Source of the DNA: Clostridia bacterium | GTDB lineage: Bacteria > Bacillota > Clostridia > Christensenellales > Aristaeellaceae | NCBI GenBank assembly: GCA_017465155.1 | Contig: JAFTWV010000132.1 | Span: 1-45,863 of the forward strand | Length of the DNA stretch: 45,863 bases | Direction: 5' to 3' | Shown: positions 1 through 45,863 of the stretch, one piece after another | Numbering within the stretch: the stretch's first letter is position 1 | How the letters are laid out: every line of letters begins with the position of its first letter | Made by a program: the position numbers and the translations under genes | Notes under the pieces: generated by a model | Databases searched by the model: none | The model's input: only the letters and a program-made list of their open reading frames with translations | Told to the model about the DNA's origin: nothing

Positions 1-941
1 CAATGCAGCTCACCTCTTGCCAGCATGGGCTTGAGCAGGTTGCCTGCATCCATTGCGCCGTCGGTCTTGCCTGCGCCGACGATGGTGTGCAGCTCATCAA
101 TGAAGAGGATGATGCGGCCTTCTGACTTTTTGATCTCCGCGAGGACGGCTTTCAGGCGCTCCTCGAACTCGCCCCGGAACTTCGCGCCGGCGATCAGGCT
201 GCCCATGTCCAGCGAGAAGACCGTGCGCTCCTTCAGGGAATCCGGCACGTCGCCGCGCACGATGCGCTGGGCAAGCCCCTCGGCGATGGCGGTCTTGCCC
301 ACGCCGGGCTCGCCGATCAGCACGGGGTTGTTCTTCGTCTTGCGGGAGAGGATGCGGATGACGTTGCGGATCTCCGCGTCCCGGCCGATGACGGGGTCGA
401 GCTTCTGCTGGCGGGCGCGCTCGACAAGGTCAGTGCCGTACTTTTTCAGCGCGTCGTAGGTTTCCTCCGGGGTATCGGTGGTGACGCGGGTCGCACCGCG
501 CACTCCCGACAGCTCCCTGAGGAACTTCGCATCGTCATAGCCCACACGCTTCAATACGTCCTTCACGCGCGGGTTGGGCTTGCCGCACAGCCCCATCCAC
601 ACGTGTTCGACGGACAGGTACTCGTCCTTCATTTGCCGGGCGCGGGCTTCGGCCTCCAGCAGCGCCTTTTCGAGGTCGGGGGAGATATAGAACTTGTCTG
701 CCTCACGTCCAGGCCCGGATACGCGGGCAATGCGGCTGACCGCGTCGGTCAGGGCCGCGCGCAGGGAATCGCAGGATACGCCGCACCGGGTCAGCAGCTG
801 CGGGATAAGCCCCGCTGCGTCTTCCGTCAGGGCGAGCATTACGTGCTCCTGATCAACGCTTTGATGGCCGTATTCCACCGCGATCTGTTGTGCGCGCTGG
901 ATGGCCTCGATCGTCTTCTGGGTAAACTGGTTCATATTCAT
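1..941 (-). CDS. clpB: ATP-dependent disaggregase ClpB (5' part; cut by window edge)
   Basis: This encodes the first 313 codons of a ClpB/Hsp100 chaperone; the rest lies beyond the left edge. Two Clp N-terminal repeats span about residues 1-145. The first AAA+ module follows, with Walker A GEPGVGKT at 210-217 and Walker B IILFIDE at 277-283. ClpB hexamers pull polypeptides out of aggregates together with DnaK. The linker and the [11 protein letters not shown] region read as ClpB rather than ClpC, but the middle domain that would settle this is not in the window. I chose the ATG at 941 because AGGAGGT lies 7 bases upstream; a second in-frame ATG is at 935. The gene has a consensus promoter and a CtsR-type operator, so heat-shock repression by CtsR is expected. 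Confidence 0.93.
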
Positions 942-976
942 TCGACATACCTCCTGAGCATCTTTGTCTCAAAAGA

Positions 977-1000
977 TTTGACTATCTTTGACCTTTTGAC
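977..1000 (-). promoter_or_regulatory. CtsR operator upstream of clpB
   Basis: Read on the minus strand, this holds the heptads GGTCAAA and AGTCAAA separated by three bases. That matches the CtsR tandem-heptad operator (RGTCAAA-N3-RGTCAAA). A third GTCAAAA copy directly abuts upstream. The operator starts six bases downstream of the -10 box, where a bound repressor would block RNA polymerase. CtsR is the class III heat-shock repressor of Firmicutes; its own gene is not in the window. Confidence 0.88.
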
Positions 1001-1006
1001 GATTGT

Positions 1007-1035
1007 ATTCTATATCAGTTTGCGCAGGATGTCAA
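1007..1035 (-). promoter_or_regulatory. sigma-A promoter of clpB
   Basis: The -35 box TTGACA is at 1035-1030 and the -10 box TAGAAT at 1012-1007, with a 17-base spacer. The CtsR heptads follow directly. The hairpin element and the toxin gene lie upstream, so clpB has its own promoter. Confidence 0.85.
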
Positions 1036-1078
1036 GAGGAAATGTGAAAGAAAGTTGTGATGCTGATTTTCATCAGAA

Positions 1079-1104
1079 AAGCTCCGTCTGGCATGACGGA
1101 GCTT
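1079..1104. repeat. duplicated terminator hairpin, copy 1 (flank of element A)
   Basis: This 26-base palindrome (stem AAGCTCCGTC / GACGGAGCTT, loop TGGCAT) is repeated exactly at 1340-1365, on the other side of the 235 bp element. On the minus strand this copy is followed by TTTTC, so it is the one that still looks like a working terminator of the toxin-antitoxin transcript. Confidence 0.85.
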
Positions 1105-1339
1105 CAGTGTGTCGAAAAAGTGGCTGCGGCCACTTTTTCGAGAAGGGGAAGAGGTTCCGCTTCTGCGGAAGCGGGCATTTTTCACTGTCAGCCAAGGCTG
1201 ACGGCCGTGAAAAATGTAAGGAATGGTTTCGTCTGATGCCGAAACCGCCCCGCCCGCGCGGCAAAGCCCCGCGATACGATTACAGTCAGAGGGCCTGCGG
1301 GCCCTCCGACACCTCCCGTGAAGCTTTTTTGACAGTCTG
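1105..1339 (-). mobile_element. multi-hairpin noncoding element, copy A
   Basis: This 235 bp element is roughly 90% identical by eye to the minus-to-plus counterpart at 13360-13596. Read on the minus strand it starts CAGACTGTCAAAAAAG and ends CTTTTTCGACACACTG, so the ends form imperfect inverted repeats of about 16 bases. Inside is a chain of hairpins: a GGAGGGCC-type stem (with one mismatch here), GGTTTCG/CGAAACC, a long stem closed by ATTTTTCAC/GTGAAAAAT, CCGCTTC/GAAGCGG, and a 13 bp stem beginning TCGAAAAAGTGGC. It contains no convincing protein-coding frame. It sits between two copies of the hairpin that follows the toxin gene. Known insertion sequences rarely give duplications this long or palindromic, so the mode of movement is unclear. 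A structured RNA is also possible. Confidence 0.8.
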
Positions 1340-1365
1340 AAGCTCCGTCTGGCATGACGGAGCTT
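1340..1365. repeat. duplicated terminator hairpin, copy 2 (flank of element A)
   Basis: This is an exact 26-base copy of 1079-1104. It begins four bases after the toxin stop codon when read on the minus strand. The T-run that normally follows a terminator is missing here, because CAGACTGTC of the element follows instead. Confidence 0.85.
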
Positions 1366-1369
1366 TTGT

Positions 1370-1699
1370 TTACAGCATATATCCCTGCCGCAGAATGCTG
1401 ATCCAATTCCGCTTGCTGTAGAGGAAACGGACGATCTGCACGCATGCGCGCTGTTCATCCACACAGTAAAACAACAGGTAATTGTTGATCGGTGCAAACC
1501 GGATCTGCCACATTTTCAGCACAGCATCATCAGCGATGGCGAACCGCGCCGGATATTCGGACAGAGCATCCACGCACGATGCCACTTCATCCACCAGATC
1601 AAGCGCTGCCTGCGGATTCAGCAGCACATGTTCGATGTAGCCGACCGCCTCCTGCACATCGCGCTGTGCCGCGCCCGTCATTCGCACCTCGTAGCTCAT
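1370..1699 (-). CDS. ParE/RelE-family toxin
   Basis: This 109-residue basic protein has the plasmid-stabilisation toxin pattern: an N-terminal helix (AQRDVQEAVGYI), a central ALSEYPARF segment and a C-terminal strand pair ending VQIVRFLYSKRNW. The family comprises mRNA interferases (RelE/YoeB) and gyrase poisons (ParE). Motif reading alone does not separate them, although the Y-x-R-x(2)-W-like C-terminus is common in ParE-like members. The ATG overlaps the antitoxin stop as ATGA, giving one translationally coupled operon with the antitoxin first. The original terminator hairpin after this gene was duplicated around element A. Confidence 0.82.
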   Translation of the reverse strand: MSYEVRMTGAAQRDVQEAVGYIEHVLLNPQAALDLVDEVASCVDALSEYPARFAIADDAVLKMWQIRFAPINNYLLFYCVDEQRACVQIVRFLYSKRNWISILRQGYML

Positions 1700-1959
1700 T
1701 TTCCGATTCCACCCCGGATTTCCGCCAGCACATCCGCCGCCGGACGCGTACTGCCGCGGACTGCGTCGTCCAGCCCCTCGCGCAGCTTGCTGTACAGCTC
1801 ATACCGCCCCATCAGCTGCTCGTAGGCTTCTATGCTCATCACCGCCAGATCGCCTTTACCGTTCCGGGTGATAAACACCGTTTCTCCATGCGTATGGCAG
1901 AAATTCGAGATATCATTGTACCCATTGCGCAAATCCGCGCTCGACCGAATCGTCGGCAC
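1696..1959 (-). CDS. Phd/YefM-family antitoxin
   Basis: The product is about 87 residues with the Phd/YefM pattern: PTIRSSADLRNGYNDIS, then TVFITRNGKGDLAVMS and IEAYEQLMGRYELY. The N-terminal half of this family binds DNA and autorepresses; the C-terminal half wraps the toxin. The start is uncertain. I chose the GTG at 1959 because AAGGCGGTG lies about six bases upstream. A GTG at 1968 and a TTG at 1986 are also in frame. The stop overlaps the toxin ATG by four bases, and a consensus promoter lies just upstream. Confidence 0.82.
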   Translation of the reverse strand: MPTIRSSADLRNGYNDISNFCHTHGETVFITRNGKGDLAVMSIEAYEQLMGRYELYSKLREGLDDAVRGSTRPAADVLAEIRGGIGK

Positions 1960-1987
1960 ATCATTCACCGCCTTTCCTGATAACAAA

Positions 1988-2016
1988 ATTATACCCGAAT
2001 TTCTTTATCGCGTCAA
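1988..2016 (-). promoter_or_regulatory. promoter of the toxin-antitoxin operon
   Basis: TTGACG at 2016-2011 and TATAAT at 1993-1988 are separated by 17 bases on the minus strand. The -10 box lies close to the antitoxin start, where an autorepressing antitoxin complex would bind. No clear palindromic operator is visible. Confidence 0.75.
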
Positions 2017-2042
2017 CAGGGAATCCTTGGCCGTCACACAAA

Positions 2043-2073
2043 GGCGGCGCTGAGCCGAAAGCTCAACGCCGCC
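2043..2073 (-). terminator. terminator after the sigma/anti-sigma operon
   Basis: The stem GGCGGCGTTGAGC / GCTCAGCGCCGCC has a short TTTCG loop and is followed on the minus strand by TTTGTGTG. It lies just after the anti-sigma stop codon. Confidence 0.75.
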
Positions 2074-2081
2074 GGGATGTG

Positions 2082-3263
2082 TTACTCCGCGATGGTCAGG
2101 AGGATGGCCTCGTCCATGTGCATCCCGCTTTCGCCGTAGACGGGCACAAGCTTCATTTCCTGCGCCGCGTCGTCCAGACGGAAGCAGATCATGTAGGTCA
2201 GCTGGCCGTCCACATGGGGGTCTGTGCCTTCCAGAATCCAGTCCTCTGAGACCACGCCGTCCTCGCACAGCACCCATTCGCGGATACGGTCGATATGGCC
2301 GGGGTTCTCCCACGTGCGCTCTACCTCCACCCAGCTTTGCGGGCATTTCACGACGATCTCGCCCTTCGCGTCGATGGCGCTGGCGGTCAGGGTCGCCTCA
2401 GCCGTCCAGCCCTCGCCGGAGGCCGTACCCACCAGCTTCGCGCCGGCGGTCGTGTCCTTCTTCACCGTGAACTCATGCCACACTGCCGGGTCACGGTCGC
2501 CGACGTAGACGTACAGACCGGTTTCGTCCTGATAGTAGGTAGTTTCGCTGGTGAACGTGCCCAGCGAGACCACCAGCTCATCCGCCGCGATCTCTCCGGG
2601 CACGATGCACTCCTTCCAGCCGACCAGCGCGCCATCTTCGGTCAGGTAGGTGCTGCCGCCGATGATGTCCAGATAGGTCTCGCCCGCCTGCAATCCGTCG
2701 TGCACGTTGACGTAGGTGGTCTTCGCCCAGCGGGGCGCGCTGCCATCCAGATGCTTGACCATCACCTGATGGTTGGGGCTCTCGCTGCCGAAGTATTCGC
2801 CGTTGATTTCGCCCGGCAGCTCCCAGTCGCACTCGCCCAGATTGTCCGGCTTGCCCTCGCCCAGCGCTATCACGTCGAACGGGCCGGTCTTGGTGTAGGA
2901 AATGAACACCCGCGTGCCATCATAATACGCCTGGTCGATGGTGACAGTCACGCCCTCCTTGGTTGTGAAGGCCAGCGCGACCTTTTCAGACACCGACTCC
3001 AGCCCGGGCAGGCGGGCGTCCGCGTCCTCTCTCTCGCTCAGCTGGCCGAACAGCCCCAGACCGGCTGCTACGGCCACGCTTGCCATCAGCAGGGTCAGGA
3101 TGACCGCCAGTGCAATCCCGACGGAAAATTTCTTCTTCACTTTGACTTCTCCTCTCACTTGCATCAGCACGTCCGCACGCACGGAGGGCAGCGATTCCAC
3201 GCCGGAGAGGCAATCGTTGATGGCCGCACGCACGGCCTGTTCAGTCAGCTGATCGTGCTTCAT
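2082..3263 (-). CDS. membrane anti-sigma factor, probable regulator of the adjacent ECF sigma factor
   Basis: This 393-residue protein has a cytoplasmic N-terminus of about 45 residues, one membrane helix at about 46-70 (FSVGIALAVILTLLMASVAV) and a large outer domain of beta-rich sequence. That is the topology of anti-sigma proteins encoded beside ECF factors in Clostridia. The N-terminal part would hold the sigma factor until an envelope signal arrives, often by proteolysis. Its ATG overlaps the sigma stop codon (ATGA), which strongly ties the two together. I do not recognise a zinc-binding HxxxCxxC motif, so it is not a ZAS-type anti-sigma factor. The signal is unknown. Confidence 0.78.
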   Translation of the reverse strand: MKHDQLTEQAVRAAINDCLSGVESLPSVRADVLMQVRGEVKVKKKFSVGIALAVILTLLMASVAVAAGLGLFGQLSEREDADARLPGLESVSEKVALAFTTKEGVTVTIDQAYYDGTRVFISYTKTGPFDVIALGEGKPDNLGECDWELPGEINGEYFGSESPNHQVMVKHLDGSAPRWAKTTYVNVHDGLQAGETYLDIIGGSTYLTEDGALVGWKECIVPGEIAADELVVSLGTFTSETTYYQDETGLYVYVGDRDPAVWHEFTVKKDTTAGAKLVGTASGEGWTAEATLTASAIDAKGEIVVKCPQSWVEVERTWENPGHIDRIREWVLCEDGVVSEDWILEGTDPHVDGQLTYMICFRLDDAAQEMKLVPVYGESGMHMDEAILLTIAE

Positions 3264-3787
3264 GCGTCTCCCTCCTCCTTCAGCGTCTCCCGCAGCATTG
3301 TGCGGGCCTTGTTCAATCGGTTGATGACGGCAGGCGCGGTGATGCCCAGCACCTGTGCCGTCTCCTTGATGTTCAGTCCCTGATAATAATGGAGAAGCAC
3401 GACTTCCATATGCTTTTTCGGCAGCGCCATGATGGCCGTTGTCAGCGCGATGTGCTCCACACTGGGCGGCGCGGCTGGCTCAGGCATCGGCGATGATGGA
3501 TCATCCATCGCAATACGCCTGTCCACGTGCCGGAACCAGCTTGTGCGGCACATGTCTTTACAGGTATTGATCGCGATGCGCATCAGCCACGTCTTTTCAC
3601 TTGCGCGGCCTTCAAAGGCGTCCATGCGGCGATAGGCCTTCAGGAAGGTTTCCTGTACCGCGTCCTGCGCAAGACCTGCATCCTTCAGGTACACGCAGCA
3701 CATGCGCAGCAGATCCTTTTCATAGGTCAGCATCATATGGTTGAGCCGTTCTTCCCGGCGGCTGTCCGGGCCCGGGACAGTTGCCAT
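3260..3787 (-). CDS. ECF-family RNA polymerase sigma factor
   Basis: This 175-residue protein has sigma region 2 at about 20-85 (LLRMCCVYLKDAGLAQDAVQ, then ASEKTWLMRIAINTCKD) and region 4 at about 115-170 (LPKKHMEVVLLHYYQG, then IKETAQVLGITAPAVINRL as the helix-turn-helix). Regions 1 and 3 are absent, as in ECF factors. I chose the ATG at 3787 because GGGAGGTGA lies about six bases upstream; an open frame runs further but has no ribosome site. A CGTCTAA sequence at 3855-3849 on the minus strand resembles an ECF -10 box and could mean autoregulation, but I found no convincing -35 partner. The anti-sigma gene overlaps downstream. Confidence 0.9.
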   Translation of the reverse strand: MATVPGPDSRREERLNHMMLTYEKDLLRMCCVYLKDAGLAQDAVQETFLKAYRRMDAFEGRASEKTWLMRIAINTCKDMCRTSWFRHVDRRIAMDDPSSPMPEPAAPPSVEHIALTTAIMALPKKHMEVVLLHYYQGLNIKETAQVLGITAPAVINRLNKARTMLRETLKEEGDA

Positions 3788-3921
3788 ATGCTTCACCTCC
3801 CGCCAGAGCTGCAGCTCCGGCATTTGTTTTCGAACCGGGTTCACTCCATTAGACGCACCGGACGCGGAGAAATTAAAACCCATTGGGGGAAATAACTGAT
3901 TTTATATACATCGAAACAATA

Positions 3922-3950
3922 TTGACTAAATGTTTCTGTAGCTGTATAAT
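3922..3950 (+). promoter_or_regulatory. promoter of the APH-family kinase gene
   Basis: TTGACT at 3922-3927 and TATAAT at 3945-3950 have a 17-base spacer. GGAGGTG follows at 3957-3963 and the ATG at 3971. Confidence 0.85.
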
Positions 3951-3970
3951 GCAGACGGAGGTGTTGAACG

Positions 3971-4963
3971 ATGACAAAGGACGCGCTTTGCGCCATCCTT
4001 CGCGAGCAGTACGCACTTCATCCGCGCGAATGTGAGCGGGCGGCGCTGGGGGTTGGGTCGCAGACATGGTTTGCGGACTGTGCCGAGGGCCGCATGGTTG
4101 TCAAATTCCCCGATGCAGACGCCATCAGCCATCCGGAGCAGGAAGCAGCCCTGTGTGAGCATCTGCTGGCGCAAGGGATTCCGGCCAGCCGGTTTGTGCG
4201 CAGCTGTGACGGAACGGTGCTTTGCGTCGGCGCGGATGGCCGGAAGTTTCATGTACAGCGCTTCGAGACGGGGCGGAGCTACGCGTATCATACTGCGCCG
4301 GAGTGGCTGCTGGATGCTTCGGCAGCCATGCTTGGGCGAATTCATCAGGCGCTGCGGGATTATCCTGAGCTGCCCGTGGGCATCGGGGCGGACTTTTTTC
4401 GGTATATGACGCCTGACAGCGCGCGCAGCTCCTATGAGCGGTCACTGTTCATGGCCCGGAAGCAGGGAGATGCGATCCTGGCGGCAGAGCTGGAATACCG
4501 CATTGCGCTGATGCAGCGCATGCCGCCTTTCAGCATGGATCTGACGCGCCTGAGCTGCCTCAATACGCACGGGGACTACTGCATCAACCAGCTGATCTGC
4601 GGTGAGGGCAGAATCAATGCAGTGATTGACTGGACCGCAGCCTGCGTGCATCCTGCTGTGTGGGAGATTATCCGATCTTATGTGTACGCTGCTCCGGAAT
4701 GCGCGGCCGGCCGGATTGATCCGGTGGGACTGCGTCGTTATGTCGATGTCTACATGGCCTGCGCACCGCTCACAGCGGAAGATCAGACAGCCATGATGCC
4801 GCTGTTTTTCTATCAGCTGGCCGTCTGCGATTACTATGGGCAGTATTATGCGTCCCAAGCGTCCAACAGAGATATCTTTCTGCATCAGGCGCGGTTCTCT
4901 ACGGCGCTGCTGCGTCATATGGAAGCGTGCGGTGAGACGCTGACGCACGCGCTTGTGAAATAA
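3971..4963 (+). CDS. APH/choline-kinase-fold phosphotransferase, substrate unknown
   Basis: This 330-residue protein has the aminoglycoside phosphotransferase fold. The N-lobe carries a lysine in RMVVKFPDAD (K45) with a likely helix glutamate near EQEAALCEHL. The Brenner motif HGDYCINQ lies at 200-207 and the metal-binding VIDW at 218-221, in place of the DFG of protein kinases. Such enzymes phosphorylate antibiotics, choline, homoserine, methylthioribose or other small hydroxyl substrates. Nothing in the sequence indicates drug resistance specifically, and neighbouring genes give no pathway. It is a single-gene unit with its own consensus promoter, divergent from the sigma-factor operon. Confidence 0.78.
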   Translation: MTKDALCAILREQYALHPRECERAALGVGSQTWFADCAEGRMVVKFPDADAISHPEQEAALCEHLLAQGIPASRFVRSCDGTVLCVGADGRKFHVQRFETGRSYAYHTAPEWLLDASAAMLGRIHQALRDYPELPVGIGADFFRYMTPDSARSSYERSLFMARKQGDAILAAELEYRIALMQRMPPFSMDLTRLSCLNTHGDYCINQLICGEGRINAVIDWTAACVHPAVWEIIRSYVYAAPECAAGRIDPVGLRRYVDVYMACAPLTAEDQTAMMPLFFYQLAVCDYYGQYYASQASNRDIFLHQARFSTALLRHMEACGETLTHALVK

Positions 4964-4983
4964 AGGTTCTTCCAAGAAAGTCA

Positions 4984-5023
4984 GAAAAAAACGGGGATGT
5001 ACCCGCATGCAGGCACATCCCCG
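4984..5023 (-). terminator. thymidine kinase terminator
   Basis: A stem closed by CGGGGATGT / ACATCCCCG (loop about 13 bases) is followed on the minus strand by a run of seven T. It lies between the convergent kinase gene and tdk. On the plus strand it has no T-run. Confidence 0.85.
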
Positions 5024-5027
5024 GCTG

Positions 5028-5606
5028 TTATTCACCCAGATGAAGATTCTTGAAATCGCCCAGATCGCCGGCGTGAAAATGCTTGCGGCACAGGGATACA
5101 TACTGGCTGGAGCCGCCCAGCAGAATCTGGTCACCCTCCTTGACTACGCGGCCGTCCACCACGCGGGCGTTGCAGATGGCCTTGCGGCCGCACCAGCAGA
5201 TGGTCTTGACCTCCTCGATGGTATCGGCCCATGCCATCAGCCAGTGGCTGCCCTCGAAGAAGTTCTCCTGAAAGTCCGTGCGCAGGCCGTAGGCGATGAC
5301 GGGAATATCCAGCTCGTCCACGATGCTGACCAGCAGCGCCACCTGCACTTTGGTCAGGAACTGGGCCTCGTCCACGATGACGCAGCCGTAGCCCCGCACG
5401 TCCTCCAGCTGAATATCCTCCACAAAGCGGCATTCTGTCTCCAGGCCGCAGCGTGACAGCACCCGCGATGCACCGTCACGGTTTTCCAGCTTCGGCTTGA
5501 GCATCAGCACGTGCTGGCCCCGTTCCATGTAGTTGTACTGCACCATGATGGCGTTGGCGGTCTTGCTGGAGCCCATTGCTCCATAACGGAAATACAGCTT
5601 GGCCAT
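5028..5606 (-). CDS. tdk: thymidine kinase
   Basis: This 192-residue type II thymidine kinase phosphorylates thymidine (and deoxyuridine) with ATP in the nucleotide salvage pathway. The P-loop GAMGSSKT is at 9-16, the Walker B segment reads VIVDEAQFL, and the C-terminal half carries the zinc-site cysteines (CWCGRKA and a later CRKHF). Length and order match the bacterial family. The ATG at 5606 is preceded by GAGGTG at eight bases; an upstream in-frame ATG at 5630 lacks a ribosome site. It is monocistronic, with a terminator immediately downstream and a TATGAT -10 box near 5643-5648. Confidence 0.95.
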   Translation of the reverse strand: MAKLYFRYGAMGSSKTANAIMVQYNYMERGQHVLMLKPKLENRDGASRVLSRCGLETECRFVEDIQLEDVRGYGCVIVDEAQFLTKVQVALLVSIVDELDIPVIAYGLRTDFQENFFEGSHWLMAWADTIEEVKTICWCGRKAICNARVVDGRVVKEGDQILLGGSSQYVSLCRKHFHAGDLGDFKNLHLGE

Positions 5607-5691
5607 GGGATAAGCACCTCGTTTTGTCACATGATGCGTCTATCATACCACAGAATCAAAGGGAAAGATAGGTCTTGACAAGGGGTTTTCG

Positions 5692-6210
5692 TCAGATTTC
5701 GGAAAGGTCGGCGGTCTTTACCCAGTCGATCATGTCCCACGGTACATGGCAATAGCCGGTTGGATTCTTATCCAGATACTTCTGATGATATTCTTCAGCA
5801 GGCCAGAAGCTCCGTAGCGGCAGGGCTTCCACGGCAAGCGGCGCGTCGTACCGGGCTTGCAGCGCAGCCAGCTCGTCCCGCACGGTTCCTTCATCTGCCG
5901 GGTCACACCAGTATACGCCTGTACGGTACTGATTGCCCTCATCCTCCCCCTGCTTCTCAAAAGAGGTGGGATCAATGATGCGGAAGAACAGCCGCAGCAG
6001 CGTTCGCAGGGAAATCACATCCGCGTCATAGGCAATGCGGACAGTCTCGGCATGACCGGTGTCTCCCTTCTTGACCTGTACATAGGCAGGCGCGGCAAGG
6101 CGTCCGTTGGCAAAGCCGACTTCCGTCTCCAGCACGCCGGGGATGCTCGCTGCGTATTTTTCCACGCCCCAGTAGCAGCCGCCGGCAAGATAAATGGTGC
6201 GGATGGTCAT
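5692..6210 (-). CDS. msrA: peptide methionine sulfoxide reductase MsrA
   Basis: This 172-residue enzyme reduces methionine-S-sulfoxide in proteins back to methionine using thioredoxin. The active site reads GGCYWGVEK with the catalytic Cys12; most relatives have GCFWG, so Phe to Tyr is a mild variant. Further family signatures are GDTGHAETVRIAYD, the GNQYRTGVYW motif and AEEYHQKYL. No MsrB domain is fused and none is adjacent. AGAAAGGAACG precedes the ATG at 6210. A promoter is present upstream. Confidence 0.95.
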   Translation of the reverse strand: MTIRTIYLAGGCYWGVEKYAASIPGVLETEVGFANGRLAAPAYVQVKKGDTGHAETVRIAYDADVISLRTLLRLFFRIIDPTSFEKQGEDEGNQYRTGVYWCDPADEGTVRDELAALQARYDAPLAVEALPLRSFWPAEEYHQKYLDKNPTGYCHVPWDMIDWVKTADLSEI

Positions 6211-6245
6211 GATTGATCGTTCCTTTCTGCCTGTATGCTGCTGTC

Positions 6246-6274
6246 ATCATAGCACATTTCGCGCGTCCCGGCAA
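6246..6274 (-). promoter_or_regulatory. msrA promoter
   Basis: TTGCCG at 6274-6269 and TATGAT at 6251-6246 are spaced by 17 bases on the minus strand, about 36 bases before the msrA ATG. Confidence 0.65.
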
Positions 6275-6290
6275 GCGGCCGGATTTTCCA

Positions 6291-6319
6291 TTGCAGGATG
6301 AAGGCGATGATGCTATAAT
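6291..6319 (+). promoter_or_regulatory. ClC gene promoter
   Basis: TTGCAG at 6291-6296 and TATAAT at 6314-6319 have a 17-base spacer. The site is divergent from the msrA promoter; GCGGAGG precedes the ATG at 6348. I see no fluoride riboswitch in this short leader. Confidence 0.75.
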
Positions 6320-6347
6320 ACGGGCATCGTGAAGCGGAGGATGTTCC

Positions 6348-7583
6348 ATGCTGAAGAAAAATCTGAAAATTGCGTTTTATTACATCCGGTCCTTTGTGGG
6401 CTGGGTGCTGACCAGCGCGGTGGTTGGCATGATCTGTGGTTTGGTGGGCGCGCTGTTTGCTTACGCGGTGGAATGGGCGACCCATGCCCGCGAGACATAT
6501 GCTTTCCTGCCGTGGCTGATGCCCGTGGCGGGTCTGGCCATTGCCGGGCTGTACAGGCTGCTGAAGCTGCCGCTTTCCATCGGCACGGACGAGATCATCA
6601 CTACGGTTCGCACGCAGGATCGCGTGCCGCTGGCTATGGCGCCGGCGATTTTCCTGGCCACCGTGCTGACTCATCTGACGGGCGGCTCGGCGGGCCGGGA
6701 GGGCGCGGCGCTCCAGCTGGGCGGCAGCATCGGTGTGGCGCTGAGTGCAAAGGTCGCGCCGATGACTGACAACCGCCGCATCTTCCAGCTCTGCGGTATG
6801 GCGGCGCTGTTTTCGGCGCTCTTTGGTACGCCGATCGCTGCAACCATCTTTGTGGTGGAGATCATTGAGGTCGGCAGAATCAACGAGCGTGCGCTGCTGC
6901 CCTGCATGGTGTCGGCACTGACGGCGAAGTTCGCGGCGATGGCGGTGGGCGCGCCGGTAGAGGCCTTCCCGCTGGGTGCCGGACTGGCTGCTGCTACGTC
7001 GGGCTCCGTGGCACAGGCGGCGGGCCTCGGCATTGCCTGCGCGGTGGTGGCGCTTGTTTTCTGCCATGTGATGCATGGCGCGTCGAAGCTGTTCAAGCGG
7101 GCGATTCCGAATGATTTCCTGCGCATCGCGGCGGGCGCGGCGGCGGTGCTGCTGCTGTCCCTGCTGCTGGGCACGAATGATTACCGGGGCAGCGGTATGC
7201 ATGTCATTCTGAAGGCGCTGGAGGGTGAAGCGGTTCCGGCGGCATTCCTGTTGAAAATCGTTTTCACGGCGCTGTCGCTGGGTGTGGGCTTCAAGGGCGG
7301 CGAGATTGTTCCATCCTTCTTCATTGGCGCGACGATGGGCTGCACAGCGGCAGGCCTGCTGGGACTTGCGCCGGGGCTGGGCGCGGCGCTGGGAATCATC
7401 GGCGTATTCTGCGGCGTGACCAATGCGCCGCTGGCCTCGATGATGCTGGCAGTGGAGCTGTTCGGCGCGGAATATCTGCTGCTCTTTGGCGTGACGGTGG
7501 GCGTGTCCTATGCGCTGTCCGGCCATGTGAGCCTGTATCACACGCAGACCTTTGCCGAGCCGAAGATGGGCCACAGAGATTGA
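6348..7583 (+). CDS. ClC-family anion channel/antiporter, possibly of the fluoride-exporting clade
   Basis: This 411-residue membrane protein has about ten hydrophobic helices and the ClC selectivity signatures: GGSAGREGAALQLG near 108-121 (GREG carries the gating glutamate), FGTPIAATIFVVEI, GGEIVPSFFIG, and a late GVTNAPLASMMLAVELFG helix. The first selectivity loop reads LSIGTDEIITTV instead of GSGIPE, so the usual chloride-coordinating serine is absent. The segment MAPAIFLATVLTHLTGGSAGRE resembles fluoride/proton antiporters of the ClC-F clade as I remember them, but their GNNLI loop is not present either. No regulatory CBS domains are fused. Substrate (chloride or fluoride) is unresolved. 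Confidence 0.8.
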   Translation: MLKKNLKIAFYYIRSFVGWVLTSAVVGMICGLVGALFAYAVEWATHARETYAFLPWLMPVAGLAIAGLYRLLKLPLSIGTDEIITTVRTQDRVPLAMAPAIFLATVLTHLTGGSAGREGAALQLGGSIGVALSAKVAPMTDNRRIFQLCGMAALFSALFGTPIAATIFVVEIIEVGRINERALLPCMVSALTAKFAAMAVGAPVEAFPLGAGLAAATSGSVAQAAGLGIACAVVALVFCHVMHGASKLFKRAIPNDFLRIAAGAAAVLLLSLLLGTNDYRGSGMHVILKALEGEAVPAAFLLKIVFTALSLGVGFKGGEIVPSFFIGATMGCTAAGLLGLAPGLGAALGIIGVFCGVTNAPLASMMLAVELFGAEYLLLFGVTVGVSYALSGHVSLYHTQTFAEPKMGHRD

Positions 7584-7639
7584 GCATAGCAGATCAACCG
7601 GCTCTTCCCGGGAAATCAGGAAAACGAAGGAAGAGAGCC

Positions 7640-7695
7640 GAAGGAATAAATGAACTGAAGGAATATATGAACCGCAGGAATAAATGAACCGAAGG
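7640..7695. repeat. 17-bp tandem repeat, 3.3 units
   Basis: Three units (7640-7656, 7657-7673, 7674-7690) share the form GAAGGAATAAATGAACC with one or two changes each, followed by a partial GAAGG. The array lies downstream of the ClC gene, before a strong hairpin. Each unit holds GGA and ATG, but no frame of useful length starts there. It is probably a replication-slippage array. Confidence 0.8.
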
Positions 7696-7706
7696 TTCCC
7701 GATGAA

Positions 7707-7739
7707 CTGCCGGGGCAGCATACGCTGCTCCGGCAGTTT
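7707..7739 (+). terminator. hairpin terminator downstream of the ClC gene
   Basis: A 13-pair stem, CTGCCGGGGCAGC / GCTGCTCCGGCAG with one G-T pair, closes an ATAC loop and is followed by TTTG on the plus strand. The T-run is short. It lies between convergent genes and could serve both. Confidence 0.6.
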
Positions 7740-7818
7740 GCATGTGAAATCTGCAGTATACAGGAAATCAAAACCAGCCGCTCGGCCATGACAGCCGTGC
7801 GGCAGGTTTACGATGATA

Positions 7819-9537
7819 TTACATGCGCTCCGGCGCCTCGATGCCGATGAGCCACAGGCCGGTCTTGATGACGTCCTTGACGGCCTTCGTCAGCGCTACG
7901 CGGGCTGCTGCTACGCCAGGATTCTCATCCAGCACGCGGTGCTCGTAGTAGAACTTGTTATAGCCCTGTGCAATCTCCGTCACGGCGCGGGTCACCATGG
8001 AGGGCTCGTACTTGTCGGCGGCCTCCTTCACCACGTCGGGGAAGCGGCTGATCAGGCGCAGCAGGTGCTGGGCCTCGTCGTCGGCAAGGCCGTTGTAGTC
8101 CACTTCGGGCAGCTCCGCAGCTTCCGCCTTGCGCAGCACGGAGCAGCAGCGGGCGTGGGTGTACTGCACGTAGGGGCCGGTCTCGCCGTCGAAGTTCAGC
8201 GCGCGCTCGAAGGAGAAGTCGATGTCCTTGATGCGGCCGGCGGACAGGTCGGAGTAGATGACCGCGCCGATACCCACCTGACGGGCGACCTCTTCCTTGT
8301 TCTCCAGGTTCGGGGACTTCTCGTTGATGATATCGAGGGCCTTCTGCATGGCCTGATTCAGCACGTCCTCCAGATAGACAACGCGGCCTTTGCGGGTGGA
8401 GAAGGCCTGACCCTCGAAGGAGATCATGCCGAAGGATACATGCACGCAGTCCTTCGCCCAGGGCTTGCCCAGCTTCTCCAGGACCTTGAAGATCTGGCGG
8501 AAGTGCAGATCCTGCTGGTAGGCCACGACGTAGAGGCACTTGTCGAAATCGTAGACCTTCTTGCGGTAGTAGGCGGCAGCCAGATCGCGGGTGGCGTAGA
8601 GGGTCGCACCGTCGGAGCGCAGGATGATGCAGGGAGGCATCTTGTCCTCCTCCAGATCGACCACGGAAGCGCCCTCGGAGATGGTCAGCAGGCCCTTCTC
8701 GCGCAGCTCGTCGATGACCACGTCCATCTTGTCGTTGTAGAAGGCCTCGCCGGCGTAGGAGTCGAACTCCACGCCCAGCAGCTCATACACGCGGGCGGTG
8801 TCCTTCAGGGTGATGTCCTTGAACCACTCCCAGATGGCGATGGCTTCCTCGTCCTTCTCCTCGATCTTCTTGAACCAGGCGCGGCCCTTATCATCGAGGG
8901 TGGGATCCTTCTCGGCTTCCTCGTGGAACTTGACGTACAGGCGCAGCAGCTCGGACACGCCCTTCTCGTCCACTTCCTCCTTGGTGCCCCAGGTCTTGTA
9001 GGCGTAGATCATCTTGCCGAACTGGGTGCCCCAGTCGCCCAGGTGATTGATGCCCACGGTCTTGTAGCCCAGGAAGTCGTGGATGCGCTTGAGGGAGTGG
9101 CCGATCATCGTCGTGGACAGATGGCCCACGCCGAAGCGCTTGGCGATGTTGATGGAGGAGTAGTCCAGACAGACAGTCTTGCCGGCGCCCATATCAGAAG
9201 AGCCAAACTTCTCGCCCTGGGCCAGCACAGCGTCAAGGGTCTCCTTGGCGAAGTTGACGCGGTTGAGGAAGAAGTTCACGTAGCCGTTGACGGGTTCCAC
9301 GCGGGCTACCTCGGGGCTGCCCCACTTCTCGCACAGGGTCTTGGCGATCATGGGCGGGGCCATGCGCAGCGCCTTGGCCAGACGGAATACGGGGAAGGCA
9401 TAATCGCCCATCTCGCGGTTCGGGGGAACGGCCAGCAGGCCGCGGATTTCATCAGCAGTGGGAAGCCCTGCGGCTTCCGGCCACGTGGACGCAAGGCACT
9501 CCGCCGTCAGCGTCGCAATGCGGGTCATCATATCCAT
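7819..9537 (-). CDS. argS: arginyl-tRNA synthetase
   Basis: This 572-residue class I synthetase charges tRNA-Arg. The N-terminal Add-1 domain covers about 1-110. The catalytic core shows VCLDYSSINIAKRF, GINHLGDWGTQFGK and TLYATRDLAAA, and a degenerate KMSKS loop (FSTRKGRVVYLED) typical of the group. The C-terminal anticodon-binding helical bundle ends APERM. This is the form shared with eukaryote-like ArgRS. The HIGH motif reads GVGH at 136-139, with glycine in place of the first histidine. The ATG at 9537 has AAAGGAG about ten bases upstream; ATG 9558 overlaps the ribosome site and is less likely. It has its own promoter and no T-box. Confidence 0.95.
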   Translation of the reverse strand: MDMMTRIATLTAECLASTWPEAAGLPTADEIRGLLAVPPNREMGDYAFPVFRLAKALRMAPPMIAKTLCEKWGSPEVARVEPVNGYVNFFLNRVNFAKETLDAVLAQGEKFGSSDMGAGKTVCLDYSSINIAKRFGVGHLSTTMIGHSLKRIHDFLGYKTVGINHLGDWGTQFGKMIYAYKTWGTKEEVDEKGVSELLRLYVKFHEEAEKDPTLDDKGRAWFKKIEEKDEEAIAIWEWFKDITLKDTARVYELLGVEFDSYAGEAFYNDKMDVVIDELREKGLLTISEGASVVDLEEDKMPPCIILRSDGATLYATRDLAAAYYRKKVYDFDKCLYVVAYQQDLHFRQIFKVLEKLGKPWAKDCVHVSFGMISFEGQAFSTRKGRVVYLEDVLNQAMQKALDIINEKSPNLENKEEVARQVGIGAVIYSDLSAGRIKDIDFSFERALNFDGETGPYVQYTHARCCSVLRKAEAAELPEVDYNGLADDEAQHLLRLISRFPDVVKEAADKYEPSMVTRAVTEIAQGYNKFYYEHRVLDENPGVAAARVALTKAVKDVIKTGLWLIGIEAPERM

Positions 9538-9585
9538 AGAGGAATCGCTCCTTTGCATCAGCAGTCGTGATTGATATACGTATCT

Positions 9586-9614
9586 ATGATATCACAGAAT
9601 CGACGGGGTTGCAA
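9586..9614 (-). promoter_or_regulatory. argS promoter
   Basis: TTGCAA at 9614-9609 and TATCAT at 9591-9586 are separated by 17 bases on the minus strand, about 48 bases before the chosen ATG. Confidence 0.65.
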
Positions 9615-9679
9615 TCGCGAAATGCATCCTTTGGCGTGTCGGGGCTGCAGAATCCTTTGCGGCTGCAGGCCTGCGTCAA

Positions 9680-9721
9680 TACAAAAGAGGGCAGGCTGTC
9701 CCGCTTGTGGGGAAGCCTGCC
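9680..9721 (-). terminator. terminator after the AIM24-family gene
   Basis: The stem GGCAGGCT (9721-9714) / AGCCTGCC (9697-9690) is followed on the minus strand by TCTTTTGTATTG. It separates this unit from argS. Confidence 0.7.
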
Positions 9722-9739
9722 TGCTTTATTTTCCGTGCG

Positions 9740-10417
9740 TCAGCTGTTGCTGGTGGGCATATAGCGCTGCAGCGTTCCAGCGACGCTGGAAATGGGCATG
9801 GTCTGCAGCCATACCTTGCCGGGGCCGGTCAGCCATGTGTTGAACAGTCCTTCGCCGCCCAGCAGCTTGTTCTTCAGGCCGGGAACCTGCTTTACCTCCA
9901 TGTGCACGGTGGGCTCGAAGCCTGCGATGTTGCCGCTGTCAACCACCAGCTGCTCGCCGGGCTTGAGGTCATAGACCATCAGGTCGCCGTCGATTTCCAC
10001 AAAGGCCGTGCCGCAGCCGCTGAGCCGCTGCATGATGAAGCCCTCGCCGCTGAACAGGCCTGTTGTAAATTTGCGATTGAAGTGCACGGACAGCTGCACG
10101 CCGCTCTGTGCAGCAAGGAACGCGCTCTTTTGCAGGATCATCTCTTTGCCGGGGCCAATTTCCAGCGGAATGATTTCACCGGGGAAGCTGGAGCCGAAGG
10201 TGATCATCCCTGCGCCCCTGGCAGTGTAGGTATTCTGGAACATGCTCTCGCCGGAAAAGGCGCGGGAGAACACCTTGCCCAGACCGCCGCCCTGCGTTTC
10301 CATTTCCATGTTCGGGGACATCCATACCATGGAGCCGCGCTCAGTGATCATCTGCTCGCCGTTTTCCAGCTGGCAGATCACAACGGGAAAGGAGCCGCCC
10401 TTGATCTCGTATTTCAT
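9740..10417 (-). CDS. AIM24 family (TIGR00266-type) protein
   Basis: This 225-residue protein has the glycine-rich beta-helical pattern of the AIM24/TIGR00266 family: GGSFPVVICQLENGEQMITE at the start, GGLGKVFSRAFSGESMF, FPGEIIPLEI, SVHFNRKFTTGLFSGEGF and a late GGEGLFNTWLTGPGKVWLQT. No catalytic residues are known for the family; a membrane- or scaffold-related role has been suggested for relatives. There is no signal peptide or membrane helix. AGGAGG precedes the ATG at 10417, which I prefer over the longer frame starting at 10477. It is a single-gene unit with promoter and terminator. Confidence 0.88.
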   Translation of the reverse strand: MKYEIKGGSFPVVICQLENGEQMITERGSMVWMSPNMEMETQGGGLGKVFSRAFSGESMFQNTYTARGAGMITFGSSFPGEIIPLEIGPGKEMILQKSAFLAAQSGVQLSVHFNRKFTTGLFSGEGFIMQRLSGCGTAFVEIDGDLMVYDLKPGEQLVVDSGNIAGFEPTVHMEVKQVPGLKNKLLGGEGLFNTWLTGPGKVWLQTMPISSVAGTLQRYMPTSNS

Positions 10418-10448
10418 TCCTTTTTTCCTCCTGTATTGGTGTGTATCC

Positions 10449-10477
10449 ATTATACAGAGCCGATGAAGGAATGTCAA
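10449..10477 (-). promoter_or_regulatory. promoter of the AIM24-family gene
   Basis: TTGACA at 10477-10472 and TATAAT at 10454-10449 are spaced by 17 bases: a full consensus sigma-A promoter. Confidence 0.88.
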
Positions 10478-10579
10478 TTCCTGCCGGAGGCTGCATCCGG
10501 AAGGCCAGGCTGGAAGGGATGCGCTGTCCTTCGCCTGCTTTCGCCCGGGGCTGACCTATGCTTCCTCAGACCGCTTTTT

Positions 10580-10606
10580 TTCGACAAAACCCTTCCCTGT
10601 TCGACC
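10580..10606 (+). promoter_or_regulatory. candidate Spo0A (0A) boxes upstream of the Spo0A-like gene
   Basis: TTCGACA at 10580-10586 is a perfect 0A box read on the minus strand (TGTCGAA), embedded in TTTTTCGACAAA. A second, one-mismatch copy, TTCGACC, is at 10600-10606. The -10 box TATAAT lies at 10640-10645, so the boxes sit about 35-65 bases upstream of it. This position suits activation or autoregulation by a Spo0A-type domain. A 7-base motif can occur by chance. Confidence 0.45.
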
Positions 10607-10678
10607 ATCTTTTCCCTTTCGAGCCTCCGGACGACATGCTATAATGGCGCTGCATTTGAGCAAAGGAGGAGATATACG

Positions 10679-11200
10679 ATGGAACAGCTCTGGCTTGCGG
10701 CGAATGCCCGGCATGGCGAGGAACCGGAGGATGCGCCGCTGCTGCTGCTGATCGCGGTGGAAGGCGGCTGTCTGCCGGCGGCGGGAGCGGTTCCCTGCCG
10801 CGTGGTGGGGACGCTGATGACCGGCGCGCCTGCAGAGCCCTGCGGGTCAGAGCAGCCCGGACGGCGGATTCCGCGGATGCTCGCTGCCATTGGGGTGCCG
10901 ACAAATCTGCTGGGCTATGTATACCTGTGCACGGCGCTGGAGCAAATGCTTGCCCATCCCGGAGAAAGCCGGAGCCTGACGCGGACGCTCTATCCCGCCG
11001 TTGCGCTCCGGCACGGCACCACCGCACGATGTGTTGAGCGGGCGATCCGTCATGCCATTGGTCAGACGTGGGCAAGGGGCGGAGCTGCGGAATATGCGAG
11101 GCTTCTGGGACGTACGGGCAGCACCGTCGGCGACAGACCCACCAACAGCGAGTTCCTTGCACAGGTGGCAGAGGGCGTCCGGCTGGGGCTGGCTGGATAA
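10679..11200 (+). CDS. receiver-less regulator with a Spo0A C-terminal DNA-binding domain
   Basis: Residues about 65-173 match the Spo0A effector domain: IPRMLAAIGVPTNLLGYVYL, then SRSLTRTLYPAVALRHGTT, the recognition helix region VERAIRHAIGQTWARGG, and PTNSEFLAQVAEGVRLGL. In true Spo0A this domain follows a phosphorylated CheY-like receiver and binds TGTCGAA boxes. Here the first 60 residues have no receiver: no acidic pocket, no phosphoacceptor aspartate and no lysine motif are visible. At 173 residues it is about 90 shorter than Spo0A. It could bind 0A boxes constitutively, or respond to another partner through its short N-terminus. AAAGGAGG precedes the ATG. TATAAT is at 10640-10645. A GH43 gene follows 76 bases later. 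Confidence 0.85.
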   Translation: MEQLWLAANARHGEEPEDAPLLLLIAVEGGCLPAAGAVPCRVVGTLMTGAPAEPCGSEQPGRRIPRMLAAIGVPTNLLGYVYLCTALEQMLAHPGESRSLTRTLYPAVALRHGTTARCVERAIRHAIGQTWARGGAAEYARLLGRTGSTVGDRPTNSEFLAQVAEGVRLGLAG

Positions 11201-11276
11201 GGAGGAAAGGGGGCTTTCCGATTGGCGCAGGATGTGCTATACTGGAGACAGTATTCTGCCTGTACAGGAGGTCGCC

Positions 11277-12818
11277 ATGTCCATGCTGCGCAATCCGCTT
11301 CTGCCCGGCTTCTATCCCGATCCGTCCATCTGCCGTGTCGGGGACGATTTCTTTATGGTCACGTCCAGCTTTTCCTATTTCCCCGGTGTGCCGGTGTTTC
11401 ACAGCCGCGATCTGGTTCACTGGGAGCAGATTGGTCACTGTCTGCACCGGGAGGAGCAGCTGCCTCTTGATTGGCAATACATCTCCGGGGGCATTTATGC
11501 GCCCACCATCCGCTTTCATGACGGCTTGTTCTACATGGTGACGACCAATGTCAGTCATGGCGGCAACTTCTATGTCACGGCAAAGGATCCCGCAGGCCCG
11601 TGGAGCGACCCGGTATACATCAAAAATGCGCCGGGCATCGACCCGACAATCTTCTGGGACGATGACGGCGCGGCGTATATGACCGGTACGACCGACTGGT
11701 CGGAGCATGCCCCCGGCGTATGGATAGGACGGCTTGATCTGGAGCAGGGCTGCGTTGCAGGTGAACGGGTGCTGGCATGGAAGGGTGCGCTGGTGAATGC
11801 GTGGGCCCCCGAAGCACCCCATATTTACAAGAAGGATGGCTGGTATTATCTGATGATTGCCGAGGGCGGCACGGAGGAATACCATGCCGTGACCATCGCC
11901 CGCAGCCGGAATGTCATGGGCCCTTATACGGGCTACGCGGGCAACCCCATTCTGACGCACAGACATCTGGGACTGAACTATCCCATCTGCAATGTGGGCC
12001 ACGGAGACCTGGTGCAGCTGAAGGATGGTTCATGGTATATGGTCATGCTGGCTACGCGCCTGATGGGCGGATATCACAAGAATATGGGCAGGGAAACCTT
12101 CATTGTGCCGGTGGACTGGTCGGGTGAGTGGCCGGTCGTCAGCCCTGGAACGGGCCGGGTGGAATGGGAATATCCTGCGCCGGAGCTGCCGGCCTGTCCC
12201 TTTGTACAGCCGGATCAGAATGATTTTTCCGCCCTGTGCTGGAATACGCTCGGTACGCCTGCGAAGGGGACGGTTGCCATTGACGGCGGCGTCCTGACAC
12301 TGCGCAGCACGCAGGAATGGCTCGTCCCGGATGCGCTGCCACGTATGCCCGCGCCCAACGGCTGCCCGGGCTTCTATGGCCGCCGTCAGCAGCACATGGA
12401 CTTCACTGCTGAGGTGACTGTTTGCGTGCCGGAAAGGGGCGAGGCAGGGCTGATGCTCCTTCAGAATGGCTTCAACGCCCTGTGGGTGAGCGCGGCGCGC
12501 ACGGAAGACGGCGTCTGTGTGCGTGCTGTCCGCAGTGAGAAGCGCGGCGTATTCTATGAGGAGAACCCGTGTGAGCCCGCCCGGGAAGTAACGGTTCTGT
12601 GGGAGGGCCGGAGCGAAGATGAAACGCTGCGGCTGGGAATTGCTGCGCAGGGACAGGCACACCGTCTGCTGGTCGGCGGAAGAACCGTGGCGCAGACGCA
12701 CGGCGGGTTCCTGGGCAGCGAAACGGCCGGCGGCTTTGTCGGGGCATATGTGGGCTGCTGTGTCAGCGGCGAGGGCGCGGAGGCGGCATTCACGGATTTC
12801 CGCTACACGGGACGCTGA
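11277..12818 (+). CDS. glycoside hydrolase family 43 (beta-xylosidase / alpha-L-arabinofuranosidase type)
   Basis: This 513-residue enzyme has a five-bladed GH43 catalytic domain (about 1-300) and a C-terminal beta-sandwich domain (about 320-510) as in xylosidase members. The catalytic residues are visible: general base D15 in FYPDPSI, the pKa-modulating D122 in GIDPTIFWDDDG, and general acid E179 in APEAPHIYKK. GLNYPICNVGHGDLVQ is also typical. There is no signal peptide, so it probably acts inside the cell on imported xylo- or arabino-oligosaccharides. AGGAGG ends six bases before the ATG at 11277. A weak promoter (TATACT at 11238-11243) may serve it alone. Exact linkage specificity cannot be told from sequence. 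Confidence 0.92.
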   Translation: MSMLRNPLLPGFYPDPSICRVGDDFFMVTSSFSYFPGVPVFHSRDLVHWEQIGHCLHREEQLPLDWQYISGGIYAPTIRFHDGLFYMVTTNVSHGGNFYVTAKDPAGPWSDPVYIKNAPGIDPTIFWDDDGAAYMTGTTDWSEHAPGVWIGRLDLEQGCVAGERVLAWKGALVNAWAPEAPHIYKKDGWYYLMIAEGGTEEYHAVTIARSRNVMGPYTGYAGNPILTHRHLGLNYPICNVGHGDLVQLKDGSWYMVMLATRLMGGYHKNMGRETFIVPVDWSGEWPVVSPGTGRVEWEYPAPELPACPFVQPDQNDFSALCWNTLGTPAKGTVAIDGGVLTLRSTQEWLVPDALPRMPAPNGCPGFYGRRQQHMDFTAEVTVCVPERGEAGLMLLQNGFNALWVSAARTEDGVCVRAVRSEKRGVFYEENPCEPAREVTVLWEGRSEDETLRLGIAAQGQAHRLLVGGRTVAQTHGGFLGSETAGGFVGAYVGCCVSGEGAEAAFTDFRYTGR

Positions 12819-12925
12819 GACGGACAAGGCACCTAAAAGGCTGGAAACCAGCGTGTTATCATACAAACAGCTTCAGGGAGCTCCTGAAGGCTGGCGGCAG
12901 TATTTCGAAAAAAGGAGTGATACGA

Positions 12926-13318
12926 ATGCGGCTTATTTTCAGATTCGACGAGCCGGAGGAGAAGAACCTGCAGACGGTCAATCAGGTGCTGAGCGGATTG
13001 AAGGTTGCAGAGCTGTCTCTGGAGAACCTGGAGGGCGGCGTCACGACGCAGCGGCAGTATCAGGATGATCAGGTGATTTCGCTCCGGCGCTGGTACAGTG
13101 TGATGGGGCTGACGCTGGAGGTTCAGCCTGACGACAACGGCTGTATATATCAGATGGATGCCATGGTTGTTCCAGCGTGCGGCGGCGATGAGCATGAGCA
13201 CTGCGCTGATATCTGGCGCGCCGGGCATCCGGAGCGCGTGATGCGCATCGCACAGAGCTCTGTGGGTGCAGAAGCTGAAATGGCGTCTTTTGTGGTGCTG
13301 CACCATGCAAAGGAATAA
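12926..13318 (+). CDS. hypothetical protein, 130 residues
   Basis: I do not recognise this protein. It is small, soluble and acidic, starting MRLIFRFDEPEEKNLQTVNQ, with a middle segment WYSVMGLTLEVQPDDNG and a His/Cys-containing segment (CGGDEHEHCADIW) that could bind a metal. AAAGGAGTG lies about eight bases before the ATG at 12926. It follows the GH43 gene by about 107 bases, with a hairpin between them (CAGCTTCAGG / CCTGAAGGCTG near 12868-12894) that lacks a T-run. Downstream lies element B with its duplicated hairpins. Confidence 0.65.
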   Translation: MRLIFRFDEPEEKNLQTVNQVLSGLKVAELSLENLEGGVTTQRQYQDDQVISLRRWYSVMGLTLEVQPDDNGCIYQMDAMVVPACGGDEHEHCADIWRAGHPERVMRIAQSSVGAEAEMASFVVLHHAKE

Positions 13319-13334
13319 AAGACAGCAAAAATAA

Positions 13335-13359
13335 CGCCCGGACTTCAAAAGTCCGGGCG
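13335..13359. repeat. duplicated terminator hairpin, copy 1 (flank of element B)
   Basis: The palindrome CGCCCGGACTT / AGTCCGGGCG with a short A-rich loop is repeated exactly at 13597-13621. On the minus strand this copy is followed by TTATTTTT, so it still looks like a terminator for the minus-strand secreted-protein gene. Confidence 0.85.
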
Positions 13360-13596
13360 CAGACTGTCAAAAAAAGCTCTATGGGAGGTGTCGGAGGGCC
13401 CGCAGGCCCTCCGACTATAATCGTATCGCGGGGCTTTGCCGCGCGGGCGGGGCGGTTTCGGCTTCAGCCGAAACCATTCCTTACATTTTTCACGGCCGTC
13501 AGCCCTGGCTGACAGTGAAAAATGTCCGCTTCCGCAGAAGCGGAATCCCCTCCCCTTCTCGAAAAAAGTGGCTGTAGCCACTTTTTCGACAAACTG
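13360..13596 (+). mobile_element. multi-hairpin noncoding element, copy B
   Basis: This 237 bp counterpart of element A starts CAGACTGTCAAAAAAAG and ends CTTTTTCGACAAACTG. Five stems are visible: 13390-13415 (GTCGGAGGGCC / GGCCCTCCGAC, loop CGCA), 13454-13475 (GGTTTCGGC / GCCGAAACC, loop TTCA), 13483-13525 (outer ACATTTTTCAC / GTGAAAAATGT, inner GTCAGCC / GGCTGAC), 13525-13544 (TCCGCTTC / GAAGCGGA, loop CGCA) and 13560-13588 (a 12-13 bp stem, loop TGTA). Stems are more perfect here than in copy A. The element lies between convergent genes and between two copies of a hairpin unrelated to the one at copy A. No transposase gene is nearby. Confidence 0.82.
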
Positions 13597-13621
13597 CGCC
13601 CGGACTTCAAAAGTCCGGGCG
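13597..13621. repeat. duplicated terminator hairpin, copy 2 (flank of element B)
   Basis: This is an exact copy of 13335-13359. Its stem extends further because the element end ACAAACTG pairs with CAGTTTGT on the outer side, giving about 19 paired bases. Confidence 0.85.
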
Positions 13622-13643
13622 CAGTTTGTGCGGCGTGGTTTGG

Positions 13644-14480
13644 TCAGCCGACTGCTTCATTGGCGGTGATCAGCTTCATGAGCTCCCAGAGGGAACGCTG
13701 CTGGCCGATGAAGAAGTCATCCTGATACCAGGCCTGCGCGGTAGCGGGGTCGTAGGACACGGTCAGCTGCACCATCACGGCAGCATAGGGAGTGCCGCTC
13801 AGGTCGATGTCGCGGTCAAGGCGGGCCTTTCGGCCGGTGAAATGGTTGGTACCAAGGGTCTGGGCGGTGACTGCATCCCGTGCGACATAGATGGCGGACT
13901 TGATGATCTCGCCGTCCACGGTCAGCATTGCGGAGACGCTCAGTGCGCCGCCGTCCACGGTGTAGTATACATAGCCCAGCTGCGCGCCGCCGGAGATGAG
14001 CGGGACGGTCAGGGTACTGCCCTCCAGCGCATCCACATCGATGATGACGGCGAATTTGTTGGAGCGGGTGCCGCTCAGGTCGGACAGAGGAAGCCCGCAG
14101 GCATACACGCCCGAGTCCGTCAGCTTGGCCATCTCACGGGTAACCAGAAACATGTAGGTATCGCTGCCGGCCTGCAGCGTTACGGTGTAGGTAGCGGCGC
14201 TGCCGTCCAGCCGCAGGTACACATCCTCGGAGCGGAAGCTGTCCCTGCACAGGCCATAGTCGCGCTGGTACACAAGGTAGCCCCATTCGTCATGGATGCT
14301 CATGGTGACGGGCTGCTCGCCCGCCAGCGGACATCTGACGCGCAGATAGCTCCGGTCGGTGATGCATCGGACGGTCTCGGCGGCGTTGTCGACGGTATAC
14401 ACGTCCTCCGCCAACGCCGGGGTGCACAGGCACATCAGACCCAGCAGGAGGACAAGGATCAGCCAGCGGCTGCATTTCAT
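13644..14480 (-). CDS. secreted protein of unknown function, 278 residues
   Basis: I do not recognise a family. A signal peptide is clear (KCSRW, then a leucine-rich core, cleaved after TPALA near residue 24). The mature part is beta-rich and carries two DLSGT segments (LSDLSGTRSNKFAVIID and DIDLSGTPYAAVMVQL), which suggests an internal duplication of a beta-sandwich unit. No lipobox, anchor or catalytic motif is visible. GAGGTGATTGTC precedes the ATG at 14480, so I reject the longer frame from 14513. It lies 154 bases downstream of the GH44 gene on the same strand. Confidence 0.75.
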   Translation of the reverse strand: MKCSRWLILVLLLGLMCLCTPALAEDVYTVDNAAETVRCITDRSYLRVRCPLAGEQPVTMSIHDEWGYLVYQRDYGLCRDSFRSEDVYLRLDGSAATYTVTLQAGSDTYMFLVTREMAKLTDSGVYACGLPLSDLSGTRSNKFAVIIDVDALEGSTLTVPLISGGAQLGYVYYTVDGGALSVSAMLTVDGEIIKSAIYVARDAVTAQTLGTNHFTGRKARLDRDIDLSGTPYAAVMVQLTVSYDPATAQAWYQDDFFIGQQRSLWELMKLITANEAVG

Positions 14481-14634
14481 GACAATCACCTCGGTCATGG
14501 TGTTCTCAATCATATAACGGATGGGCCGGTGAAATTCATCCGGTATCGGTGGAATTTCCCGGTGCTAATTCGGCGGCAGCGAGCTGGAATCCTGCTGGGA
14601 AAACGACTTTTTCTGCCAGGAATGCAAAATTGGG

Positions 14635-16191
14635 TCAGGGTGCGTCCGTGGTGAGGACGACCATTGCCGCGCAGTAGGCAGGGAGCGTTACGGTCAGGGT
14701 GCCGGGGTTGAGCAGGACGCCGGCGTCCTCCAGCAGGCGGATGTCTGCCGAGTCGCCGTGCACGGCGTAGACGCGGACGCTTTGGTATGCAGGAACGCCG
14801 CCCTGCAGGATGAGCGTGGTCTGCTGCGCTTCGGCTGTCTTGTTGGTGAGCATCACGGTGAGACGGCTGTTGTCGTCGCTGTCCACGGCGGCATAGGCGA
14901 CGCATTTGCTGTGATCAGCGGTGACGGCGGGAATGAGGGTATCGCCGAACGCGCCGCCCTGCCGGTCAAAGTTGGTGTACAGATTGATGCCGCTGTACTG
15001 CCAGGCATTGCCGCCCCAGATGAAGGCGCTGTACACTCCCTGCGCGGCAAAGCAGCCCAGCGTCTCTGCCTGTGCGATGGTGGCGGATATGTCCTCGCCG
15101 CCGTAGTTGTACTCGGTGATGGCCAGCTTTGTGCCGGGATAGTACTTTTCGATGGAGGCCATGACTGTGGGCAGCAGGGGCAGGTTATGCTGGCACCACT
15201 GGCCGATCCAGCTGTTCTCGCGGAAGCCCTTTTCGTACAGGGTGCGCACAGATTGCAGGCGGTCTTCGAAGCCTGTGCGGGAGGACTCGGAATAGTAGTG
15301 GATATCGAGCACGTCAAGCAGCCGCGTTCCGGCGGCTTCGGAGGCCTTGCGCATCTCGTCAAGGTAATAATCCAGATACCAGCGGTAACCCCGCGCTGCC
15401 TTGACGGACATCCAGGTGGGGTCCTTTTCGTCCGCAAGGTGATCATAGGCGGTATAGCCATAGAGCGCGGGACCGTAGATCTCTGCATTGGGATCGAGCG
15501 CCTTGACAACCTTCGACACGGCGATGGACTTTTCGATCAGCTCCCACGCGCCGGTGGCTTCGGGATGAATGCGGGCATGGGTATGCATCCACAGCGCGGG
15601 CTCGTTGTCAAGGCTGTATGCCTGGATGCCCAGCGCAGAGGTGGAATCACCCAGCTTGGCGATGAGGTAATGGACATATTCGTCCATGTACACCTTGCCG
15701 TCGGTAAGGTCGGGCTTGAGGGAAAGCGCCGCGCCCTTGGAGGGGATAACCTCTGCCCAGCGGCTGGAAGGAGCGGTATCAGCCTCGTCCACTGTACCAG
15801 CCTTGTCGGCGGCCACGTAGCCCGCCAGCTGCAGGGTGGTCAGATGATAGCGCACGCCCTTGGCATTGGCAATTTTGGCAAAGCTTGTGGCGACGTAGCC
15901 CGGCGTGGTCATGGAGGACAGGTAGGTGTCGGAGGAATGATACCAGTCGCTGCCGGCGCTGGAGTAATTGGTCTCCCAGTTGTAGCCCGACATGCGGTTG
16001 CCGCCCTGACGAACAGCGGTGGCGGTGACGCTGTTGTAGACGCTTGCGTCGGTGAAATTGTTGATGCCGTAGATCAGCGGGCTGATGGGCGTGCGCGTGC
16101 CGTTCAGGTCGATGGTAACAACGGCGGGTTCAGCCATTGCCGTGCCTGTCAGCAGGAGCAGGCAGAGCAGCATACAGAGCAGCCTTTTCAC
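14635..16191 (-). CDS. secreted glycoside hydrolase family 44 (endoglucanase/xyloglucanase type)
   Basis: This 518-residue protein has a signal peptide of about 20 residues (VKRLLCMLLCLLLL...TAMA) and a GH44 TIM barrel with a C-terminal beta domain. The family motif YSLDNEPALWMHTH carries the general acid E197; ITEYNYGG carries the nucleophile E360. GH44 enzymes cleave internal beta-1,4 bonds in cellulose derivatives, xyloglucan or lichenan. No dockerin or carbohydrate-binding module is seen. The start is a GTG at 16191, with AAAGGAGG about eight bases upstream; the longer frame begins inside the leuS terminator. The leuS terminator abuts this ribosome site, leaving almost no room for a separate promoter. 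Together with GH43 it suggests hemicellulose use. Confidence 0.9.
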   Translation of the reverse strand: MKRLLCMLLCLLLLTGTAMAEPAVVTIDLNGTRTPISPLIYGINNFTDASVYNSVTATAVRQGGNRMSGYNWETNYSSAGSDWYHSSDTYLSSMTTPGYVATSFAKIANAKGVRYHLTTLQLAGYVAADKAGTVDEADTAPSSRWAEVIPSKGAALSLKPDLTDGKVYMDEYVHYLIAKLGDSTSALGIQAYSLDNEPALWMHTHARIHPEATGAWELIEKSIAVSKVVKALDPNAEIYGPALYGYTAYDHLADEKDPTWMSVKAARGYRWYLDYYLDEMRKASEAAGTRLLDVLDIHYYSESSRTGFEDRLQSVRTLYEKGFRENSWIGQWCQHNLPLLPTVMASIEKYYPGTKLAITEYNYGGEDISATIAQAETLGCFAAQGVYSAFIWGGNAWQYSGINLYTNFDRQGGAFGDTLIPAVTADHSKCVAYAAVDSDDNSRLTVMLTNKTAEAQQTTLILQGGVPAYQSVRVYAVHGDSADIRLLEDAGVLLNPGTLTVTLPAYCAAMVVLTTDAP

Positions 16192-16208
16192 ACAATGTGC
16201 CTCCTTTG

Positions 16209-16246
16209 AAAAAAGCGCGCGTACATCGGTGAAGACGGACGCGCGC
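16209..16246 (-). terminator. leuS terminator
   Basis: GCGCGCGT / ACGCGCGC, a perfect 8 bp stem, is followed on the minus strand by six T. It ends just before the GH44 ribosome-binding site. Confidence 0.88.
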
Positions 16247-16262
16247 AAAATGCAAAAGCGGA

Positions 16263-18680
16263 TTACCTGGCAATGAAGTTGACCAGACGGCCGGGAACGA
16301 AGATGACCTTCATGACAGTCTTGCCGGCGAGGATCTTCTGCACCTCGGGATGGTTGACCAGCTCCTTCTCGGCGGTTTCCTTCGTCATGTCGGCGGGGAT
16401 CATGATGCGGCCGCGGATCTTGCCGGCAACCTGCACGGCGATCTCAACCTCGGTCTTTACCAGCGCAGCATCGTCCCACACGGGCCAGGGCTCGTGGTGG
16501 ATGCCGCTGCCCAGACCCTGCAGCTCCCACATTTCCTCGGTGATGTGGGGCGCGACGGGATTGAGCAGCTTCAGTAGCGTAGCCAGCTCGCCCTTGGTGA
16601 CAGAGCCGACGGCGTACATTTCGTTAACCAGCGTCATCATGGCGGCGATGGCGGTGTTGAACTTCATGGCTTCGAAGTCGAGGGTAACCTTCTTGATGGT
16701 TTCGTGCATGATGGCGTTGAGCTTGTCGGAGTAGTCCATGGTGTCCACGATGTTCTCCTGCAGCCTCCACACACGGTCGAGGAAGCGGCGGCAGCCCTTG
16801 GCGCTCTTGGTGGACCACGGAATCGCCTGGTCGAACGCGCCCATGAACATCTCGTACACGCGGAAGGCGTCCGCGCCGATTTCGTCGATGATATCATCGG
16901 GGTTGATGACGTTGCCGCGGCTCTTGGACATCTTCTCGCCGTTTTCGCCCAGAATCATGCCATGGCTGGTGCGCTTCTGATAGGGTTCGGGGGCGGAAAT
17001 CGCGCCGATGTCATGCAGGAACAGATGCCAGAAGCGGCTGTACAGCAGGTGCAGCGTGGTGTGCTCCATACCGCCGTTGTACCAGTCCACGGGCATCCAG
17101 TAGTCAAGGGCTTCCTTGCTGCCGATGCCGCAGGTGGCCTTGGGATCGCAGTAGCGCATGAAGTACCAGGAGGAACCTGCCCACTGGGGCATGGTATCGG
17201 TCTCGCGCTTGGCTGCGCCGCCGCAGCAGGGGCAGGTTGTGTTGACCCAGTCGGTCATGACGGACAGGGGGCTCTCGCCGGAATCGGTGGGTTCATAGTT
17301 GTCCACCATGGGCAGAGTGACGGGCAGCTGATCCTCGGGCACGGGCACGATGCCGCACTTGTCGCAGTGCACCACGGGGATGGGCTCGCCCCAGTAGCGC
17401 TGACGGGAGAAGACCCAGTCGCGCAGCTTGAAGTTGACCTTTTTTTCACCCACGCCCAGCTCGGTCAGCTTCTCAATGATGGCCTCCTTCGCCTGCGCAA
17501 CGGTCATGCCGTTGAGGAAATCGGAGTTGACCATCACGCCGTCCTGAATATCGGTGTAGGCTTCCTTCTGGATGTCGCCGCCGGCCACGACCTCAATGAG
17601 GGGCATGCCGAACTTGGTTGCAAACTCCCAGTCGCGGGTGTCGTGAGCAGGCACGGCCATGATTGCGCCGGTGCCGTAGGACATGAGCACATAGTCGCTC
17701 AGCCAGATCGGGATTTCCTTGCCGTTGACGGGGTTAACGGCCTTCACGCCCTCAAGCTGCACACCGGTCTTTTCCTTTGCCAGCTCAGCCCGCTCGAAGT
17801 CGGACTTTTTGGCAGCCTCGTTGCGGTAGGCAATGCAGGCGTCGTAGTTCACGATGGAATCCTTGAGCTTCTCGATCAGAGGATGCTCGGGAGAGAGCAC
17901 CATGTAGGTCGCACCGAAGAGGGTATCGGGGCGGGTGGTGAAGATGCGGACCTTCTCATCGCCGGCGGTCAGCTTGAAATCAACCTCGGCGCCCACGCTG
18001 CGGCCGATCCAGTTGCGCTGCTGGATCTTGACCTTCTCGATGAAGTCGACCGTGTCCAGGCCGTCCAGCAGCTTCTGGGCATACTGGGTGATCTTCAGCA
18101 TCCACTGCTTCTTGACCTTGCGGATAACCTGGGAACCGCAGCGCTCGCACACGCCGCCCACGACTTCCTCGTTGGCCAGACCGCACTTGCAGGAGGTGCA
18201 CCAGTTGATGGGCATCTCGGACTTGTAGGCCAGGCCGTGCTTGTACAGCTGCAGGAAGATCCACTGTGTCCAGCGATAGTAGTTGGGATCGGTGGTATCG
18301 ACCTCGCGGGTGTAGTCAAAGGACACGCCCGTGCGCTTGAGCTGGGTGCGGAAATGGTCAATGTTCTGCTTGGTGACGATGGCGGGATGCACCTTGTTCT
18401 TGATGGCGAAGTTTTCCGTGGGCAGGCCGAAGGCGTCCCAGCCGATGGGGAACAGCACGTTGTAACCCTCCATACGGCGCTTGCGAGCGATGATGTCCAT
18501 GGCCGTGTTGGAGCGGGGATGACCCACGTGCAGGCCGTGGCCGGAGGGATAGGGGAACTCGATCAGACCGTAGAACTTGGGCCTGGAGTAGTCAGTGGAC
18601 GCCTCGAAGGCGTGGGTGTCCTCCCAGATCTTCTGCCATTTCGGCTCGATCTCTGCGGGAATGTAGGGCTTGATTTCCAT
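16263..18680 (-). CDS. leuS: leucyl-tRNA synthetase
   Basis: This 805-residue class I synthetase charges tRNA-Leu. The HIGH signature is HVGH at 51-54, the WDAFGLPTENFAI segment follows, and KMSKS is at 583-587 (ENGEKMSKSRGNV). Between them lie a zinc-finger segment (CTSCKCGLANEEVVGGVCERC), the CP1 editing domain, and a second cysteine pair set (CDKCG and CPCCGG). The C-terminal part is the anticodon-binding bundle, ending FVPGRLVNFIAR. Length matches the bacterial enzyme. A T-box leader regulates it by uncharged tRNA-Leu. Confidence 0.97.
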   Translation of the reverse strand: MEIKPYIPAEIEPKWQKIWEDTHAFEASTDYSRPKFYGLIEFPYPSGHGLHVGHPRSNTAMDIIARKRRMEGYNVLFPIGWDAFGLPTENFAIKNKVHPAIVTKQNIDHFRTQLKRTGVSFDYTREVDTTDPNYYRWTQWIFLQLYKHGLAYKSEMPINWCTSCKCGLANEEVVGGVCERCGSQVIRKVKKQWMLKITQYAQKLLDGLDTVDFIEKVKIQQRNWIGRSVGAEVDFKLTAGDEKVRIFTTRPDTLFGATYMVLSPEHPLIEKLKDSIVNYDACIAYRNEAAKKSDFERAELAKEKTGVQLEGVKAVNPVNGKEIPIWLSDYVLMSYGTGAIMAVPAHDTRDWEFATKFGMPLIEVVAGGDIQKEAYTDIQDGVMVNSDFLNGMTVAQAKEAIIEKLTELGVGEKKVNFKLRDWVFSRQRYWGEPIPVVHCDKCGIVPVPEDQLPVTLPMVDNYEPTDSGESPLSVMTDWVNTTCPCCGGAAKRETDTMPQWAGSSWYFMRYCDPKATCGIGSKEALDYWMPVDWYNGGMEHTTLHLLYSRFWHLFLHDIGAISAPEPYQKRTSHGMILGENGEKMSKSRGNVINPDDIIDEIGADAFRVYEMFMGAFDQAIPWSTKSAKGCRRFLDRVWRLQENIVDTMDYSDKLNAIMHETIKKVTLDFEAMKFNTAIAAMMTLVNEMYAVGSVTKGELATLLKLLNPVAPHITEEMWELQGLGSGIHHEPWPVWDDAALVKTEVEIAVQVAGKIRGRIMIPADMTKETAEKELVNHPEVQKILAGKTVMKVIFVPGRLVNFIAR

Positions 18681-18740
18681 GGGTGGTTGCCTCCTTCATG
18701 CGGTTTAGAGGGGATATGGACAGCTTTTCGCAGGGAAAAG

Positions 18741-18967
18741 AAAAAACGCTCCGTCCCTGCAAAAAACGCAAAGACGAAGCGTGAACTTCGCGGTACCACT
18801 CTGCTTGCCTGCGCGCGGCAGGCCACTCTTGCGCGTAACGTGCGCCAGTCGCCGGATGACCGGTATCACTCCCGGGCGAGCGGCTGTTCACTGCCTGTCC
18901 GCGCTCACACCAGCCGCGCGGCTCTCTGAATCAGGCTTCGGGACAGCGTTCCCGTTCCTCGTGATGA
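18741..18967 (-). promoter_or_regulatory. T-box riboswitch leader of leuS
   Basis: On the minus strand the conserved T-box AGAGTGGTACCGCG lies at 18802-18789. It is followed by a terminator stem CGCTTCGTC (18781-18773) / GACGGAGCG (18755-18747) and six T. The upstream part has the Stem I features: an AGAGAG bulge motif, a GGTGTGAG distal loop and a purine-rich GTGAAC segment. A CTC codon at 18880-18878 sits where the leucine specifier is expected. Uncharged tRNA-Leu should pair with the specifier and stabilise the antiterminator, allowing leuS transcription. The specifier call is made by eye from the pattern. Confidence 0.9.
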
Positions 18968-18973
18968 TTGTGC

Positions 18974-19002
18974 ATTATACCACGTTTGCGGACGATTGTA
19001 AA
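18974..19002 (-). promoter_or_regulatory. leuS promoter
   Basis: TTTACA at 19002-18997 and TATAAT at 18979-18974 are separated by 17 bases. The T-box leader starts a few bases downstream. Confidence 0.85.
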
Positions 19003-19049
19003 GGGGAAAATGTGGGCTGCGCCGGGTGTTTGGTCATGCCGGGACGGAT

Positions 19050-20039
19050 TTACCCGGCGTGTGAGCGTTCCTTACGGCGGACCGGCCAGAGTTCCTTCCA
19101 GCAGCGCTCCGGGTCATGATAGAAGTAGGACATCCGGCCCGGCGTGTCATCGAAAGCGTACTCTGACGCGTTCCAGTCGAAGGCGTCCATTGCCGCATCG
19201 ATCATGAACTCAACAGAGCGGTTCTCCTGCTCATAGTCGAAGGGGCCGTGTTCAAAGACGATGTACTCGGCCTGGGGTACGTCGCGCAGGAGCATCTGTT
19301 CCGGGACGGGCCCGTCGTAGTCCGCAGGGAGACGGCAGCCGTAGCACTCGTATCGCGGAACGGGGTAGCAATCGAATTTACCGCCGTCAGGTGCGCTTTC
19401 ATAGCCCATGACGTGACCGGCGCCGCTGCTGATGTCACCGGAGCCCTGATCATCCAGCTTGCCGGGGATGGAGTCCAGCAGACCGCAGACAGTGTGGCAG
19501 TCCTGTCCGGGAATGCCCTCGTGATGCTGCCAGAAGCCCCAGTAGCTGTTGCTGACATTGTTGCGGATGTAGAGGAATTTGTGGGCGGGGATGGTCGTGA
19601 AATACACGCTCACATGCCCTGAAGACTGAATCATGCCGATCTCTCCCATGCCTAAAGCGTAGCGGTCATAGGAGCTGATGCGGGTGCGAAGCACGACGGC
19701 CACAGGATGCTTGCGGTAGGCGCTGGGGGTCACGCCGTAGAGCGTCTTGAAGGCCCGCGTAAAGGTCTCGTGGGACGAAAAGCCGTAATCCACGGCGATA
19801 TCCAGCAGGGGTCTGTCCGTATCCCGCACGTCGATCAGCGCGAAGGCCAGACGGCGCGCCCTCAGGTACTCCCGGAAGGACAGGCCGGTGATTTCGCGGA
19901 ACCTGGTCGTCGTGTAGAACTCGGAGTACCCAAGCCGCCGGGCGATATGCCGCAGCGTGAGGGCTTCGTCATCCCGCTGACGGATGCATGCGTCGATCCC
20001 GTTGATGATCGTCTGGATCTGCCGGTGCCATTCGTACAT
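19050..20039 (-). CDS. AraC-family regulator with a GyrI-like effector domain
   Basis: This 329-residue protein has the AraC double helix-turn-helix at the N-terminus, about 10-108 (LTLRHIARRLGYSEFYTTTR, then DIAVDYGFSSHETFTRAFK). A C-terminal AraC effector-binding (GyrI-like) domain spans about 140-325. This N-terminal HTH plus GyrI-like order is that of Rob/SoxS-like sensors in Firmicutes. The effector domain probably binds a hydrophobic or drug-like ligand. AAAGGAG precedes the ATG at 20039. Target genes are unknown; it lies 84 bases after the large secreted-protein gene on the same strand. Confidence 0.88.
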   Translation of the reverse strand: MYEWHRQIQTIINGIDACIRQRDDEALTLRHIARRLGYSEFYTTTRFREITGLSFREYLRARRLAFALIDVRDTDRPLLDIAVDYGFSSHETFTRAFKTLYGVTPSAYRKHPVAVVLRTRISSYDRYALGMGEIGMIQSSGHVSVYFTTIPAHKFLYIRNNVSNSYWGFWQHHEGIPGQDCHTVCGLLDSIPGKLDDQGSGDISSGAGHVMGYESAPDGGKFDCYPVPRYECYGCRLPADYDGPVPEQMLLRDVPQAEYIVFEHGPFDYEQENRSVEFMIDAAMDAFDWNASEYAFDDTPGRMSYFYHDPERCWKELWPVRRKERSHAG

Positions 20040-20123
20040 GTGCTCAGCTCCTTTGACTGCTCTGAGTACAGGATAACGCATTGAAGAGGAGGATGCTTGA
20101 TTTCAGTTGCGGAGTTGGGTCGG

Positions 20124-22397
20124 TCAATCGATTCGTGTGCCGTTTGCATATCGGGCTTGCAGGATGGGGACGCCTGCATCCAGCGTGAAGCAGGTTTTGA
20201 CGGTAATGCTGCTGTTATCTTCATGGACACCGCGCTGTTGGATTGTCAGGCACCAGCGGTTCAGATCCTCAATGTATTCGCAGTCCAGACCTTTGATCCC
20301 GTGCTCGATGAAATAGCCGTTGATTGCGTTGCTCGATACAAGCATCTCCGACAGGTCAACATCAGCGTAGACCAGCTCTGTGCTGTCATCCTGCTGCTGG
20401 TAAAACTGGATATACATGTCCGGCCAGCCAGCAGCACCCCAGTAATTTTTGCTGATTCCCATGTACAGCAGTCCATCTGCGCCCGTATGCAGCACAAGCC
20501 CAGCATACTCATTTGCCTGAGCGGCATCTGTGCCGGCATATTCACTGCGCAGCGTATAGCCGTTGCTCATGTAGAGGTATTTGTCTGGGAAGCAATGGAA
20601 GTAATCCTTCATGTACCTTGACGCCAGGGATTGCGCATTGTAGCGGTCAATGGAGGCAGGCAAGAACTGCAGATAGTTATATTCCTTATCAGCCCAGAAA
20701 TCAAAAAAGAGATACTCTTCTGAGCCGTCGCCGTCAATATCGAATAGCTCGTCAAAAACCTCGCCCCGGGAAAGTGTATAAAAGCTGACGCTGGCGTTGA
20801 ATGAATACGAGGGCGACGCATCCTCTGTATACTGCCTCAGTCCGGAAAGGTCTTCGGTATATGTAATATTCTGATAGCCGGGCCACCGTAAAACGGCGTT
20901 TGTGATGCGTGAAAGCAGCTGATCAAGGACGTAAAGCTGGGAGTTGATCCAGTGATTGTATTGATCGGGCAGTGCTTTGCTGTCACGCAGCATCTGGTAC
21001 GATACAATCTCCGCGCGCAGCTGCAGAATCATGGCAGCCTTCATAGCAGCAATGGTGTGCTCCTGCGCGTCTGCAGGGGCGTCATAGAGTACGGAATCCG
21101 TCAGAAAGGACTCGGGAATCAGCCTTATTTCCTGCGCTGCACGGGCGATCTCGTTGGCAATGGCAAAACTGAACAGATTTTCACTCTCGTTCAGGAAGGG
21201 GACCGTCAGCTCAAGCACGTCTGAGGCGAGAGATGTGTTGCTGACTGCGCCGGCGATTTTTTTTGCAATACCGGCTGTTTTGCTGGAAGTAAGGTCAATC
21301 AGAAGCTCGAATAGCATGGGCACGATCTCCTCTGAGATCGTAGCAGATATGCCGGCCCATGTATCGGTTAGATTTTGCTGGAGCTCCCGGGTGATGTCCA
21401 GGAATTGGTCATTTCCCTGCAGGGTGCGGGAGTAGGGTGCGTAAATGCCGCACAGGGTCAGCTGGAACAGCTCCAGATCCGCCTGCTCAAGGCTCAAATA
21501 TGTAGAGAGTGCCTTCAGGCTTTCAATGATGCCGGGACCGTAGGTGGTACCGGCTTTCAGCTTACTGAACAGCTGGATCAATTCATCTTGCTGTCCGCTG
21601 CTGAGCGGCAGCACTTTCAGAATGAGTTCAGATACCGTTTTGACGATCGTCGTATTCTTGTCTACTTCCTGTGTTGTACTGGCGTCTTCGGCGTCCTGTG
21701 ACAATGAGCGTACCTTCAGGATACGGATCAGCACATCCTTGGCATACAGTTTGGTGCCATTTTCCTGCCAAAGCCCGGAGAGTGACCAGACCGGATGGTT
21801 TTTCAGCATTGTGATGATTGAAGAGAACCCCAGCCGTCCCAGCATTTCATCCCTGCTGTAGTTGATCATCTTCCATGAAAAGGGAGTGTCGAAGTCGCTG
21901 AAATAAAGATCGCTCAGCGCGTCATAGGTTGTGTAGGCGGGCGACAGGCGGATCTGAGACTCAGTGCTGTCGGGGTCTACGGTGAAGTCGATGCCGATGT
22001 ATCTGCAGAAGTGCAGCAGCGAAATGTAATTGCTGTTATGGTGATGAAGATAGGGAACGCCGGTGTAAACAACCTTTTCGCCGAGATATTCCTGCAGTTC
22101 GAAGCGGGGATTGGTCGCCAGATACTGGGCAATGTGGAAACGGCGGCGGCCGTCATTTGTGGTGAACACAACAGTGCTGCCGGGCTTCAGTTCCATTTGC
22201 ATGCTGGGGAGCAGTGTGCACAGATCGGTGGGGGTGATGTAGAACGCATTGTCGAGGTAAAGACCGGAAACCTGCAGGGTCAGGTCACCGCTGCTGATGG
22301 CAATGCTGCAGTTCAAGGGCCATGAGTCCTCCGCGCATGCAGGAATGCAGGCAAACAGCAGGCAGATAATCAGCAGCAGACAAACACAACGCTTCAT
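20124..22397 (-). CDS. large secreted protein with a copper-amine-oxidase-N-like segment
   Basis: This 757-residue protein has a signal peptide (KRCVCLLLIICLLFACIPACA). Residues about 30-150 resemble the Cu-amine-oxidase N-terminal (stalk-like) fold common in Clostridia surface proteins: NAFYITPTDLCTLLP and YISLLHFCRYIGIDFTV. The long middle is helical and unrecognised. The last third has DELFDIDGDGSEEYLFF, a calcium-loop-like stretch as in FG-GAP or EF-hand-like repeats. There is no lipobox, sortase signal or SLH domain. AGGAGG precedes the ATG at 22397; the open frame to 22589 lacks a better start. Its function is unknown. Confidence 0.75.
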   Translation of the reverse strand: MKRCVCLLLIICLLFACIPACAEDSWPLNCSIAISSGDLTLQVSGLYLDNAFYITPTDLCTLLPSMQMELKPGSTVVFTTNDGRRRFHIAQYLATNPRFELQEYLGEKVVYTGVPYLHHHNSNYISLLHFCRYIGIDFTVDPDSTESQIRLSPAYTTYDALSDLYFSDFDTPFSWKMINYSRDEMLGRLGFSSIITMLKNHPVWSLSGLWQENGTKLYAKDVLIRILKVRSLSQDAEDASTTQEVDKNTTIVKTVSELILKVLPLSSGQQDELIQLFSKLKAGTTYGPGIIESLKALSTYLSLEQADLELFQLTLCGIYAPYSRTLQGNDQFLDITRELQQNLTDTWAGISATISEEIVPMLFELLIDLTSSKTAGIAKKIAGAVSNTSLASDVLELTVPFLNESENLFSFAIANEIARAAQEIRLIPESFLTDSVLYDAPADAQEHTIAAMKAAMILQLRAEIVSYQMLRDSKALPDQYNHWINSQLYVLDQLLSRITNAVLRWPGYQNITYTEDLSGLRQYTEDASPSYSFNASVSFYTLSRGEVFDELFDIDGDGSEEYLFFDFWADKEYNYLQFLPASIDRYNAQSLASRYMKDYFHCFPDKYLYMSNGYTLRSEYAGTDAAQANEYAGLVLHTGADGLLYMGISKNYWGAAGWPDMYIQFYQQQDDSTELVYADVDLSEMLVSSNAINGYFIEHGIKGLDCEYIEDLNRWCLTIQQRGVHEDNSSITVKTCFTLDAGVPILQARYANGTRID

Positions 22398-22500
22398 ATG
22401 CGGTCCTCCTGATTTACTCGATTTACAGGTTCCAGAAAGATGCTGCATGTCCTGTGAGGGATAAATGAAGATGCTTTCTGACTTCATGATATAAGGCGCG

Positions 22501-23685
22501 TCAGATTGATTGCTCCAACTTCGACACGCCCTGCCTTTTCGCGCATTCCATGACGGCGTTTGCCACGGCCGGAGCCACACGCTTATCAAATGCGCCGGGG
22601 ATGATGTAGTCCTCCCGGAGTTCTTCGTCCGTGACGATGGCGGCGATGGCTCTGGCGGCGGTGAGCTTCATTTCTTCGGTGATGTCGGTGGCCTGTGCGT
22701 CCAGCGCGCCGCGGAAGATGCCGGGGAATACCAGCACGTTGTTGATCTGGTTGGGATAATCGCTGCGGCCGGTGGCGATGACCCGCGCGCCGCCCTTGGC
22801 TGCCTCCTCGGGCATGATTTCCGGGGTGGGGTTCGCCATCGCGAAGACGATCGCATCCCTGGCCATGGTGGAGACCATCTCTGCCGTCACGACCTTCGGT
22901 GCGGATACGCCGATGAACACGTCTTTGCCGCGGATGATTTCGCTCAGCAGGCCGCGCTCGTTATGCCTGTTCGTGATTTCAGCCATGGCGCGCTGGGCGG
23001 GGTTGAGCCAGTCTTCGTCCACGCTCACCGCGCCCTGACGATCTACCAGCACGATGTTTCCCGCACCAAAGAGCATCAGCAGCCTTGCGATGGAGATGCC
23101 CGCGCTGCCTGCGCCGTTGATGACGATGGATGCGTCCTCCATCCGCTTGCCCACCAGCTTCAGGGCGTTCAGCAGGCCTGCCGACACGACGATGGCGGTA
23201 CCATGCTGATCATCGTGGAATACGGGGATGTCCAGCTCCTCTTTAAGCCGGCGCTCAATCTCGAAGCACCGGGGAGCGCTGATATCCTCCAGGTTGACGC
23301 CGCCGAAGGTGGGCGCGAGGTACTTGACCGTCCGGACGATTTCGTCCACATCCTTCGTGTCAAGGCAGATGGGGAAGGCGTCCACATCCGCGAATTCCTT
23401 GAACAGGATGGCCTTGCCCTCCATGACGGGCATGGCAGCCTCCGGTCCGATGTCGCCCAGACCCAGCACTGCTGTGCCGTCCGACACCACCGCCACGAGA
23501 TTCCCCTTGGCTGTGTAACGGTACACATCGCGGGGGTTGGCGGCGATCCGGCGGCAAGGCTCGGCCACGCCGGGGGTATAGGCGGTGGACAGATCAGCGC
23601 GGTTTTCTACCTTCACCTTGCTGACTACGGAAATTTTGCCGCGGTTCTGTTCATGCATTTCAAGGGCAAGCTGATTATAATCCAT
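22501..23685 (-). CDS. NAD(P)-dependent malic enzyme
   Basis: This 394-residue short-form malic enzyme decarboxylates malate to pyruvate with reduction of NAD(P). The N-terminal malic domain shows [20 protein letters not shown] with the catalytic Tyr, [15 protein letters not shown], and the metal-binding FHDDQHGTA. The NAD domain carries the Rossmann motif [15 protein letters not shown] and AMANPTPEI. It lacks the phosphotransacetylase-like extension of MaeB. Cofactor preference cannot be read safely. AGGAGG lies nine bases before the ATG. It is divergent from the FMN-binding protein gene. Confidence 0.95.
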
Positions 23686-23811
23686 GAGGGGATTCCTCCT
23701 GCATTCTGATTTTCAACCTATACTTTACCACATTTGCGGCCAATCGGAAAGCCCCCGAACACAGGAAGCACAGCTTTATGAACACATGTGTTCATTCCGT
23801 ATCTGCATCCA

Positions 23812-23840
23812 TTGACAGAAAACGGGTGCGATGCTACAAT
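23812..23840 (+). promoter_or_regulatory. promoter of the secreted FMN-binding-domain gene
   Basis: TTGACA at 23812-23817 and TACAAT at 23835-23840 have a 17-base spacer. AAGGAGG follows and the ATG is at 23880. Confidence 0.82.
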
Positions 23841-23879
23841 TATAATAACAAATCAAACTTCATAAGGAGGCAATCATCC

Positions 23880-25247
23880 ATGAAAAAGATTCTTGCCCTT
23901 CTGCTGACCCTTGCGCTGCTGCTGCCTGCCGCGGGTATGGCGGAAATGACCGATGAGGAGCTCCATGCGTGGGCGCTGAGCAACGGCTATGTCAAGGCTG
24001 AGACCGACGCCATCACCTCTGCTACCACCAACAAGGCCGGCGGCGTGAACTTCGGCGCCATCGAGTGGACGGATGAGCTGCAGGTTATGGCCATCAAGGA
24101 ATTCCTCAAGGGCGGCCACTACCTGGGCGATCCTGCCTATGCGCAGGACGAGACCGGCTGGAACTACCGCGAAATGTACCAGATGGCAACCGTGTACGGC
24201 AATATGCCCAACAACACCAACCTGGAGCTGGTGCTGGACGTTGACAGCCTGTGCCTGCTGGGCGTCTCCGAGGCCGGCACCTCCAAGACCCTGCACTTCA
24301 ACTACAACCCCAATGTGTCCATCTCCTGGTGCCGCCAGCTGCGTCCCCACGAGGAGGAGACCTACAACTACTACTGCTCCTACGGCATCCAGTTTGACGG
24401 CGTGGTGCGCATCTTCACTCCTGCCGATATGGAGACTGAGGAGGGCAAGGCAAAGCTGCTGAACCTGTTTGACAAGTACTATCCCACCCTTGCCACCTCC
24501 TGGATGGGCTATGCGGCGACCTTTGCGGCCCTGACTGACGAAGCGGAAATCACCGCTGCCAAGCTGGGCTATATCGAAAAGCAGCTCAAGGGCGGCGCGA
24601 TGGTTATCTACGAAGTTGTGCCTACCCGAATCATCATCACCGCGCCCTTCCTGATCAACATGAGCCCCACCATGATCAACGGCGTGAACTTTGTCACCCA
24701 GCTGGAGGGCGAGAAGAAGTACGCTTATGACCTGCTGCTGAACGAATCCTTCCTCGACGCGCTGGTTGCCTACAAGGCTGCCTACATCGCCACCGAAGAG
24801 GGCAAGGCCGAGGTCGAAGCCCATTACGCCACCGGCATGTACCCCATGCTCGACCAGTACTGCGCGCAGTACGGCGCTCCCACCAGCCTGCAGATCTGCA
24901 TGATGCCGGGTACCGCTGCCGGCCTGAAGACCCAGACCACCTGGACGCCCGCTGTCGTTGCCGCTCCTGCTGAGGATGGCTCGCTGACCGGCGCAGCTGC
25001 TGGCTTCCATGGCACGATCAATGTCAAGGTGACGCTGAATGAGGACGGTACCATCGCTTCCCTGACCGCCGACACCTCCTGCGAGAATGCGGAATACGGC
25101 GCGAAGGTCGGCACGGACGAGGCCTTCATTGCGCAGTTTATCGGCAAGACCGGCCCCTTCGTCATCGGCGAAGGTATTGACGCTGTTTCCGGTGCGACCG
25201 GCACCTCTGCTGCTGTGGTCGAGGCCATCAACAGCGCTGTCAAGTAA
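23880..25247 (+). CDS. secreted protein with FMN-binding domain and split-barrel-like region
   Basis: This 455-residue protein has a signal peptide (KKILALLLTLALLLPAAGMA) without a lipobox. The C-terminal 85 residues form an FMN_bind domain with the flavinylation-type motif DAVSGATGTS, where threonine esterifies FMN in Rnf/Nqr-like proteins. The region near 40-50 reads DAITSATTNKAGG, a second SAT motif. The middle (NTNLELVLDVDSLCLLGVSE, then TLHFNYNPNVSISWCRQL) resembles pyridoxamine-5'-phosphate-oxidase-like split barrels. A role in extracellular electron transfer is a reasonable inference, if an ApbE transferase exists elsewhere. Codon choice is strongly biased to C/G-ending codons, suggesting high expression. 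Its own promoter and terminator make it a single unit. Confidence 0.8.
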   Translation: MKKILALLLTLALLLPAAGMAEMTDEELHAWALSNGYVKAETDAITSATTNKAGGVNFGAIEWTDELQVMAIKEFLKGGHYLGDPAYAQDETGWNYREMYQMATVYGNMPNNTNLELVLDVDSLCLLGVSEAGTSKTLHFNYNPNVSISWCRQLRPHEEETYNYYCSYGIQFDGVVRIFTPADMETEEGKAKLLNLFDKYYPTLATSWMGYAATFAALTDEAEITAAKLGYIEKQLKGGAMVIYEVVPTRIIITAPFLINMSPTMINGVNFVTQLEGEKKYAYDLLLNESFLDALVAYKAAYIATEEGKAEVEAHYATGMYPMLDQYCAQYGAPTSLQICMMPGTAAGLKTQTTWTPAVVAAPAEDGSLTGAAAGFHGTINVKVTLNEDGTIASLTADTSCENAEYGAKVGTDEAFIAQFIGKTGPFVIGEGIDAVSGATGTSAAVVEAINSAVK

Positions 25248-25257
25248 GCTGATTTCC

Positions 25258-25289
25258 CATCCCCTGTGGCTTTGCCATGGGGGATTTTT
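25258..25289 (+). terminator. terminator of the FMN-binding protein gene
   Basis: A hairpin made from CCCCTGTGGC and GCCATGGGG, with a small bulge, is followed by ATTTTTG. It starts about ten bases after the stop codon. Confidence 0.75.
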
Positions 25290-25313
25290 GCGTCTGCTGA
25301 TGCGGAGCCTCGC

Positions 25314-25343
25314 TTGACAAACGGTCTCCTGCAGTGCTATGAT
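25314..25343 (+). promoter_or_regulatory. Nudix gene promoter
   Basis: TTGACA at 25314-25319 and TATGAT at 25338-25343 have an 18-base spacer. AAAGGAGG lies shortly before the ATG at 25387. Confidence 0.8.
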
Positions 25344-25386
25344 AAGCCCCCAAAAATGATGCAAAACCAAAGGAGGCTGCACGATC

Positions 25387-25920
25387 ATGGAGCTTTGGGA
25401 CCTTTACGACCGCGACCGGGTCAAAACCGGAGAAACCATCCAGCGGGGAGATGCTCTGCCCCGGGGGCGCTACCACATGGTGGTGCATGTTGTGATATTC
25501 AATGCGCAGGGGCAGATGCTCATCCAGCAGCGTCAGCCCTTCAAGGCGGGCTGGCCGAACCTGTGGGATGTGACCGTGGGCGGCAGCGCGGTGGCCGGTG
25601 ATTCCAGCCAGATGGCTGCCGAACGCGAGACGCTGGAGGAAATCGGACTGCCCATCGACCTGTCTGACGAGCGGCCTAAGCTGACCATCCATTTCAATCA
25701 CGGCTTTGACGATGTTTACACGCTTGTGAAGGATGTTGACCTGAATGCCCTCACCCTGCAGGAGAGCGAGGTGCAGGCTGTTCGCTGGGCCGATGAAGCC
25801 GAGGTGCAGCAGATGATTGCCGACGGGCGCTTCATCCCCTACCATCCGTCGCTGATTACGCTGCTGTTTGCGCTGCGGAATCAGCGCGGTACCCACACAA
25901 ACACAGGGAATGCCGGGTGA
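25387..25920 (+). CDS. Nudix hydrolase, IPP-isomerase-like subgroup
   Basis: This 177-residue protein has the arrangement of the YfcD/isopentenyl-diphosphate-isomerase-like Nudix subgroup: WDLYDRDRVKTGETIQRG, RYHMVVHVVIFN, LIQQRQPFKAGWPNLWDVTV, then the Nudix box. The box begins at G66 and ends REtLEEIG at 80-87. The first glutamate of the consensus (G-x5-E) is aspartate here (D72). Its substrate is unknown; nucleotide-sugar or dinucleotide diphosphates are usual. It is monocistronic between two terminators. Confidence 0.88.
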   Translation: MELWDLYDRDRVKTGETIQRGDALPRGRYHMVVHVVIFNAQGQMLIQQRQPFKAGWPNLWDVTVGGSAVAGDSSQMAAERETLEEIGLPIDLSDERPKLTIHFNHGFDDVYTLVKDVDLNALTLQESEVQAVRWADEAEVQQMIADGRFIPYHPSLITLLFALRNQRGTHTNTGNAG

Positions 25921-25950
25921 TCCGGCTGACCGGATGCACAGCCCCAACAA

Positions 25951-26003
25951 AAAAGGTGCCCGCCCCCCTGCTTTTGATCGCAGCAGGAGGCGGGCACTTT
26001 GTG
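25951..26003. terminator. bidirectional terminator between Nudix and cvpA
   Basis: AGTGCCCGCC / GGCGGGCACC form the main stem with an inner CTGC / GCAG pair. On the minus strand it is followed by TTTTTTGTT, so it is strongest for the cvpA transcript; on the plus strand a TTTG follows. Confidence 0.82.
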
Positions 26004-26011
26004 TTGGGGGA

Positions 26012-26722
26012 TCAGAAGAGCCGTCCGTTCATGATCGCGGTGATCAGATTGCCGTTCATGAACACCGGCGCAAGGGCGCTTCCAGCCAGCAGCTCGTTGA
26101 TCACGTCCAGCGGAACCATCGTCTGCACCAGCGGGATCAGCGTGAATACCGCCAGGCAGATCAGCAGCCCGCGCAGGAGACCGAATACGCCGCCTGCAAG
26201 GCTGTCCAGCTGCTTGAGAACCGGGAAGCGGAACACCGCCCGCAGCAGGTTCAGCACGACGGAAATGACGATATACAGCGCGGCAAAGCAGACAAGGAAG
26301 CAGATGATGTTGATGCTGGCCTGCAGGATGGTCTGGCTGACGTATTCCGCCACCGTTTCCACGCCTGTGGAGGCATAAACGTGGTTTTCGAGGTTGGTCT
26401 GGAGGATGGTGTCCAGAGGCGCGGGGAGCTGTACCTTTTCCAGCACCTGCCGCACGCCCTCCTGTCCAAGACCGATAACGTTGGTAATGGCCAGCTCAAG
26501 GTCGCCTACGCGGGAGGATGCATCCGTGTAGTGAGACAGGGTGCGCACCAGCTCCTGATTGTTCTGGATCAGCACCGCCAGCTTAGGGTACAGCCAAAAG
26601 GAGGCGATGAAGGAGACCAGCCCGCCGCCGATATTCAGCACGCTGCTGATGAATCCCCGATACAGCCCGAACAGCACCGAAATGCCGATGATACCGATGA
26701 TGACGTAATCCACGACGTTCAT
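26012..26722 (-). CDS. CvpA family membrane protein
   Basis: This 236-residue protein has the CvpA pattern: VVDYVIIGIIGISVLFGLYRGFISSVLNI at the start, a second hydrophobic pair at about 30-50, and later helices with FPVLKQLDSLAGGVFGLLRGLL. CvpA proteins are four-helix inner-membrane proteins linked in other bacteria to envelope stress and colicin V production; the biochemical role is unclear. AGGAGG precedes the ATG. The gene starts 34 bases after the L,D-transpeptidase stop codon, so the two are probably co-transcribed. Confidence 0.9.
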   Translation of the reverse strand: MNVVDYVIIGIIGISVLFGLYRGFISSVLNIGGGLVSFIASFWLYPKLAVLIQNNQELVRTLSHYTDASSRVGDLELAITNVIGLGQEGVRQVLEKVQLPAPLDTILQTNLENHVYASTGVETVAEYVSQTILQASINIICFLVCFAALYIVISVVLNLLRAVFRFPVLKQLDSLAGGVFGLLRGLLICLAVFTLIPLVQTMVPLDVINELLAGSALAPVFMNGNLITAIMNGRLF

Positions 26723-26756
26723 CGTTAACCTCCTGTGGATCGGGCAAAGGCCCGGT

Positions 26757-28823
26757 TTATTCTTCCGCAGCTGCGGTGTAGTAGCGCAGCTCGCAGTCCT
26801 TCAGCTCCTCGTAGGGAATGCTGTCGAGGTACTTCTGGCGCGCAGCGGTCAGGATGGGATCGTGATCTCCGCCCCAGGCATGCTCGGCGTTGATCTTGTC
26901 AATCTCGGCCTTGCGCAGCGCGGGCGCGCAGTAGGGGCAGAAGTCAAGATCGGCATATTTTCCCGTGTCCAGCTCCGCGTAGGTGAAGGGCGTGAATACC
27001 ACGGAGGATTTGGCGCTGTAACAGGTTTCTGCCTTGTGATAGTAACTGCCGCCCTTGGCGTTGTAGTACAGGAGGGTGTCGTCCGCCGGATAATCAATCT
27101 GCCGGCCCTGCCAGTCCTCCCAGATGACGATGCGGCCCAGCTGCTTGCGGTTGTTCCAGATCCACTGCATGTTGATACCCTCGGGGGTCTTCTTACGCTG
27201 GACACGGATGCAGCCGTGGCTGGCGCGCTGGCCCAGATAGGGCTCGGTGGAGGAGTAGATCTTCGAGCTGCTGCTGGAGCGCTGGATGTAGGGTACCTCA
27301 TGCAGCAAATCGCCGTCGTTGTACTTGAGGGCGTTGGGGCAGAACATGTTATCGCTCTTGAAGCCGCCGGTGGGGCTGATGTAGAGGAACTCGCCGGAGC
27401 GTGTCTCGTTATAGGGCTGCTCCGCGTTGGAAAGGCCGGTGGAAACCAGCAGCGTCGATACCAGCTTGCCCTCGCCGAACAGATACAGGCGCTGGGTCAG
27501 CTTGTCCACGACGATGTGGTACTTGTCGGTCATCTCCTTTGTTTCCAGCTTGGAGGTGCGGATATAGCCCTGAACGAGCATGTTCCATGCTTCAATGGAG
27601 TTGTCATGGAAGGTCGAGGAGTAGCATTCAATGAGGGACCAGTCGTTGTCCAGATGCTTGATGACGCGTACGCCCTGACTGCCGCCGGTAATCACACCGA
27701 TGGTGCGGCTGTCCTCATCCGGCTCCGTGTAAAGTTTCGTCTGCCCCTTGAAGGTGTGGTCAATCACGGTGATGGGCGCGCTGAGCATGGCCCACACGGC
27801 AGCTTCGTCGGTGATGTCCATGGGGGTGTTCCAGTAATTTGCTGCTTCACCCTCGATGGTCTCATAAGCGCTGCCGTAGGAGGGGGTGAAGGTGATGTTG
27901 GGCGTGGGAACGGGTGTGGCTGTGGGCTCAGGGGTAGCGGTGGGTTCATCAATGGGATCTGCTTCGACGGCCTCGCCGATCTCGACGATTTCCTCAATGT
28001 CGGCAGCCCCGCCGATGGCGTCGGAGTTCTCCGCTTCTGTGCCGTCGCCGATCTCGATGACGTCCGCCACTTCGTCCTCGAGGCTGAGGGTAACGGTGGG
28101 AACAGGGGTGGCGGTGGGCTCTTCGGTGGGTTCAGCGGTAGGCTCCGCAGTAGGCGTAGGCGCCGGGGTAGGCGTGGCAAAAACGATGCCGAAATCATCC
28201 GGGGAGACGGCAATGTGCTCCTCGTTGGAGGAGAAGCCGGTTGCATCCGAAAGTGTCAGCGTCAGGGCGACGGTGCCTTCTGCCATGGTTGAGGCGTCCC
28301 AGACCACGTCGTTCATGCCGGCGGTGATCTGCCGGTTTTCCAGCAGCGTCCAGATGTTGCCAGCCCACACGCCGACGGTCAGCAGTCCATCCACGCTTGC
28401 GTAGAAATCGACCATCATCAGCTGGTTGACTGCATCCTTGACCGGAACGATGCTGGTCAGGTAGGGCGCGTAGCTGCCGATGATCACCGTGGAGGACGTC
28501 TCCTCCGTGCCGAAGGTGAGCACCAGCTGGTATACGCCCTCGTCGGGGGAAATTCCGCTGCTGGTGCCGTTCCACCAGAGCTGGTTTTCACCGGCAGCGA
28601 CAGGATGAGCCTGCACGATGCTCATGATCGTCGCGCCGTCTGCGTCCCGAAGCGTCAGGTCACATACGCCGTCGGCCGGTACGGTGAAGGTCAGCAGAAA
28701 GGCCTTGCCCGGGCGGATTGTCTCCGCCGGAACCGTCAGGGTCAGCAAAGCCTCCTCCGCCATGACCGGCAGCACCGGCACAGCGAGTATCATGCAAAGC
28801 AGCAGGCAGAGCAGTTTTCGCAT
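26757..28823 (-). CDS. multidomain L,D-transpeptidase (YkuD) with Pro/Thr-rich linker
   Basis: This 688-residue secreted enzyme has a signal peptide (1-22), two FlgD-like Ig domains (about 25-120 and 125-215; WWNGTSSGISPDEGVYQLVL), and a long linker at about 215-310. The linker is rich in TPTP/EPTAEPTEEP repeats and acidic residues. A bacterial SH3 domain follows (about 335-425), then the YkuD catalytic domain (about 428-570) with the cysteine motif SHGCIRV. A C-terminal stretch (YYHKAETCYSA...FCPYC) has spaced His/Cys residues as in small zinc-ribbon-like tails. YkuD enzymes make 3-3 cross-links or attach proteins to peptidoglycan. GGGAGG precedes the ATG. It lies upstream of cvpA. Confidence 0.9.
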   Translation of the reverse strand: MRKLLCLLLCMILAVPVLPVMAEEALLTLTVPAETIRPGKAFLLTFTVPADGVCDLTLRDADGATIMSIVQAHPVAAGENQLWWNGTSSGISPDEGVYQLVLTFGTEETSSTVIIGSYAPYLTSIVPVKDAVNQLMMVDFYASVDGLLTVGVWAGNIWTLLENRQITAGMNDVVWDASTMAEGTVALTLTLSDATGFSSNEEHIAVSPDDFGIVFATPTPAPTPTAEPTAEPTEEPTATPVPTVTLSLEDEVADVIEIGDGTEAENSDAIGGAADIEEIVEIGEAVEADPIDEPTATPEPTATPVPTPNITFTPSYGSAYETIEGEAANYWNTPMDITDEAAVWAMLSAPITVIDHTFKGQTKLYTEPDEDSRTIGVITGGSQGVRVIKHLDNDWSLIECYSSTFHDNSIEAWNMLVQGYIRTSKLETKEMTDKYHIVVDKLTQRLYLFGEGKLVSTLLVSTGLSNAEQPYNETRSGEFLYISPTGGFKSDNMFCPNALKYNDGDLLHEVPYIQRSSSSSKIYSSTEPYLGQRASHGCIRVQRKKTPEGINMQWIWNNRKQLGRIVIWEDWQGRQIDYPADDTLLYYNAKGGSYYHKAETCYSAKSSVVFTPFTYAELDTGKYADLDFCPYCAPALRKAEIDKINAEHAWGGDHDPILTAARQKYLDSIPYEELKDCELRYYTAAAEE

Positions 28824-28860
28824 AGTGTCCTCCCATATATCATCCTACAGATTAGAGTCA

Positions 28861-29919
28861 TCAGCACGTCCGGACCTCACGGGCGGGGACGGTATTTTTC
28901 ATCATAGCACAGAATGACGGATTCGTCCATCCCGTCATCAGGGGAAGGAGGTCTTCTGCGCTGTGGACGCATGCATCGCAAGCCGCAGCGGGGAAGCGTT
29001 CTTCCGGATCAATCAGCACGGACAGGACGCCGGCGTTTCGGCCGGATTCGGTGTCCAGCGGCCGATCGCCGACCATTAGGCACTCTGCCGGATCAAGACC
29101 GTGTTTGTCCATCAAATGCAGGAGCATGTCCGGCGCAGGCTTACGGGCAAGGCCATCCTCCTCGGTAACGAAGCCGCTGAAATGAGACAGCAGCCCCGCC
29201 GTATCGAGCAGATCGCGGCTGACAAGGTCGCGGTGGGTGGCGACATAGCTCCTGACGCCCCGTCTGCTCAGGGTGCGGAGAACCTCGGGAATCCCGGGCA
29301 TCGGCGGCAGGCCGCGGCGGAGCTCGTCCTTTTCATGCTGGCGGAACGCGCGGACAAGCATGTCCGGCGAAACGTCGTTTTCTCCGCCGATGACCTCGCA
29401 GCAGTGACGCAGGCAGTTCTTCATCAGGGCGAGGGTACGTTCCGGGGCAACGGCGATTCTGTAATCAGCCGCTGCCGCAGAAAATGCCCGCACCATTGCA
29501 GGATAGCTGTTCAGCAGCGTGCCGTCGAAGTCCCAGAAAACATGCTTTACATGGCTCAATGCGATCAGCCGGGCGGCATGGGCGTCCGCCGGACACAGGT
29601 CGTATTGCAGCAGCGCGCAGGGGCGGACAAACTGCGCGTCCTCATGCTCGGTGCGGGTGGGCAGAGAAGAGGTTCGGGCGCTCAGGAAGGTGAAGGAAAT
29701 GCCGCCGTGCTCATAGACAAGGCGCGGCTGTACATCCGTAACCGGCAGGGACAGCTCCTCTGTCAGCTCGCGGACAAGACAGTCCTGCGCCGTTTCTCCC
29801 TTTTCGCGCTTGCCGCCGGGAAATTCCCACAGGTGCGCGTTCGAGCGGCCCTCGCCGCGCTGGCACAGCAGGATACGCCCTGCTTCATCATATATAACGC
29901 CTGCAGATACCTCGATCAT
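28861..29919 (-). CDS. Nudix-HAD fusion protein (NTP pyrophosphohydrolase plus phosphatase)
   Basis: This 352-residue protein joins two enzymes. Residues 1-122 form a MutT-like Nudix domain with box G36-x5-E42 and RELTEEL at 50-56; the final box glycine is serine. Residues 125-352 form a HAD phosphatase of the phosphoglycolate-phosphatase type: [11 protein letters not shown] with D130/D132, motif II VATHRD, motif III lysine in ARKPAPD, and motif [18 protein letters not shown] combined route from NTP to NMP to nucleoside, or clean-up of damaged nucleotides, is plausible. Its ATG overlaps the stop codon of the endonuclease IV gene (ATGA), tying it to DNA repair. GAAGGAG precedes the start. Confidence 0.88.
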
Positions 29920-30743
29920 GCATGATGCTCCTTCAAAATGGCAATTTCCCGGGCATAGCCGTCCAGCTCATTGGGCGTTTCCAGCAGCATGGGCAAATGG
30001 CGCAGCGCCGGGTGCTCCGTTATGCGCAAAATGGCATCCAGCCCGATGTGGCCTTCGCCCAGCTTTTCGTGGCGATCCTTGCGGGCGCTGCGCGGGTTCT
30101 TTGAATCGTTGATGTGCAGCGCCTTGAGACGGTCAAGGCCGATGACGCGGTCGAAGGCGGTCAGCACGCCGTCGAGATCGTGCACGATATCATAGCCTGC
30201 GTCGTGCACATGGCAGGTATCCAGACAAATGCCCAGATGATCGCTCAGTTCCACATGGTCGATGATAGCCTGCAGTTCCTCAAAGCTGCTGCCCACCTCA
30301 CTGCCCTTGCCTGCCATGGTTTCCAGCAGCACGGTGGTCTGCATATCTGCCCACAGCACGCTGTTGAGCATGTCTGCGATGTATTGTACGCCTGTTTCCA
30401 CGCCCTGTCCGACATGGCTGCCGGGATGGAAATTGTACAGATTTCCGGGCGTGGCCTCCAGGCGCTGCAAATCGTCGGCCATGGTACGGCGGGCGAAATC
30501 GCGGATGGCAGGGTCTGCAGAGCAGCCGTTGAGCGTATAGGGCGCATGGGCGAGAATCTGGCCGAAGGCGTGCTCCTGTGCAAAGGCGCGGAAGGCTTCT
30601 GTGTCGCGCAGGTCAAGGGGCCTGGCGTTCCCCCCCCGCGGATTCCTCGTGAAAAACTGGAATGTGTTTGCCCCGATGGATGCGGCTTCCCGGGCCATGT
30701 GGAGATAGCCCTTCGAGGCGGAAAGATGACAGCCTATGAGCAT
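29916..30743 (-). CDS. nfo: deoxyribonuclease IV (AP endonuclease, Nfo)
   Basis: This 275-residue TIM-barrel enzyme cuts DNA 5' to abasic sites in base excision repair. The zinc-ligand motifs are present: GCHLSASKG at the start, [34 protein letters not shown] and [11 protein letters not shown], with [10 protein letters not shown] near the end. It lies 12 bases downstream of the pentapeptide-repeat gene and overlaps the Nudix-HAD gene, so the three form an operon. Length is normal for the family. Confidence 0.96.
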
Positions 30744-30755
30744 TTTGTTTCTCCC

Positions 30756-31376
30756 TTATTTCACCACGAGTCCCAGTAGTTTTGCGAGCTCTGCTGCCTG
30801 CAGGGGCGTGACGATCATCCCCCGCAGATCCGGCAGGTTCACCATCAGCCCGTCCAGCGTGCAGGTGCGCAGATCAAGCCCCTTCATCGGCGTACGGAAG
30901 AATGTCGCGCGGGTCAGATCGCAGTCGGCAAATTCAACGCTCTTGACGGCTGCGCTTTCCATTGCGGCCTCTGTCATGCTGCAGTCTGTGAAGGCAACCC
31001 GATCCGTCCTGCATTCGGAGAGGTTGAGGTAATCCGCTTTGCAGCCGCACAAGGACGTGCTGCGCAGGATCGCCTTGATCATGTCGGCGCCGGAGAGACG
31101 GCAGGTATCGAAGCGTACCCGCTGAAACACGGCACTCCCGAAATTGGCCCGGGACAGGTCGCAGTGGTCGAACAGCACGTCCACGAAGCCTGCTCGGGTG
31201 AGATCGGCATCTGTCAGCGTGCATTTGCGGAAGATGCAGCCTCTGAATTCCCTTGCATGCATCTGCTCGTGAGCCATATCTGCCTCATCGAACAGGCAGC
31301 CTTCGTATTCGTCCTCATCGGGAAGCTCAGCATGCTCTGTCAGGTCTTCGGGGATGCGGGGAAGCTCGAGTTTCAT
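30756..31376 (-). CDS. pentapeptide-repeat protein
   Basis: This 206-residue protein is built from A(D/N)Lxx-type pentapeptides over about 25-180: LFDEADM, CTLTDADLTRAGF, CDLSRANFGSAVF, CRLSGADMIKAIL, CDLTRATFF and so on. The repeats fold into a quadrilateral beta-helix. Some relatives (Qnr, MfpA, McbG) mimic DNA and protect gyrase from quinolones or microcins; most have no known role. A cysteine-rich register resembles Qnr-like proteins, but I cannot assign resistance. GGAGG precedes the ATG. It heads the nfo and Nudix-HAD operon. Confidence 0.88.
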   Translation of the reverse strand: MKLELPRIPEDLTEHAELPDEDEYEGCLFDEADMAHEQMHAREFRGCIFRKCTLTDADLTRAGFVDVLFDHCDLSRANFGSAVFQRVRFDTCRLSGADMIKAILRSTSLCGCKADYLNLSECRTDRVAFTDCSMTEAAMESAAVKSVEFADCDLTRATFFRTPMKGLDLRTCTLDGLMVNLPDLRGMIVTPLQAAELAKLLGLVVK

Positions 31377-31472
31377 GGTGCGGTTCCTCCGTGGTGGGGT
31401 AGATGGGCAGCTGTCTCATCAGTCAGTGCCGATACGGGACAGCAGCAAGGTCTCCGGCAGAGAGGGCTGGGG

Positions 31473-33254
31473 TCATATCATGGCTTCCATCTGTGCAGCA
31501 ATCATCTCCACATGCCGCCGTGCCTGACTGGCCGCTGCTGCGGACTCCGCAGGGGTGACGGGCGTATCGCCCATCAGGCCCACAAACTGGCTCACCTTCA
31601 GGCCCAGCGCTTCCTGCATCGCGGCGTCGCTGCCCTGCGGGGCAACGAGATAGTAGCACAGCAGGCTGTCCTCCTGCCCCATGCGGTGGGCGCGGTCTTC
31701 TGCCTGCGAATGTACGGCCGGCGACCAGTCCAGCTCGCCGAAAACAACGCAGGTGGCCCTTTGCAGGTTCAGACCGCTGGCAGCACGCAGGCTGATGCAC
31801 AGTACGTCGGTTTTGCCGGACATGAAGCGGTCGACCGCCTGCGCCTTCATGCTGATGGTCTCCCGGCCGGTGATAAAGCCGGGATGATAGTGCTTCAATT
31901 CCTGCTTATATGTATCCATCACTGCATGGTGATGGGCGAAGAGCAGCACCTTTTCGCCTGCGTCCAGCAGCGCGCGCACAAACTGGCATACATAGGGCGC
32001 CTTCGCCACGCCGGTGGCCTGCCGGACATGCTGGGAGATTGATTCCTCCAGCATTGCGCGGGTTTGCGGCGTGAGCGTGCCGTCCTGCTTCCAGCGGATC
32101 ACATCCGGCAGGATAGGCGCCATGAGCTGGGCGTAGAGCTTGTCGTTCCAGTCCAACTCCTGTACGGCGCGGCGCTTGGGCGGCAGCTCCTTGAGCACGT
32201 CCTGCTTGGTGCGGCGAAGCATCAGCCCCTCCCGGCGCAGGTAGGCTCCCAGCAGGTCGGGCTTGACGACCACTGCGTTTCCGTAGCCGTAGCACCATTC
32301 GCGGGAGAAGGACTCCCAGTCGCCGAGAAAGTGGAAATCGAGGATGTTGATCACGTTCCAGATTTCGCCGCCGGTGTTGTAGATGGGCGTGCCGGAAAGG
32401 CCGATGACGCGCTCACAGCTTTCGGACAGGAGGGACGCGGCGGAGTACTTTTCCGTGCCGGTATGGCGCAGCTCCTGCACCTCATCAAAGATGACGGCGC
32501 GGAAGCCGAGCGCCGGAAGTACCTCCTTCCAGCCGCGCAGGAGGAGGTAGTGCATCACATAGATATCCGCTTCGGGCAATTCATAGGGCTTGAGGCCGCG
32601 GATGACGTGCACACGCGGCGGCTCGCCGTGCAGCCGCAGAAAGCGGCAGGCTTCCTCCGTCCAGTTGCGGGTCAGGTGCGCCGGGGGGATGACCAGCGCG
32701 GGGAAGGAATCTGTTGCGGCGAGGTAGGAGAGGGCCTGCACGGTTTTGCCAAGACCCATTTCGTCCGCAAGGAGGCAACGGTCGTGCTGCATGAGGAATG
32801 CGAGACCCTCCTGCTGGAAGGGGCGCAGCTCGCCCGTGAAGGTACCCTCCGGCGGCGTCATGCGCTCGGGCAGCCGGGAAGCCAGCTCGCGGCGGACGGC
32901 ATGGTCACGGCAGTCCTGCACGGCCTTGTCCCACAGTGCACGGTCACGGGGCGATATCTCCAGCGGGAAGCGAAGCATCAGCCACATCAGATCGCCGACC
33001 ATCCGGCGGTGTGCCGTGAAGCGTGCTTCTCCGCGTCTGCTGCCCGCGCTGCCGGGGAAGAGCCGCTTGCACATTTCCGTAACAGACGGGTCGCCTTTGA
33101 CGGTCCAGCACTTGCTGCGGCGGTTGTAGGACAGCGTGCCGTAGGTGCGGGAGGGCCGGGGTGGCTCGCGAAGGTACGCCGGGAGGAGAGCGTCTTCCGG
33201 TTCGTCGGGCTGGTCGAACTGCAGCTCGTCGAGGTAGTCCATTTCGTAGTCCAT
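31473..33254 (-). CDS. SNF2-family DNA-dependent ATPase/helicase
   Basis: This 593-residue protein has a SMARCAL1-like SNF2 core: motif I DEMGLGKT at 164-171, motif II DEVQ at 257-260, motif III LSGTPIYN, and motif VI AEDRAHRMGQ in the second RecA-like lobe. The first 135 residues are unrecognised. There is no SWIM or HNH domain. These ATPases translocate on DNA and remodel forks or act in anti-phage systems. The gene lies 95 bases after a small PD-(D/E)XK-like nuclease gene. CGGAG lies about nine bases before the ATG at 33254, which I prefer over the frame starting at 33293. Confidence 0.9.
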   Translation of the reverse strand: MDYEMDYLDELQFDQPDEPEDALLPAYLREPPRPSRTYGTLSYNRRSKCWTVKGDPSVTEMCKRLFPGSAGSRRGEARFTAHRRMVGDLMWLMLRFPLEISPRDRALWDKAVQDCRDHAVRRELASRLPERMTPPEGTFTGELRPFQQEGLAFLMQHDRCLLADEMGLGKTVQALSYLAATDSFPALVIPPAHLTRNWTEEACRFLRLHGEPPRVHVIRGLKPYELPEADIYVMHYLLLRGWKEVLPALGFRAVIFDEVQELRHTGTEKYSAASLLSESCERVIGLSGTPIYNTGGEIWNVINILDFHFLGDWESFSREWCYGYGNAVVVKPDLLGAYLRREGLMLRRTKQDVLKELPPKRRAVQELDWNDKLYAQLMAPILPDVIRWKQDGTLTPQTRAMLEESISQHVRQATGVAKAPYVCQFVRALLDAGEKVLLFAHHHAVMDTYKQELKHYHPGFITGRETISMKAQAVDRFMSGKTDVLCISLRAASGLNLQRATCVVFGELDWSPAVHSQAEDRAHRMGQEDSLLCYYLVAPQGSDAAMQEALGLKVSQFVGLMGDTPVTPAESAAAASQARRHVEMIAAQMEAMI

Positions 33255-33349
33255 TTGTATTAGCTCCGTGATCGGCAGGTGCCTCCACCTCATCGGTCAG
33301 CGCAGACGAAGACGGATGAGGCGGACGCTTCGGATGGGACAATGTGCTG

Positions 33350-33706
33350 TTACAGCGCAATCCCCCACAGCCTGTTCAGGCAGATCAGCCTGACGGGTTT
33401 GCCGAGGATGGTATGCGGCACGGGTACGGTCTTTTCTGTAACAAGGATGAGACTCTTCACCTGCTGACAAGCGGCATATCTGCGCAGCTGCTCCAGAATC
33501 CGGGTTTTCTCGACCTTGCCGCGCTTGATTTCGACGCCCACGCTGCCGCACATCAGGTCGATGCGGCAGCGTGGTGCAAGCTTCACCTCGTGCTCCCATG
33601 GGATTCCGGCTGTGTTCAGCGCGTCCATCACGAGACGGTGCAGGTCGTATTCTCCCTGCTGCAAAGGGGCGCGCAGGGTGGTCAGGGCTTCGTATACGCG
33701 TTCCAT
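33350..33706 (-). CDS. small PD-(D/E)XK-like nuclease
   Basis: This 118-residue protein has the core of a restriction-like nuclease: E40 on the first helix region, RIDLMCG with D50, then VGVEIKRG with E59 and K61, and the alpha-helix QLRRYA with Q73. That is the D-x8-E-x-K layout followed by Q-x3-Y. The call rests on motif spacing only. Its ATG overlaps the PBP1A stop codon (TGATG), so it is translationally coupled to PBP1A and followed by the SNF2 gene. It may supply the cutting activity for the SNF2 motor, in resolution, repair or defence. Confidence 0.7.
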   Translation of the reverse strand: MERVYEALTTLRAPLQQGEYDLHRLVMDALNTAGIPWEHEVKLAPRCRIDLMCGSVGVEIKRGKVEKTRILEQLRRYAACQQVKSLILVTEKTVPVPHTILGKPVRLICLNRLWGIAL

Positions 33707-36498
33707 CAGTAGAGTCCGGCCATGGCCTGTGTCAGGCGGCCCATGGCTGCCGCCACCTCGGAGGTCGAGGGATTCTCCATGCTGATGACGCCCTGCAGGT
33801 TGGTGATGGCGCTCTGCAGCACAGAATACTGCTCGGAGTACACATCCATCGTCAGCAGACGGTTCTGGGCCTGCGAGAGCAGCACCAGCGCGTCGGGGAT
33901 GAGGGTATTCTCAACCACGGGGTTCTCGGAGTAGGTGGTATGCCAGGAGCAGGTGCCGCGGGCGCCATAGACGCTGTAGGAACCCAGATATTCAATCAGC
34001 ACATCCTCGTACTGCGTGCCGAGGAACTGGTACAGCGGATGGCCCTGCGGGATAGAGATCACACCCTGCTCAGCGGTGTTCCAGCAGTAGGGGGAGGCAG
34101 GTTCGCCGCTTTCCAGACAGATGGTCTGCATGGAATGCATCTGGCAGTAAACCGTGGGAACGGTGCCGCTTGCCCACCAGTCTGTGACGACGCCGTAATC
34201 CATCACGTCGCTGCGGCAGGCGTCGGTGGCCAGCTGGCCGGAAACGGCGCAGGTGGTGGCCTTGACAAGGCCATACTGGCTTGCGTCGCCGTCAAGGATG
34301 TCCTTGTTGGACAGGCCCTCGTGGATCTTCTTCATGTAGGCCTGCCACAGGGGTGCGGCGGCGCTGGAGCCTGTGGTCTTGGAGGACAGGGCCTTGTAGT
34401 TGTCGTGTCCCACCCACAGGGCGGAGGAGTAATACCCCGTCATGCCGGCGAAGAACACGCCCTTCTGATCGGAATTGGTGCCGGTTTTGCCGGCGACGGT
34501 CTGCCCGGAGATCTTCGCGTTGGTGCCCGTGCCGGACTTCACTGCGTCCTTGAGCATGTCCACGACGAGATAGGCGGTAGACTCGGAGAATACACGGCGG
34601 CGCTCCTGCTGGGCATGACCGTCCCAGACGACGTTGCCCTCGCTGTCGGAGATGCCCAGCACGCTGATCGGCTCCTGATATACGCCGCCGTCGGCCAGCA
34701 CGCCGAAGGCAACAGCCATCTGCAGGGGCGTGATGCCGCTGGAGCCCAGGGACAGGCCAAAGGGCGTTGCATCGATGTGATCATCGTCTATGCCGAGCCG
34801 GTGAAGGAAGTCCACCGAGCGCTCCACGCCGACCATGGTCATGAGGGTTTGGGCGGCAGCGGTGTTGTGGCTGTTGACGATGGCCTGACGCAGCGTTTGC
34901 GGACCGGCATAGTAGCTGCCGCCGTAGTTGCGGGGCCATGTATCGCGGCCGTTATCATCCTTCCAGCCGGAAATGGGCAGAGGCATGTTGCTGACGATGG
35001 AGGCCGGAGATGCGCCCAGCTCGATGGCCGGAGCGTATACGGCGATGGGCTTGATGGAGGAGCCGACGGGCATGTTCATGTCAACGGCACGGTTGAGGGT
35101 CTTCTTGACCGTCGGAATGGTGCGGCTGCCGACGATGGCTTTCAATTCGCCCGTACGGTAGTCCAGAACGACGGCTGCGGCCTGCGGCTGGATGATCTCG
35201 TCATAGGTGCCGTCGGAGTTGCGGGCACGGTAAATCTTGTCCGACGGGTCGCGCAGGGAGGGGTACTTCGTCCATTTTTCGAGGGTCTCCTCGACGGTCC
35301 GCTGAATGTTGGTGTCGATGGCCAGCTGCACGCGGTAGCCGCCGGTACGGAGCTTGTTTTCCATGGCGTTGCGGTTGGCGGTGGTATCCTCAAGGTCGTT
35401 CAGCTCCAGAAGGATATCCACAACCTCCGTGACCGCATATTCCACATAATGGGCATAATCATACATGCCCGTGCCGGTGTTGGGATCGGTTTTGAGCACG
35501 TTTGCCGTCAGGGGATTAAGCGCCTCCTGATACTGCTCCCAGGTGATGAACTGATTTTCGTACATGCAGCGCAGGACGTAATCTGTGCGGTTGTTGGTGA
35601 TGGAAACATAGTCCACGCCCTCCTTGGCGCGGGTGTAGAAATTTCTGCGGGGATTGTAATAATAGGGGCTGTTGCAGGTACCGGCGAGCATGGCGCATTC
35701 ACGCAGCGTCAGCTCAGACAGCTGCTTGCCGAAATATCCCTCTGCAGCGGTCTGTACGCCATAGTAGCTCTCGCCCAGCCAGATGGTGTTCAGGTAGCAC
35801 TCGAGGATCTCTTCCTTGGTGTAGCGTGTCTCCAGCTGCAGGGCGAGATAGGCCTCCTGAATCTTACGCTTGTAGCTTTGCTCGGAGGACAGGAGGGTAT
35901 TCTTGATCAGCTGCTGGGTGATGGTCGAGCCGCCCTGTGTGCTGGAGGAGGTCAGGTTTGAGACAAATGCGCCCACGATACGCTTGACGTCCACGCCGGT
36001 GTGGGTGTAGAAGCGCGCGTCCTCCACAGCCACGAAGGCCTGCTGCAGGTAGGTGGGCATAGCCTGAATGGATACCATGACGCGGTTCTCGATGCCCTTG
36101 TATTCGGTGATGAGATTGCCGTTGGCGTCATAAATAAAGGACGTCTGAGCCTGTTCGTCCAGCGCGGCGAGGTCGAGGCTGGGCGCGGTTTCCATATAGC
36201 CCTTGGCGATGCCCAGCACCGCGCCCACCAGCGCGAGTCCAACCACGAGGATCAGCACCGCGAAGATGCGCACCACGTTCACCAGTACGCAAAGAATGAA
36301 ATTGGGCTGCTTCACCGCAGGCTTGAAGATGGAGTGCGGGTAGACCCTTGCCTCCTCTTCCAGCAACGGTTCATGCTCAAAGGTATCCTCAGGCACGCCG
36401 TCCCAGAAGTCCTCATGGGCGAAGGCGCGGTCGTCCTGCGGCATATCCCAGTCCTCCGCCTGTTCATCCGGACGGCGGTTACGCTTGTCTCTGCTCAA
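33706..36498 (-). CDS. pbpA: class A penicillin-binding protein 1A
   Basis: This 930-residue bifunctional peptidoglycan synthase has an acidic cytoplasmic N-terminus (1-65), one membrane helix (about 66-98), a GT51 glycosyltransferase domain (about 125-310) with catalytic E159 in FVAVEDARFYTHTG, and a transpeptidase domain with GSSIKP, SHN and KTGTN. A C-terminal cysteine-containing tail of about 200 residues follows. The start is a TTG at 36498: AAGGAGG lies seven bases upstream and no ATG is near. Penicillin acylates the serine of SSIKP. The gene heads a minus-strand array, and the stop codon overlaps the nuclease start. The gene symbol is by analogy and could be ponA. Confidence 0.93.
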   Translation of the reverse strand: MSRDKRNRRPDEQAEDWDMPQDDRAFAHEDFWDGVPEDTFEHEPLLEEEARVYPHSIFKPAVKQPNFILCVLVNVVRIFAVLILVVGLALVGAVLGIAKGYMETAPSLDLAALDEQAQTSFIYDANGNLITEYKGIENRVMVSIQAMPTYLQQAFVAVEDARFYTHTGVDVKRIVGAFVSNLTSSSTQGGSTITQQLIKNTLLSSEQSYKRKIQEAYLALQLETRYTKEEILECYLNTIWLGESYYGVQTAAEGYFGKQLSELTLRECAMLAGTCNSPYYYNPRRNFYTRAKEGVDYVSITNNRTDYVLRCMYENQFITWEQYQEALNPLTANVLKTDPNTGTGMYDYAHYVEYAVTEVVDILLELNDLEDTTANRNAMENKLRTGGYRVQLAIDTNIQRTVEETLEKWTKYPSLRDPSDKIYRARNSDGTYDEIIQPQAAAVVLDYRTGELKAIVGSRTIPTVKKTLNRAVDMNMPVGSSIKPIAVYAPAIELGASPASIVSNMPLPISGWKDDNGRDTWPRNYGGSYYAGPQTLRQAIVNSHNTAAAQTLMTMVGVERSVDFLHRLGIDDDHIDATPFGLSLGSSGITPLQMAVAFGVLADGGVYQEPISVLGISDSEGNVVWDGHAQQERRRVFSESTAYLVVDMLKDAVKSGTGTNAKISGQTVAGKTGTNSDQKGVFFAGMTGYYSSALWVGHDNYKALSSKTTGSSAAAPLWQAYMKKIHEGLSNKDILDGDASQYGLVKATTCAVSGQLATDACRSDVMDYGVVTDWWASGTVPTVYCQMHSMQTICLESGEPASPYCWNTAEQGVISIPQGHPLYQFLGTQYEDVLIEYLGSYSVYGARGTCSWHTTYSENPVVENTLIPDALVLLSQAQNRLLTMDVYSEQYSVLQSAITNLQGVISMENPSTSEVAAAMGRLTQAMAGLY

Positions 36499-36646
36499 TG
36501 CAATGCCTCCTTGATATCGGCATAATGGCATAATCCATCATCATAATTATATCACGGAATCCGGCGGTGCACAACTGCTCCCGGCGCGCCGTCACATAAC
36601 CTTCACGGGACGGATCATCCATCCATATAACGAAGGAGGCGGCCAA

Positions 36647-37312
36647 ATGTCTGCACGATGGTGTAAACTCCGCATGCGTACGGCGGTGCTGTGCCTGCTG
36701 GCCTGCGCAGCGCTGGTGACGGCGGGGGTTCTCTGCCTGGAGCGGAATCTGACGCGGGTTGTGCTGTCGCTGGCACAGGCGCAGGCCCGGGCGCTGGCGG
36801 TTCAGGTGCTCAATGAATCGGCTGCGGAGCTGCTGGCGACGGGCGCGGTGACCTATGACAGTCTGATGCATGTGACGGCGGACGAAAACGGACAGGTGCG
36901 GCTGATTCAGGCAAACACGCCTGAAATGAATCGTCTGGCGTCACAGGCGAGTCTGCTGGCGCAGTCCAAGCTGCAGCAGAAGCCGGACCAGGCGGTAAAG
37001 GTACCGCTGGGCAGCGCGCTGGGACTGACGCTTTTTGCGGGTGCGGGACCGAAAATTCAGGTGCGCATTCTGCCGGTAGGAAGCGTCCATGCCGAATTCC
37101 ACACCGATTTTCAGACAGCCGGCATCAACCAGACGCGGCACCGCGTGTCCCTGACGCTGACGGCACAGGTACAGATGGTGATTCCCACAGGCGCGCAGCG
37201 GGTAGAGGCGAGCACGCAGGTTGCAATGGCGGAGAGCATCATCGTCGGCGAGGTGCCGGAAACCTTTACCGATGTGGGATCTGACATGGAGCTGCTGGAT
37301 CTGGCGCCGTGA
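36647..37312 (+). CDS. yunB: sporulation protein YunB
   Basis: This 221-residue protein has one N-terminal membrane helix (about 11-32) and the YunB pattern: ALAVQVLNESAAELL, VTYDSLMHVTADENGQVRLI, NTPEMNRLASQASLLAQSKL, VPLGSALGLTLFAGAGPKI and a late MVIPTGAQRVEASTQVAMAE. In Bacillus, yunB is a sigma-E gene expressed in the mother cell and is needed for full sporulation efficiency. AAGGAGG lies at 36633-36639. I looked for a sigma-E promoter upstream and found none convincing (CATATAAC is -10-like but lacks a -35). Its presence supports a spore-forming host. Confidence 0.9.
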   Translation: MSARWCKLRMRTAVLCLLACAALVTAGVLCLERNLTRVVLSLAQAQARALAVQVLNESAAELLATGAVTYDSLMHVTADENGQVRLIQANTPEMNRLASQASLLAQSKLQQKPDQAVKVPLGSALGLTLFAGAGPKIQVRILPVGSVHAEFHTDFQTAGINQTRHRVSLTLTAQVQMVIPTGAQRVEASTQVAMAESIIVGEVPETFTDVGSDMELLDLAP

Positions 37313-37500
37313 AGCCGCGGACGCTGCCGGAGCAGCCTTTCTGTATGAAACATGCGCCGCCTGATTTCAGACGGCGCTATGTGTGGCAAACAAAACGGTT
37401 CTTCACAGAAAGTCAGGGAAAAAGCAGGGAAAGCAACGAGGAATGTTCATGCGCCCTGGCCGTCGGAGACCTTCGTTTCCCTCGCTTTCCGGGGAGAACC

Positions 37501-37532
37501 AACAAAACTGCGCACCCGCAATGGATGCGCAG
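37501..37532 (-). terminator. terminator of the SDR gene
   Basis: CTGCGCA / TGCGCAG close an 11-base loop and are followed on the minus strand by TTTTGTTGG. The remaining yunB-SDR gap (37313-37500) holds a CGCCGCC / GACGGCG hairpin near 37350-37376 and nothing else recognised. Confidence 0.7.
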
Positions 37533-37556
37533 CAGGATACGGTATGGAGCAGCAGA

Positions 37557-38315
37557 TCAGAAGGACATCCAGCCGCCGTCCACGGGCAGGGTCACGCCGG
37601 AGACGTACGCGGACTCGTCGCTGGCCAGGAACAGCGCAGCGTTGGCGATGTCAGTCGCCTCGCCGGGCGCGGGGGACAGGCCCAGCACGCCCTGAAGGCG
37701 GGTGTAGCCATCCACGTTCGGACGGCCCATGGCAGCGCCGATCTCCGTCTTGATGCCGCCGGGGGCGATGATGTTGCAGCGGATGCCTTCCTTCTTGTAC
37801 ATATAGGCGGTGTTGCGGCTCATGGCGTTCAGCGCAGCCTTGGAGGCGCAGTACACCGGGCCTGCCGCCTGATGCATGGAGCCGACGGAGGACACGTTGA
37901 TGATATTGCCGCCGTTGCCCTGCTTGAGGAACACCTGGCAGGCCTTACGCATGGCAGCCATGGGGCCATATACATTGATGCCGAAGACGTACTCATACTT
38001 CTCGTCGGAAGCCTCGGCAATGGGAGCCATGTCATCCATAACGCCCGCGTTATTGATCAGGCAGTCCAGCTTGCCGAAGTTCTCCACGGCCGCGTCGATC
38101 ATGCCCTCCACGTCAGCCAGCCTGGATACGTCGCCCGTGTAGGCAACCAGCTTGCCGGGCGCGTCCTTCAGGGACTCCTTGAGCGCTTCCAGACGATCCG
38201 CGCGGCGGGCGACAGCCACCACGTTCGCGCCTTCCTTCACGAACAGCTCCACAATGGCCTTGCCCATGCCGGAGGAAGCGCCGGTCACGACAACAGACTT
38301 GTTTTCCAGCTTCAT
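37557..38315 (-). CDS. short-chain dehydrogenase/reductase (SDR)
   Basis: This 252-residue classical SDR has the NAD(P) motif TGASSGMG near the start, NNAG at about 89-92, and the catalytic S-Y-K triad (NVSSVGS, then PVYCASK). R-x-N-I-I-A-P-G-G and the C-terminal PVDGGWMSF complete the fold. ARRADRLE after strand 2 suggests NADP preference. Substrate unknown; steroid, sugar or fatty-acid carbonyls are common. The ATG at 38315 lies after AAGGAATGG; the frame from 38339 lacks a ribosome site. It has a consensus promoter and its own terminator. Confidence 0.9.
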   Translation of the reverse strand: MKLENKSVVVTGASSGMGKAIVELFVKEGANVVAVARRADRLEALKESLKDAPGKLVAYTGDVSRLADVEGMIDAAVENFGKLDCLINNAGVMDDMAPIAEASDEKYEYVFGINVYGPMAAMRKACQVFLKQGNGGNIINVSSVGSMHQAAGPVYCASKAALNAMSRNTAYMYKKEGIRCNIIAPGGIKTEIGAAMGRPNVDGYTRLQGVLGLSPAPGEATDIANAALFLASDESAYVSGVTLPVDGGWMSF

Positions 38316-38363
38316 CAGAATACCATTCCTTTCATCCATAAAAATTAGGGAAAAGTTGTGTAC

Positions 38364-38392
38364 AGTATATCATGATGCAATTGTATTGTCAA
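38364..38392 (-). promoter_or_regulatory. SDR gene promoter
   Basis: TTGACA at 38392-38387 and TATACT at 38369-38364 are spaced by 17 bases on the minus strand. Confidence 0.88.
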
Positions 38393-38533
38393 CTATTTAA
38401 CGAAGTTGTTTGGCGAAATGATCTGCCTTGGCCGATTGTTCACGGAGTTTCGATGCAGGGCGGCAGGATTCTGCAGGGTGAGCGGCGAATTACGCATGAC
38501 AATGAATCAATCTTTATCAGGAGGCGTTCTTTT

Positions 38534-39280
38534 ATGGGTAAGCACAGAAAGGTCAACTATCGCGCGGAGCAGGCGCGCAAGCGTAACCTCGAAAAGGCGG
38601 AAAACAGCCGCAAGGCTGCCGCGCAGAAGGCATGGTGGGGCAAGAATGGCAAGACGGTGATCATCGCAGCGGCAGCGGCGGTGGTTGTGATTGCAGCAGT
38701 GTGGCTGCTGTGCTCGTACAACATCGGCCCCGGCGGCTCAATCCCGAATTTCTTCGGCAGGCTGATCGGCGTGGAGGAGAACTGGATTGTCGGCAATGCT
38801 GCTGCGGACGGCGAGACGCCCCGCTATTACAAGCTGGCGGCCTATGACGCGCCCGAGGGCTACACCGCAGTCGAATACAATGTTCACAATGACGAGCTCG
38901 TGCAGGACATGCGCTTCAAGGATGAGTCCGGCGAGAAGCTGGTCAGCGATTTCTTCCTGTCCCATGTGCAGGGCCGTACGCCGGAGGATCAGCTGGCAAA
39001 TCTGACCGTCTACATTTCCAGCCTGAAGAACAGCGGCGCGCTGAAGGGCACCATCGCGGGCATGGAGGCAGATTACCTCTACCTCGTTTCGGATGAAAAC
39101 ACCATTGATCAGCCGGGTATGTCTGCCGCGACGCTGGCGATCTACTACAAAACGCCTTACGATGCGATCGTGTCTGTGAACCTGAACAGCAAGGTGACCC
39201 CCGCTGCGGAGGTTCCTACAATGGAGCAGATGCTGGCAGAGGCAGAAGTGCTGCTGGCAAACCTCGAGGTGGTTCAGTAA
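38534..39280 (+). CDS. membrane-anchored protein of unknown function, 248 residues
   Basis: I do not recognise a family. The N-terminus is strongly basic (GKHRKVNYRAEQARKRNLEK), then a membrane helix at about 41-62 (TVIIAAAAAVVVIAAVWLL), then an outer domain of about 180 residues ending in a helical stretch. The domain shows beta-strand-like segments (YYKLAAYDAPEGYTAVEYNV) and no catalytic motif. AGGAGG lies nine bases before the ATG at 38534. It is convergent with the next gene and shares a terminator with it. Confidence 0.72.
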   Translation: MGKHRKVNYRAEQARKRNLEKAENSRKAAAQKAWWGKNGKTVIIAAAAAVVVIAAVWLLCSYNIGPGGSIPNFFGRLIGVEENWIVGNAAADGETPRYYKLAAYDAPEGYTAVEYNVHNDELVQDMRFKDESGEKLVSDFFLSHVQGRTPEDQLANLTVYISSLKNSGALKGTIAGMEADYLYLVSDENTIDQPGMSAATLAIYYKTPYDAIVSVNLNSKVTPAAEVPTMEQMLAEAEVLLANLEVVQ

Positions 39281-39300
39281 AGATCCTTCCATCATATCAT

Positions 39301-39340
39301 AAGCGCCCTCCGGAACCTTGGCTGGCTCCGGAGGGCGCTT
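39301..39340. terminator. bidirectional terminator
   Basis: AAGCGCCCTCCGGA / TCCGGAGGGCGCTT form a 14 bp stem with a 12-base loop, followed by a weak T-run on either strand. It lies between convergent genes. Confidence 0.78.
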
Positions 39341-39367
39341 TCTGGCATGATACAGGCAGGCCTCGGG

Positions 39368-39994
39368 TCAGTTGATCAGCTCGTAGCAGACGTTGTGCTT
39401 GTAAATCACGCCGGTGAAGTACATCACATGCTCTACCTTGACCGTCCCCTGCGGGGTGTTGAACAGCCATTCACAGTAATCGTAGATGTTCTGGCTGCTG
39501 TCAAGTATGAAATCGAACTCGCGCATGCCGTGACCCAGCACGGAGCAGCGGGAATGCTTGGCGTAGCTGAAATGCGGTTCGCCGTATTGCCCGGTCAGAT
39601 AGGCCTGAACGCTGGCATAGGCGGGAGCGAAGTTGCTCAGCACCGCCTGACCGGACAGCTCAAGATGGTAGCCGCTGCGGAATTCATGGAATACGGCAAA
39701 CAGCTCCCCGGCTTTGTTGAAGTGGTAGCCTTTGGCGGTGTAATCCACGCCGAGGTAATTGACGTTGTAGTAGGTCAGCGACTGATGGTACTTCAGGTAG
39801 CCTACAAGGGAGCTGAACCAGTCGCCAGGCTCGAAAAGATCGCCGTCGCTGTTGCCCAGCATGTATTCTTTGATTGTCACGTTGGTGATGCTGTCGCCAA
39901 AGGCCATACCGTCGGGCAGGGCAAAGGTGTTCTCGGCGCTGGCTGCAGGCAGGTACAGGAGCATCAGCAGACAGGTGATGAGCAGCTTTTTCAT
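39368..39994 (-). CDS. secreted protein of unknown function, 208 residues
   Basis: A signal peptide (KKLLITCLLMLLYLPAASA) is followed by a soluble domain with GMAFGDSITNVTIKEYML, KGYHFNKAGELFAVFHEF and VMYFTGVIYKHNVCYELIN. The GDSI string resembles the start of SGNH hydrolases, but the other SGNH blocks are absent, so I do not call it one. GAGGTG precedes the ATG. The gene follows the epimerase gene by 27 bases and they are probably one operon. Confidence 0.72.
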   Translation of the reverse strand: MKKLLITCLLMLLYLPAASAENTFALPDGMAFGDSITNVTIKEYMLGNSDGDLFEPGDWFSSLVGYLKYHQSLTYYNVNYLGVDYTAKGYHFNKAGELFAVFHEFRSGYHLELSGQAVLSNFAPAYASVQAYLTGQYGEPHFSYAKHSRCSVLGHGMREFDFILDSSQNIYDYCEWLFNTPQGTVKVEHVMYFTGVIYKHNVCYELIN

Positions 39995-40021
39995 GAAGAC
40001 ACCTCGCTTGGATCTGAAGGA

Positions 40022-40930
40022 TCAGGCGTGGATCTGAGTGTCCAGCCATTCGACCTGACGGCGCAGGCCCTCCCGCAGGGGCATGTCTGGCATGCGGATG
40101 CCGGCAGACGCCAGCTTGGACAGATCGTAGCAGCGGTGGCAGAGGTGTCCGCTGTACTGCGGATGCGCCTCCAGATAGCCCTCCAGCGGAACGGACTCGA
40201 TCTGCACGGAATGCCCTGTCAGCTCGCCCAGACACACATAGTACGCTGCATTGGTGATCACGTCCGGGCCGCCGATGCAGTAAACCTCGCCATGGGCGGT
40301 GGGGTTATGGAGACAGTCCAGCAGCGCCAGCGCCATATCATCCACGTAAATGGGGTGGATGAGAAAATCGCCGCCGCCTACCAGACGCAGGGGCTTGTCA
40401 GCGCGGATATGCGCCAGCAGATCGGCTTGACGCGATTGCTCCGGATAGCAGCCGGGCAGGAAGCCCGGGCCAAAGATATGACCGGGACGGAAGATCGTTG
40501 TTTTCAGCAGGTCGGGGCAGGCGAGGAAAACCAGCTCCATCTGCCGCTTCAGATCGCCGTAGCCGCCGTCGTGCATGTATTCCGCAGGCTCCTCGGTCTG
40601 AGGGACGCGCTTATGGGCAGGATGGTACACCGAATCGGTAGAGACGACGGCCAGCCGGTCAGTGAAGGCAGGCAGTATGTCCAGATCGATGCGGGCGTGA
40701 TCGGGCGTACGGCAGATGCAGTCGATAGCTGCATCCCAACGAACACCGCAGGAGGCGAGCGCAGCGCGCAGAGCCTGGGGATCGTTGCGGTCAGCCGTCA
40801 CGCCGTGCACGCCCTCCGGCAGGGGGCGAATGCCGCGGGTCACAGCCCAGACAGCGTGTCCCTGCCCGAGCGCCAGCTCCGAAACGCGGCCGCTGAGCTG
40901 GCCGCTTCCGCCGAGAATAAGAAGATTCAT
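40022..40930 (-). CDS. NAD-dependent epimerase/dehydratase family protein (extended SDR)
   Basis: This 302-residue protein has an N-terminal Rossmann motif GGSGQLSG and the extended-SDR order: TRGIRPLPEGVHGVTADRND, CICRTPDH, VVSTDSVYHP, then YGDLKRQMEL with a Tyr-x3-Lys pair (YGDLK) and IFRPGHIFGPGF. The C-terminal half would bind substrate. These proteins act on nucleotide sugars or small carbonyl compounds; nothing nearby points to one. It is followed closely by the secreted 208-residue protein. Confidence 0.88.
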   Translation of the reverse strand: MNLLILGGSGQLSGRVSELALGQGHAVWAVTRGIRPLPEGVHGVTADRNDPQALRAALASCGVRWDAAIDCICRTPDHARIDLDILPAFTDRLAVVSTDSVYHPAHKRVPQTEEPAEYMHDGGYGDLKRQMELVFLACPDLLKTTIFRPGHIFGPGFLPGCYPEQSRQADLLAHIRADKPLRLVGGGDFLIHPIYVDDMALALLDCLHNPTAHGEVYCIGGPDVITNAAYYVCLGELTGHSVQIESVPLEGYLEAHPQYSGHLCHRCYDLSKLASAGIRMPDMPLREGLRRQVEWLDTQIHA

Positions 40931-41025
40931 GGAGATACACCTCGCTTTGAACGGACTTGATTGATACCATTATGCAACATCCTGCGCCAGAATGCAACAG
41001 GCAGGATGGCTTTGCGCAACAGAAT

Positions 41026-41062
41026 GCCTCCTGCCGCAGTGCTGTATGCTGCAGCAGGAGGC
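41026..41062 (-). terminator. terminator-like hairpin after the foldase gene
   Basis: GCCTCCTGC / GCAGGAGGC form a 9 bp stem. On the minus strand only ATTCTGTTG follows; on the plus strand GTTTTATG follows. It ends the foldase lipoprotein unit with moderate strength. Confidence 0.6.
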
Positions 41063-41091
41063 GTTTTATGCTTGTCGGTACCGTTGACGGA

Positions 41092-42543
41092 TCAGTCGTT
41101 CAGGGCGTTCCGGTCGACCTGCACATCGGCAGCGGAAATCCAGCTGGCAAGGGCAGCTTCGTAGGCCTGATCCTGCAGGGTGGCCAGCAGATCGTCCGTC
41201 AGTGCTGCACGCACAGATTCGATATCCACCGGGCCTTCGGGCACATCGGACGTGTACTGGATGATGTAGTAGCCGTAGCTGCCGGGCGTCTTGTCGGACC
41301 AGCCGCCCACGCTTTCGATGGACATGGCGGCAGTGACGAAGGCCGGGTCAAACTGGGCAAAGCCTTCGCAGACCGGATAACCGGTTTCAGCGGTAGCTGC
41401 GCCCTCCATCATGCCGGGGTCATCGTTGTACTGGGCGGCCAGCGCGTCCCAGTCCTCGCCTGCGGCCAGGCGGGTCAGCACGTCGTCTGCCTCGGGATCG
41501 ATGTTCACGCGGGCCTGCAGCTTTGCATAAGCGAGCTGCTCGGTGTAGAATGCGCGCAGTGCCCGGGCCTCGGCGGCCTTGATGGCGTTATCTGAAATTT
41601 CGGCTTCCGTTTCCTCGGAGAAGCTGGTAACGACTTCCTTTACAGTTGCCTGCGCGGTGGGTGCGGATACCTCTTCCAGCGTCACCTGAACCTGAGAGAT
41701 CAGCTCTTCCACGCTGGGCACGCCCTGCACGGCCAGTGCAGCGGTATATTCGTTGTCCGCGCGTTCAGCGTTGTCAAGGGCAGAATTGATCTCGTCGATC
41801 AGTGCAGCGTCCTCGTCGTGGAACTGAATGAGGATCTGCTTGACATTGCGGTAGCCGGCGGGACGGTAATACACAGGCTCGCCGTTCAGCACAGCCGCGC
41901 CATAAGCGGACAGGTTGGAGGCATAGGTGCTCTTCGCAGTCTCAACCTCGCTGTTGAAGGCGGCAGTCAGGGCGTCCTCGGACACGGTCACATCCTTAAT
42001 GGCATAAGCCTGCAGCTTCTCGTTGAGCAGGTTTACCATTTCGGACTGGCGGACAACGTCAAGGTTCACGCCCTCGGCAGCGCACACCTCGTCGATGGCG
42101 GCTTCGATCTGCTCCTCGGTTGCGTTTTCGTCAAGGGTGAGCTCCAGCTCAATGCTGTCGCGGTATTCCTGCCAGGTGGTCTGGACGGCCTGCTCAAGCT
42201 GGGCGGTTTCGTCCTCAGTCAGCTGATCAAGGCCGAGCTCACGAGCCTTGGCGGTCATGACGAGCTGCCGGGACAGGCTCTCAATGACCATCTCCTGCGC
42301 ATCGGCAATAATGGCCGGGTCGCTCGTATTGATGGCGTAGCCGTAATACATGGAGTACATCATCTGCGTATACTGCAGCTGCATGTCAACCTGCTCTTCG
42401 ACTTCGCCCTTGGTATAAACGTCATCGCCCAGGCGCAGGATTACGCGGGCATTGTCAACCGCTTCGTCGCGGACGATCAGGGTACAGCCGGTCAGAAACA
42501 TCATCATGGCCAGCAGCAGCGCCAGCAGCGCTCTTTTCTGCAT
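41092..42543 (-). CDS. PrsA/SurA-like peptidyl-prolyl isomerase lipoprotein
   Basis: This 483-residue lipoprotein has a signal peptide with lipobox LTGC (Cys20 lipidated). A SurA-N-like helical segment (ARVILRLGDDVYTKGEVEEQ) precedes a long acidic helical region. The C-terminal part, about 365-450, is a parvulin-like PPIase domain: ADDVLTRLAAGEDWDALAAQYNDDPG, GYPVCEGFAQFDPAFVTAAM and GSYGYYIIQY. It would fold secreted proteins on the outer face of the membrane. The distinctly acidic sequence is notable. GGAGAG precedes the ATG. Promoter TATAAT lies at 42606-42601 with TTGCGC at 18 bases. Confidence 0.87.
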   Translation of the reverse strand: MQKRALLALLLAMMMFLTGCTLIVRDEAVDNARVILRLGDDVYTKGEVEEQVDMQLQYTQMMYSMYYGYAINTSDPAIIADAQEMVIESLSRQLVMTAKARELGLDQLTEDETAQLEQAVQTTWQEYRDSIELELTLDENATEEQIEAAIDEVCAAEGVNLDVVRQSEMVNLLNEKLQAYAIKDVTVSEDALTAAFNSEVETAKSTYASNLSAYGAAVLNGEPVYYRPAGYRNVKQILIQFHDEDAALIDEINSALDNAERADNEYTAALAVQGVPSVEELISQVQVTLEEVSAPTAQATVKEVVTSFSEETEAEISDNAIKAAEARALRAFYTEQLAYAKLQARVNIDPEADDVLTRLAAGEDWDALAAQYNDDPGMMEGAATAETGYPVCEGFAQFDPAFVTAAMSIESVGGWSDKTPGSYGYYIIQYTSDVPEGPVDIESVRAALTDDLLATLQDQAYEAALASWISAADVQVDRNALND

Positions 42544-42600
42544 ATCGTATCTCTCCCATACAGATTGATTGCCCTATATAAATCAGCGGGCACTCTGGCT

Positions 42601-42630
42601 ATTATACAGCATCCGCCCTGTGCAGCGCAA
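42601..42630 (-). promoter_or_regulatory. promoter of the foldase lipoprotein gene
   Basis: TTGCGC at 42630-42625 and TATAAT at 42606-42601 have an 18-base spacer on the minus strand. Confidence 0.6.
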
Positions 42631-42672
42631 GGCGCAGGGCCGCTTTTCCTGTGAATTTTCCGTAAAATCAGA

Positions 42673-43566
42673 TCATAAAAGGTTGTACTTGATGTAGCCC
42701 TCCAGATTGCCATATTCGCTCACGGTGATGCTGCTCAGTCCCAGACGCCGCATGCAGGCCAGCAGGATGCAGATGCCGTGTACAACGATGTCTGCGCGGT
42801 TGGGCTGCAGGCCTGGCAGACTGCGGCGCTCCTCCAGCGTCATGTCCGAAAGCATCCGGCCTACATGTTCCACGTCTTCAAGGGTCAGCACAGTGCCGTG
42901 CATGAAGGTGCGCTTTGTCCAGTGCACGCCCTTGATGATGGCGGCCAGCGACGTGAAGGTACCGCCCGTACCGCGCCAGCTGCCGGGCAGCATCAGGGTC
43001 GGATGCTGCTGCATCTGCGCTTCCAGGATGTCCGCAGCGACCATTTCTGCTGCGGGAAGATCGCCGTGGTCACGGATGGGCAGCATGCCCGACAGACGCA
43101 CTGCGCCCATCTGACAGGAGAATGCGCAGCGAATGTCCATTCCCCGGCCGACAATGATCTCCGTGGAGCCGCCGCCGATATCGATGACGCCGGAGTCGCC
43201 GCCATCCGTTGCGCCGTAGAAGGACAGAGCAGCCTCTGTCGCGCCCGAGCAGATTTCCAGTGTCAGGCCGGTTTCTTCCAGCAAATATGCGGAAAACTCC
43301 GCCTGATTGGCAGCATCCCGCGTCGCGCTGGTTGCAAAAAGCCGAAGGACCTCTGCCCCATCGGCGCGGGCTGACTCCGCCATTTGCCGGACGGCGGCGG
43401 CAGTGCTTTCCATGGCCTCGCGGGACAGACGCTTGTTTGCATCCAGGCCCGCAAAGAGACGCGTGCCCTCACGCTCGCGGCGCAGTCGCTGCATGCTGCC
43501 GCCTTCGACCAGCGCGACAAGCATCCTGACTGAGTTCGATCCGATTCCGATGACGGCTACCTTCAT
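42673..43566 (-). CDS. Ppx/GppA family phosphatase
   Basis: This 297-residue protein has the Ppx/GppA N-terminal pattern VAVIGIGSNSVRMLVALVEGG, LFATSATRDAANQAEFSAYL, and the actin-like phosphate motif VIDIGGGSTEI, followed by WRGTGGTFTSLAAI. The family hydrolyses polyphosphate or pppGpp; the short 300-residue form without the C-terminal HD domain cannot be assigned to one. The start is the ATG at 43566, six bases after GGAGG; the frame running upstream to 43797 would overlap divIC. It follows a strong terminator, so it probably depends on read-through or a weak promoter I could not see. Confidence 0.85.
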   Translation of the reverse strand: MKVAVIGIGSNSVRMLVALVEGGSMQRLRREREGTRLFAGLDANKRLSREAMESTAAAVRQMAESARADGAEVLRLFATSATRDAANQAEFSAYLLEETGLTLEICSGATEAALSFYGATDGGDSGVIDIGGGSTEIIVGRGMDIRCAFSCQMGAVRLSGMLPIRDHGDLPAAEMVAADILEAQMQQHPTLMLPGSWRGTGGTFTSLAAIIKGVHWTKRTFMHGTVLTLEDVEHVGRMLSDMTLEERRSLPGLQPNRADIVVHGICILLACMRRLGLSSITVSEYGNLEGYIKYNLL

Positions 43567-43597
43567 GTACATCCTCCGTTCGTCAAAATCCGGGCGT

Positions 43598-43631
43598 AAA
43601 AAAGCAGGGTCTTTGCGGCACGCAAAGACCC
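43598..43631 (-). terminator. terminator after divIC
   Basis: GGGTCTTTGCG / CGCAAAGACCC, a perfect 11 bp stem with a 3-base loop, is followed on the minus strand by GC and six T. It separates divIC from the Ppx/GppA gene. Confidence 0.88.
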
Positions 43632-43636
43632 CGTCC

Positions 43637-43990
43637 TCATTGACTGTACAGCTTTTCCTCCATGATGACCTGCCATTCTTCCTCCGTGTAGTCCTGCAGC
43701 TTCTTGGGGTTGGTGAACTCAAAGCAGATTTCACCCTCCTTGATGAAGCCATAGTTCTCGCGGGCTTCATTCTCCACATAGCCATCGGAACCCACACGCA
43801 TCAGTTCGCTGCGCAGGTCGGAAAAGTCCAGCTCCATGCCGCTCAGCGTCAGCTGAAGGGCAGCCTCCTGCTCGCGCAGGGCGTTCAGGCGCTTTTGATT
43901 TGTATGCATCAGGATGGCAAACACGATCAGCATCAGCACAACGATCAGCGCCATGCCGCGCCAGCTGATGACCTTGCGATCGCGATCCAT
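43637..43990 (-). CDS. divIC: septum formation initiator DivIC/FtsB family
   Basis: This 117-residue bitopic protein has a basic N-terminus (DRDRKVISWRG), one membrane helix (about 13-30), a coiled coil (QKRLNALREQEAALQLTLSGM) and the conserved YVENEARENYGFIKEGE box. It joins FtsL and DivIB in the divisome. GGAGG lies about eight bases before the ATG. It follows yabQ by three bases, as in the conserved yabP-yabQ-divIC cluster. Confidence 0.92.
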   Translation of the reverse strand: MDRDRKVISWRGMALIVVLMLIVFAILMHTNQKRLNALREQEAALQLTLSGMELDFSDLRSELMRVGSDGYVENEARENYGFIKEGEICFEFTNPKKLQDYTEEEWQVIMEEKLYSQ

Positions 43991-43993
43991 GCT

Positions 43994-44416
43994 TCATCCC
44001 TCCGCTTCATTCCTGTGTACGGTAGATTCTGCACGGACGTGTGGCATTCCTGCCTTGACAACAAAAGTTTTTTGCAGCAAGCGCGCCATTTTATCGGCAA
44101 TGGGAGCAATTCCTGCTGCGTGGAGGGCAAGGCCGATGCAAAGCCCCAGCAGCGCATAGAGCCGAAGACCGCTGCCGGCATGCAGTGCGGAGCCGAGAAG
44201 CACTGCCGCCAGCGTTACGCCGCACAGGACGTCCGCCGCCATGCCTGCCATGCGGTTTGTGCGGTGCAGGAAGCCTGCCAGCTGTGTGAGGATGCCCAGC
44301 GCTACACCGCACAGCATCAGCAGCAGGAACGTTTCGCCCTGCTCCTGCCGGGCGAAGAGAACCTCCAGCGACGTCGGACGCTGAAGAACCAGCGCTGCTT
44401 GTACTGCTGCGGTCAT
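43994..44416 (-). CDS. yabQ: spore cortex biosynthesis protein YabQ
   Basis: This 140-residue protein has several hydrophobic helices and sits between yabP and divIC, as in Bacillus and Clostridia. YabQ is a sigma-E-controlled membrane protein needed for spore cortex formation. Its ATG overlaps the yabP stop codon (ATGA). The sequence itself diverges, so the call rests on size, hydrophobicity pattern and gene order. Confidence 0.85.
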   Translation of the reverse strand: MTAAVQAALVLQRPTSLEVLFARQEQGETFLLLMLCGVALGILTQLAGFLHRTNRMAGMAADVLCGVTLAAVLLGSALHAGSGLRLYALLGLCIGLALHAAGIAPIADKMARLLQKTFVVKAGMPHVRAESTVHRNEAEG

Positions 44417-44694
44417 CCCAGTGCCCGGCGGAAGAAGCCGCTCCGCCGGGCTCCCGGCGCGCCATCGTACACCACGCCGTCAATGGTGCCGTCTACCAGC
44501 AGTCTTCCTTCCTCCAGCTGCAGGCTCGATACATGCAATTGACTGCCGGTCAGTGTCACGCGGCCGCCGTGGGTATGCAGCACCACCTCGCTCTCGTCGA
44601 AGCGCTCCACGTCGGTCACGCCGGTCAGCACCGCTTTTTCCCGGCGGTCGAGGGTCAATCCATAGGGCTTGCCTGTGTTGGCAACCTGACTCAT
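44413..44694 (-). CDS. yabP: sporulation protein YabP
   Basis: This 93-residue protein matches the YabP/YqfC family: LTLDRREKAVLTGVTDVERF, EVVLHTHGGRVTLTGSQLHV and LEEGRLLVDGTIDGVVYDG. In Bacillus it is a sigma-E-dependent protein needed for cortex formation. GGGAGGG leads to three nearby ATGs; I chose the third (44694), with six bases spacing. Upstream neighbours usual in this cluster (hup, an S4-domain gene) are replaced here by a GNAT gene. Confidence 0.9.
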   Translation of the reverse strand: MSQVANTGKPYGLTLDRREKAVLTGVTDVERFDESEVVLHTHGGRVTLTGSQLHVSSLQLEEGRLLVDGTIDGVVYDGAPGARRSGFFRRALG

Positions 44695-44742
44695 GCGCAT
44701 CCCTCCCATCGTTCAGGGCAGGATATGCTTTTCCTGACAGCC

Positions 44743-45297
44743 TTATGCCCGGAGGAGCCAGTAATCCCCGTAGAAGGAGCCGCCGTGGCCGATCAGCGGT
44801 GCATCCGAGGGCACGAAGCCCTTGCGGGCCAGCGCCAGCATGCGTTCGGCGGCGAAGGGCGGAACCTTCGTTGCCATGCAGGTGCAGCCGAAAAGCTCCA
44901 TTGCCCGGGGAACAAGCAGCTCCAGCAGCTCAAAGACAATCTCCTCCATTTCAAATATGCTGCGCAGATCAATCCGCAGCAGCGCGCAGTTGTCGTAGAT
45001 ATCCTGCTCGGATGTGCGGCGGAAGAGCTCTACCGTGCCGATGGGCAGCTTCTCTGAACAGATCGTCCAGCGGACAAAATGTCCCTGTGCATAGGACCAC
45101 CTCCACATGGCGATACAGTCCTGCATCTGCTCGAGGGTGGTGTAGCGGAAGTCGCAGGTGCAGTTGTCCGCGTTAAAGTAGGGCTGCGCCTGCGGGTCGC
45201 TGTATACGGCCAGCAGTGCCTGTGCATCGGAATCCCGCACAGGCCGGAGCGTCAGGCGGGGACCGATAAAGTGGGGACAGTTTTCATAGACGTTCAT
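44743..45297 (-). CDS. GNAT-family N-acetyltransferase (RimJ/RimL type)
   Basis: This 184-residue protein opens GPRLTLRPVRDSDAQALLAV, typical of RimJ/RimL-like acetyltransferases, followed by WRWSYAQGHFVRWTIC, IGTVELF and NCALLRIDLRSIFEMEEIVF. The canonical Q/R-x-x-G-x-G/A acetyl-CoA loop is degenerate. The acceptor is unknown. AAGGAGG precedes the ATG at 45297 by seven bases. It is 48 bases upstream of yabP and could be co-transcribed with it. Confidence 0.82.
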   Translation of the reverse strand: MNVYENCPHFIGPRLTLRPVRDSDAQALLAVYSDPQAQPYFNADNCTCDFRYTTLEQMQDCIAMWRWSYAQGHFVRWTICSEKLPIGTVELFRRTSEQDIYDNCALLRIDLRSIFEMEEIVFELLELLVPRAMELFGCTCMATKVPPFAAERMLALARKGFVPSDAPLIGHGGSFYGDYWLLRA

Positions 45298-45378
45298 CAG
45301 GATTCCTCCTTGTTTGCGAATATATGTTCTTATTCGGCGCAAACGCAGATTCTCCTTCTGATGGGAACGAATTTTCGC

Positions 45379-45403
45379 AAAAAAAGAGGACGCAGATGCG
45401 TCC
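45379..45403 (-). terminator. terminator hairpin near the right edge
   Basis: GGACGC / GCGTCC with loop ATCT (minus strand) is followed by TC and a run of seven T. It would end a minus-strand transcript from further right; no coding gene is visible there within the window. Confidence 0.75.
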
Positions 45404-45406
45404 CCC

Positions 45407-45424
45407 CAGCATGTCGAAAAAGTG
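45407..45424. repeat. remnant of one end of the hairpin element
   Basis: CAGCATGTCGAAAAAGTG matches the end of element A (CAGTGTGTCGAAAAAGTG) with two mismatches and lies a few bases from a terminator hairpin, as at copies A and B. The sequence then diverges at once. It is either a decayed copy or a solo end. Confidence 0.6.
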
Positions 45425-45863
45425 TTGAAGGCAGTATGCATGATGTATAAGGAAGGTGTGATCCTTCATATGACATCATGATGGCGGCTTGTTTGTGGCG
45501 AACGGAAGCAGTCAAGCATATCAGTAAGCCACGATGGAATGTCTGGCTTGCTGTTTTTGCAGTGAAAAATGAAAGCGATAAATCCCAATTTGTCGGGTAG
45601 TGACATGAGCGAGCAACCACCGCATCCACTTCGCTGCGCTCATACACTTTTCACACCCACCTGTCAGCCGCAAAGGAGCGCGTAGTTCCGGCCGCGCCGC
45701 GACGCCGAAGGGGAGCGGCGCACCGATAAACATAGGAACCGCGGCGAAACGGCACGCCCCCGCGAGGCCCATGTGGGAAAGACAACTCCGGGCAAAGTCT
45801 ACCATGTGGGGGCGGGGGGAGTCCAGAGGGGGTGGCAGTCATCAGGCATAAGTCTGACACCCC
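45425..45863. other. unassigned region, structured and probably noncoding
   Basis: I find no convincing gene here. The right half (about 45660-45863) is GC-rich and holds several inverted and direct repeats: GCGCCGCTCC / GGAGCGGCGC-type segments, the string CCATGTGGG twice (near 45769 and 45810), and GCCCCC / GGGGGC pairs. This could be a structured RNA, a dispersed repeat, or the start of a feature cut by the window edge. Minus-strand open frames here start without ribosome sites and have odd composition. Confidence 0.4.

Follow-up and report, generated by a model that had tools for sequence, protein, structure and literature searches.

A noncoding element with IS1182-type ends that very probably duplicates the whole palindrome into which it inserts

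Introduction

The IS1182 family is reportedly given target repeats of 0–60 bp in ISfinder. In the accessible parts of two papers, its members are described as targeting palindromes (PMC5678879, PMC4923244). IS1272 deletes the stem-loop, according to the text available to us of one of them (PMC5678879, Wan et al. 2017), and IS1272/TnSha1 are found in terminator hairpins, in both orientations and without duplication, according to that of the other (PMC4923244). Duplication of the whole hairpin is drawn as a hypothetical pathway b in Fig 13 of the former (PMC5678879, accessible part), and a table row for an IS1182 element appears, in the available portion of another source, to give a 4-bp repeat (PMC3281130). 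Our searches of the open-licence literature found no description of whole-palindrome duplication as the rule for IS1182.

Here we describe a 235-bp noncoding element of a Clostridia bacterium. It is very probably a MITE of an IS1182 subclade that duplicates the whole target hairpin on inserting into palindromes, and it would be mobilised in trans. It resembles IS1272 and TnSha1, as far as the available text describes them, in the transposase family, in having hairpin targets without a consensus and in using both orientations; the targets of those elements are in part terminators confirmed by RNA-seq (PMC4923244, PMC5678879). The two differ in outcome: the stem-loop is deleted without duplication there and is duplicated here. 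Pathway b, drawn in the accessible part of PMC5678879 as a possibility rather than demonstrated for an element, fits the pairs of filled and empty sites and the 42 loci presented below. RUP, BOX and other bacterial MITEs are likewise short, noncoding, hairpin-rich intergenic repeats, but the comparison is by description only, and the part of the source available describes for them neither a hairpin-sized target duplication nor a link to IS1182 (PMC10969869). The family and its palindrome preference are known; whole-hairpin duplication as a regular outcome is not documented in the papers that we found, and the element also has a structured core that is spread through the family of its host.

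Results

The element and its setting

The window (the whole stretch of DNA analysed, 45,863 nucleotides) is contig 113 of the host genome (G000), a 2.80 Mb assembly of 136 contigs that is 68.5% complete. A 26-bp palindrome with 10-bp arms (AAGCTCCGTCTGGCATGACGGAGCTT) is present twice, in identical copies that start 261 bp apart. The gap between them is filled by a 235-bp element with CAG as its first bases, CTG as its last bases and imperfect terminal inverted repeats of about 16 bp (CAGTGTGTCGAAAAAG and CAGACTGTCAAAAAAG). This confirms the arrangement proposed in a sequence-only reading of this DNA, namely a 235-bp noncoding element between exact copies of a 26-base hairpin. The element is short and lacks a transposase gene, as expected of a MITE, and the open reading frames that cross it are, by our reading, chance frames. 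The window holds a second copy, at a different palindrome, and the features are as follows.

1079–1104, no strand: left copy of the duplicated 26-bp target palindrome (exact repeat, 10-bp arms)
1105–1339, plus strand: 235-bp noncoding MITE, CAG...CTG (repeated in the genome; boundaries from copies with unlike flanks)
1105–1122, plus strand: left terminal inverted repeat, IS1182-clade type (score 19.5 with the IS-end matrix, 4th of 91,692 positions)
1212–1318, plus strand: conserved three-hairpin core (covariation and covariance model R1)
1322–1339, minus strand: right terminal inverted repeat (score 26.7 with the IS-end matrix, 1st of 91,692 positions)
1340–1365, no strand: right copy of the duplicated 26-bp palindrome (exact repeat)
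13335–13359, no strand: 25-bp palindrome, unlike the first, in the copy adjoining the second MITE
13360–13596, minus strand: second MITE copy in the window (L018), 237 bp, sharing 93% identity with the first (ends in 2nd and 3rd place among 91,692 positions)
13597–13621, no strand: other copy of the 25-bp palindrome of the second MITE

To the left of the first element lies the start of a Clp-type ATPase gene (3–941, minus strand; Clp_N and AAA). To its right, a ParE-type toxin gene (1370–1699, minus strand; PF05016) faces the right palindrome, next to a PhdYefM antitoxin gene (1696–1986, minus strand; PF02604). Folded as single-stranded DNA, the unit of palindrome, element and palindrome reaches −90.5 kcal/mol, against −49.0 ± 4.0 for 200 shuffles (z −10.45). 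At the other extremity of the window, from 45407 (plus strand) to the contig end at 45863, another left end, CAGCATGTCGAAAAAGTG, scores 17.8 and ranks 5th of 91,692 positions. It directly follows a palindrome, GGACGCAGATGCGTCC; what comes after it looked unlike the MITE, and the contig stops before the corresponding right end.

Copies and their flanks

A blastn search of the host genome with the unit gave 63 match rows, 30 of them at E ≤ 7.2e-35. Among the 30 host loci fetched, both ends were found by motif in 13 copies, and contig ends cut many of the others. We tested the flanks of 12 copies for which both were available (L004 and L005, near contig ends, were left out and L006 was added), counting as positive a direct repeat at the element ends with a score of 12 or more. 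Such a repeat was present in 11 of the 12 copies, and the eleven sequences were all unlike, in line with the prediction that each copy would lie between different duplicated hairpins. The twelfth, L009, has two different palindromes at its ends. It is a 252-bp copy (contig C130, 1502–1753) with an insertion in a core loop, its two palindromes are unrelated, and it is likely a recombinant. Two other host copies, L006 and L012 (contigs C125 and C7), are nearly identical in left flank and palindrome, pointing either to duplication of the locus or to strain variants within the assembly.

The same test in relatives found the direct repeat in 11/11 copies in G009 (a twelfth fetched copy, L183, is cut by a contig end and lies outside this count), 2/2 in G001, 15/17 in G065 and 3/3 in G073. 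In G006, assessed by eye, the repeated hairpin was seen in four of five copies (one degraded), and no left end was located for the fifth (L188). A stricter test requiring an ungapped stem gave 9/12 in the host, 8/11 in G009, 1/2 in G001, 11/17 in G065, 3/3 in G073 and 1/20 in G012. In this last genome the repeat was kept on both sides in only 2 of the 20 copies by the first test. Our interpretation is that the left palindrome has usually decayed there, as the right one often persists together with its T run. Most of these copies (L279–L298) have no left palindrome, and many seem to begin just past a stop codon with a T-run terminator on the right; they are possibly old copies absorbed into the 3' untranslated region.

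Two variants of the MITE in G001 (L191, L192) carry, nested inside, an extra hairpin-rich module starting with ATCGGCCAGCAACGAG, a repeat of another kind. Many copies of the MITE lie at host contig ends (C2, C4, C7, C49, C65, C103, C127, C133 and others), so the element probably breaks the host assembly. We also tried to assign gene orientation around the copies by the longest open reading frame, and discarded the result as unreliable in G+C-rich genomes.

An autonomous IS1182-family element as probable partner

A search of the host genome for PF13751 (DDE_Tnp_1_6) found no transposase in an assembly that is 68.5% complete and broken at repeats. Such a transposase is present in 2 of 18 genomes of the genus, the sister genome G001 included. 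L061, from this sister species, is a complete element, 1,493 bp long and bounded by CAGCCTGTCAAAAAAG and CTTCTTTGACAAGCTG; it encodes a 479-aa transposase and is flanked by two exact copies of a 25-bp palindrome. Its protein is identical to the one encoded by L063, in a Clostridia MAG from goat caecum. The transposase belongs to the IS1182 family (NCBIfam NF033551, 415.1 bits for a cut-off of 270) and has the domains DUF772, DDE_Tnp_1 and DDE_Tnp_1_6. The sequence-only reading had envisaged an autonomous relative with the same ends, and L061 is one. That reading had also contrasted the locus with common DDE transposons, a contrast that fails because the partner is itself a DDE enzyme, of a family whose palindromic targets are published. 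At the second PF13751 locus of the genus (L062) we found neither a palindromic repeat nor the end motif. Across 82 aligned transposases D148 (numbered as in L061) is conserved in all, and D282 and E409 in 99%; these three residues would form the putative catalytic triad.

To compare the ends, we built a matrix solely from related autonomous IS elements (48 distinct ends) and scored every position on either strand of the window, 91,692 in all. Ranks 1–4 fell to the four MITE ends present there. The MITE and the autonomous elements are also alike in target behaviour, with whole-palindrome duplication in both. The autonomous CAG...CTG elements of the IS1182 clade (L061, L067–L135, L194, L199, L200) share these ends and this duplication; they are about 1.5 kb long and carry a transposase gene, whereas the MITE carries none. 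The MITE apparently borrows the enzyme of an IS1182-family transposon. A search of a phage collection gave no match.

The three-hairpin core

The core of the element (1212–1318) recurs in other elements and folds as three hairpins. In a first alignment (A1), made of 25 of the 34 distinct full-length core sequences, 98.2% of the cells pair, compared with 37.5–53.2% when the partners are slid, and 14 of 29 pairs show changes on both sides. A covariance model of the core has matches in 17 of the 18 genus genomes (2–77 each; none in G004). Applied to a sample of the family, own genus included, it detects the core in 45 of 120 genomes and in 26 of 50 genera. A second alignment (A2; 100 matches, 99 chosen loci, 88 distinct) has changes on both sides in 27 of 29 pairs, but it was fitted to the model and so leans towards the model's structure.

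The two-sided changes in both alignments, the invariant unpaired stretches and the presence in 45 of the 120 sampled genomes would also suit a core that functions as a one-strand RNA, i.e. a mobile 3'-untranslated-region RNA for which the transposon is only a vehicle. We consider this unlikely. One doubtful terminal pair accounts by itself for 54 G.U cells; without it, we counted 21 G.U and 25 A.C cells out of 2,387, so that neither strand is favoured. Selection on a one-strand RNA should favour G.U, and since G.U does not exceed A.C the palindromes look maintained at the DNA level, through function or through palindrome-perfecting mutation. Nor did any Rfam family reach its gathering score in the window (0 matches). 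With lax thresholds, six sub-threshold Rfam hits appeared at 1060–1400 (RsaE and others), which we took as chance.

The duplication across the IS1182 clade

We kept 80 of 187 relatives and added L061 and L062, giving 82 IS loci. Both ends were located by motif in 59 of them, the other 23 being affected by contig edges or motif variants (one of these, L098, does have a palindromic repeat). An end-anchored duplication of a whole palindrome was present in 42 of the 59 loci, with lengths of 19–64 bp and a mean of 29.5; 38 are perfect, and 40 targets are distinct (L061 and L063 share one, L070 and L135 another). As a control, we paired the left flank of each locus with the right flank of another, which gave 4 hits in 3,422 pairings, all between target-sharing loci. 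The other 17 loci fall, by our reading, into a few kinds. In eight the two palindromes differ (L081, L083, L087, L099, L101, L105, L106, L108), a sign that copies may have recombined. The palindrome copies of L075 and L117 are imperfect, contig ends truncate L104, L110 and L141, and the element ends are uncertain in L065, L092, L128 and L131.

The edges of the duplication were profiled in 40 loci (L063 and L135 removed). Inside, bases pair in 72% of cases at the edge and in about 93% further in; outside, pairing is 50% and 65% at the first two places, mostly as A.T pairs, and then 33–38%. At the level of sequence, the targets are palindromes without a common motif, and the length of the repeat is close to that of the stem-loop. 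Of the 42 targets, 12 have only a right-hand T tract, 9 only a left-hand A tract, 10 both and 11 neither. The palindrome is therefore the selected feature, in either direction. The description of the element as terminator-targeting holds in that a hairpin is targeted and is often a terminator, but it is too narrow in view of these counts. We had also considered an orientation fixed by the terminator, as the first copies seemed always to have the T run on the right; the 42 loci showed no clear bias. After insertion, one palindrome would likely keep the T tract and the other lose it.

Eleven plasmid elements were added (L193–L195, L197–L204). The record edge truncates L193. Of the ten that could be assessed, six have the palindromic duplication (L194, L195, L197, L199, L200, L204) and four do not (L198, L201, L202, L203), so the trait is not general in the IS1182 family. 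L201, one of these four, is bordered by a palindrome on the right alone. The duplication reaches Clostridia, Bacilli, a Fusobacteriota species and a Rhizobium; it was not seen in the single ISCfr1 and single Sinorhizobium copies examined, whose ends differ. The ISCfr1-type element (L203) is likewise annotated by NCBI as IS1182-like, but it has 26% identity over 86% of P0001 and ends of the GGnnCTGTTGAA kind, and the palindromic repeat is absent in the one copy examined. The chromosome of Chakrabartyella piscis, a complete genome from a cultured strain, carries ten IS copies (L069–L076, L093, L135), nearly all at different palindromes.

Empty sites

For ten host sites of the MITE we made a chimera of 200 bp of left flank, one hairpin and 200 bp of right flank, searched it against the 18 genus genomes and took 30 of the matches as loci. 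Six alignments cross the hairpin. They cover two of the ten sites, L007 and L017, both empty in relatives, and the MITE end motifs were found in none of the six loci. The L007 site is empty in G009, G011, G006 and G017, with contiguous flanks and one diverged hairpin. The L017 site is empty in G009 and G010, with one palindrome that in G009 differs from the host at two positions; this site is weaker than it appears because the upstream gene differs between the host and the two relatives. For the other eight sites there was no hairpin-crossing alignment among the loci fetched.

Exact pairs were obtained from Enterococcus plasmids, for a related IS with 47.6% protein identity to P0001. One of these insertions, L195 in NC_017962.1, lies between two palindrome copies where NZ_CP102071.1 has a single one, and its joined empty site is identical to the latter over 308/308 bp; at least 80% of this joined site is covered by 9 of 126 matching records. 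At L194, in NZ_LR135288.1, a 45-bp palindrome is duplicated and the empty site has one copy. At least 80% of its joined site is covered by 307 of 363 matching records and the twelve matches listed are all identical over 247/247 bp. The palindrome here runs a few base pairs past the duplicated part. The sequence-only reading had predicted empty sites with one hairpin, and these were found at two of the ten MITE sites and at the two related IS insertions.

The second hairpin could also have been gained after an insertion that fell beside a palindrome without a long duplication (as an IS1272-like element, IS200/IS605 or a group II intron), through template switching or recombination. IS1272, of the same family, does replace stem-loops, as the accessible text of PMC5678879 describes, and the two different palindromes at 8 of 59 IS loci indicate that flanks recombine. 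Yet 38 of the 42 duplications are perfect, the filled and empty pairs are exact, and later addition is not expected to copy the exact target so regularly, which leaves this explanation very improbable. A recent insertion, missing in a sister strain, with the whole duplication already in place would contradict it, and the L195 and L194 pairs are close to such a case. That the two hairpins are old tandem terminators or parts of the element, which merely lies between them, is hardly credible: the palindromes do lie directly outside the ends in every copy, but they vary between copies while the element does not, and empty sites have one palindrome, as the L195 and L194 pairs demonstrate.

Two identities were considered and rejected. 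Replacement of the IS1272 type would delete the stem-loop and leave no duplication; here hairpins are duplicated and empty sites hold one. IS200/IS605 (HUH) elements are not known to make a target duplication; here hairpin duplications are present and the partner is a DDE transposase.

Discussion

Our preferred reading remains a MITE of an IS1182 subclade that duplicates its target hairpin. The sequence comparisons made here show dispersed copies, ends matching those of the autonomous elements, palindromic targets and, through the filled and empty pairs, a duplication made by insertion. From these we infer mobilisation in trans, an extruded form of the target, and the place and order of the strand cuts. 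A DDE transposase supplied in trans would bind the CAG...CTG ends, and the element would go into a palindrome in the DNA that has probably extruded to form a hairpin or cruciform. Each 3' end of the element would be joined to one target strand close to a foot of the stem, the two joins lying at opposite feet, and filling of the gaps would copy the whole palindrome. An insertion would consequently have its own target hairpin on either side, and the duplicated stretch would have about the length of that hairpin. The earlier suggestion of nicks at the two bases of a cruciform followed by fill-in is supported in that joining at the two feet fits the drop in pairing; the cleavage chemistry is the part that we infer.

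Hairpins may be both target and cargo of this system. The DDE clade would duplicate palindromes recognised by shape, and the core hairpins of the MITE would act at the DNA level, perhaps in mobility or target capture. We advance this tentatively and with some doubt. If it is true, the three hairpins of the core are kept as Watson–Crick palindromes across many genera, and perhaps the element must adopt a folded or cruciform form to move or to capture its target.

For DDE elements, the length of the target duplication is usually regarded as fixed by the enzyme. Here, the length of the duplication tracks the secondary structure of the target itself, and the recognition of extruded hairpins in living cells is therefore directly testable. 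Past insertions can also be traced in sequence by the signature of the duplicated hairpin. The duplication accounts, too, for a class of noncoding repeats next to terminators, which break assemblies and are open to misreading as double terminators or small RNAs.
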